DNA of 39,164 bases, taken from contig JAHHHO010000049.1 of the NCBI GenBank assembly GCA_019359315.1, positions 1 to 39,164 on the forward strand, read 5' to 3'. Made by a program: the position numbers and the translations under genes. Below the pieces are notes generated by a model that saw only the letters and a list, made by a program, of their open reading frames with translations, was not told where the DNA came from and did not search any database. The DNA comes from Myxacorys californica WJT36-NPBG1. Its GTDB lineage: Bacteria; Cyanobacteriota; Cyanobacteriia; Leptolyngbyales; Leptolyngbyaceae. Each line of letters starts with the position of its first letter. The first letter of the stretch is position 1. This document shows positions 1 to 39,164 of the stretch, in pieces.

Positions 1-91
1 GTCGCCCACAGTCCACGCAGATATGATTTTGCTTGTCTTTGCGTTTTCCATTCTTCCGAATGTGAGTAGACTGGCATTCCGGGCACTGCAG
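1..91 (-). mobile_element. IS1-family transposase (InsA-like) N-terminal fragment, cut by window edge
   Basis: Read on the minus strand, the first 91 bases encode a zinc-ribbon start: CPEC, then a basic stretch HIRKNGKRKDKQN, then CVDCG. This CxxC...CxxC layout with RKNGKRK is the usual N-terminus of the DNA-binding InsA part of cyanobacterial IS1-family transposases. The codon where the initiator methionine is expected (just before QCPEC) is CTG rather than ATG, and an in-frame stop lies four codons further upstream, so this copy may be unable to start normally. The sequence at 114-129, read on the minus strand, begins GGGCGTTGCATAAT and could be the element's terminal repeat. The remainder lies outside the window. 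Confidence 0.6.
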
Positions 92-143
92 AGAATCACC
101 TTATCCATCTCTCCATTATGCAACGCCCGGTAATTTATAGAAT

Positions 144-207
144 TGACAGTCGTGTAAAAGCCGGTAGTCTACCTATTCATTAGGGTCTAGATGATTACCG
201 ACTGTCA
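144..207. repeat. Long-spaced inverted repeat 3' of sdhA
   Basis: TGACAGTCG at 144-152 is matched by its reverse complement at 199-207, with 46 bases between. It lies between the transposase remnant and the sdhA stop codon. It has no T-run, so a classical intrinsic terminator is not supported. It could be a remnant of IS flanking sequence or a regulatory hairpin. Confidence 0.3.
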
Positions 208-227
208 CTCCTAGACCTCCCCACTCG

Positions 228-1955
228 CTAATACTTCCGCTCTTGCGGTTCAAATTGATTGATTACAACTGGCATGTAATTGATATCAATCCCGGCGGGT
301 GAGTAGTACGCCAAGGTGTGTTTGAGAAAACTCTGATCGTCTCGCTGCGTATAGTCTTCGCGACAGTGAGAGCCTCGGCTTTCTTTACGGTTGAGGGCAG
401 ACGAGAGAATCATTTCTCCAACGACAAAGAGCGATCGCAGTTCCATCGCTTCAATCAGTTCGGTATTCCAGGTTTTGCCTTTGTCATCGACGCGGACGTG
501 AGCATATTTTTTCTGAAGTTCGCGGAGTTGAACCAGTCCTTCTTGCATGGTCGCTTCGGTGCGAAACACGCCGCAATGATCGGTCATGCAGTCTTGATAG
601 GCTTGCCGAACCTGGTGGATGCGGTATTCTCCGGGCTGGTCTATCAGCGATTGCAGTTGAGTGTTGGCGTCTTGAATGTAGCGCTCAGCGTTGACTTCAG
701 GTAATTTACGATTTTCGACATAGCGCGCGATCGCGGCTCCGGTTCTGCGTCCATAGACCACACATTCCAACAACGAGTTACTGCCCAACCGATTTGCGCC
801 ATGCACCGACACACAGGACGTTTCACCTGCCGCGAAGAAACCTTCGACCAATTCATCGGCGCTGCTTCTGACTTGTCCATCGGTATTGACCGGAATGCCG
901 CCCATCGAATAGTGAACAGTTGGACGAACAGGCATCGGCTGATACACTGCATCGACCCCCACCAATCGATGCGCTTCTTCCCAGCAGAACGGCACGCGGC
1001 TCATAATTTTCTCTTTGCCCATATGCCGCAGATCGAGATAGACAAAGACACCACCGGCTGACCCGTCTGGTTTTATGCCGCGTCCTGCCCGAATTTCGTA
1101 GGTAATAGCGCGGGAGGTAATGTCGCGGGGGGCAAGCTCCATGCGGCTGGGCGCATAGTTTGCCATGAAGCGATCGCCGTCGCTGTTAATTAAATACGCA
1201 CCTTCTCCGCGCACCGCTTCTGAAATCAAGACGCCCACAGGATACAGCCCCGTGGGATGAAACTGCACAAACTCCATGTCTTCAAGCGGTAAGCCAGCCA
1301 TGGCGGTCATTGCCAGACCGTCACCTGTGGAGGCGTAGTCGTTGGAAGTCGTGTTGTAAACGCGCCCGTAACCTCCGGTGGCAAACATCACTGCTTTGGC
1401 GCGAATCACTTCAACTTGACCGTCGAGCAAGTGATAGAGAACGACCCCTTTTGCCTGTCCGTCTTCCAAAATCAGGCGCATGACGTACCATTCTTCGTAC
1501 ACCTTGACGCCGTATTTCATCAAGTTGCAGATCAATTCGTGCAGAATCGCGTGTCCGGTCTTATCTGCCGCATAGCAGGTGCGGTTGTGCGAATGTCCGC
1601 CGAATGCACGTTGGGCAATCCGTCCATCGGGTAAGCGGGAGAACAACACGCCCATGTGTTCCAGATCGATCACTACGTCGGGCGCTTCTTGCGTCAAAAT
1701 CGCCACGGCATCTTGATCAGCTAAATAGTCCGAACCCTTGACCGTATCAAAGGCGTGAGCTTCCCAAGAATCCGTTTCATCGACATTTTTGAGCGTCGCT
1801 GCCATTCCCCCTTGGGCCGCCACCGAGTGCGATCGTATCGGGTGAGTTTTGGCAACCACGGCCACACTCAAGCTCGGATTGGTACGGGCAATTTCTAGGG
1901 CTGCACGAGAACCAGCTAAGCCACCGCCAACAATAATTACGTCGTGATCGATCAT
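228..1955 (-). CDS. sdhA: Succinate dehydrogenase/fumarate reductase flavoprotein subunit
   Basis: This 575-residue protein is the FAD-binding catalytic subunit that oxidises succinate to fumarate. In cyanobacteria it feeds electrons into the thylakoid plastoquinone pool. Visible motifs: Rossmann GGGLAGSRAA at the N-terminus; RSHSVAAQGG with His43 as the expected covalent FAD ligand; HSHNRTCYAADKTGH; QFHPTGLYP and SEAVRGEGAYL around the active site; RPTVHYSMGGIPV; and GANRLGSNSLLECVVYGRR near the C-terminal part. Length matches the family. It is the last gene of a minus-strand run, starting 53 bp after the preceding gene. No iron-sulfur or membrane-anchor subunit is adjacent; in cyanobacteria sdhB is often unlinked. 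Start chosen at ATG 1955, giving the standard short lead into the dinucleotide fold. Confidence 0.93.
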   Translation of the reverse strand: MIDHDVIIVGGGLAGSRAALEIARTNPSLSVAVVAKTHPIRSHSVAAQGGMAATLKNVDETDSWEAHAFDTVKGSDYLADQDAVAILTQEAPDVVIDLEHMGVLFSRLPDGRIAQRAFGGHSHNRTCYAADKTGHAILHELICNLMKYGVKVYEEWYVMRLILEDGQAKGVVLYHLLDGQVEVIRAKAVMFATGGYGRVYNTTSNDYASTGDGLAMTAMAGLPLEDMEFVQFHPTGLYPVGVLISEAVRGEGAYLINSDGDRFMANYAPSRMELAPRDITSRAITYEIRAGRGIKPDGSAGGVFVYLDLRHMGKEKIMSRVPFCWEEAHRLVGVDAVYQPMPVRPTVHYSMGGIPVNTDGQVRSSADELVEGFFAAGETSCVSVHGANRLGSNSLLECVVYGRRTGAAIARYVENRKLPEVNAERYIQDANTQLQSLIDQPGEYRIHQVRQAYQDCMTDHCGVFRTEATMQEGLVQLRELQKKYAHVRVDDKGKTWNTELIEAMELRSLFVVGEMILSSALNRKESRGSHCREDYTQRDDQSFLKHTLAYYSPAGIDINYMPVVINQFEPQERKY

Positions 1956-2008
1956 GGGTACGTCATCGGGCTAGATTACTTCTATTCTCGCTCGATTTTG
2001 AGATTCGC

Positions 2009-2551
2009 TTACCTTTTCTGCTTTGTTTTTAACATCCACAGAATGCCTACAAGCAGCGCGACTAGAGGAAGCGCAACTCCAGCCAGAACCCAGCCTGTAG
2101 GGGGCGCTGAAGGGCGGCTTGATTCAGCAGTACCAATGGCGGCTTGGGGAGCGGCTCCAGCTTGAACAGTCACCTCATACGTCAGCCTGAATGCATTAAA
2201 GTCTTCTCCATCTTTGGGTCTGCCGCTCAACTCCAGCGTATAAATTCCAGCGTTTGGAAAAACGAGTTCTGCTCCTGGAATGCCTTGATACTGTTCTGCT
2301 GAAATCGATTTTAGCGTCGGTTGCAGAACCGGGTTTTGCTGTCGGTCGTACACGTTCAGGCTGCAATTACAGCGATCGAGTGAGACCAATTCTCCGCCTT
2401 GTTTTGTGAGCGCGAACCAGGCTTGCGATCGTTCTCCCGCTTTGGGATTGTGACTCGGTTCAATATGAAACGTAGCGGCAACGTTACCAGAGGTTTTAAC
2501 GTTGTGAGCAATGATCACGTTAGCGTTTACTTTATTTTCTTGCGGCAACAT
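2009..2551 (-). CDS. Small membrane-anchored extracytoplasmic-type domain protein, apparently lacking its signal peptide
   Basis: This 180-residue protein has a beta-rich domain (roughly residues 15-130, starting AHNVKTSGNVAATF and containing the pair CNC), a short Ala/Pro linker, one hydrophobic helix at about 153-172 and a basic tail KTKQKR. From memory, cyanobacterial relatives beside SafE/TauE-type genes carry an N-terminal signal peptide ending in A-H just before this domain. Here the 14-15 residues before it are polar, and an in-frame TAG lies four codons upstream of the ATG, so no longer start is possible. The gene overlaps the 3' end of the SafE-like gene by 20 bp and is probably translated with it. 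Function is unknown; a copper or redox-related extracytoplasmic role is only a guess from its neighbour. Confidence 0.6.
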   Translation of the reverse strand: MLPQENKVNANVIIAHNVKTSGNVAATFHIEPSHNPKAGERSQAWFALTKQGGELVSLDRCNCSLNVYDRQQNPVLQPTLKSISAEQYQGIPGAELVFPNAGIYTLELSGRPKDGEDFNAFRLTYEVTVQAGAAPQAAIGTAESSRPSAPPTGWVLAGVALPLVALLVGILWMLKTKQKR

Positions 2552-3770
2552 ATAAGCGTGCTAGGGAAAAGAGCGACCACACCGGGCGCGATCGCAATAA
2601 CAAAACCGCTGAAACCCCAATCCCCAAGCCGATCACTCGCCAAACTTGAGCAGCACTTCCAACATTATTGAGGTAGCTTGATCCCACAAGTGCGATGTGA
2701 ATTGCCACTAGAAGCAATGCTGGAATGCTGAGCAAATGGATTTTTCGCCAGGTTTTACCGAGTTTAAGCGCGATCGCATCAAAACTCGTCAGTGCGGCAG
2801 GCGTAATCAAACCCAATCCCACAATTCCCGCCCACATGCCGATCTGCTGATTGAACGGCAGAAACGCTAGGACTTGAAGATTCCAGTTAAACGTGTGATC
2901 GACAAAGTGAGCAACATGCGCCCACGACAGCACGAACGCTCCGACGCCAAAAGCACGACGATACTTTAGGGGAGCGCTCCACACACGGCTAATTGGACGG
3001 GCGATCAGGGCCAGCATGAGGCAGAGCAGGGCAGCGTGTCCGGTGTAATCGACCATATCACCACTCCGCAGCAGCATCAAAAGACCGATTGTCAAAGTTA
3101 TCCATCCCCCCAGCCGGAAGAATTGACTTCTGCGATCGCGGCTCAGAAATGCGGTCGAAAGCCCAACACCCAACATCATCGGCAAGGTTCCAAGGCCAAA
3201 TGCCAGCATCGTCACCGCTCCTAAATAGGGATTTCCTGTTTCAGCCGCTTTAAGCTGCGCAGCGTAGAGAAATCCGCAGGGAATGAGTCCCCAGATCATG
3301 CCAAGTAGGGCAGGCGTCCACCATTGATTTGACTGAGAAAATTGCATCATCAGTCGATTCAGCCGCTCGTGCAGTTGTCCTTTCCCTAAGGGATGCAGCA
3401 TTGGCAGACGCGGCAAAAGCTGAGGGCTGATTTGCGACAGCCCAAACCAAACCAACAGCAGTCCTGTGAAGATCGTCATGCTGCGGCGCAACGCGCTGTC
3501 AATGCCCGCAAATTGTCCTCCTGCAATCAGGATCGAACCGATCGCTCCGATCGCGCCTCCTACTAACGCATAGCTGATCACTCGCCCCAGATTGAGCAGC
3601 AGGTTAAACGCGAGTTGCGATCGCCAATGCGGTTTAGAATCGTGCGATCGTACCGACAGCGAGAACGCTACCGTCAGAGGGCCACACATTCCTAAGCAGT
3701 GCCCGAAACTGCCTAAAAATCCTAGAGATGCGATGAGCAAGAGATCAATCATTCTCCTATCATCGATCAC
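2532..3770 (-). CDS. SafE/TauE-type (UreH/DsbD-like) membrane protein fused to a ferric-reductase-like transmembrane domain
   Basis: This 412-residue integral membrane protein has two parts. The N-terminal ~230 residues show the sulfite exporter TauE/SafE (UreH/DsbD transmembrane) pattern, including LGSFGHCLGMCGP near residue 20-35 with a CxxxC pair in the first helix, and GLIPCGFLYAAQLKAA opening the second three-helix half. The C-terminal ~150 residues contain spaced histidines in helices (SWAHVAHFVDHTF; WRKIHLLSIPALLLVAIHIALVG), as in haem-binding ferric-reductase-like/MsrQ domains. Relatives act in copper handling, cytochrome assembly or electron transfer across the membrane; the substrate here cannot be read. 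The annotated start is GTG at 3770 with AAGG upstream; ATG at 3752 is an alternative, but its AGGAG sits too close. It leads the run that continues into the 180-residue gene and sdhA. Confidence 0.75.
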   Translation of the reverse strand: MIDDRRMIDLLLIASLGFLGSFGHCLGMCGPLTVAFSLSVRSHDSKPHWRSQLAFNLLLNLGRVISYALVGGAIGAIGSILIAGGQFAGIDSALRRSMTIFTGLLLVWFGLSQISPQLLPRLPMLHPLGKGQLHERLNRLMMQFSQSNQWWTPALLGMIWGLIPCGFLYAAQLKAAETGNPYLGAVTMLAFGLGTLPMMLGVGLSTAFLSRDRRSQFFRLGGWITLTIGLLMLLRSGDMVDYTGHAALLCLMLALIARPISRVWSAPLKYRRAFGVGAFVLSWAHVAHFVDHTFNWNLQVLAFLPFNQQIGMWAGIVGLGLITPAALTSFDAIALKLGKTWRKIHLLSIPALLLVAIHIALVGSSYLNNVGSAAQVWRVIGLGIGVSAVLLLRSRPVWSLFSLARLYVAARK

Positions 3771-3940
3771 GACTTACCTTCTTTCCACCCCAATTTGAAC
3801 CGATTGCTTTTCATCTCTCTTTGCCTAGCGTTAGCGAAAATATAAGCAATCCACTCTGAACGATCGCGCTAAATTATCATCTGGCGTACTGAGAAAAACT
3901 GTTTCTCGATAGCTGCATTTAATCACTTTCATCTCAGCAC

Positions 3941-4627
3941 TTATTGAGAGCGACCTAACCGATACCCTTTGCCATACACAGTAGAGATTAACGGAGCTTC
4001 GCCTTTCGCCTCGATCTTGCGTCGCAGCAACCTGATTTGAGCCGCTAGTGCGTTGCTGGCTGGCTTGTCGCCCTCACTCCACACATGCTGATAGATTTGC
4101 TCATGCGTCAGAAGCTGATTTGGCTGACGCATGAAATATTCCAGCAGTTGACATTCTTTCTCCGATAGCTCGATCGCTCGTCCGTGTCGGTAGGCAACTT
4201 GATTTTGCAGATCGAGTTCTAGATCTTCTACCCTGAGTCGCTGACTTGGCTGATTCGGTTCGATCGCCGTTGGACGTCGCAGCAGCGCCCGCACTCTCGC
4301 CAACAGTTCCCGCAGTTCAAACGGTTTGACCAAATAATCATCGGCTCCAGCATCAAGTCCGAGTACGCGATCGTCAATCGTGTCTTTTGCTGTGAGAAAG
4401 AGAACAGGCGTCGAGTCCCCGTGCGATCGCACCTGCTGACAAATTTCTAAGCCCGATCGCACGGGTAGCATCCAGTCCAGAATCAGGAGATCGTACTGTC
4501 CTTGCTGCGCCAGTTGTGCCCCTTGCTCTCCATCGTGAACCACATCCACGGTATAACCCTCACGGGATAAGAGTTGGCTGAGCGGTTGAGCCATTTCGAT
4601 TTCGTCGTCAACGAGAAGAATTTTCAT
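3941..4627 (-). CDS. OmpR/PhoB-family two-component response regulator
   Basis: This 228-residue protein has a CheY-like receiver (1-115) and an OmpR-type winged-helix DNA-binding domain (about 130-225). The acidic pocket is VDDE at 6-9, the phosphoacceptor is Asp51 in LILDWMLP, the switch Thr is Thr79 in LFLTAKD, and Lys101 lies in LVKPF. The output domain shows LSEKECQLLEYFMRQPNQLLT and the C-terminal VYGKGYRLG hairpin. No histidine kinase gene is next to it; the only kinase in the window lies about 20 kb away and has no visible link. The regulon is unknown. The 170-bp gap to the SafE-like gene leaves open whether they are co-transcribed. Confidence 0.9.
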   Translation of the reverse strand: MKILLVDDEIEMAQPLSQLLSREGYTVDVVHDGEQGAQLAQQGQYDLLILDWMLPVRSGLEICQQVRSHGDSTPVLFLTAKDTIDDRVLGLDAGADDYLVKPFELRELLARVRALLRRPTAIEPNQPSQRLRVEDLELDLQNQVAYRHGRAIELSEKECQLLEYFMRQPNQLLTHEQIYQHVWSEGDKPASNALAAQIRLLRRKIEAKGEAPLISTVYGKGYRLGRSQ

Positions 4628-4760
4628 GAGAGGCAGGAAGGGGAGATGAATGAGGGAGGCTGGAAGATCGGGGAGAAGTCCGCACTTAGATATTTTTAAT
4701 CGTCTTACTTTCTACTTAAAATGATTATTCTGAACACTTGGTACTCATTGTCGTCTCCCC

Positions 4761-5411
4761 ATGCTTACCGTTGCAATTCCGAAAGGCGCTCTCCTCAAAG
4801 ACAGCATTCGATTACTCAAAGCCGTTGGTCTAGATTTCAGCACTTTTTTAGAATCTGGAAATCGCCAACTGCAAATTACTGATCCGACCGGGACGGCGAA
4901 GGCACTGCTGGTTCGCAATTCCGATGTGTCAGTTTATGTCGAATACGGACAGGCCCAACTGGGCATCGTGGGGTATGACGTATTGCGGGAGAAAGCGCCT
5001 AATGTAGCGCAGCTCGTTGATTTAGGCTTTGGCGGGTGTCGCATGTCAGTCGCGGTTAAAGCATCGAGTCCCTATCGTTCTTCGTTAGAATTGCCTTTGC
5101 ATGGTCGGGTTGCCTCAAAATTTGTTCACTGTGCCCGTGACTATTTTGAAACTCTAGATCTGCCTGTTGAAATTGTGCCGCTCTACGGCTCCGTAGAATT
5201 AGGTCCAATTACTGGCATGTCAGAAGCGATCGTTGATCTTGTTGCCACTGGCAACACGCTCCGCGAAAACGGACTCATCGAAATCGATGTGCTGTTCCAA
5301 AGCACCGCCCGCCTGATTGCTCACCCGCTTAGCTACCGTCTTAACAGCGATAACCTCAATCACTATGTAGACCAGATCCGGAGTCAAATCAAAGCCGCCG
5401 TCGGTGTTTAA
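4761..5411 (+). CDS. hisG: ATP phosphoribosyltransferase, short (catalytic-only) form
   Basis: This 216-residue protein catalyses the first step of histidine synthesis, joining ATP and PRPP to give phosphoribosyl-ATP. It shows the HisG start [19 protein letters not shown], the [18 protein letters not shown] segment, and the PRPP-binding loop near [17 protein letters not shown]. It ends at about 216 residues, without the C-terminal ACT-like regulatory domain of long HisG. Short HisG needs the HisZ regulatory partner, which is not in this window. A TAAAAT element about 40 bp upstream may be its -10. The exporter gene follows 40 bp downstream. Confidence 0.93.
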
Positions 5412-5451
5412 CGGTCATTAGCCCTCACCAATTTTTTGTAGCCCTCTCCCT

Positions 5452-7269
5452 ATGTCTTTCGCTCCTCGCCCCGCTCGACCCCGTAAAGAAACCGATTGGC
5501 GTTTGTTTCTCAGTCTCGCTCCCTATGCGCGTCGCAACAGTCGTCTCCTGATTTGGTCGCTGGTCTTTCTGGTTCCCTCCGCGATCGCTAGCACCCTGCA
5601 ACCCGTTGTGATCGGAAAAGCGGTGTCGTTGCTCCGGCAAGAACCGTCTGCCTTCGACTTTCCCTTTGGCTTCTTGCGAGATGTCTCCTTGTCTCAAGGG
5701 CTGACAACCCTCACTCAGTTACTGGTGTTGACCGTCCTGATTCGGTTGGCGCTGGATGCGGCACAGGGCTATTTAGTTCAAAATGTGGGACAACGCATCA
5801 CCGCCGAGATTCGCAGCGATTTGTTTCAGCATGTGACATCGCTAGCGGTACGATTCTTCGATCGCACGCCGATTGGCAAGCTGATCACCCGGCTCACGAG
5901 TGATGTAGAGGCGTTAGGAGAAGTCTTTTCAACGGGTGCGATCGGCGTCATTTCGGATCTATTCACCATGCTGGTGATCACGGTCGTCATGTTTCTCACC
6001 CAATGGCAGTTAGCATTGCTGCTGGTGCTGATGCTGTTGCCCGTCACCGCGTTGATTATTTACTTTCAGCAACAGTATCGTCAAGCCAATTACCGCGCCC
6101 GTGAAAAACTCTCTGACCTCAACTCAATTCTGCAAGAAAACCTTGTTGGAATCGGGGTGGTGCAACTGTTCCGGCGAGAGCAGTTTAATGGCGATCTGTT
6201 CCGACAGGTGAATCAGCAGTACATCAAAGAAGTCGATCGCACCATTTATTTTGATTCAGCGGTGTCTGCCACGCTGGAGTGGGTGTCATTGATTGCGATC
6301 GCAGGCGTGCTAGGGATCGGTGGCTGGCTGATCAAAGGCAACGCACTCGATTTTGGCACGTTGTCTACCTTTGTTCTGTTTGCGCAACGGTTATTTGATC
6401 CCTTGCGTCAGTTTGCCGAAAAATTTACCGCTATTCAAGCCGGATTCACTGCGGTAGAGCGGGTCAGCGAAATTTTGAACGAACCGATCGAAATTCGCGA
6501 CCCAGAGAAAGAAATGCACGTCCCATCTGACGGAAAGACGGCAGGGGAAATTCGCTTTGAGAACGTTTGGTTTGCCTACAAATCCGATGAATATGTGCTT
6601 CAGAATCTCGATTTTGTCATTCGTCCTGGAGAGAAAGTTGCCCTAGTTGGACCGACCGGAGCCGGAAAGAGTTCGATTATTCGGTTGCTGAGCCGATTGT
6701 ATGAACCCACCAAAGGGCGCATTCTCTTAGACGGCATCGACATTCGAGAATTGCCCCAAGCCGAACTGCGTCGCCGCATGGCGATCATCTTGCAAGATGG
6801 CTTTCTATTTGTGGGCGATGTAAAAAGCAACATCACGCTGGGCGAATCTTATAGCTTTGCAGAAGTGCAGGCTGCTGCCGAACAAACCAACGTCGCTCGC
6901 CTGATCGAACAGTTGCCTCAAGGTTACAACACGATGCTGCGCGAACGCGGAACCAATCTTTCGGGAGGACAGAAACAGCTGCTTGCCTTTGCCCGCGCTG
7001 CCATTCGAGATCCTAAAATTCTGGTGTTGGATGAAGCGACAGCCAGTTTAGATGTCGGAACCGAAGCGCTGATTCAAGAAGCATTAGGGCGATTGTTAGA
7101 AGATCGAACCGCGATCGTGATTGCTCACCGCCTTTCTACCATTCGAGATGTCGATCGCATTCTCGTTCTCAAGCGTGGTCAGCTTGTGGAGTCGGGTAGC
7201 CACGAACAGTTGTTGGCGCAAGGGGGGCTGTATGCCAGTTTGTACCGTTTGCAATTGCTGGAAGATTGA
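5452..7269 (+). CDS. ABC exporter, fused transmembrane and ATPase domains (MsbA/LmrA type)
   Basis: This 605-residue half-transporter has an exporter-type six-helix membrane domain (about 35-335) followed by a nucleotide-binding domain. The ATPase part has Walker A GPTGAGKSS, Q-loop ILQDGFLF, signature LSGGQKQ, Walker B ILVLDEATASLD and the H-loop IVIAHRLST. The N-terminus is basic and proline-rich (RPARPRKETDW). It should work as a homo- or heterodimer in the cytoplasmic membrane, exporting a lipid, peptide or drug-like substrate that cannot be inferred here. It follows hisG after 40 bp but has no functional link to histidine synthesis. Confidence 0.9.
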   Translation: MSFAPRPARPRKETDWRLFLSLAPYARRNSRLLIWSLVFLVPSAIASTLQPVVIGKAVSLLRQEPSAFDFPFGFLRDVSLSQGLTTLTQLLVLTVLIRLALDAAQGYLVQNVGQRITAEIRSDLFQHVTSLAVRFFDRTPIGKLITRLTSDVEALGEVFSTGAIGVISDLFTMLVITVVMFLTQWQLALLLVLMLLPVTALIIYFQQQYRQANYRAREKLSDLNSILQENLVGIGVVQLFRREQFNGDLFRQVNQQYIKEVDRTIYFDSAVSATLEWVSLIAIAGVLGIGGWLIKGNALDFGTLSTFVLFAQRLFDPLRQFAEKFTAIQAGFTAVERVSEILNEPIEIRDPEKEMHVPSDGKTAGEIRFENVWFAYKSDEYVLQNLDFVIRPGEKVALVGPTGAGKSSIIRLLSRLYEPTKGRILLDGIDIRELPQAELRRRMAIILQDGFLFVGDVKSNITLGESYSFAEVQAAAEQTNVARLIEQLPQGYNTMLRERGTNLSGGQKQLLAFARAAIRDPKILVLDEATASLDVGTEALIQEALGRLLEDRTAIVIAHRLSTIRDVDRILVLKRGQLVESGSHEQLLAQGGLYASLYRLQLLED

Positions 7270-7335
7270 AGCCTAACGCGGCTGAATGCATTGCGAAAGA
7301 CCCTCAAACTAAAGATCCTCAAACTGGAGTTGCCG

Positions 7336-7647
7336 TTAACGCTCTGCTCGAAAGTTGCCCTGATCTAACCAGTGTCGATATTCGGGATCAAGAGTCAACT
7401 TTGATGGCTGAGCCGCTGAATACTGTAGAAATCTTGGCTCAGCCAGCATCGACTGCTGCATCGGCGTGAGCTTCACCTGCTTCGAGACACTTAAGCCATC
7501 TGTGTTACGTGACGCAAATCGCTCGGATGCCTGAATGGCAGGATTCACCGTAGGCGCACTCACCGCCAGAACCACCATGCTGCCCATTGACCCAATCCAT
7601 CCGGTCAATGCCGCGATCGTTACCCATTTCTCAACCACACAATTCAT
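7336..7647 (-). CDS. Small secreted or membrane-anchored protein of unknown function
   Basis: This 103-residue protein starts MNCVVEKWVTIAALTGWIG, giving a hydrophobic segment over residues 9-33 that reads as a signal peptide or anchor. A polar tail of about 70 residues follows, containing LTPMQQSMLAEPRFLQYSAA and ending in a charged segment. A strong ribosome binding site (GGAGGAGA) sits just upstream of the ATG. On the opposite strand a 67-codon frame with a TTG start overlaps it; the RBS and signal-like N-terminus favour the minus-strand reading. No recognised domain. Confidence 0.55.
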   Translation of the reverse strand: MNCVVEKWVTIAALTGWIGSMGSMVVLAVSAPTVNPAIQASERFASRNTDGLSVSKQVKLTPMQQSMLAEPRFLQYSAAQPSKLTLDPEYRHWLDQGNFRAER

Positions 7648-7828
7648 CCCTCTCCTCCATACCGTGCTAGTAAGTGACGCTTTCTACTCGGGATCACGTT
7701 CTTGAGAGCGCTAGGACGATTGAATCGTTCTTAAGGAAATTTTACTCTAATTAAAAGATTTAAGCGCCCCGTCAACTGACTATTATGAACGTTCACTCCG
7801 CAATTTTGCTTAAATCCGGATCAATTCT

Positions 7829-7855
7829 TTGATTGGCACATTAAGAAGGTATAAA
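7829..7855 (+). promoter_or_regulatory. Candidate sigma-70 promoter for the MBL-fold gene
   Basis: TTGATT at 7829-7834 and TATAAA at 7850-7855 are separated by 15 bp, slightly short of optimum, and lie 36 bp before the ATG. The rest of 7648-7890 holds no gene that I can see. Confidence 0.35.
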
Positions 7856-7890
7856 GTTTGAGGTCTATTCTGTAAATCTATGTTCACACA

Positions 7891-8748
7891 ATGACTCTTC
7901 TAAAACAAGCTCTGCTGCGATCGATCAGGCTAAGAGCGTTGCTGCTAACGATCGTTCTGGTTGGAGGTCTGCTCACGTTTCATGGAATGAGTTCTCAAGC
8001 CCAACCTGTAGGAAATACGCAACTGCTGTGGTACGGCCAGTCTGCCTTCAAGCTGACGACGCCCTCGGGGAAGGTGCTGTTGATTGATCCGTGGCTAACG
8101 AATCCACTCAATCCAAACGGCAAAACTGACTTGGCAAAGCTCGATCGCGTCGATCTAATCTTGATCTCCCACGGGCATGTTGATCATGTTGGCGATGCCG
8201 CCGCAATCGCTCAAAAAACCAACGCTAAACTCGTTAGCACAGCGGATCTAGGCACCGCTTTAGTGGGCTACGGCAGCTATCCAAAAGCACTCGTCGGGAT
8301 GGAGACTCAAGGAAATTTTGGGGGTGAACTCAGCTTGCTCAATGATGAAGTCAAGGTTGCGTTTGTGCCAGCGATTCATAGTTCTGCGATCGCGTCCGAT
8401 GGTAGCCCTGCCAACTATGCCGGAAATCCAAGCGGCTTTCTGATTCGCGTGAAGAACGGGCCGACCCTCTACCACACTGGAGATACCGATCTTTTCTCGG
8501 ATATGTCCTTGATCCCGCAGTTTGGCAAGGTGACTGTAATGCTCGCCTGCATTGGCGACAAGTTCACGATGGGACCAATCCGCGCCGCTGAAGCGGTAAA
8601 ACTAGTGAACCCCCAAACCGTGATCCCGATGCACTACGGAGTCTTTAACTTACCCGGAACACCGACTGCCTTTGCTCAAGCCTTGCGTCGGCAGGGCGCA
8701 AAGAGCCAATTGCGCGTGGTGAAAGTAGGCGAAGTCGTGCGCCTGTAG
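7891..8748 (+). CDS. Secreted metallo-beta-lactamase-fold metal-dependent hydrolase (UlaG-like)
   Basis: This 285-residue protein has an N-terminal signal peptide (basic start, hydrophobic LLLTIVLVGGLLTF, then an SQAQP cleavage-type region near residue 38). The mature part is a metallo-beta-lactamase fold with metal-binding SHGHVDHVG, the later ligands LYHTGDTDLF and IPMHYG, and the IDPW motif typical of the UlaG/UPF0173-like branch. Members are zinc- or manganese-dependent hydrolases, commonly of phosphoester or lactone bonds; the substrate here is unknown. Export would place it in the periplasm or thylakoid lumen, which is less common for this branch. rplI follows closely on the same strand. 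Confidence 0.85.
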   Translation: MTLLKQALLRSIRLRALLLTIVLVGGLLTFHGMSSQAQPVGNTQLLWYGQSAFKLTTPSGKVLLIDPWLTNPLNPNGKTDLAKLDRVDLILISHGHVDHVGDAAAIAQKTNAKLVSTADLGTALVGYGSYPKALVGMETQGNFGGELSLLNDEVKVAFVPAIHSSAIASDGSPANYAGNPSGFLIRVKNGPTLYHTGDTDLFSDMSLIPQFGKVTVMLACIGDKFTMGPIRAAEAVKLVNPQTVIPMHYGVFNLPGTPTAFAQALRRQGAKSQLRVVKVGEVVRL

Positions 8749-8751
8749 TGG

Positions 8752-8757
8752 TACAAT
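8752..8757 (+). promoter_or_regulatory. Candidate -10 element of rplI
   Basis: TACAAT lies 3 bp after the stop codon of the MBL-fold gene and 39 bp before the rplI ATG. No convincing -35 box is present at the usual spacing. Confidence 0.3.
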
Positions 8758-8796
8758 GATGTGTTTGTGCAAGGCACAGTTGACAACAGGAAAATT

Positions 8797-9255
8797 ATGG
8801 CGAAACGTGTTCAGTTAGTCCTCAATAAGGACGTAAGCAAGCTTGGTCGGTTGGGTGACTTGGTTGAAGTTACTCCTGGCTTTGCCAGAAACTATCTCAT
8901 TCCTCAAGGCATGGCGTCCAAGGTGACACCGGGCATTCTGAAGCAAGTTGAGCGGCGGCGCGAGCTAGAGCGGCAGCGCTTAGCTGAACTTAAAGAAGTG
9001 GCGCTGACCCAAAAGCAAGCGATTGAAGCGGCAGGCAGTGTTGCGATCGCGAAGCAGGCAGGCGAGACGGGCGCAATTTTTGGCACGGTGACGAATCAAG
9101 ATGTGGCGGATGCTTTGCAGCAGGCCATCAATCAGGAGGTCGATCGTCGGACGATTACCATGCCCGATGTTCACAGCTTGGGCGACTACACCGCAGAAAT
9201 CAAGCTTCATCCAGAAGTTACGGTGTCTGTGACGGTTCAGGTAGTTGCAGCATGA
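8797..9255 (+). CDS. rplI: 50S ribosomal protein L9
   Basis: This 152-residue protein of the large ribosomal subunit binds 23S rRNA and extends from the ribosome via a long helix. The N-domain signature [18 protein letters not shown] is present, followed by the linking helix ([18 protein letters not shown]) and the C-terminal domain beginning around residue 80. An upstream GTG would add 12 residues; I chose the ATG at 8797 because [13 protein letters not shown] matches the normal L9 start and has a purine-rich ACAGGA before it. dnaB follows after 188 bp, a gene order common in bacteria. Confidence 0.95.
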
Positions 9256-9350
9256 GGATAAATCGTAATTCGTGATCGATTTCTACGAGTTACAACATCA
9301 GTATATTTGTACTGGCTCTTGCTAAAATAATGGATGTCTGTATAGTGAGG

Positions 9351-9387
9351 GGGTCGAGTTGGCGCTAAGAAGATGACTCGACCCTTT
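9351..9387 (+). terminator. Hairpin with T-run between rplI and dnaB
   Basis: GGGTCGAGT (9351-9359) pairs perfectly with ACTCGACCC (9375-9383) across a 15-base loop and is followed by TTTT. It reads as an intrinsic terminator for rplI or an attenuator in front of dnaB. A TTGCTA-N16-TATAGT pair at 9319-9346 just upstream could be a promoter, which would make this the start of a very short transcript or of the dnaB leader. Confidence 0.6.
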
Positions 9388-9443
9388 TCGCATCCTTCGT
9401 AATCGATCTCTCGCTAACGTTACGAACCCCGACGTGTCTTCTC

Positions 9444-10802
9444 ATGGTTCAAGAACTCAACTTTCAACCGATTAACGATCGCATTCCTCCCCAAAACATT
9501 GATGCAGAAGAAGCAATTTTGGGCGGAATTTTGCTTGACCCAGACGCGATCGCGAGGATTCTCGATATTCTCAAACCAGAAGCATTTTACCTCAGCGCCC
9601 ATCAAGAGATTTTTCGGGCAGCTCTGACGCTGACCAACCAAAGCACGCCCGTTGATTTGATGAGCATCACAACGTGGCTGCAAGACCGGGGACTGCTCGA
9701 TAAGATTGGCGGGCAGAGTAAGCTAGTGCAGCTTGTCGATCGCACCGTTAGCGCCGTCAACATTGATCAGTACGCTCAACTCGTCACAGACAAATATTTG
9801 CGCCGCAAGCTGATCAGCGCTGGACATCAAATTTCTCAGCTAGGGCACGATACGAAACGCGACTTAGAGCATGTTTTAGACGAAGCAGAACAAAAAGTTT
9901 TTAGCATTACTCAAGTTCGTCCGAGTCAAGGACTGACTGCCGCCGCCGACATTTTGACCAAAACCTTTTCCGACATTGAAGAACGATCGGTCGGAATGGC
10001 GTTGCCGGGGCTTGCCTGCGGATTCTATGACCTTGACGGCAAAACTCAGGGCTTCCAGCGATCGGATCTGATCATCGTAGCGGGTCGCCCATCAATGGGA
10101 AAAACAGCCGTGTGCTTGAGTTTTGCTCGCAATATTGCTGCCCAGTACAAGCTTCCTGTCGCAGTCTTCAGTTTAGAGATGTCGAAAGAGCAAATTATCC
10201 AACGCCTGCTCGCGAGTGAAGCTCGAATCGAAAGCGGGCGATTGCGCTCAGGACGGATTTCTCAACAGGACTGGGAACCGTTAGGACAGGCAATCAGCCG
10301 ATTATCGGAACTACGCGTGTTTGTAGACGATACGCCTAACATTAGTGTGAACGAGATGCGATCGCGGGCCCGCAAACTCCAAGCCGAACAAGGCGGCGCA
10401 CTCGGCATGATCTTAATCGACTACCTGCAATTGATGGAAGGCACAGGCAGTGAAAACCGAGTCCAAGAGCTGTCGCGAATCACGCGATCGCTTAAAGGTC
10501 TTGCTCGCGAACTGAATGTACCGATTCTCGCCCTTTCTCAGTTGAGTCGAAATGTAGAATCTCGCTCTGACAAACGCCCAATGATGTCAGACCTGCGGGA
10601 GTCGGGATCAATTGAGCAAGATGCCGATCTGGTCATGATGTTGTACCGGGAGGAGTATTACAATCCCGATACGCCCGATCGCGGCATTGCAGAAATCATT
10701 ATTACCAAGCATCGAAACGGTCCGACAGGAACGGTCAAGCTTCTATTCGAGCCTCAGTTCACGCGCTTTCTCAATTTAGCTGCGCCAAACCGCGACTACT
10801 AA
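9444..10802 (+). CDS. dnaB: Replicative DNA helicase DnaB
   Basis: This 452-residue hexameric 5'-3' helicase unwinds DNA at the replication fork. The N-terminal primase-interacting domain (about 15-115, starting PPQNIDAEEAILGGILLDPDA) is followed by the RecA-like motor: Walker A GRPSMGKTA, a VFSLEMSKEQIIQRLL segment, Walker B MILIDYLQLM, the LSQLSRNVESR strand and the arginine-rich C-terminal ITKHRNGPTG. Length is normal, and no intein interrupts the ATPase motifs, which are intein sites in some cyanobacterial dnaB genes. Start ATG 9444 fits the family. Confidence 0.96.
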   Translation: MVQELNFQPINDRIPPQNIDAEEAILGGILLDPDAIARILDILKPEAFYLSAHQEIFRAALTLTNQSTPVDLMSITTWLQDRGLLDKIGGQSKLVQLVDRTVSAVNIDQYAQLVTDKYLRRKLISAGHQISQLGHDTKRDLEHVLDEAEQKVFSITQVRPSQGLTAAADILTKTFSDIEERSVGMALPGLACGFYDLDGKTQGFQRSDLIIVAGRPSMGKTAVCLSFARNIAAQYKLPVAVFSLEMSKEQIIQRLLASEARIESGRLRSGRISQQDWEPLGQAISRLSELRVFVDDTPNISVNEMRSRARKLQAEQGGALGMILIDYLQLMEGTGSENRVQELSRITRSLKGLARELNVPILALSQLSRNVESRSDKRPMMSDLRESGSIEQDADLVMMLYREEYYNPDTPDRGIAEIIITKHRNGPTGTVKLLFEPQFTRFLNLAAPNRDY

Positions 10803-10839
10803 GACAAGCACTTTTAAGACAAGCGTTTGTGGTTACAGC

Positions 10840-10871
10840 CTCGCTTCTGCATGAGCAAGAGAGCCTTTTTT
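10840..10871 (+). terminator. Weak candidate terminator of dnaB
   Basis: CTCGCT pairs imperfectly with AGCAAGAG around the loop TCTGCATG, followed after a few bases by TTTTTT at 10866-10871. The stem is short and bulged, so this is tentative. The 10803-11022 gap otherwise holds the phn operon upstream region. Confidence 0.3.
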
Positions 10872-10971
10872 GTCTTTGGAATTTCAGTCTTTGCCCAGTT
10901 ACTTGAAAAATATTTATTACATTATTGACTTTGGTTCTCATAAACTTTTACGATCTTTTTGACTTACTGAT

Positions 10972-10998
10972 AGATACTTTCAATAAAGAAAGGTATCT
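10972..10998 (+). promoter_or_regulatory. Inverted repeat upstream of phnD, possible operator
   Basis: AGATACTTTC (10972-10981) faces GAAAGGTATCT (10988-10998) across AATAAA, ending 24 bp before the phnD ATG. A TTGACT at 10959-10964 precedes it, and AATAAA falls at -10 spacing (17 bp), so the palindrome would overlay the promoter, as operators do. No clear Pho-box (direct repeats of the CTTAACC type) was seen. Confidence 0.35.
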
Positions 10999-11022
10999 TT
11001 CACTTCGCTTTGGACGCCTGTA

Positions 11023-12015
11023 ATGAAATTAAATCGAACCACAAGTTTTAGCCTCAGCGCTGCACTTTTAGCCTTGACGACCGCCTTTCTAAGCGCGTGC
11101 AATACTCAGCCCTCCTCGAATCAAGCAGCTGCACCTCAAGGACAAACGGCTGCACCTCAAGGACAAACGGCTACTAATGCCAATTCCTTAAATCAGTTGC
11201 GCGTTGTCTTTCCCAGTCGGTCTGGAGCGACAGAGGTACAAACCAAAGCCAATGCGATCGCAACCCTACTCTCGAAAGAACTGAACATGCCCGTGACTGC
11301 TGTGGTTGGTGATGATACTGCTGCTGTCGAAGCGCTGAAAGCGGAGCAAGCAGAAGTAGCATTTCTCAGCAGCCGCCCTGCGTTAAAAGCAGAACAATTA
11401 GCAAACTCTCGTCTTTATCTAGCAGAGGTGCGCCCGGATTATTCGGGAGGACATACTTACCGCTCGGTCTTTGTGGTGCCAAATGACAGTCCCCTGCAAA
11501 CTAAAGACGATGCTAAGCAAAATCTTGAGCAACTGCGCGGTAAGAAAATTGCGTTTACTTCACCCACGTCCGGATCGGGCTTTATTTTTCCCGTTAGCAC
11601 TTTGGTCAACCAAGGATTAATTGAGAACCGCGATCGCGTGAAAGAATTTTTTGGCGAAGTCACTTATGGCAACAACTATAGTGGTGCGCTACAAGCTGTT
11701 CTGAAGGGACAAGCGGATGTCGCGGCTGTATCGGAATATGCGCTCAAGGATCCCTACATCACTCCTGAAGAAAGTAAGCAGGTGAGAATTCTTCATGCAA
11801 TTACAGGGGTTCCGGCGCACGGAGTGGCGATCGACGATCGCGTGCCCGCCGATCTGCGTGGTCGCCTGGTGAGTGCGCTGCAAAAACTGAACGAGCCAGC
11901 CAACAATGCGTTGCTAAAAGACCTTTATAATTCCACCAAGCTCGTGAATGTTGATCATGAGAGTCATTTGGCTCCTATGAAAACTGCACTCCAGCAAGCT
12001 GGAATAGAGCCTTAG
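11023..12015 (+). CDS. phnD: Phosphonate/phosphite-type ABC transporter substrate-binding lipoprotein
   Basis: This 330-residue periplasmic binding lipoprotein has a signal peptide ending in the lipobox LSAC (Cys near residue 26). A Gln/Ala/Pro-rich linker contains an exact duplication of AAPQGQT (two 21-bp units at 11128-11169). The binding domain follows: LRVVFPSRSGATEVQTKANA, VVGDDTAAVEALKAEQAEVAFLS, YRSVFVVPNDSPL, the ligand-loop-like TSPTSGSGFIFP, and GQADVAAVSEYAL. This is the PhnD/PtxB family, which binds phosphonates, phosphite or phosphate-like anions. phnC and phnE follow on the same strand and complete a standard importer. The exact ligand cannot be read from sequence. Confidence 0.88.
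   Translation: MKLNRTTSFSLSAALLALTTAFLSACNTQPSSNQAAAPQGQTAAPQGQTATNANSLNQLRVVFPSRSGATEVQTKANAIATLLSKELNMPVTAVVGDDTAAVEALKAEQAEVAFLSSRPALKAEQLANSRLYLAEVRPDYSGGHTYRSVFVVPNDSPLQTKDDAKQNLEQLRGKKIAFTSPTSGSGFIFPVSTLVNQGLIENRDRVKEFFGEVTYGNNYSGALQAVLKGQADVAAVSEYALKDPYITPEESKQVRILHAITGVPAHGVAIDDRVPADLRGRLVSALQKLNEPANNALLKDLYNSTKLVNVDHESHLAPMKTALQQAGIEP
11128..11169 (+). repeat. Exact 21-bp tandem duplication in the phnD linker
   Basis: Two identical 21-bp units encode AAPQGQT twice, between the lipid anchor and the binding domain. It looks like a recent replication-slippage expansion of a flexible linker. Confidence 0.85.
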
Positions 12016-12052
12016 ACCATTAATCTGGCAGCATTGCTCTAGCATCCGAACC

Positions 12053-12173
12053 GCCCTCACCCTAGCCCTCTCCCACAGGAGAGGGAACAAGAGCTTGGCT
12101 CCCTTCTCCTACAGGGAAAAGGGGCTAGGGAACTCTAGCTCCCTCTCCTGTGGGAGAGGGTTGCGGTGAGGGC
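12053..12173. repeat. Large imperfect inverted repeat (CCCTCACCCT...AGGGTGAGGG type) between phnD and phnC
   Basis: A 33-bp left arm at 12053-12085 matches the reverse complement of 12141-12173 with a few mismatches; the core CCCTCTCCCACAGGAGAGGG is itself nearly palindromic. The middle contains a related degenerate unit with CTCCCTTCTCCTACAGGG. Repeats of this composition recur in intergenic DNA of many bacteria. Here it splits phnD from phnC and in RNA would form a very stable hairpin, possibly lowering expression of the downstream genes relative to the binding protein. Confidence 0.8.
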
Positions 12174-12198
12174 AGTCTATTTCTGAAGTCGGTCAATC

Positions 12199-12972
12199 AT
12201 GCATCCACATTCTCAACAGTCTCACGCCGCTTCAGGACATCCTGCGATCGCGTGCGTTGATCTACAAACGGCTTATTTGCCGTCCTTGCGCCGCTCTGCT
12301 TTGCAAGGTGTCACTTGCACGATTCAACCGGGAGAATTCGTCGCGGTTTTGGGTTTAAATGGCGCAGGCAAATCAACCTGGTTGCGATCGCTCTTGGGTC
12401 TAGTACCGATTCAGTCGGGAGTTGCTCGGGTACACAACACCCCGATTCAAGCGGCAACGATTCCTCAGATTCGACGTGAGATTGGCATGCTATTTCAGGG
12501 GGGCGGACTTGTGCCCCAACTGACCGCGCTCGACAATGTGCTGTGCGGACGCTTGGGGCAACGGTCGCCTTGGCAGACTCTATTTGGGTTTGACCAGCGC
12601 GATCGCGATCGCGCGTCCCAACTCCTGCATCAGTTTGGACTGCACGATTCTACTCATCAAACTACGCGCCGATTGAGCGGCGGACAACGGCAACGAGTCG
12701 CGATCGTCCGTCTGCTGATGCAGTCTCCCTCGATTCTTTTGCTAGATGAACCGACAGCCGGACTCGATGTACTCGCGACGCGACACGTCATGGAAGTGCT
12801 GGCACAATTGCACGATCAAGGCATGACCATCATCACTGTCTTGCACGACCTCGCGATCGCCCAAACGTATGCCCAACGTGCTTTGATTTTTTCATCGGGA
12901 CGAATTACCTACGACGGCGACTGTCACAACTTGACGACCCACTTTAGAACTGCTGACCAGGTTGAGATATGA
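12199..12972 (+). CDS. phnC: Phosphonate/phosphite-type ABC transporter ATP-binding protein
   Basis: This 257-residue ATPase subunit of the importer has Walker A GLNGAGKST, Q-loop MLFQGGGLVP, signature LSGGQRQR, Walker B ILLLDEPTAGLD and H-loop VLHDLAIA. It belongs to the PhnC branch and energises transport through PhnE. Its stop overlaps the phnE start by 4 bp, so the two are translationally coupled. The 183 bp between it and phnD are mostly filled by the inverted repeat. Confidence 0.88.
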   Translation: MHPHSQQSHAASGHPAIACVDLQTAYLPSLRRSALQGVTCTIQPGEFVAVLGLNGAGKSTWLRSLLGLVPIQSGVARVHNTPIQAATIPQIRREIGMLFQGGGLVPQLTALDNVLCGRLGQRSPWQTLFGFDQRDRDRASQLLHQFGLHDSTHQTTRRLSGGQRQRVAIVRLLMQSPSILLLDEPTAGLDVLATRHVMEVLAQLHDQGMTIITVLHDLAIAQTYAQRALIFSSGRITYDGDCHNLTTHFRTADQVEI

Positions 12973-13760
12973 AAGACGTTTGGGTAAAGCTTCGTCGGAT
13001 TGTGGCTAAAAGCAAGCTATTTTTAATCCTTGCAGCACTGATTCTGGTATACGGATGGGCACTGCAAGGGTTAAAAATCAATGGAACGCTGCTGCAAAAA
13101 AGCGTTCCGTATATGATCGACTTTATTTCTCGTCTGTTTCCGCCCGATCTTAGTGTCATTGATATTGCAATTCGAGCGCTGGTTGAAACGGTGCAAATGT
13201 CGCTTTGGGGAACGACGATCGGTGCAATTCTGTCCGTCCCGATCGCGGTTTTGTCATCTCAAAATCTCACTCCTCATTGGCTGCGCTGGAGTGCAGTCTT
13301 GCTGCAAAATGGCGTGCGTACCGTTCCCTCAGTTGTCTTGGGACTCTTCTTCGTGTCGGCGACTGGTCTAGGAGCGCCTGCCGGAACATTGGCGCTGTCA
13401 ATCTATACGATTGGCTACCTAGCAAAATTTTATCAAGAAGCGATCGAAGCGGTGGATGCAGAATCGATCAAAGCGCTGCAAGTCAGTGGTGCGTCGTGGA
13501 GCCAGGTTGCTCAGTATGGCATCTTGCCGCAAGTGCTGCCGCTCGGCCTGGGATACACCCTCTATATGTTTGAGTACAACATCCGCTCTGCCTCCGTTTT
13601 AGGCGTCGTCGGCGCGGGAGGGATCGGCTTTGAATTGGTCAACTATATTCGCGGGTTTGAGTATTCTAAAGCGACAACCATGATGCTGTTGCTGCTGCTC
13701 GTCGTAACTAGCATTGACTGGCTCAGCAGCCACCTCCGCCAACAGCTAGAAAAACTCTAA
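12969..13760 (+). CDS. phnE: Phosphonate/phosphite-type ABC transporter permease
   Basis: This 263-residue inner-membrane permease has about six hydrophobic helices. The binding-protein-dependent permease domain starts near ALVETVQMSLWGTTIGAI, and the coupling-helix EAA loop is visible at EAIEAVDAESIKALQVSGAS followed by ILPQVLPLGLGY. The conserved VLGVVGAGGIGFEL lies near the C-terminus. A single permease gene suggests a homodimer with two PhnC. The N-terminus is basic, then a helix KLFLILAALILVYGWALQGL. The gap to the next gene (13761-13905) contains a small CCGCC-GTCT-GGCGG hairpin near 13828 and no gene that I can see. Confidence 0.88.
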   Translation: MKDVWVKLRRIVAKSKLFLILAALILVYGWALQGLKINGTLLQKSVPYMIDFISRLFPPDLSVIDIAIRALVETVQMSLWGTTIGAILSVPIAVLSSQNLTPHWLRWSAVLLQNGVRTVPSVVLGLFFVSATGLGAPAGTLALSIYTIGYLAKFYQEAIEAVDAESIKALQVSGASWSQVAQYGILPQVLPLGLGYTLYMFEYNIRSASVLGVVGAGGIGFELVNYIRGFEYSKATTMMLLLLLVVTSIDWLSSHLRQQLEKL

Positions 13761-13905
13761 GGAGAGCAACGGGATTAAGATAGATCTAGTGTGAGTAACT
13801 TGTACGCGTCAGCAAGCAGAATTACCGCCGTCTGGCGGATCTTAATTCCCAGAATGGATCCAGTACGATAGACTACTGATTAGGCATTGCCCACTTACAC
13901 CTCAA

Positions 13906-14667
13906 ATGGTTGAGTCAAAACTGATCAAAAGTCAGCTTGTGGAATTTCCACAGTATCGTGTGCGCGAAAGTTCTAAAGCGAAACACGTGAGTCTTAAGAT
14001 GTCCGTCCAAGGTGGACTAGAAGTGATCGTTCCCAAAGGATTCGATCGCAGTCGGATTCCAGAAATTCTGCACAACAAGCAAAATTGGATCGAGCGCGCC
14101 ATTGAGCGGCTCGAAGAACAGCGAGAACAATTAGCGCTGGAGTATTCTCATGGGTTGCCGACCCAACTGAACCTGCGTGCGATCGATCAGCTTTGGTTGG
14201 TGGAGTACTGTGCAACAGCAACGACTCGGCTCACGCTGACCGAGAAAGACAAAACGAGGCTCGTTCTTCGGGGCAACACGCAAAATGAAGAAGCTTGTAA
14301 ATCTCTGTTGCAGCAGTGGTTGATGCACAAAGCCTATCAGCGGCTCGTGCCGTGGCTCTGGTCGGTGAGCGAGGAGTTGGCTCTGCCGTTTCATAAAGCG
14401 GCGATTCGGGGACAAAAAACGCTGTGGGCAAGCTGCTCCCAAAACCGAAACATTAGCCTGAATTACAAACTTCTTTTTCTAACTCCTCCATTGGTGCGGT
14501 ATGTGTTTGTTCACGAACTCTGTCACACCGTTCATCTCAATCATTCTGCAAACTTTTGGGCGCTGGTGCAGGAGAAAGACCCCCACTACAAACCGTTGGA
14601 TCAAGAACTCCGTAAGTCGAGTCATTATGTGCCTGCTTGGTTAGAGCCGTCGATGTTGGGGCAGTAG
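13906..14667 (+). CDS. YgjP/DUF45-family zinc metallopeptidase-like protein
   Basis: This 253-residue protein has the DUF45 (YgjP, gluzincin-like) layout: an N-terminal YRVRESSKAKHVSLKMSVQGGLEVIVPKG beta domain (given here in part: KAKHVSLKM), then the core WASCSQNRNISLNYKLL and the zinc site VHELCHTVHLNHSANFW, i.e. HExxH with downstream histidine, and near the C-terminus the conserved segment FWALVQEKDPHY. Members are probable metal-dependent peptidases, sometimes found with restriction-modification genes; no such gene is next to it here. Soluble, no signal peptide. The substrate is unknown. Confidence 0.8.
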   Translation: MVESKLIKSQLVEFPQYRVRESSKAKHVSLKMSVQGGLEVIVPKGFDRSRIPEILHNKQNWIERAIERLEEQREQLALEYSHGLPTQLNLRAIDQLWLVEYCATATTRLTLTEKDKTRLVLRGNTQNEEACKSLLQQWLMHKAYQRLVPWLWSVSEELALPFHKAAIRGQKTLWASCSQNRNISLNYKLLFLTPPLVRYVFVHELCHTVHLNHSANFWALVQEKDPHYKPLDQELRKSSHYVPAWLEPSMLGQ

Positions 14668-14761
14668 CCTGCATTGGTTTAGGGTGTCCTTCCGTCTTTG
14701 GAGAGGCGCTTTTCTGCGATCGCTCTTTTACGGTGAAGGGGTGAGCTATCGAGGAATTCCC

Positions 14762-14974
14762 ATGCCTGAACCGACTAATCGGCAGACGATTGAGGACAAG
14801 AAGCCGAACGCAAAACCTGCGAAACCGGAACAAGACACCGTTGATCCGATGGATTTAGTCAATAAGGGCGGCTACGAAGGCGATCCGAGAGAAATTGTTG
14901 AGAATCCGGCGGTGACTCCAGAGATGCTGAATGAGCCTGGAGATTTGAGAGCCGATGAGTTAGACGAAGATTGA
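14762..14974 (+). CDS. Small acidic hypothetical protein (70 aa)
   Basis: The protein begins MPEPTNRQTIEDKKPN and ends GDLRADELDED. It is rich in Asp, Glu, Pro and Asn with no hydrophobic core, so it is likely disordered. The start at 14762 is chosen over a longer frame because GAGGAA sits 7 bp before it. Proline-rich small proteins of this type occur in cyanobacteria; the function is unknown. It opens the accessory island. Confidence 0.5.
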   Translation: MPEPTNRQTIEDKKPNAKPAKPEQDTVDPMDLVNKGGYEGDPREIVENPAVTPEMLNEPGDLRADELDED

Positions 14975-15008
14975 AGAGTAGAAAAGGGTGATTGATGCTC
15001 TGGAAGAG

Positions 15009-15038
15009 CGATTAGCGCAATGCGAAACTCCGCCGAAA
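15009..15038 (-). repeat. Dispersed ~30-bp repeat, inverted copy
   Basis: CGATTAGCGCAATGCGAAAC and the following CTCCGCCGAA match the reverse complement of the three repeat units at 15567-15682. It is the fourth copy of the same short family within 700 bp, in the opposite orientation. Confidence 0.5.
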
Positions 15039-15068
15039 ACGCGCTGGTGACCTTGCAAAAAGGTGTGT

Positions 15069-15305
15069 CTACTCAGGGCGATCGTCGGTGAATTGATTAA
15101 TGGATTTAACGATCCCTTCTGAATAGGGTTCTAGAACTGTGGCGGCAACATGCAGATCAGCGAGGGCTTGGCTAAATTCTTCTGAATTCGGGTCAGCAGT
15201 TTCGAGTAGTTTGATGGCAACGATCGCTTTTTCGAGTTGAGGGGCGTATTCACTCAGGTGGCGTTTCAGACTGATGAACGATTTTTCTAAAGCAGTGGTC
15301 ATCAT
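15069..15305 (-). CDS. Small helical hypothetical protein (78 aa)
   Basis: The protein starts MMTTALEKSFISLKRHLSEY and is predicted all-helical, with an acidic tail. The ATG at 15305 overlaps the stop of the upstream 64-residue gene as ATGA, indicating translational coupling; an upstream GTG would add 14 residues inside that gene and is less likely. No recognised domain. With its partner it forms a two-gene unit in the island next to toxin-antitoxin and NACHT sequences. Confidence 0.5.
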   Translation of the reverse strand: MMTTALEKSFISLKRHLSEYAPQLEKAIVAIKLLETADPNSEEFSQALADLHVAATVLEPYSEGIVKSINQFTDDRPE

Positions 15306-15496
15306 GGGTTCAGTCTCCTTTCTAATTTGGCAATCTGCTGGCGGCAATTTGTAACTGTCTTTTCCCAGTGAATGATTAATCCTTGATCTTGCTCATCAAA
15401 TGGATTTTTCTGCTCGTTCGCAATCTTTTCTAGATGTTCTGCAAGTGCCCGATGCTGGCCTTCAAGCTGCTTGCGGTAGTCCTTATTCTTTGTCAT
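15302..15496 (-). CDS. Small charged coiled-coil hypothetical protein (64 aa)
   Basis: The protein starts MTKNKDYRKQLEGQHRALAE and is strongly charged, likely one or two coiled-coil helices, ending QQIAKLERRLNP. AAAGGT lies before the ATG. It overlaps the 78-residue gene by 4 bp. The function is unknown. Small helical proteins are common companions in cyanobacterial islands that carry NACHT ATPases, so a regulatory or adaptor role is conceivable but not shown. Confidence 0.5.
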   Translation of the reverse strand: MTKNKDYRKQLEGQHRALAEHLEKIANEQKNPFDEQDQGLIIHWEKTVTNCRQQIAKLERRLNP

Positions 15497-15512
15497 ACCT
15501 TTACCATATGCC

Positions 15513-15705
15513 TTACTCCGTCATGTCTACAAAGTGGTCTTGCAGGAGTTTGTAGATGAAGCGATTCCTTTAGAGTTGCGATCGGCGCTAATCGCGTTTG
15601 CTTCGGAGTTGCCTTTTGCGCTAATCGTCGATGCGATCGAGGAACATACGTTTGCTTAGCAGTTGCGCTTTGCGCTAAATGGTGGCGTAGTTAAGGGCAG
15701 ACATT
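15513..15705 (-). pseudogene. Decayed 3' end of a second NACHT gene, interrupted by short repeats
   Basis: On the minus strand the 3' part reads NRFIYKLLQDHFVDMTE then TAA, closely matching the C-terminus of the intact NACHT protein upstream (YRFIHKLLQDHFANMEG). Further back, ALNYAT and RMFLDRI match its FLNYAT and RMFLQRI, but these blocks are separated by inserted units of a ~30-bp repeat that bring in stop codons. No start or ATPase domain is left. The relic lies between the 64-residue gene and the RelE-type gene. Confidence 0.7.
15567..15682 (+). repeat. Three copies of a ~30-bp dispersed repeat inside the NACHT relic
   Basis: Units at about 15567-15596, 15597-15627 and 15651-15682 share the pattern TTGCTTxGGAGTTGCGCTTT then GCGCTAATCG. 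The second and third interrupt the relic exactly between blocks that are contiguous in the intact NACHT gene. They resemble the small dispersed mobile repeats described in filamentous cyanobacteria. Confidence 0.6.
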
Positions 15706-15715
15706 GGGAAGGAGG

Positions 15716-15976
15716 TCACAGATAGACTTCTTTTCGATGCCTGACTCGAACAATCGTGATTAGCTTCTCTGTGCGACTGAAATCATACAAAACTCGATAG
15801 TCGCCAACCCTCAGCTTAAAGAAGTCTGACAAGTCGCCTGTTAGAGGCTGCGGTTTAATCTGGTCAAAATTCTGACAGAGCCAATTGATTTTGGTAAGGA
15901 TGCGTTCTCGGATTGTCTCGTCGAGATCATCGAGGTCGCTGATTGCTTCAGGTTCAAATTCAACCGTGTAACTCAT
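15716..15976 (-). CDS. RelE/ParE-family toxin
   Basis: This 86-residue protein shows the RelE/ParE fold: YTVEFEPEAISDLDDLDETI, a helical hairpin, the strand pair KLRVGDYRVLYDF and the C-terminal IVRVRHRKEVY with the basic residues expected of an mRNA interferase. Toxins of this family cut mRNA at the ribosome or poison gyrase. ATG 15976 overlaps the antitoxin stop by 4 bp (ATGA), the usual coupling; an ATG 6 bp earlier is the alternative. Antitoxin-first order and coupling support a functional module. Confidence 0.85.
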   Translation of the reverse strand: MSYTVEFEPEAISDLDDLDETIRERILTKINWLCQNFDQIKPQPLTGDLSDFFKLRVGDYRVLYDFSRTEKLITIVRVRHRKEVYL

Positions 15977-16191
15977 TGCCAAGTCAGCCCAAATCGCTTA
16001 GCGACTTCTTCCGCCGGGATTGCCCGCCCACCGTTTGCTCGGCGCTGACGGGATTCGCGCAGTTGCTGTTTCACTTCGGGTCGAATTTCTTTGCCTTCAT
16101 CGGGATCTTCAAGAAATTCTTCCAAGATTTCTGTTACGGTTTCCCGGATTAATGCTTTTAGTTCATCGGTGGTTAGGTCTTTTACTTGCAT
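15973..16191 (-). CDS. Antitoxin of the RelE-type module
   Basis: This 72-residue acidic protein has an N-terminal helix MQVKDLTTDELKALIRETV, an acidic middle (EEFLEDPDEGKE) and a basic C-terminal part ending AEEVAKRFGLTWQ. Small, charged, upstream and overlapping the toxin gene by 4 bp, it fits the antitoxin role of neutralising the toxin and probably repressing the operon. The exact family is not recognised. Confidence 0.75.
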   Translation of the reverse strand: MQVKDLTTDELKALIRETVTEILEEFLEDPDEGKEIRPEVKQQLRESRQRRANGGRAIPAEEVAKRFGLTWQ

Positions 16192-16251
16192 GGTGATGGT
16201 TCAACCTAGACTCTTTCTTCATTTTATCCAGTCTTGAACTGCTTTTTATCG

Positions 16252-17913
16252 TTATCCTTCCATGTTGGCAAAGTGGTCTTGCAAGAGTTTGTGGATGAAG
16301 CGGTAGCGACCGCCGATGCGCTGGAGAAACATGCGCTCTGTGGCGTAGTTGAGGAAGCGGGCATAGTTCCAGGGGATGGCGCGGTTGAGGAAGAGGACGA
16401 GACGCAGGGAAAGGTGCTGAGCGCAAGCTTGGCCGCCGCCTTCAGTAAAGCTAAACGAAATAAGACAAGCAAGAGAACTTGCTAAGACTCTAGCTGTTTC
16501 GCCCTTGCTCAAAAAATGACTGATGAAATGAGATAAAAAGCCTTGAACTAGAAAAGCGATTAAGAGAGAAATGATGATTACAGTGACTACATTTTTAGCA
16601 GAATTAATTATTCCCTGATTGGGACGAGTCCGCATTGTAATTTCAGCTTTTGAAGCACCAATCAGCCCAAAAATCAGCCCAAAAATCAGCCCAACAATCA
16701 GCCCAACAATCAATTGCTTGATAATTTCTCGTCTTGCTTCGCTCGACATCGAAATTTCGATGGCTTCAATTGCTTCAATACGATCCGGCTCAACAATCAG
16801 CCCAGAAATCAGCCCAAAAATCGGCCCAACAATCAGCCCAAAAATCAGCCCAAAAATCGGCCCAACAATCAGCCCAAAAATCAAGCGATAAGACCACTTC
16901 TGACCGGAACTTCTCAACCAAGTGGGCTGCATTTTCTCAATTAGAAGCTCTGTCTCGTCATCGTGCTTTAGCTGTTTTGCCAACCTCACCAACCATTGAC
17001 GAGTTTGCTTTGCAGTGGGCTCTTTCTTGCCAATATACAAATGGCTCTTGACTTCCCGATGCAGAATCTTCTCAACATAGGCATCTAGCAAAAACGTCAG
17101 CCGTTCCTCAGTAGACTCAAGCGACTGCCACTGTTCAGCAAGTTCCGCTCGGTAAGCCACCAACGTAATGCTTAACAATAGAGGCTGCCGCACAAGATCA
17201 AGCAATTCCGCATCTGCGCCCAAAACTTGCCAAAGCGCAAGCCGATCAACATTTCTTAGATAACTCTCAATCTGCTCATCGCTCAGTTCTTGCAGATAGA
17301 TCGCGCCGTTGAGCGTCAGTTTTTCGTCATACACTTCGTATTCCTCTTGGCGGCTGCACACAACGATCGCTCTCGGTTGCTTGGCACTACTCAGAAACTG
17401 ATTGATTGCAGTAACACAGGCAGGCTGAAGATCTGTCCGAACTTCATCCAAGCCATCCAATAAAGGCAAAAGCTTTTGGTCTTCGAGCCACTTTGCCCCA
17501 ATCTTTGAGCCGATGCCTTTCGTCTTGAGTTCTGCGATCGCCCAATCTTTGATACTGAGTTTCGGATCTTTCCAAGACGACAAGTTCAGCAAAAACGGCA
17601 TCGGTTCACTTGGATCGTCTAGCGCTTTTCGGACTAACGCTCTGGCAAGCTCCAGTAAGGTTGTCGTCTTCCCCGCGCCTGGCTTTCCCAAAATCAACAG
17701 CTTGCCCGCAATGTCTGCGCGATCGAAAACTTCCAAAATCGCCGTTTCCGGTGGAATGGTTTGGGTGATTTGTCCGCTTTTGACCTCCATATCCCAGAGC
17801 CGATGCACCTGTTCGGGTTGCGCTTGCTTGCCCAAGTTGATCAAAATTTGATTGTGCAGTGACGTTGCTAATCGCCCCTCGACTTCTGTTTCAAAGGCTT
17901 TCAGCCAGTTCAT
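16252..17913 (-). CDS. NACHT-domain NTPase with repeat-built C-terminal membrane region
   Basis: This 553-residue STAND-type ATPase has Walker A GKPGAGKTT (76-84), Walker B LLPLLDGLDEV (148-158), sensor-like VVCSRQEEYE (184-193) and a helical winged region (about 205-330). The C-terminal ~210 residues are membrane-associated: helices at about 345-374 and 401-420 are made of GLIF/GLIV/GPIF tetrapeptides encoded by 12-bp repeats, followed by a helix at ~441-462 and a C-terminal helical domain ending HKLLQDHFANMEG. Bacterial NACHT proteins include anti-phage defence switches, and cyanobacteria carry many of unknown role. The first start is ATG 17913, but the frame stays open 120 bp upstream and encodes a conserved-looking motif (see separate entry). 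The small companion gene lies just upstream. Confidence 0.85.
   Translation of the reverse strand: MNWLKAFETEVEGRLATSLHNQILINLGKQAQPEQVHRLWDMEVKSGQITQTIPPETAILEVFDRADIAGKLLILGKPGAGKTTTLLELARALVRKALDDPSEPMPFLLNLSSWKDPKLSIKDWAIAELKTKGIGSKIGAKWLEDQKLLPLLDGLDEVRTDLQPACVTAINQFLSSAKQPRAIVVCSRQEEYEVYDEKLTLNGAIYLQELSDEQIESYLRNVDRLALWQVLGADAELLDLVRQPLLLSITLVAYRAELAEQWQSLESTEERLTFLLDAYVEKILHREVKSHLYIGKKEPTAKQTRQWLVRLAKQLKHDDETELLIEKMQPTWLRSSGQKWSYRLIFGLIVGPIFGLIFGLIVGPIFGLISGLIVEPDRIEAIEAIEISMSSEARREIIKQLIVGLIVGLIFGLIFGLIGASKAEITMRTRPNQGIINSAKNVVTVIIISLLIAFLVQGFLSHFISHFLSKGETARVLASSLACLISFSFTEGGGQACAQHLSLRLVLFLNRAIPWNYARFLNYATERMFLQRIGGRYRFIHKLLQDHFANMEG
16660..16707 (+). repeat. 12-bp coding tandem repeat, array 1 (4 units)
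   Basis: Four units of AATCAGCCCAA(A/C) on the plus strand encode Gly-Leu-Ile-Phe/Val on the minus strand, in the second repeat-built helix of the NACHT protein (residues ~402-419). Confidence 0.85.
16795..16878 (+). repeat. 12-bp coding tandem repeat, array 2 (7 units)
   Basis: Seven units of AATC(A/G)GCCCA(A/G)(A/C) encode the first repeat-built membrane segment of the NACHT protein (residues ~345-374). The 12-bp unit keeps frame, so copy number can change by slippage without breaking the gene. Confidence 0.85.
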
Positions 17914-18033
17914 TTCTCGATCGGGGCGTTGCCGTGATCGAGAAATGTTTACATCTCCATAGACATTCTCAAAATTGAACTGATCGTCACCCTCATTGTG
18001 ATACTTCCGAGACAGACTTAAGACCCACCGATT
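17914..18033 (-). other. Open NACHT frame upstream of its first start, encoding a second copy of the companion's C-terminal motif
   Basis: Continuing the NACHT frame upstream of ATG 17913 gives 40 codons to an in-frame TAG with no ATG, GTG or TTG. The segment includes YHNEGDDQFNFENVYGDVNI. The companion protein upstream ends YINQGRDQINIENITGNPRI, so 12 of 20 positions agree. The conserved-looking peptide in the NACHT frame but without a start suggests an older longer NACHT N-terminus, a frameshift between the two genes (the NACHT frame is -1 to the companion frame), or a sequence error. No standard slippery heptamer was found at the junction. Confidence 0.6.
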
Positions 18034-18404
18034 CTAGGGTTGCCTGTGATGTTCTCAATGTTAATCTGATCACGTCCCTGGTTGATGTACTGTCGCTCCG
18101 ACGTAGTCTGAATATTCGTAATCTGCTCTGCAAGCTGCTGCAACGTCTGCGCGAAAGAGACATCATCCATCTCATCGTCTAAATACACAGACAGCTTATT
18201 CAGCGCTTCGGGTGATCCCTCTTGTTCAACTTTTGCGATCGCTTCTTCCGCCTTCGGATTCTTACCCTTAAACCGCGCTTTAATCGCCGTTCGCAGTTGG
18301 TCGATCACGCCTCCCACGGCTTTCTTCGCGACTTCTCCCGCTCCAGATTTGATGAATTCATCAAAAGCAAGTTTCGCGATCGCGGCTCCAGTCAACTCAA
18401 ACAC
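18018..18404 (-). CDS. Small companion protein of the NACHT gene (128 aa)
   Basis: This 128-residue protein has an N-terminal helical region (MFELTGAAIAKLAFDEFIKS, then basic helices around IKARFKGKNPKAEEAIAKVE), a middle acidic helix and a C-terminal motif NQGRDQINIENITGN. Similar small proteins, and similar N-terminal domains fused to ATPases, occur in cyanobacterial NACHT and related loci; I recognise the pattern but know no function. Its stop lies 104 bp before the NACHT ATG. Most likely co-transcribed and an adaptor or sensor for the NACHT ATPase, which is inference. Confidence 0.7.
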   Translation of the reverse strand: MFELTGAAIAKLAFDEFIKSGAGEVAKKAVGGVIDQLRTAIKARFKGKNPKAEEAIAKVEQEGSPEALNKLSVYLDDEMDDVSFAQTLQQLAEQITNIQTTSERQYINQGRDQINIENITGNPRIGGS

Positions 18405-18582
18405 AAGTTACAAGCAGAAAATAACATTTTCGTTGTAACTTATTTCTACTAAATCAATGTGCTAGTTTCCGAAAGTTTACAAAATCATGCTGGTAATGGT
18501 GACAATCAATGCAATTAGTGCGGAGCGCAACTTTGAAGGAACGTTAGAACTTACGAAGCCTTCATCACCAACGCCCTTTCTG

Positions 18583-18729
18583 TCGTCGCGAATGTCGTAG
18601 CCGTCGTCACGAAGCTCGCAGTTGTCGTAACGAAGCTCGTAACGTTCCTCGTGAATCCCGCAACATTCGTGACGAACATCATAGCCGTCGTCACGAACAT
18701 CGTAGTTGTCGTAACGAAGCTCGTAATTT
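18583..18729. repeat. Seven imperfect 21-bp tandem repeats
   Basis: Seven consecutive 21-bp units run from 18583, consensus about TCGTCACGAAxxTCGTAGTTG; a degenerate eighth may precede at 18562. Being a multiple of three, the array is open on both strands: plus reads VVTKLVV/VVTNIVA heptads, minus reads SFVTTTT/MFVTTAM heptads. Neither frame has a good ribosome binding site or a full gene around it, so I annotate the repeat rather than a CDS. Cyanobacterial genomes contain similar FVTT-type heptad-coding arrays. Confidence 0.75.
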
Positions 18730-19045
18730 TTTCAGTAAAGACACAGACTAAACTCAAGCAGATTCGGAAAATCACGAGACCTGCTCAAACAACTTCACCA
18801 AACAAATATAGGTTTTTGCGAGATGTACTCCCTCAGAGCGATCGCAACCTTAGAACCTTGACACGCACAGATCAAGCAGTTGTAGACCACGCTAAATGAC
18901 TAGGGTAATTTTATTCCCGACGGTTGATCGCGTTTGCTCTTGGCACGATCAACCCTCACTTGGAACAGCTCTAAATTAGAGCACTCCCAAGATGATTGCT
19001 CTAGAGAGCTAATGGTAGGAATTGATGTCGCCTGGTCAATTCAGC
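18730..19045. other. Intergenic stretch with two hairpins, no gene seen
   Basis: It holds a 9-bp stem GGTTGATCG (18922-18930) with CGATCAACC (18946-18954), and a perfect palindrome GCTCTAA-A-TTAGAGC at 18968-18982, followed by a half-related GCTCTAGAGAGC near 18998. They lie 3' of the GNRP-repeat gene and could end its transcript, though no T-run follows. Confidence 0.4.
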
Positions 19046-19486
19046 CTAGTCGATGAAGTCTCGAAGCATATCCAGTTTTTCCGCCGGATTATCTGAACTA
19101 ATTGGGCGATCGCCATCTACAGGGAGCGTTTTGCGAGTTTGAGTTTTATCCGCTGCGATCGGGCGATTGCCATCTTCGTGGACAACTTCTTTAATATCTA
19201 AATTGCTAGGATCAATGGGGCGATTGCCATCAATTCCCAGAGTTTTGTTAGCCTCTAATGTACTGGCTGTAATCGGACGACTACCATCTGCTTCAAGCGT
19301 GTCGCGCACTTCAATGTCATCAGCAACGACCGGACGATTGCCATCAATCGGCAAAACATACTCTACCTGAATATCACTCTCATCAATCGGACGATTGCCA
19401 TCTATCTGAAGCATTTTTGCATCTTTCTGATCGTCCTCTAAAGGAATGATGGTGATGTCATCTGGTTGATCCTGCTGTGTACTCAC
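19046..19486 (-). CDS. GNRP-repeat protein (six ~19-residue repeats)
   Basis: This 146-residue acidic protein is made almost wholly of six repeats of about 19 residues, each with a DGNRPI-type core (IDGNRPIDESD, IDGNRPVVADD, ADGSRPITAST, IDGNRPIDPSN, EDGNRPIAADK, VDGDRPISSDN). It ends EKLDMLRDFID. Cyanobacteria have a family of small proteins with GNRPI/GNRPV repeats and an acidic LMGYID-like tail, and this one fits; no function is established to my knowledge. No signal peptide or membrane segment. The repeated Asn-Arg-Pro turns suggest a small repeat fold. It stands alone, with 515 bp upstream. Confidence 0.7.
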   Translation of the reverse strand: MSTQQDQPDDITIIPLEDDQKDAKMLQIDGNRPIDESDIQVEYVLPIDGNRPVVADDIEVRDTLEADGSRPITASTLEANKTLGIDGNRPIDPSNLDIKEVVHEDGNRPIAADKTQTRKTLPVDGDRPISSDNPAEKLDMLRDFID

Positions 19487-20002
19487 TGTTCAAACTCCTG
19501 AATTTCATAGCAACTCTTTACTTTTACCGACTTGATGGATTGCCAAACAACTGCCTAACGGTCAGTTTTAAAGCAATACTTTTCGTTGCAACGCTGACTT
19601 ACCATTTGTAGGCTTCCTTCGGACTCCGTTTATCCCGCTCGTGTGTACACGGTAGATCCTGTGGGAGAGCGTACAGGGTCAAATTAAATGAAAAGCACTG
19701 TACAGCTATCGCCAAAATGGAACTAACTCAACAACAATAATTGAGTATCTGCTTTAAGGGACAAGTTGCGTAAAGTTTAGCTGTTAGGAATAACACGTTT
19801 TTCTGAGTAAGATTTTCCATTTAGTTGAGGAATTAAAAGATAGAACCAAAGTGGGAGAATACTGTGAAGAACTGCAACTATAAATTGGATAAAGTTAGTC
19901 TTTGCAATTGTGTTTAATTACTAGTCAACACTGGGGCAGTAAACACCTTGCATTGCTCTTTCCATGGTTCTAAATAGTATGTTCTAAATAGTAGGGAGTT
20001 TG
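19487..20002. other. 515-bp intergenic region without a recognised gene
   Basis: AT-rich DNA, no long frame. The only structure noted is a direct repeat GTTCTAAATAGTA at 19967-19979 and 19981-19993 just before the DUF4383 gene, the second copy running into the ribosome binding site AGGGAG. Promoters of both divergent genes must lie here, but no clear -35/-10 pair stands out. Confidence 0.4.
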
Positions 20003-20464
20003 ATGATGAAGCCAGGACAGTATTTCGCCTTAATTATTGGTATCCTCTTTGTTCTTATTGGTGCCATGGGATTTATCCCGACCTTTGTTCAACAGCCGAC
20101 GGCTGCAACGGAGATGCCCGGACTTTCATTCACGATGGGAGCTGGTTATCTGTTGGGAATATTCCCAATCAACGTCTTACACAATATCGTTCACCTTCTT
20201 GTCGGAGGTCTGGGGATTTTTGCATCCCTCTCATTGGGCAGTGCCCGCCTCTATAGTGGAGCACTCGCAATCTTCTACGGACTGCTAACTGTAATGGGGC
20301 TGTTTCCTCCTACCCAATCAACTTTGGGTTTGATCCCAATCTTTGGGAATGATATCTGGCTTCATGCAGTGACCGCCGCGATCGCTACTTACTTTGGCTT
20401 TCTTGCTAAGCCAGATCTATTGGAGCTACGCACAGGGCAGAAGGACGCTGCTAGTCAGGGATAA
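20003..20464 (+). CDS. DUF4383 four-helix membrane protein
   Basis: This ~153-residue protein has four hydrophobic helices: YFALIIGILFVLIGAMGFI, the IFPINVLHNIVHLLVGGLGI segment with the conserved asparagine and histidines, SGALAIFYGLLTVMGLF, and the last helix after GNDIWLHAVTAAIATYFGF. The NxxHNxxH and GNDxWLH patterns are hallmarks of DUF4383, common in actinobacteria and cyanobacteria; function unknown. Three tandem start codons (TTG, ATG, ATG) occur; AGGGAG at 19993-19998 favours one of the two ATGs (20003 or 20006). Confidence 0.8.
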   Translation: MMKPGQYFALIIGILFVLIGAMGFIPTFVQQPTAATEMPGLSFTMGAGYLLGIFPINVLHNIVHLLVGGLGIFASLSLGSARLYSGALAIFYGLLTVMGLFPPTQSTLGLIPIFGNDIWLHAVTAAIATYFGFLAKPDLLELRTGQKDAASQG

Positions 20465-20807
20465 AAAGAAGTTGTCCTTAAGCCGAGTGGGGTAGTTATC
20501 TAATCCTGCTGAAGTTAATGCAATTCATAACTACTTTCTAAAGGGCCTTACCCCTGATTTTGAAACAATCAGAACTGGATACTCAAATTGAGGGCAGAAG
20601 CCACCTCTTGATAACCTGGCTACTGTCCTTAATTTTCATCTTGGCTACGAACCCTCTCGGCTTTGCGGATGTTATAGAGTCCAGATCACCAAAAGTTGGG
20701 AAGAGACATAATAAAGTCACTGTACATTTCCATTACCGTATCCCAGGCGTTTCTTCCGTCCTATCCCTCGCTAAAATAGAAGTCTGTCCCCTTCGATCCG
20801 GTCTATT
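20465..20807. other. Intergenic region before polA with candidate promoter
   Basis: TCGCTAAAATAGAAG near 20769-20783 has a good -10 (TAAAAT at 20772-20777) just before the polA start. A weak 83-codon frame with a TTG start (20560-20811) spans this promoter and overlaps polA, so it is not annotated. Confidence 0.4.
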
Positions 20808-23738
20808 TTGAGCGCAACCTCTTCTAAGTCTCACAAACTCGTTCTTGTCGATGGTCATTCTCTGGCGTTTCGGGCTTACTTCGCCTTTGCTAAAGGGCGT
20901 GACGGCGGCTTACGCACCTCAAACGGCATTCCGACAAGCGTTTCTTATGGTTTTCTGAAAGCCTTATTGGAAACGGTCGAGGCAGAGAAGCCTGATTATC
21001 TTGCGATCGCGTTTGATCTAGGCGGTTCTACCTTTCGCCACGACGCCGATGAGACTTACAAAGCGGGTCGCCCTGAGACACCTGAAGATTTCATGCCCGA
21101 CTTAGACAACCTTCAGGAACTGCTAAAGGCGATGAACCTACCGATTGTGATATCGCCAGGATACGAGGCGGACGATGTAATTGGGACGCTGGCGCGACAG
21201 GCCAGCCAAGCCGGATTTAACGTCAAGATTCTAAGCGGCGATCGCGACCTCTTCCAATTAGTCGATCCGGAAGAGAACGTGAAAGTGCTCTACATGAGTA
21301 CGACCTACGGCAGGGGAGCGCCGCCCCCTAAAGAATTTGGAGTTGAAGAGATCAAAGCCAAGCTGGGAGTATTGCCGTCTCAAATCGTAGATTTCAAGGC
21401 GTTGTGTGGTGATCCGTCCGACAATATTCCGGGTGTTAAAGGCATTGGTGAGAAAACGGCGGTTCAACTCTTAACAACTTATGGATCGTTGGAGAACATT
21501 TATCAACACATCGATGAGATCAAAGGAGCAGTCAAGAAAAAACTAGAAACTGGACAGGATGATGCACGACATTCGCAATGGATGGCGCAAATTCATCTAA
21601 ACGTGCCGATGGATGTCGATCTTGAAGCGTGTAAACTTCAGGGATTCGATGAAGCGGTCGTGATGCCTCTAATCGAACGATTAGAATTCAAATCATTCTT
21701 GAATAAAGTTCAGAAGTGGAAGCAACAACTCAGTGGTGAACTCGACACCGAGCTTTCTGAAACAGAAGGCGTAACGCAAGCCGCATCAGAAACCGGAACG
21801 TCGCCGATTATCCAATACGAAAGTGATGATCTCTGGTTCTTTAGTGCAGAAGATACTGAGAACGCAGAGCAATTTACTCCCGTTGCGATCGCGCCTCGAA
21901 TCATTGATACACCCGAAAAACTGAGTGAACTGATCACGCTCTTAAAGGCTCACACCAACGCTGAAACTCCAGTCGCATGGGATACCGAAACCGATGCGCT
22001 TAACCCAATCGATGCAGATCTGGTTGGCATTGGTTGCTGTTGGGGGTCGGAGATGGATGCGGTTGCCTACATTCCGCTCAAGCACACCGACGGCAAGAAT
22101 TTAGATAAAGCCACAGCGCTAGACGCCTTAAAACCAATTCTCGAAAGTGCGAAGTATCCTAAAGCGTTGCAGAACGCTAAGTTTGATCGGTTGGTGTTGC
22201 GCTTTCAAGGCATCGATCTAACAGGCGTCGTGTTTGACACCATGTTAGCAAGCTATGTCCTCAATCCCGAAGGCAGCCACAAGCTGAGCGACCTTGGCTA
22301 TCGCTATCTCGGCATCCGAGCGCTGGAGTATACCGACCTGGTTCCCAAAGGAAAAACGATCGCAGATATCGCCATTTCCAAAGTGGCAGATTATTGCGGC
22401 ATCGATGCCTACACGACCTATAACTTAGTGCCAAAGCTGCGGACAGACCTTGAGCCAACGCCCCAACTGCATGACCTATTGCTGGAGGTGGAACTGCCGC
22501 TCGAACCTGTGTTAGCAGAAGTCGAAGCAACCGGAGTGCGAATCGATCAAGACTATTTGCAAGAGTTCTCGAAGTCACTGGAGAAAGATCTAGACGCGAT
22601 CGAACAACGCGCCTACGACTTTGCGGGAGGAAAATTTAGCCTTGGTTCTCCCAAACAATTGAGCGAACTCTTCTTTGAAAAATTAGGACTCGATCGGAAG
22701 AAATCTCGTAAGACCAAAACGGGCTATTCCACCGATGCGGCGGTTTTAGAAAAGCTGCAAGGCGACCATCCGGTAGTGGATGCGATCGTGGAATACCGCA
22801 CGATGTCCAAACTGAAATCGACCTACGTAGACGCCTTGCCAAAGCTGGTGCATCCGAAAACGGGCCGCGTTCACACCGACTTTAACCAAGCGATTACTTC
22901 AACGGGTCGCTTATCCTCCTCTGATCCCAATCTGCAAAACATTCCCATTCGGACGGCATTTAGTCGGCAAATTCGCAAAGCCTTTATTCCTGAAGAAGGG
23001 TGGTGCATGATTGCGGCAGACTATTCGCAAATCGAATTGCGGATTTTGGCTCACCTCAGTCAAGAACCGATTCTGCTCGAAACCTATCAGAAAAACGAAG
23101 ACATTCACACCCTCACAGCAAAGCTCTTGCTCGAAAAAGAAGATATTTCTTCAGAAGAACGGCGACTGGCAAAAATCATCAATTTTGGGGTGATTTACGG
23201 CATGGGAGCGCAACGATTTGCGCGGGAATCGGGCGTCAGACCGAACGATGCCAAACTGTTTATCGAGCGGTTTAACGATCGCTACTCTCGCGTGTTTGAT
23301 TACTTGCAGCAAATGCAGCGAGAAGCGATCGCCAACGGCTATGTCGAGACGATCAAAGGTCGTCGTCGGTACTTTAACTTCGCGACCGAATCGCTACGAA
23401 AGATGCGAGGAATGAATCCCGATGATATTCAGCTCGACAAACTGAAATTGCGCGACCAGTTTGATGCTGGACTGCTCCGCGCGGCTGCGAATGCTCCGAT
23501 TCAAGGATCAAGCGCCGATATTATCAAAATTGCGATGGTGCAGTTGCATGAACTTCTCAGAGGTTATCCGGCTCGGTTATTACTGCAAGTTCATGATGAA
23601 TTAGTGCTTGAAGTCAGACCCGACATGCTAGAGGATCTGCGATCGCAAATCAAACTCACAATGGAAGATGCCGTTAAGCTGAGTGTGCCGCTTTTAGTAG
23701 AAGTGAATGCTGGCAAGAACTGGATGGAGACAAAATAG
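20808..23738 (+). CDS. polA: DNA polymerase I
   Basis: This 976-residue enzyme works in Okazaki-fragment processing and repair. Three domains: 5'-3' flap nuclease (about 10-300; KLVLVDGHSLAFRAYF, GYEADDVIGTLA, SGDRDLFQL), 3'-5' proofreading exonuclease (about 370-560; WDTETD, NAKFDRL, CGIDAYTTY, so the DEDD acidic residues appear intact), and polymerase (DYSQIELRILAHLS motif A, KIINFGVIYG motif B, QVHDELVLEV motif C). The start is TTG at 20808: it puts the initiator just where cyanobacterial PolA proteins begin, and the next ATG would remove part of the nuclease domain. Confidence 0.95.
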   Translation: MSATSSKSHKLVLVDGHSLAFRAYFAFAKGRDGGLRTSNGIPTSVSYGFLKALLETVEAEKPDYLAIAFDLGGSTFRHDADETYKAGRPETPEDFMPDLDNLQELLKAMNLPIVISPGYEADDVIGTLARQASQAGFNVKILSGDRDLFQLVDPEENVKVLYMSTTYGRGAPPPKEFGVEEIKAKLGVLPSQIVDFKALCGDPSDNIPGVKGIGEKTAVQLLTTYGSLENIYQHIDEIKGAVKKKLETGQDDARHSQWMAQIHLNVPMDVDLEACKLQGFDEAVVMPLIERLEFKSFLNKVQKWKQQLSGELDTELSETEGVTQAASETGTSPIIQYESDDLWFFSAEDTENAEQFTPVAIAPRIIDTPEKLSELITLLKAHTNAETPVAWDTETDALNPIDADLVGIGCCWGSEMDAVAYIPLKHTDGKNLDKATALDALKPILESAKYPKALQNAKFDRLVLRFQGIDLTGVVFDTMLASYVLNPEGSHKLSDLGYRYLGIRALEYTDLVPKGKTIADIAISKVADYCGIDAYTTYNLVPKLRTDLEPTPQLHDLLLEVELPLEPVLAEVEATGVRIDQDYLQEFSKSLEKDLDAIEQRAYDFAGGKFSLGSPKQLSELFFEKLGLDRKKSRKTKTGYSTDAAVLEKLQGDHPVVDAIVEYRTMSKLKSTYVDALPKLVHPKTGRVHTDFNQAITSTGRLSSSDPNLQNIPIRTAFSRQIRKAFIPEEGWCMIAADYSQIELRILAHLSQEPILLETYQKNEDIHTLTAKLLLEKEDISSEERRLAKIINFGVIYGMGAQRFARESGVRPNDAKLFIERFNDRYSRVFDYLQQMQREAIANGYVETIKGRRRYFNFATESLRKMRGMNPDDIQLDKLKLRDQFDAGLLRAAANAPIQGSSADIIKIAMVQLHELLRGYPARLLLQVHDELVLEVRPDMLEDLRSQIKLTMEDAVKLSVPLLVEVNAGKNWMETK

Positions 23739-23898
23739 GTCGAGACATGAGAGCAGAACGTTTATCAATACGCTGAGGGCAAGATACTGAAGGCAAAATA
23801 TTATCATCCTCTCGATAGATGGTTTAGAGGGAGATTATTAAGTTTATCGGGAATTCTATATCTACTGGTGAAATTTCCCTTGGATATAGGCAAGTTTA

Positions 23899-26523
23899 AT
23901 GCTACACAATCTTCCTGTTAACTCTGATGCCAAAAGCAATGAGCTACTTCGATTGCTGATTCAGCAAATGCCTTGCGCGATTGCAATGGTCGATCGAGAC
24001 ATGCGCTATTTGGTGGTTAGCCAGCGCTGGCGCGATACCAATGAACTGGGTGATCAAACCATAATTGAGCGATCGCATTACGATATTTTTCCCGACACTC
24101 CACATTCTTGGAGAAGGACTCATCGGCGCTGCTTAAACACGTCTACTTCAGCGTTTATGGAAAACGAGGTGCAACGTCGAGACGGCAGTAAGGTTTGGAT
24201 TAAGTCCGAAGTTTTGCCTTGGCATGACCGAGCAGGCAGGGTTGGAGGATTAATTCTCAAGCGAGAGGAGATTGCTCCGCCGAAACAAACCCCCTCTACA
24301 CATACCGATCAATACCTGTTAAAGAGCGCTCCGATCAAACACGGATATCAGCTTATTGAAAAAGAACTTGCCGATCTTAAATTTGCGTTAGATCAATCTA
24401 CTATTATTGCCGTTACTGATCGTAATGGCGTTATTCTTTCAAGTAACGATCGGCTTTGCGAAATCTCTAAATACGCTAGAGAAGAACTGATCGGAAACAC
24501 CCATCGCATCATTCACTCTGGTTATCATCCAAAAGCCTTCTTTCAAGAAATGTGGGCAACGATTTCTGGAGGCAAAGTCTGGACAGGAGAAATACAAAAC
24601 CGTGCCAAAGATGGAACGTTTTATTGGGTAGACACCACGATCGTGCCGTTCTTAAACGCTCAGGGCATTCCCTATCAGTACATGGCGATCCAAAGTGATA
24701 TTAGCGATCGCAAACTTGCCGAAGAAGCAAAACGTCAGTCCCAAGAAATCCTTCAACAAGTGATCGACTGCTTGCCTCAGTTTGTCTTTTGGAAGAACCG
24801 CAAATCGGTCTACTTAGGCTGCAATCAAAGCTTTGCAAAAGTAGCAGGTCTGCGATCGCCCGCTGAGATTGTCGGGAAAACAGATTACGATTTGCCTTGG
24901 AAGAAGTACGAAGCCGACTGGTTTCAAGAGCGCGATCGTCGAATTATGAAATCGGGCGTACCCGAATTGCACATTATTGAAACTCAGCAGCAGGCAGATC
25001 GAGAAACATGGGCAGATACAAGCAAAGTTCCTCTGCGAGATAGAACAGGAGGCGTAATTGGCATTTTAGGCACCTACGAGGACATTACTGAGCGCAAGCA
25101 TGCCGAAGAATCACTCAAAGAACAACTCCGGCTAGTCTCTTTTCGGGCAGGCATTGATTCTTGCCTGACGCACAGTACAAATTTGGTCAAGATGCTGCAA
25201 CACTGTGCAGATGAAATGACTCGTTACCTTGATGCCGCCATTGTCCAGATCTGGACACTAGCTTTACCAGAACAAATCCTAGAATTGCAGGCACAGTCGA
25301 TTACAGGAGACCCGACAAGCTGTGATTTAAGCCAATCGCGCATTCCAGTCGGAACATCGATCATCGGATTGATTGCTCAAGACTGCCAACCTTATTTCAC
25401 CAATGCCGTTCCAAGCAGTGTGTGGTTTAAGGATCAACCTTGGGTTCATCAAGCACGGCTCACTACATTTTCAGGCTTTCCGCTAATGATCGATGGTGAA
25501 GTGCTGGGTGTCGCTGCCATTTTCGCGCGCCAACGTCTGACTGATTCAGTGCTAGATGCGTTGACATTTGTAGCGAACGAACTGGCGCTAGGCATCAAAC
25601 GCAAACAGACCGAAGCGGCGCTGCAACGGTCTGAAGCTCAACAACGGCTTCAAGCGCAGAAACTTGCGATCGCGCTGGAAGACCTCCAACAAACTCAAAC
25701 CCAACTGGTTCAAACAGAGAAGATGTCGAGCTTGGGTCAACTGGTTGCCGGAGTTGCCCACGAAATCAACAATCCAGTCAATTTTATTTACGGCAACGTG
25801 GCTCATGCCAATGAGTACACCCAAGATCTGCTCAGACTGCTACAGCTTTACCAGCGTCAGTTTCCCTCGCCAACCGGAGAACTAAAAGCAGAACTTGAGA
25901 TGATCGACCTAGAGTTCATTCTGGAAGATTTGCCCAAGGTATTAGCGTCGATGCGGGTAGGTGCTCAACGCATTCAAAACATTGTGCGGGCATTACGCAA
26001 TTTTTCGCGCATGGATGAGGCAGACATCAAAGCGGTCAATCTTCATGAAGGAATTGATAGTACGCTGATGATTCTGCAAAACCGTCTGAAAGAAACGGGT
26101 GAACGTTCAGAAATTCAAATTGTCAAGCAATATGATGATCTACCGCTTATAGAATGCTTAGCGGGACAACTCAATCAAGTATTTATGAACATTTTAGTCA
26201 ATGCGATCGATGCATTAGAAGAAGCAATAGACAATGGCAAGCTAAATCGCGATCCCAAGATTGAAATTTCCACAACACACTTAACTCAGGATTGGATTCA
26301 AATTTGCATTGCAGATAACGGCCCTGGGATGCCCGCTGTTGTGCAGAAACGTCTATTTGAACCCTTTTTTACAACAAAACCAGTCGGTAAAGGAACAGGG
26401 TTAGGACTCTCAATTAGCTATCAAGTCATTGTTGAAAAACACGGTGGCAATTTAAGCTGTACTTCTACCGCAGAAGGAACTCAATTCACGATTAAAATTC
26501 CGACTCGACGACACCACCGTTAA
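23899..26523 (+). CDS. PAS-PAS-PAS-GAF sensor histidine kinase
   Basis: This 874-residue soluble kinase has no membrane segment. Domain order: PAS (about 15-125, ending in a PAC-like [14 protein letters not shown]), PAS (about 155-280, [14 protein letters not shown]), PAS (about 285-400, with [14 protein letters not shown]), GAF (about 410-570, PFTNA-like region near [10 protein letters not shown]), a coiled-coil linker, HisKA with phospho-His in [17 protein letters not shown], and HATPase_c with N-box [18 protein letters not shown] and [10 protein letters not shown]. Cyanobacterial kinases with this [15 protein letters not shown] box are common. GAF lacks the CH pair expected for a bilin-binding cyanobacteriochrome, so it probably senses something else. 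No response regulator is adjacent. Confidence 0.9.
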
Positions 26524-26539
26524 ACCCAAAAAGTTGCAC

Positions 26540-26566
26540 AAAAAAGCCTCCCACGAGAGGAGGCTT
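26540..26566 (-). terminator. Intrinsic terminator of the repeat membrane protein gene (bidirectional)
   Basis: AAGCCTCC (26544-26551) and GGAGGCTT (26559-26566) pair perfectly around CACGAGA. On the minus strand the stem is followed by six T, a textbook terminator for the gene ending at 26607. On the plus strand it also sits 20 bp after the kinase stop and could end that transcript. Confidence 0.85.
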
Positions 26567-26606
26567 CAGAGGTTAACTAGAGAAATTGAACATCAAGAAT
26601 GGAGGA

Positions 26607-29600
26607 TTAACCTATCGCGAGTGCGCCTGCAAGGGCTGCTGCTCCTGCCGACACGATCGCAGTTGCGAACAGCCACCAAGCCGCCGATGCTGCTGCTTTG
26701 CGTGTCTCTTCAGCTTGCTTCTGCGCTTGCCGCTTCACCTCTTCAACCCGTCGCTGCGCTTCTTCTTGCATCCGCTCTGCCCGCCGCAAGACGCTGTTTC
26801 GAGCATTCTCAACTTGGTCGATGATGCGATTGGCTTGCGCCTCAGAAACGTCGTCTCGGGAGGACAGTACCGCCACAAGGGTTTCACGGTTGAAGCTGCC
26901 TAAGCGATCGCGCATGGCATCAAAGCCAGCTTGAGGATCATGGAACATTGTCCGGACGTCATTGCTGATACCTTCGTAGTTCAGTTCAGGACGCTCTAAG
27001 CTGTTGAGGTAGGCACGAATGCGCTCAAAGATGCTATCGATCACCGATTGGACTCGATCCTGAATGGCGTGAACTTGAGCCATAAACTGGTCACGCACTG
27101 ACAACACGTTGTCCACCACTCGTGCGGCTTCTTCTTCAGTCATGTCTTTGCGTTGAGACAGCAAGGCAATCAAGGTGGAGCGATCGATGTGAGAGACGCG
27201 ATCGCTAAGATTACCAAACCCAGCGCGAGGATCGCTCAGCAACAGTTGCAGATCGCGCTTGATGCCGTCAGGATTGAGTTCTTCTTTGTCCGTGTTACGG
27301 AGGTAGCTATCCAACGTGGATTGGAAGTCTACGACGCGCTGCTGAGTCCGTGCTGCCAATCGACGAGGCGATCGCACAATGCGACGGATCGTACTTTGCA
27401 GATCATCAATGATGCGATTAACCTGCTCTTCGGAGAGGTCTTGACGCTGCGCTAAAAGCTGCACTAAGGTATCCCGATCGACTTGCGATAACCGAGACCG
27501 GAATCGATACATTCCTGCTTTCGGATCGCTGAGCAGCACATTCAAATCGCGCTGAATGCCTTCAGGATTGAGTTCATCCCGGTTGGTGCTACGAAGATAT
27601 TCTGCGATCGCGCTGGTGACGCTATCGACTTGATCTTTCGCTTTGCTGACCGCAATCTGAGGCGCGTGCAGAATGCTATTGCGCACATCTTCTAGTTGGC
27701 TCACGATCCGATCGGCTTCTTCGGGAGTCATGTCTTGCCGTTGACCGAGAAGCTGTACTAGCGTATCGCGATCGAACTGGCTGAGCCGTCCGCGCAACGC
27801 AGAGGCTCCTGCTTGCGGGTCATCTAACAACGTTTTGAAATCGCGTTTGATGCCATCGGGATCGAGTTCACCCTTGTTGGTATTTCTGAGATACGACTCG
27901 ACGCGGATTCGTAGTGCTTCCGCTTCCGATCGCACTCGATCCTGGGCTTCTTTTGCCGAATTGAGGACGCGATCGCGGCTCGTCTCAAATCGAGAAACAA
28001 TCTGGTCGGCTTCTTCTTGAGACATGTCCTGCCGTTGCGAGATCATCTGCACGACTGTATCGCGATCAAACGCGCTTAGGCGAGAACTGAGCGCATCGTA
28101 TCCTGCATCTGGGTCTTCTAGCAGCAGTGCTACTTCTCGTTCGATCGCGTCGGGATTGAGCTCATCCTTGTTCGTGGAGCGCAAATAGTTTTCTACTCTA
28201 GAGCGGAGATCCTGCGATCGCTCTTGTTCATCGGCAACGCCTACCGAGCCTAAAATACTAGTCCGAATCGTTTCGAGCTGATCAGCAATATCAGAAACTC
28301 GGGCAGCAGGCAGATCGCCCCGCTGGGTCAGTAGTCGCACAAAGTCGCCTCGGTTCAGCCGCTCTAGCTCGCGGCGCACCGCAGATGGATCAGCTTCTGG
28401 ATCGTGCAGCACTTCGCGGAACTCGGTGTTCAAGGTTTCGCGATTTAAGTGCCAAGAATAGGTGTTGAGTAGATAGTTTTCGACATCAGCCTGAATCGGG
28501 CTGAAGCCGGACGATACCTGCGCGCTGGCATCCTTCGCACCAGTCGTCACCTTATCTTTAACGGTTTGGAGTTGTCCTAGAATCTTCTCGACATCAATAT
28601 CCGACAGGTCGGTACGCCCTAACACGCTGCCCATCAGGGTAGACATCCCCATTTGCACCGCACGATCGAGTAAACTACCTTGCTCTTCTTTCTGAGGACG
28701 CTGCGCCATCGATGCGATCGTGGACATTTGATCGCGCATGGTCAGCGCTTGAGATTGCTGCGTCCCTTGCATCTGTTGTCCTTGCCGGCGGACTTCTTCT
28801 GTCAATTGGTCGAGGCGACGATTTAGTTCGTTCGTGTCGACCTGACCCGGTTGAACCGTCCGGAGATAGTCGTTTAGCTCCTGAGTTGGGTCTTTACGCC
28901 CAAAGCGCCCCAGCGTGTCATTCCAAACGGCTTCAAGCTGATCGACTAGCCGTTGCGATTCTTGCCGAGATAAATCCGTGCGATCGCTGACGAGATTGAC
29001 GAAGGTATTGCGATCGATATGTCTCAATCGATCAATTACATCCGCAGGAGTGTTGCCCCCTACGATATTTTGCAGTTCAGGATCGTTTACTAACCCTTCT
29101 AGCTCACGACGAACCCGTCCCATGTCCAATTGCGCTGGGCGCACTCGATCTAAGTAGTCTTCCAACGAATCCCGGATGTTCCCCGGATCGATCGCAGAAC
29201 CTAACTCGCGCCGAACTGCTGACGCCGCCGCTTCTGCGGTAGAAACAACTTGCTGATTGACAGCCTTTGCCCCGATCGCAGCACTCACTGTTCCAACTAG
29301 AGACTGAAAACCAGAGGTAGCCGTGTTTACCAATGAGCCAACGAGCGATCCCACGGTGCTAGAACTGACCCACACCAGGAGCGTAAAGTAGGTCGCCCAG
29401 ATCACCAAACCTACGATCGCACCCAATGCTGCACTCTCAAGCAGACTCAGCTTGACGGCTAAGAAACAGGCAAGAAAGAGCGCGATCGTAACGGTGATCA
29501 GCGTCCAAATACCAACCGCAAAGCCGATTTTTCGGATTGTGCCGCCCACACTGCCGGAGTCGTTGTGGTCATGGCGATCGTGATCGGAATGATCGCTATC

Positions 29601-29810
29601 TCGCCCCAGATAAGAAATTCCAGCCGCAACAGAAAGATTTGTTAATACTAATTGGAATGCAAATGCTAATACAACGCCTGAGATCAGAGCCACAAAAAAC
29701 TTTGGACCTGAAAATACTAGCGCAGCATCTTCAGGTCGAGTAGCGGCTCCATCAATGGGAACCTGAACGAGTTGGCTCAGTCCCCACGATATGTTTGCCA
29801 ATTGAATCAT
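26607..29810 (-). CDS. Large membrane protein with ~98-residue tandem repeats
   Basis: This 1067-residue protein has an N-terminal membrane part with about three or four helices (FFVALISGVVLAFAFQLVL; IGFAVGIWTLITVTIALFL; AALGAIVGLVIWATYFTLLV). A His/Asp-rich loop (DSDHSDHDRHDHND) lies between the first two. Then come about seven repeats of ~98 residues, each with YLRxTNKDELNPDGI, LLxDPxAG, RLSxxDRDTLVQLLxQRxDM and a long charged helix. A coiled coil and a C-terminal helix (AAWWLFATAIVSAGAAALAG) finish it. The cytosolic or luminal repeat region looks like a helical scaffold. No function recognised. Start ATG 29810 is chosen for its GAGGG ribosome site; a GTG 33 bp earlier lacks one. Confidence 0.8.
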   Translation of the reverse strand: MIQLANISWGLSQLVQVPIDGAATRPEDAALVFSGPKFFVALISGVVLAFAFQLVLTNLSVAAGISYLGRDSDHSDHDRHDHNDSGSVGGTIRKIGFAVGIWTLITVTIALFLACFLAVKLSLLESAALGAIVGLVIWATYFTLLVWVSSSTVGSLVGSLVNTATSGFQSLVGTVSAAIGAKAVNQQVVSTAEAAASAVRRELGSAIDPGNIRDSLEDYLDRVRPAQLDMGRVRRELEGLVNDPELQNIVGGNTPADVIDRLRHIDRNTFVNLVSDRTDLSRQESQRLVDQLEAVWNDTLGRFGRKDPTQELNDYLRTVQPGQVDTNELNRRLDQLTEEVRRQGQQMQGTQQSQALTMRDQMSTIASMAQRPQKEEQGSLLDRAVQMGMSTLMGSVLGRTDLSDIDVEKILGQLQTVKDKVTTGAKDASAQVSSGFSPIQADVENYLLNTYSWHLNRETLNTEFREVLHDPEADPSAVRRELERLNRGDFVRLLTQRGDLPAARVSDIADQLETIRTSILGSVGVADEQERSQDLRSRVENYLRSTNKDELNPDAIEREVALLLEDPDAGYDALSSRLSAFDRDTVVQMISQRQDMSQEEADQIVSRFETSRDRVLNSAKEAQDRVRSEAEALRIRVESYLRNTNKGELDPDGIKRDFKTLLDDPQAGASALRGRLSQFDRDTLVQLLGQRQDMTPEEADRIVSQLEDVRNSILHAPQIAVSKAKDQVDSVTSAIAEYLRSTNRDELNPEGIQRDLNVLLSDPKAGMYRFRSRLSQVDRDTLVQLLAQRQDLSEEQVNRIIDDLQSTIRRIVRSPRRLAARTQQRVVDFQSTLDSYLRNTDKEELNPDGIKRDLQLLLSDPRAGFGNLSDRVSHIDRSTLIALLSQRKDMTEEEAARVVDNVLSVRDQFMAQVHAIQDRVQSVIDSIFERIRAYLNSLERPELNYEGISNDVRTMFHDPQAGFDAMRDRLGSFNRETLVAVLSSRDDVSEAQANRIIDQVENARNSVLRRAERMQEEAQRRVEEVKRQAQKQAEETRKAAASAAWWLFATAIVSAGAAALAGALAIG

Positions 29811-29994
29811 AGAATTTCCCTCATTAGACTCCGCCCAACGCACTAAATATGCGTCAGTGAGACTGCGACTTTCAAAACAATCTTTGTACTTAGAATCGTC
29901 GAGTTAGGGGACTCACATCATCGGTCGCAGGAGGTAAGGAGTAATCTACTGAAAGGAGGAGCGATGAGCCAAATCAGGGCGTCCATCTTTGCGT

Positions 29995-31125
29995 TTAGAT
30001 CGACGAGAGGACAATTGATAGAGAGCGTTTTGCAGGTTCGGTTACGTCCCAACTGACTTGAAACACCCTTGATGTTTCTAATGTGTGTAGCCGATGATAC
30101 CACCCATAGGCGATGAACTCTTCTGGTTCCTCTGAAATCTGTAAGAAATTTGTTCCGTAAAGCCCGCTTTTCTCGCTACCCGTTACGACATAATCATCGG
30201 GATCAACCGGATGGTAGGGGCCTGCAATCTGCTCTGAGGTGTACCAATAAAGGGACGAATTCGTAATGCGCTGATGACGTTCTCGCTGCAACCAAGTTTG
30301 CTCAAAGAACATTTTGAAACACGAAAAGAAGAGGTGATACTTGCCTGCTCTATAAATGACTTGAGGACGCTCCATATGATAGTACGCCCAGTGATCAGTC
30401 ATTTCGACCACAGGCGGAAGAATTTCATAAGGTCCAGTAATGCGATCGGCAACAGCTAAACCAACGCAGCCTTGAAACTGACCCGTCGCTTTTGCAGATG
30501 CACAAATGAACATATAGTATTTGCCTGTTGTTTCATCCTTGAGCACATAGGGGTCACGCCAGTGAAAATGATTCGTCCAATTGCTCCGTCCATACCAGAG
30601 GTCGTCAGGATCAGGCATGATTAAAGGACGATTGCTCTGTCGGGAGAACTGCAAGCCATCTTTCGATACTGCTAAGCCAATGCCCTCGTTGCGGAGATGA
30701 GGCATTTCTTTACCGCCAGCCGAGTAGAACAAGTAGTAGGTATCGTCTTCTTTATAGGTACACCCCGCACATACTCGACCCGACTCCCAATCGTTCTGCG
30801 GGTCAGGTTCCAATAACGTTCCTAACTCTTCCCAATGTTCTAAATCAGTAGACACCGCACCACAGATGTTACTAATCGTCCACCACGGATTCTGTCCCTC
30901 GACGCCTTTGAGGTAAAACAAACGGTAGACCTCGCCATCTTTCAGAATCCACGGATCCCACACCATTGGCTCAGTTCCGCGAGAATGCCGCAACAAATGG
31001 GTAACGGCTTGACTAAGTTTGACTTGAGTACGCTGTGTAAAACTAGCGATCGTGGGATCGAGCAAGTCAGCCGGAAGTGGTTCGAGATAGGCGAGAACTT
31101 TGCGGTGCAGGGGCGTGAGCTTCAT
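29995..31125 (-). CDS. Beta-propeller glycosidase-like protein, clan GH-J (GH32/GH68)-like triad
   Basis: This 376-residue protein is a five-bladed beta-propeller of the glycosidase type. The candidate triad is Asp57 in EPMVWDPWI (nucleophile position), Asp191 in FHWRDPYVL (the RDP stabiliser motif) and Glu252 in MERPQVIYR (acid/base). VWDxW, RDP and ERP are the hallmark set of fructan-active GH68/GH32 enzymes; GH43 is a more distant option. Repeated blade motifs such as YRLFYLKG, YYLFYSAG, YYMFICAS and YHLFFSCF are present. No signal peptide, so probably cytoplasmic. It follows the related gene by 17 bp at the end of the mys-led run. The substrate is unknown. Confidence 0.75.
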   Translation of the reverse strand: MKLTPLHRKVLAYLEPLPADLLDPTIASFTQRTQVKLSQAVTHLLRHSRGTEPMVWDPWILKDGEVYRLFYLKGVEGQNPWWTISNICGAVSTDLEHWEELGTLLEPDPQNDWESGRVCAGCTYKEDDTYYLFYSAGGKEMPHLRNEGIGLAVSKDGLQFSRQSNRPLIMPDPDDLWYGRSNWTNHFHWRDPYVLKDETTGKYYMFICASAKATGQFQGCVGLAVADRITGPYEILPPVVEMTDHWAYYHMERPQVIYRAGKYHLFFSCFKMFFEQTWLQRERHQRITNSSLYWYTSEQIAGPYHPVDPDDYVVTGSEKSGLYGTNFLQISEEPEEFIAYGWYHRLHTLETSRVFQVSWDVTEPAKRSLSIVLSSI

Positions 31126-31142
31126 GGTGAGGACAGGTTGAA

Positions 31143-32194
31143 TTAGATAGCACTGTCGATCGAGTCGGGCACGATCTGAGGCTTGGATAAAGAAATCGTG
31201 CCGTCATCGGCAAAGGTTGCCCAATCCGGATCGCTCACTCCTCCCACAAAATGTCCACCTTCATCTGAGAATTGAAATCCGAAAAACACCGGATTTGTCA
31301 CTGATTCTGGACGAATCAGCTTACCCGCGTGACAATTGACCGCCAGAACGTTCGCAGGTTCGGATTCCCAAGGAATGGCATCATAGCTGACCTGGGCGCG
31401 ATCGCGGATGGGCTGCGATCGCACGTAGTACGTCATACCCAGCGGAATCGACTGATTAAACAACGAACTCCAACGCGGACAGAAGATTAAATACAATCGC
31501 CAAGCGCTCTGGTCATTTGTCTTGCGCCAAAACACTTGTGGAACTTCTGTCAGCAGAAATTGAGAACTGGTGTACAAAATTTTGTAAGATTCCTCTTGCC
31601 AATGCTCTAGATCGGTTGAAGTAGCGTAGGCGATCGCTCCATTGGCATCGCTTGCAGAGTCATGCTGATGAGCGCAGATAAACGCATAAAACTTACCGTC
31701 GATCTCATCTTGAATCACGTAAGGATCGTGCCAGTTAATGCCATCGAACTTGCTATCAACTCCAGGATTGGGAATGGTCGGTTTTTCAAGAGAAGTAGGT
31801 GTTCTTCTCCAAGTGGTCAAATCGTCAGAGACGGCGGCTCCAATCTGCTGAGGACGTCGCCGCTCATAGGGAGTGGTAATCCAAGCATCTTCTCTGCGCC
31901 TTGCGGTGTAGAACAAGTAATAGAGGGATTCGTATTCAATGATGCTGCCTGTCCAAATCGACAAGTTATCCCAATAGTCTCCGTCTCTGCGCTCAAACGC
32001 GGGTTGCTCTAGGCTAACTTCTTGCCAACCAAAGTCGGTTAAAACCGCGTGACCTACCGATGCTAAATTATGGCGCTTGTCTGGGTTATAGGCGCACGCC
32101 AAGCGAGACGCTTGCAGATAGAACAAGTGCAACGTCTGCCCCTCATAGGCAAACCAAGAGTCCCAACAGTATTGTCACGCGGTTGCCAAGGCAT
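31143..32194 (-). CDS. Second beta-propeller glycosidase-like gene, frameshifted near its start
   Basis: The open frame in register (from a TTG at 32132, 329 residues) starts inside the fold at HLFYLQASRL. The natural start appears to be ATG 32194, 4 bp after the upstream stop: it reads MPWQPRDNTV, then the frame breaks. Shifting by one base at GTTGGG (32162-32167) continues as DSWFAYEGQTLHLFYLQ. Adding one T would give NTVWDSWFAYEG, the expected nucleophile motif of this family. The rest is intact: NWHDPYVIQD and TEVPQVFWR carry the other two acidic residues. So this is a one-base deletion (or sequence error) at the catalytic Asp region. Related to the next gene downstream, probably an old duplicate. 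Confidence 0.75.
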
Positions 32195-32198
32195 AGGG

Positions 32199-33263
32199 TT
32201 AGGAGGCGATACTAAATTCCATTGCCGAAAGATTGGTTGTGGTATCGACCACTTGTTCTAACTGAAAGCCGCATTGCTCGAACAAGGCTTGAAAGTGTTT
32301 TTTCGTGCGCCATCCTCCACCCGGTACAGCGACATTGATCTGAACCGCGAAGATGCCCGGCATGATGCCATCGGGAGCCGTTTTCGGCTCGTCAATGTCG
32401 GGAACAAACGCTTGCAGCAGCACGATTCTGCCGTGAGGTGGCAGTGCTTTTTTACAGTTGTGCAAAATTTTCGCGGCGTCTTCGTCATTCCAAGCCGAGA
32501 TGAAGTACTTCATGACGATCGCATCTGCCCCAGTCGGCACTTCCTGAAATACGTCACCCGTGATGATGTTGATGGCCTCTGGCTCGATGCCTTGCTGCTC
32601 TAGATAAGCCGGAGCCGTTGCAGCGACATAAGGAACATCAAACAACATGCCGTTGCAGCCATACCGTTTGACAATTTGAGCAATCAAGCCGCCCTGGCCG
32701 CCGCCGACATCCATGACGGTATCGAATCGGCTAAAGTCGTATGCATCTAAAAGTGCATCAACGGAATGATTTGTGAAGAAACTCATGGCGTTGATGAATA
32801 CATCTCCGCTCCAGTCGTTATCCCGGCAAAACTCGTAGACTCCTTTGCCGTTTGCCCGCTCAAACGGAACTTCGCCAGTGTGCAAGGCGGCTTCTAGAGC
32901 GTTCCAAGCATCCCATTGAGCGGGTTCCAGCAGGTGCATTGCCAAGTGACCCATCGACGGCCCCTTGTGGGTCGCCAATAGGTTGGATAGCTCGGTTGGG
33001 GCAAACACCTGACCTGGTTTTTCTTGCAGTACATCCACATGCGCTAGGGCACGCAAGACAAAGTAGAGACGATCGGGAGCAGTGCTCGTTTTCTTTGCGA
33101 TCGCATCTACGCTCAGTTCTCCCTCGTCATACAGTAGATTGAAAATCTCCAATCGCGTCGCCACATAAATACATTGGCTTTTGACAAACGCCAAAATCAT
33201 CTCAAAGAGTTGCTTCTTAGCGGCCATCGAGGTAGCAGTAGATTGGCTCAGGGTGGCTGTCAT
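32199..33263 (-). CDS. COMT/ASMT-fold O-methyltransferase homologue with altered catalytic residue
   Basis: This 354-residue protein has an N-terminal winged-helix dimerisation domain (about 15-100) and a Rossmann SAM-binding domain with VMDVGGGQGG (183-192), the acidic LFDVP after strand 2, and GDVFQEVP. In active enzymes of this family the general base is the His of a (L)HDWxDE motif; here the aligned segment is KYFISAWNDEDAAKIL, with Ser256 in its place, as in non-methylating relatives of the RdmB type. It lies 97 bp downstream of mysC on the same strand and 4 bp upstream of the frameshifted glycosidase-like gene. It is likely a tailoring enzyme on the mys pathway or a SAM-binding protein with another activity. 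Confidence 0.8.
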   Translation of the reverse strand: MTATLSQSTATSMAAKKQLFEMILAFVKSQCIYVATRLEIFNLLYDEGELSVDAIAKKTSTAPDRLYFVLRALAHVDVLQEKPGQVFAPTELSNLLATHKGPSMGHLAMHLLEPAQWDAWNALEAALHTGEVPFERANGKGVYEFCRDNDWSGDVFINAMSFFTNHSVDALLDAYDFSRFDTVMDVGGGQGGLIAQIVKRYGCNGMLFDVPYVAATAPAYLEQQGIEPEAINIITGDVFQEVPTGADAIVMKYFISAWNDEDAAKILHNCKKALPPHGRIVLLQAFVPDIDEPKTAPDGIMPGIFAVQINVAVPGGGWRTKKHFQALFEQCGFQLEQVVDTTTNLSAMEFSIAS

Positions 33264-33334
33264 AGGTGAAGGGGTTGATAAAGATTTAAGGAGTCCAGAA
33301 TTCTTTCAAGGAAAGAGATTGGGGCAGAATCGTG

Positions 33335-33360
33335 GATAACTTGTTCTTCGATAACTTGTT
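33335..33360. repeat. Short direct repeat just 3' of mysC
   Basis: GATAACTTGTT occurs at 33335-33345 and 33350-33360 with a 15-bp period, abutting the mysC stop codon. No hairpin; significance unknown. Confidence 0.5.
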
Positions 33361-34728
33361 TCAGTCGCCGCCTAGTTCAACGAGTTTGCCGATATTGAAA
33401 TCAATTCTGATCCAGCCGCCAAAGCGGCGCAGATTGTTGATCAGCAAGAGGGGAATTTGCCAGTGATGCACCGTTAGAAACGGCAGGGGATCGTTGACCT
33501 GGAAAATGGCATCCGTTCCTTCAGTTAGAGTTTTAAGCTGAGTTTGCAATTGTTGGAGCGATCGCACCTGCGTCAGCCGCCACAGTTCGTGATATAGCCA
33601 GTACGTTGGCTTACTGGTTGGCAGTGGCTGGAGCGGCTCAGGCAGAGGAGTTTGTCCCAAATAGGCCTCGGCAACTCCAGGATGGTTGTAGAACATCGTG
33701 ATTGCAGAGTGGGTGCGGGGATTGCACTCGATCGCATAGACCTTGCCATCGTCGGCCTGAATAAAATCAAACGAGGCTTGCCCAGTTAGATCGAGCGCTT
33801 GAACAAATTTCTGAACCCACTCCAAAATCTCAGGCTGATTCACATTCTCGTAGTTCACCTGAAACGCTGAAGACTCGCAGCAGCAGTGCAATCGCAACTC
33901 ACCCTTTCGGATCGTGCTGTGTGTGCAGTATTCTTGCCCCGCAATAAACTCCTGCATAATCCACGGGCGTTCCTCACTAATCGGCAAACGGCGAACAAAA
34001 GCCGCTGTTTCTTCAGGTGTTCGACACGGCAGCTTCGTTAAATCTAATCGGCGTACCGAGTCATAGGAAATGCTTTTGAGAATGTAGGGACGAGTTTCGT
34101 TGGAGAAATCGAAATTAATCACCTGTTCTGGATCGGTGATCCTAAACGATTTGGGAACCGATAGACCCAGCGACCTCCCTTCGGAGTCACACAGCGATCG
34201 CGCCGTCTCCGCAAACGCAAACTTGTCATCCAACAGCGTCGTCATTTCTTTGTCAAATTGAAACACTTCACAAGACAAGAGCGGCTTAATTAAGGACGTA
34301 TAGTAGCTTTCAACCGGACTTGTAACCGGAACGAAAACATCAACCTGTTCTTGTTCAACAATGTTCTGCAACGCTTCTGTATACGCCTGCAAATCCTTTT
34401 GGGGATCAGGAACCGTATAGAAGCGATCGACGGCATTGGAGAACCGATGTCCGCTCAGCCAATACTTATGCGTTTCGACCAACACAACCCGATGCCCTGC
34501 CGCGTGAAAGCAGCGAGCAAGCTGGAGCGCTTTTGTCATTTTGCCGCCCGATACCATCACCGTTTTTCCAGTCGAAGCAGGCGGTGTTCTAAATCGGCGA
34601 GTTAGCGCGCCCCAGACCAGCGCCACCAAAACCAGAAGACTGTTGATTGGCAGTGCGATCAGGAGGATTGCCAACGTTGCAAGACTTTTTAGAGGAGTAG
34701 AGGTTGACTCCTGAGGTGTAGTGGTCAT
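33361..34728 (-). CDS. mysC: Mycosporine-glycine synthase, ATP-grasp ligase
   Basis: This 455-residue enzyme links glycine to 4-deoxygadusol with ATP, giving mycosporine-glycine. An N-terminal hydrophobic helix (about 15-41, LAILLIALPINSLLVLVAL) suggests membrane association, as in known MysC. The fold opens at KTVMVSGGKMTKALQLARCF, with HKYWLSGHRFSNAV, and the ATP-grasp core follows: FDKEMTTLLDDKFAF, RPYILKSISYDS, WIMQEFIAGQEYCTHS and the metal-binding AIECNPRTHSA. The C-terminus FNIGKLVELGGD matches, from memory, characterised Anabaena MysC almost exactly. Its start overlaps mysB by 4 bp. Confidence 0.95.
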   Translation of the reverse strand: MTTTPQESTSTPLKSLATLAILLIALPINSLLVLVALVWGALTRRFRTPPASTGKTVMVSGGKMTKALQLARCFHAAGHRVVLVETHKYWLSGHRFSNAVDRFYTVPDPQKDLQAYTEALQNIVEQEQVDVFVPVTSPVESYYTSLIKPLLSCEVFQFDKEMTTLLDDKFAFAETARSLCDSEGRSLGLSVPKSFRITDPEQVINFDFSNETRPYILKSISYDSVRRLDLTKLPCRTPEETAAFVRRLPISEERPWIMQEFIAGQEYCTHSTIRKGELRLHCCCESSAFQVNYENVNQPEILEWVQKFVQALDLTGQASFDFIQADDGKVYAIECNPRTHSAITMFYNHPGVAEAYLGQTPLPEPLQPLPTSKPTYWLYHELWRLTQVRSLQQLQTQLKTLTEGTDAIFQVNDPLPFLTVHHWQIPLLLINNLRRFGGWIRIDFNIGKLVELGGD

Positions 34729-35561
34729 AGGCGTCGAATGATAGTCAAGCCATCACGCACAGGCAACAACACTTGCTCAACGCGAGGATCGTCCGCCACA
34801 ACTTGATTGAAGTGTGCGATCGCGGCTCCGTTTTCAGATTGTTCATTGGCTGGTAAATACGGCTGTCCCTGAAGCAGCGTGTTATCTACACAGATGAAGC
34901 CGTGAGGCGCGAGTAGATCTCGATCCAGCAAGGTTTGGAAGTACTGCACGTACTCTTTTTTGTCAGCATCAATGAACACCAAATCAAAACAGGTGCCCTC
35001 GTCTGCTAGTTGATGTAGGGTCTCCAATGCTGCACCAATCTTGACCCCAATCTTGCGATCGTGAACTGTTTTTTGAAACAGCGTCTGAGCCACTTGAGCC
35101 ACGTAGGGATCAACTTCGCACGCCAACAAACACCCGTCTTCTGGCAACGCTTCCGCCATTGCTAACGCAGAATAGCCTGTGAACATGCCGATGTCCAAAA
35201 TGGTTTTAGCGCGAGTCATGTGGACGACCATTTTCAGGGCTTGTCCTTCCACATGTCCAGACAGCATCTCTTGTTCTAACGCTCGAACCGTTTCACCCGC
35301 AGAAAATCGATGACTCCACGCTTCTTGACTTGTGCGCTCTGCGATCACTCTCAACTCCGGCGATTCGGGAGAGGTACACGCTTCTACATAGGGATCTAAT
35401 CCTGCTGCTAGTTTGAATGCCTGCTGCACATGATGCTTTAGTTCGGCGGACACAGCTTCATTCTCTAAAAGCTGTGCTGCCGCTTTCAAGTGATCACTCA
35501 GAATGCCGAGGGGCGTTACTGGACGCGGCTCGGTCTGCACAGAATTGAGTGTGTTAACCAT
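34725..35561 (-). CDS. mysB: O-methyltransferase of MAA biosynthesis
   Basis: This 278-residue class I SAM-dependent methyltransferase converts demethyl-4-deoxygadusol to 4-deoxygadusol. SAM-binding [20 protein letters not shown], metal/substrate [18 protein letters not shown] and [14 protein letters not shown] are visible, and it ends with [18 protein letters not shown]. Length and motifs match known MysB (Anabaena type). It overlaps mysA by 8 bp and mysC by 4 bp, so all three are translationally coupled. Confidence 0.95.
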
Positions 35562-36792
35562 TGACAGTGCTCCCCATCAATTGTTGATTCTCACCCACAT
35601 AAGCATCAATACCTGCACCTGCACGAGGATAGGTGGCACAAATCTGCTTATGCTCTGCCAAAGCAGCATCGAGTTCTTCTCGCGTCAGATCGTTGACGAA
35701 GTAACATTCTCCAATTGGTCGAGGCATGGCGGCACGCTGCAAGCCGTCACGAGTCAAGGTGATCGATTGAGTGGCATCCCAGAGCAGATCGCCGTCCAGC
35801 AACGGATGATCAATCGCCAGTCCAATCCGGCTCATCAGTCCTAGAATGCGATCGCGATCGGTGTCGCTAATGTAGCCGCGACAGGCGGCGATCGTCGCTG
35901 ACAATGCCATATCGATCGCCACGGCATGACCATGTAACAGCGGAACAGCGGGCGCTAATTCGAGCGTCGGACTCCAAGTATGTCCGTAAGCGATGACGCG
36001 ATCGAGGTCTAATTCATGCAAATTAGGCGTTTCTAATTCCAGCATGGTTTTGATCGATTCGTATTTAACGCTGTGTGCGATCGCGCTCAATTCAGATGTG
36101 CCGTTTACATATCCAAAGTGAGTATTCAACAACTCCTCTCCGTAAGTCTCTAACCATTGAAAGACTTTCAGATTCGACACAACAGCAATTTTTACCAGTT
36201 CTGCCATACCGTTGCGAATTTGATCGACAGGCAGCGTTTTTAGAAATGAAAAGTCTAGAAGTACTTGCTTCGGCGCGTGATACGCTCCCAGACGGTTCTT
36301 GAGCTTGCCGTGATTGACCGCAACTTTAATTGCTACACCCGCATCAATCAGTCCAATCAGCGTAGTTGGAACGCGAATATAGTTGCTGCTACGACGGTAA
36401 GAGGCACAGGCATACCCAGCCACATCAGTCACAAGTCCGCCGCCCACAACCAGCACAGGTTCTTTGCGGACTAACCCAAAGTCTGAAAACGCATCGATGA
36501 TTGCTTCAAATGTCTCGATCGTTTTTGTGGGTTCGCTAATGGTAATGGGGAAGACCGTTAGCGCAATGTCGTAGTACTGAAAATAGGCTTCCATCTGACT
36601 TCCATACAGCCGATAGACGTTGTGATCGACCACGGCAAGGCAGCGACCAAAGCTTCTGTAATTCTCAGCCAGTTCCGTATTCTTGAGATCAAATGCTCCA
36701 TTGACCAGAACAAAGCTGAACTCAATCTTCTCGTACCCTTCTACATGAAAGGTTGTTTCAGTCGCCGCAAATGTAGCCTGAACAGTAGTCAT
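35554..36792 (-). CDS. mysA: Demethyl-4-deoxygadusol synthase (sugar phosphate cyclase)
   Basis: This 412-residue NAD-dependent, metal-dependent cyclase of the dehydroquinate synthase superfamily makes demethyl-4-deoxygadusol, the cyclohexenone core of MAAs, from sedoheptulose 7-phosphate. Motifs: [20 protein letters not shown] (NAD), [20 protein letters not shown], metal ligands in [23 protein letters not shown] and [12 protein letters not shown]. It begins [20 protein letters not shown] and ends with the family's [10 protein letters not shown]-type tail. Strong match from memory to Anabaena DDGS rather than valiolone synthase. A direct repeat lies just upstream. Confidence 0.95.
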
Positions 36793-36814
36793 AATCCACG
36801 TTGTCCTTCAATTC

Positions 36815-36837
36815 ACTAGGTTCATTAACTAGGTTCA
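36815..36837 (-). promoter_or_regulatory. Direct repeat upstream of mysA, possible regulator site
   Basis: ACTAGGTTCA occurs at 36815-36824 and again at 36828-36837, a 13-bp period, 23-45 bp before the mysA start. Tandem decamers spaced about one helical turn fit a dimeric regulator site or a slippage duplication; no known motif. Confidence 0.35.
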
Positions 36838-37527
36838 ACAATCACCACATTGGTCTCTAGCTGTAGAAAATCGCCAGCAGACAATTCGCGCAGCTTGGCG
36901 TGTTGCTCTGAATACACATCAGAACAACTTGGCTGATACGAGCCGCACCCTGCGCTAGTCAGAGAACAAATAAGCTTTCGATAAAAATTTGATTTCGCCT
37001 TAAGCTTGCTACAGATTCGCCATCGCGAGTGTTCGAGCTACACAACTGCAACACTTAAACACTTATCCATCACGCAAAGCTGTAACGCCGATCTTGTTCG
37101 ATCTAGCGACCAAACTGCCATAACATTGCTTGAAACCGATAATCAATGAAGACTTTGAACCGTCTGAATTTCCCAATTGAGTAAAGGGAAACCCGACCAA
37201 AAATTTTCTTGATCTGAGCCATTGCGGATGAACCCGTAGATTACCCGTAGAATAGTGATTCTGATGAGATTGGAAGTCTATCTGAAGAGATAGAAATCGT
37301 GTTTTTATGAAGTTTTAATAACTCTGCCCTCATAATCGCGAGGAGTTTGAACGTCATCTCATTCCCGACATTGCTGAACGTGTGATGATTTTCAGGCTGT
37401 CATTTACGAAAGAAACTAGGTTTGATGTTCTAGCTTTGTCGGATTCCATTACAGAATCAGCAACGCTCTATTCCCTTCACACACTCCTTCTCCGCTACAC
37501 TGAAGGACGTGGGTTTAGGACGTTTGC
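36825..37527. other. Divergent mysA-crtH intergenic region with possible gene remnants
   Basis: Long spacer with no certain gene. On the minus strand 36825-36917 reads VYSEQHAKLRELSAGDFLQL and continues to VIVEPS-stop, and the frame stays open ~40 codons further upstream without a start; it reads like a C-terminal relic. On the plus strand 37385-37531 is a 48-codon frame whose stop overlaps the crtH ATG as ATGA. Other items: direct repeat ACCCGTAGA at 37232-37240 and 37243-37251, and a CTATCT-GAAG-AGATAG hairpin at 37278-37293. Promoters for both directions must lie here. Confidence 0.35.
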
Positions 37528-39039
37528 ATGACTGCTTCTCAAGTGACAACATTTGACGTAATTGTGATTGGCTCGGGCATCGGCGGCTTAGTCACAGCAA
37601 CCCAACTGGCAGCAAAAGGAGCCAGCGTTTTAGTGTTAGAGCGCTACCTAATTCCGGGTGGCAGTTCGGGCTATTTCGATCGCGAAGGCTACCGCTTTGA
37701 TGTCGGCGCATCGATGATTTTTGGTTTTGGCGATCGCGGCACAACGAACCTACTGACTCGCGCCTTAGACGCTGTAAATGTCAGCATCGGCACGATTCCT
37801 GATCCCGTTCAGATTCACTACCACTTACCGAATGGATTAGATCTGCAAGTCCATCGCGATTATGAGAAATTTTTGAATGAACTAATTGAAAAATTTCCTC
37901 ACGAAGCGAAAGGCATTCGGCAATTCTACGATGAATGCTGGAAGGTATTTAACTGCCTCAATGTGATGGACTTGTTATCGCTCGAAGAACCACGCTACTT
38001 GACGCGAGTGTTCTTTCAGCATCCCTTCGCTTGTGTGGGACTCGTGAAATATTTGCCGCAGAATGCAGGCGATATCGCCAGACGTTACATCCACGATCCG
38101 CAACTGCTGCAATTCATTGATATGGAGTGCTACTGCTGGTCAGTGGTTCCTGCCGATCGCACACCTATGATTAATGCTGGAATGGTGTTTAGCGATCGCC
38201 ACTATGGAGGCATCAACTATCCCAAAGGCGGCGTCGGACAAATTGCCCAGAAATTGGTTGAAGGATTAGAAAAAGCGGGCAGCCAGATTCAGTACAAAGC
38301 ACGAGTAACGGAGATTATCACAGAGAATGGGAAAGCGGTTGGCGTGAAGCTGGCCTCTGGAGAAACCTATCGGGCAAAGCGCATCGTCTCGAACGCGACG
38401 CGGTGGGATACGTTCGAAAAACTGTTGCCGCGCGATCGTATGCCCAACGCTGAGAAAAAATGGCAGCAACGCTACCAACAGTCTCCTAGTTTCTTGAGTC
38501 TGCATCTTGGCATCAAAGCCGACGCATTACCTCTAGGTACAGAATGCCATCACATTCTGCTTGACGATTGGAACAAGATGGAAGCAGAGCAAGGCACAAT
38601 CTTTGTCTCCATTCCAACGTTGCTTGACCCCAGTTTGGCTCCTGATGGGCATCACATCATTCACACGTTCACACCAAGCTGGATCAGCGAATGGCAGAAC
38701 CTATCGCCCAGTGACTATGAAGCCAAAAAAGAACAGGCCGCACATCGACTGATCGATCGCTTGTCTAAAATCTTTCCGAACCTCGATCAAGCGCTGGATT
38801 TTCAAGAAGTTGGCACACCGAGAACGCATCGCCGCTTTTTAGGACGAGACAATGGCACGTATGGTCCAATTCCCTCCCGCAAACTACTTGGATTGTTAGG
38901 AATGCCATTTAACCGAACTGCCATTTCAAATCTCTACTGTGTGGGAGATAGCACCTTTCCAGGTCAAGGGTTGAATGCGGTGGCGTTTTCTGGGTTTGCT
39001 TGCGCTCATCGCGTCGCTGTGGATTTAGGATTGGGTTAA
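37528..39039 (+). CDS. crtH: Carotene (prolycopene) cis-trans isomerase
   Basis: This 503-residue FAD-dependent enzyme isomerises poly-cis-lycopene to all-trans-lycopene, needed for carotenoid synthesis in the dark. It has the dinucleotide-binding [87 protein letters not shown] and the C-terminal FAD segment [19 protein letters not shown]. These features match cyanobacterial CrtH rather than phytoene desaturase CrtI. AGGA lies 9 bp before the ATG. It points away from the mys operon. Confidence 0.93.
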
Positions 39040-39103
39040 TTAGACTTAATCGGAAATAGGCAGTAGTCGAAGCCAGACAACAAGAGGCTTTCATCTGTCC
39101 AAC

Positions 39104-39164
39104 CTAAGCAGTTGCTAACTGACGATGCTTCAAGCGAAAATTATGCAGTCCACAAGCAGTTTCC
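39104..39164 (-). mobile_element. Possible transposase C-terminal fragment at the window edge
   Basis: On the minus strand the last 61 bases read ETACGLHNFRLKHRQLATA then TAG. A CGLHNFRL-like segment close to the C-terminus is typical of DDE transposases of the IS5/DDE_Tnp_4 type. The rest is outside the window, so the assignment rests on one short motif. Confidence 0.4.

Follow-up and report, generated by a model that had tools for sequence, protein, structure and literature searches.

A stretch of 39,164 nucleotides from the cyanobacterium Myxacorys californica WJT36-NPBG1 (contig JAHHHO010000049.1, hereafter the window) carries a gene for a NACHT protein directly behind a small companion gene, and the C-terminal peptide of the companion recurs a short way downstream in the frame of the NACHT gene, ahead of its first canonical start codon. 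The locus thus raises the question of why a peptide should be repeated in DNA that appears to precede the gene, and where the NACHT gene begins. The features concerned are collected in Table 1.

Table 1. Coordinates of the features discussed, numbered as in the window unless a genome (G) and contig (C) are named.
Feature	Position	Strand	Remarks
Bell-like companion (putative effector)	18018..18404	-	128-aa ORF; GTG start at 18404, TAA at 18020-18018
Effector-side motif YINQGRDQINIENITGN	18039..18089	-	codon-by-codon reading; followed by PRIGGS at the companion end
TAG, upstream bound of the NACHT frame	18034..18036	-	codon-by-codon reading
CTG where homologues have an ATG or GTG start	18013..18015	-	2 nt past the companion stop
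Receptor-side motif YHNEGDDQFNFENVYGD	17953..18003	-	NACHT frame (frame 2 relative to the companion, equal to -1)
ATG, first canonical start codon of the NACHT frame	17911..17913	-	internal Met by comparison with 10 orthologues
NACHT receptor	16252..18015	-	587 aa if read from the CTG; Pfam NACHT passes the cut-off
NACHT domain	17251..17697	-	residues 107-255 of the 587-aa reading; Pfam E 2.5e-10
Two arrays of 12- and 36-nt tandem repeats	16660..16883	-	GLIFGLI-type hydrophobic repeats, C-terminal half of the receptor
ParE-family toxin ORF and small upstream ORF overlapping it	15716-15982 and 15973-16191	-	Pfam E 2.9e-14 (ParE)
About seven imperfect 21-nt tandem repeat units	18580-18725		upstream of the companion gene
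146-aa ORF of DGNRPI/DGSRPI/DGDRPI repeats	19046-19486	-	
Sister-class locus L242	G000:C103:9722-9769	-	stop and pseudoknot between small effector ORF and same-frame STAND ORF
Sister-class locus L252	G000:C26:31978-32026	-	stop and pseudoknot between small effector ORF and same-frame STAND ORF

A peptide repeated in two frames

The companion tail aligns with the NACHT frame at a Smith-Waterman score of 62, a value never reached when the first 60 residues of that frame were shuffled 20,000 times (mean 22.1, sd 4.4, maximum 54); with the companion masked, the next best score of the tail against all six frames of the window is 34. The original prediction of a peptide repeated in two frames across the companion-NACHT junction is thus borne out, though the copies lie 86 nt apart from start to start rather than about 75 bp. 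An alignment of the two copies as DNA extends over a 20-nt core only, so the likeness is maintained in the protein, and a recent duplication of the DNA is ruled out as the origin of the repeat.

Pairing of the motif across related loci

An alignment of 13 members of the companion family (A1), in which the GRD of the companion motif is invariant in all 13 rows, found matches in 93 of 388 genomes of the class Cyanobacteriia at E up to 1e-12. Six duplicates were removed before the count, one place (G047:C43) entering it twice as L073 and L101, and one of the 124 Bell loci lay too near a locus end, leaving 123 at which the companion tail was compared with the downstream ORFs. With the longest downstream ORF, own pairs had a mean motif score of 53.2 against 28.1 (sd 1.1) when tails and ORFs were re-paired, the maximum in 10,000 re-pairings being 32.5. 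Within the GRDQ class alone (n = 24) the own-pair mean was 67.1 against 49.9 (sd 2.3) and was reached in 0 of 5,000 re-pairings; within the GWQTKVEGG class 1 of 5,000 permutations reached it, and for two of the smaller classes (n = 5 and 9) the own-pair scores were barely above those of re-pairing within the same class, 227 and 231 of 5,000 permutations reaching the observed value. The motif thus covaries in a pair-specific manner: its types include GRDQINIEN, GWQTKVEGGTAYIGE, NYQTKTG..NTNFFGG and VNAVGE..VNFGD, and effector and receptor sides change type jointly, for example at L058, L066, L069, L080 and L083. When a score of at least 40 is counted as paired, a limit of our own choosing that 2.2% of cross-class pairings also reach, 80 of the 123 own pairs qualify with the longest ORF and 81 with the best frame; the other 43 related loci stay below this limit when scored against the longest downstream ORF.

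A probable effector-receptor pair of the BASS/Bell type

The Pfam NACHT match (Table 1) marks the receptor as an NLR-type NTPase. For the companion, no Pfam or NCBIfam family exceeded its cut-off and PADLOC returned no match at all. Its AlphaFold model contains five helices between residues 6 and 108 (mean pLDDT 72), with pLDDT below 50 at residues 21-29, 103-123 and 125-128, and Foldseek found no PDB match to it below E 0.6. This predicted five-helix bundle with its low-confidence tail is compatible with a Bell domain.

Bacterial amyloid signalosomes of the BASS/Bell-NLR kind were reportedly described by Dyrka et al. in 2020 (J Mol Biol). Like the BASS/Bell-NLR pairs, as presented in PMC7889193, PMC8086366 and PMC12261475, the window combines a C-terminal motif on a small helical protein with a matching N-terminal motif on the adjacent NLR, again in a cyanobacterium; unlike in those pairs, the receptor motif of the window lies upstream of every canonical start codon, and the NLR side of the match depends here on use of the CTG. 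The layout also resembles that of the fungal pairs NWD2/HET-S and PNT1/HELLP (PMC7889193 and PMC7885112), in which an NLR and an adjacent execution protein have a common short motif at the same positions, although these belong to another kingdom and the likeness is one of layout.

Because the motif matches pair by pair, homologous receptors start just before it, a NACHT domain is present and the companion is a predicted helical bundle with a tail, the repeat is best read, from sequence and model, as the paired motif of a BASS/Bell-type effector-NLR pair. We infer a role in defence, with the companion as effector and the motif forming amyloid. Upon sensing a trigger, the NACHT protein would oligomerise, its N-terminal motifs would nucleate an amyloid fold, and the companion motif would be templated onto this receptor amyloid; the helical domain, once clustered, would act as the effector, probably on membranes, and cause cell death.

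Where the receptor gene begins

Below the TAG at 18036-18034 the NACHT frame stays open, and no ATG, GTG or TTG occurs in it until the ATG at 17913. The earlier claim that the NACHT copy lies upstream of any start codon therefore holds for these three codons, but it overlooked the CTG at 18015-18013, the one CTG of this frame ahead of 17913. In Phormidesmis priestleyi ULC007 (L011) the ATG of the NACHT gene directly follows the companion stop and the protein reads MSREYKNDGRDQIPIEHLTGNVYIG...RKRPDREVKWLKAF, in FACHB-63 (L025) the gene begins with GTG at the position of the CTG and reads VARRYDNQGRDQYNIEN...RKRPDQEMIWLKAF, and the window protein, when read from the CTG, is LSRKYHNEGDDQFNFENVYGDVNI...RQRPDREMNWLKAF. 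Across ten aligned orthologues the codon equivalent to CTG 18015 is ATG in nine and GTG in one, while the residue at the position of Met 17913 varies (V, L, M, L, L, Q, Q, Q, S, L; Met in one of the ten). The ATG at 17913 is thus an internal codon and 18015 the ancestral start. At least for its relatives, the suggestion that the NACHT protein began with the motif peptide is confirmed: instead of starting at the equivalent of 17913 and lacking the motif, L011 and L025 start upstream and include it.

The stop-start junction is conserved more widely. By our reading of the rows, 17 of the 20 other GRDQ-class pairs have an ATG or GTG 3-6 nt past the base with which the companion stop begins, the receptor start being further downstream in L069, L070 and L075; the CTG of the window, at +5 from the same base, is the sole CTG among the 21. 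Over all classes, 5 of the 81 motif-sharing pairs have no canonical start before the aligned motif, of which four reach an ATG 3-7 codons on; the window alone goes without a canonical start for 32 codons from where the motif starts. Such spacing recalls pairs expressed by coupled termination and reinitiation, as described in PMC10666635: in the 17 pairs just named the start falls 0-3 nt past the stop, and here, as with coupled genes, the partners are expected to form a complex. The commonest published arrangement is, however, a 4-nt overlap, in contrast to the short gap found here and, in the window, to a CTG in place of ATG or GTG. That the pair is of the BASS/Bell effector-NLR type and that its receptor ancestrally started at 18015 is, in our judgement, very probable; this confidence does not extend to use of the CTG.

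The CTG codon of the window

How the window receptor is now translated is less certain. Our guess, put forward tentatively, is that ribosomes which have just terminated 2 nt upstream initiate weakly at the CTG, since stop and start site are as closely spaced here as in coupled genes (PMC10666635). A lost start and a base error are its close rivals. It is possible, if somewhat doubtful, that a change of ATG to CTG abolished the motif-bearing receptor, leaving translation to proceed from ATG 17913 or to fail, with receptor and effector uncoupled. CUG is a very poor start codon for bacterial ribosomes and hardly used by bacteria (PMC9845219, PMC11497404); besides standing alone in its CTG among the GRDQ-class pairs, the window departs from the GRDQ of all 15 other receptors listed by carrying GDDQ in its receptor motif (two receptors not among these 15 also deviate, L095 with GGDQ and L075 with SRDQ). 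Private changes at codon positions 1 and 2 are proportionally more frequent in the N-terminal extension than in the core, without reaching significance (4/38 against 14/384; Fisher p 0.068), and at the residue level number 2/15 against 4/159. This excess is a weak hint of relaxed constraint, because two orthologues likewise have 2/15 private residues in the extension, with 13/168 in their cores, and the contrast stems from the low core rate of the window. Against a loss of the start, all 34 codons ahead of 17913 are free of stops, and in amino-acid identity the extension is about as close to three orthologues (0.57-0.60) as these are to one another (0.60-0.63), which would speak against a loss of long standing.

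Less probably, and in our view unlikely, a single-base error of sequencing or assembly at 18015 masks an ordinary ATG, from which the CTG differs by one substitution; the assembly is 99.98% complete and 0.02% contaminated, figures that say little about single bases. The one other genome of the genus (G001) gave no receptor or companion match at the limits used.

Fusion of companion and NACHT protein by -1 ribosomal frameshifting, raised in the original prediction, is very improbable and was rejected. The NACHT frame is indeed the -1 frame and the two open frames overlap by 16 nt, but this overlap contains no slippery heptamer by eye, the receptors of relatives have their own ATG or GTG, and relative frames 2, 0 and 1 occur in 13, 5 and 3 of the 21 GRDQ-class pairs (the window included) and in 35, 27 and 19 of the 81 pairs of all classes; since relatives differ in this way, frameshifting is no conserved mode of expression. 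That a duplicated fused gene left the upstream copy behind as an untranslated remnant, as the missing canonical start before the motif might suggest, is barely credible given that in homologues the motif lies directly behind an ATG or GTG and the copies match pair by pair over many loci, which is expected of homotypic signalling motifs, so that the fused ancestor once proposed is not needed.

The CTG has a practical side: gene callers that accept only ATG, GTG and TTG trim the motif from the receptor, so that the pair would be missed when predicted proteins are searched for amyloid signalling motifs. The CTG also makes the locus a natural test of the uncoupling of receptor and effector.

A sister class with the receptor in the effector frame

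At 41 of the 123 loci at least 100 open codons follow the companion stop directly in the same frame. Sixteen of these were chosen by eye for the lack of an early start, a low motif score and STAND-like sequence, the identity of the stop being no criterion; their motif scores are 18-28 and no ATG, GTG or TTG occurs for 16-56 codons, except at L157, where a GTG directly follows the stop. Together with L012 and L014, which are alike, they make 18 sister loci, in all of which the stop is TGA and about 45 nt past it are conserved at the nucleotide level. The pattern TTGACTNNAGNCGNCNGANNNGGANCGGNCAAAGT, allowing up to 3 mismatches, occurs at 27 places in 21 of the 388 genomes, against none for the reversed control; it was derived from the first sister loci, and 8 of the 27 matches are those loci again. 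An upstream ORF of at least 53 codons is present at all 27, of which the Bell profile recognised 11 clearly and one weakly and missed 15.

A covariance model of stem 1 of the RNA element described below, used alone, found 85 places in 66 of the 388 genomes, among them two in the genome of the window (contigs C103 and C26; Table 1) and one in its congener. Seventy-five of the matches were read (L226-L300), the other ten being among the 27 pattern matches, and the sets of 75 and 27 overlap. An in-frame stop followed by a continuous coding frame was found in 73 of the 75 (at least 100 codons; exceptions L259 and L265) and in 26 of the 27 pattern matches (more than 100 codons, L201 with 108 and L216 with 104), and 73 of the 75 have an upstream ORF of 50 codons or more (exceptions L249 with 18 and L295 with 20). 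At L202, L259 and L265 the pseudoknot is present and the receptor frame ends after 30, 82 and 19 codons; these may be decayed copies or sequence errors.

The effector stop in the 75 read loci is TGA in 71, TAG in 4 (L286, L291, L297 and L298) and TAA in none. Having been trained on TGA sequences, the model favours TGA, but with TAA one base and TAG two bases from TGA this bias does not explain the missing TAA. In the 81 motif-duplicating pairs the stop is TAG in 33, TGA in 27 and TAA in 21. By our count from the rows, a C follows the stop in 68 of the 75 sister loci. Where the start of the NTPase could be marked by a loose FxGR-type motif (57 of the 75), no ATG, GTG or TTG precedes the mark in 40 and one is present in 17. 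At L227 the Pfam NB-ARC match begins at residue 33 past the stop and the first canonical start lies at codon 56; at L228, where NB-ARC likewise begins at 33, there is a TTG ahead of it at codon 20.

A pseudoknot downstream of the stop

Stem 1 starts 8 nt past the stop, and stem 2 is formed by the loop of stem 1 with sequence after an A-rich stretch, giving an H-type pseudoknot. The structure alignment A3 comprises 36 of 37 unique sequences, L170 being omitted as its element could not be placed; 97.2% of the cells of stem 1 and 79.2% of those of stem 2 are paired, register variants of stem 2 being scored as unpaired. Covariation in A3 is 0.387, against 0.173 for shuffles (sd 0.018; 0 of 500 as high) and at most 0.137 for slid alignments; on one of five measures, pairs changed on both sides, 26 of 500 shuffles reached the observed value. 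On the 75 read loci, in an alignment fitted to stem 1 that includes the training loci of the model, stem 1 is 97.3% paired, with covariation of 0.499 against 0.184 (0 of 500). Stem 2, with its register left free in 74 unique sequences, scored 10.9 with its own partner against 9.3 (sd 0.35) on re-pairing, the maximum of 5,000 re-pairings being 10.5. Two covarying helices thus make up a conserved RNA structure 3' of the stop, with a putative stimulating role. Eight loci compared with Rfam gave no match at E up to 1.

Readthrough as the probable link between effector and receptor

The absence of UAA, the 8-nt spacer and the pseudoknot point to programmed readthrough, which the sister class probably uses, one copy of the motif serving both proteins. 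The receptor would be an extension of the effector, made by readthrough of a UGA-C (rarely UAG-C) stop that the H-type pseudoknot 8 nt downstream would stimulate, and a fixed minority of effector-motif-STAND fusion would seed the majority of free effector. If true, readthrough would explain how one copy of the motif reaches both proteins and how the ratio of receptor to effector is set. We know of no pseudoknot-linked readthrough cassette so widespread in cellular bacterial genes, and no counterpart was found in the open-licence literature covered here. It seems likely that the window and the sister class represent two translational solutions for placing one amyloid motif on both effector and receptor, the one duplicated and coupled from stop to start, the other single-copy and read through; of the two findings, that of the sister class is probably the more important.

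UAA is the stop codon with the least readthrough, according to PMC5289835. A C after the stop fits reports from yeast, whereas in E. coli an A after UGA favours misreading (PMC5289835 and PMC4178896), so the following C lends no clear support to readthrough in bacteria. The closest likeness is to the signal of murine leukaemia virus as outlined in PMC4178896, which also consists of an in-frame stop, an 8-nt spacer and a compact H-type pseudoknot; the sister class differs in being bacterial, in having mostly UGA-C instead of UAG, in its shorter stems and loop, in joining effector and STAND protein where the virus joins Gag and Pol, and in that its readthrough is predicted from sequence.

An alternative to readthrough is initiation at a near-cognate codon aided by the RNA structure, and in 17 of the 57 classifiable loci a downstream canonical codon (ATG in one, otherwise GTG or TTG) could serve. 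Insertion of selenocysteine at the UGA was considered and rejected: tRNA-Sec exceeded the cut-off of 47 bits in none of 12 genomes, the best match coming close at 45.7 bits (G196); weak matches occurred in all 12 genomes and in all 14 controls, 5 of which exceeded the cut-off.

Further observations

Many sister loci, L228, L231, L236, L241 and L251 among them, have upstream proteins with tails such as KGGTNTISGNTFNF or GVVNLG..QTNNISI, which resemble further signalling motifs; the upstream ORFs of L228 and L241 gave no Pfam match at E up to 0.01. At L301 (G230:C25:4500-7000) the order of the usual pair is reversed: an ORF of TPR-like repeats carries, as a C-terminal fusion, a Bell-like domain that has a GWQTKIEGGTAYIGE tail. 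A plasmid search gave two distant Acaryochloris records, and for the 146-aa repeat ORF (Table 1) Pfam returned no match at E up to 0.01. The ParE-family toxin ORF lies a short way behind the NACHT gene, and the small overlapping ORF, which belongs to no family, is perhaps its antitoxin. The 12- and 36-nt tandem repeats within the NACHT gene may differ in copy number from strain to strain.
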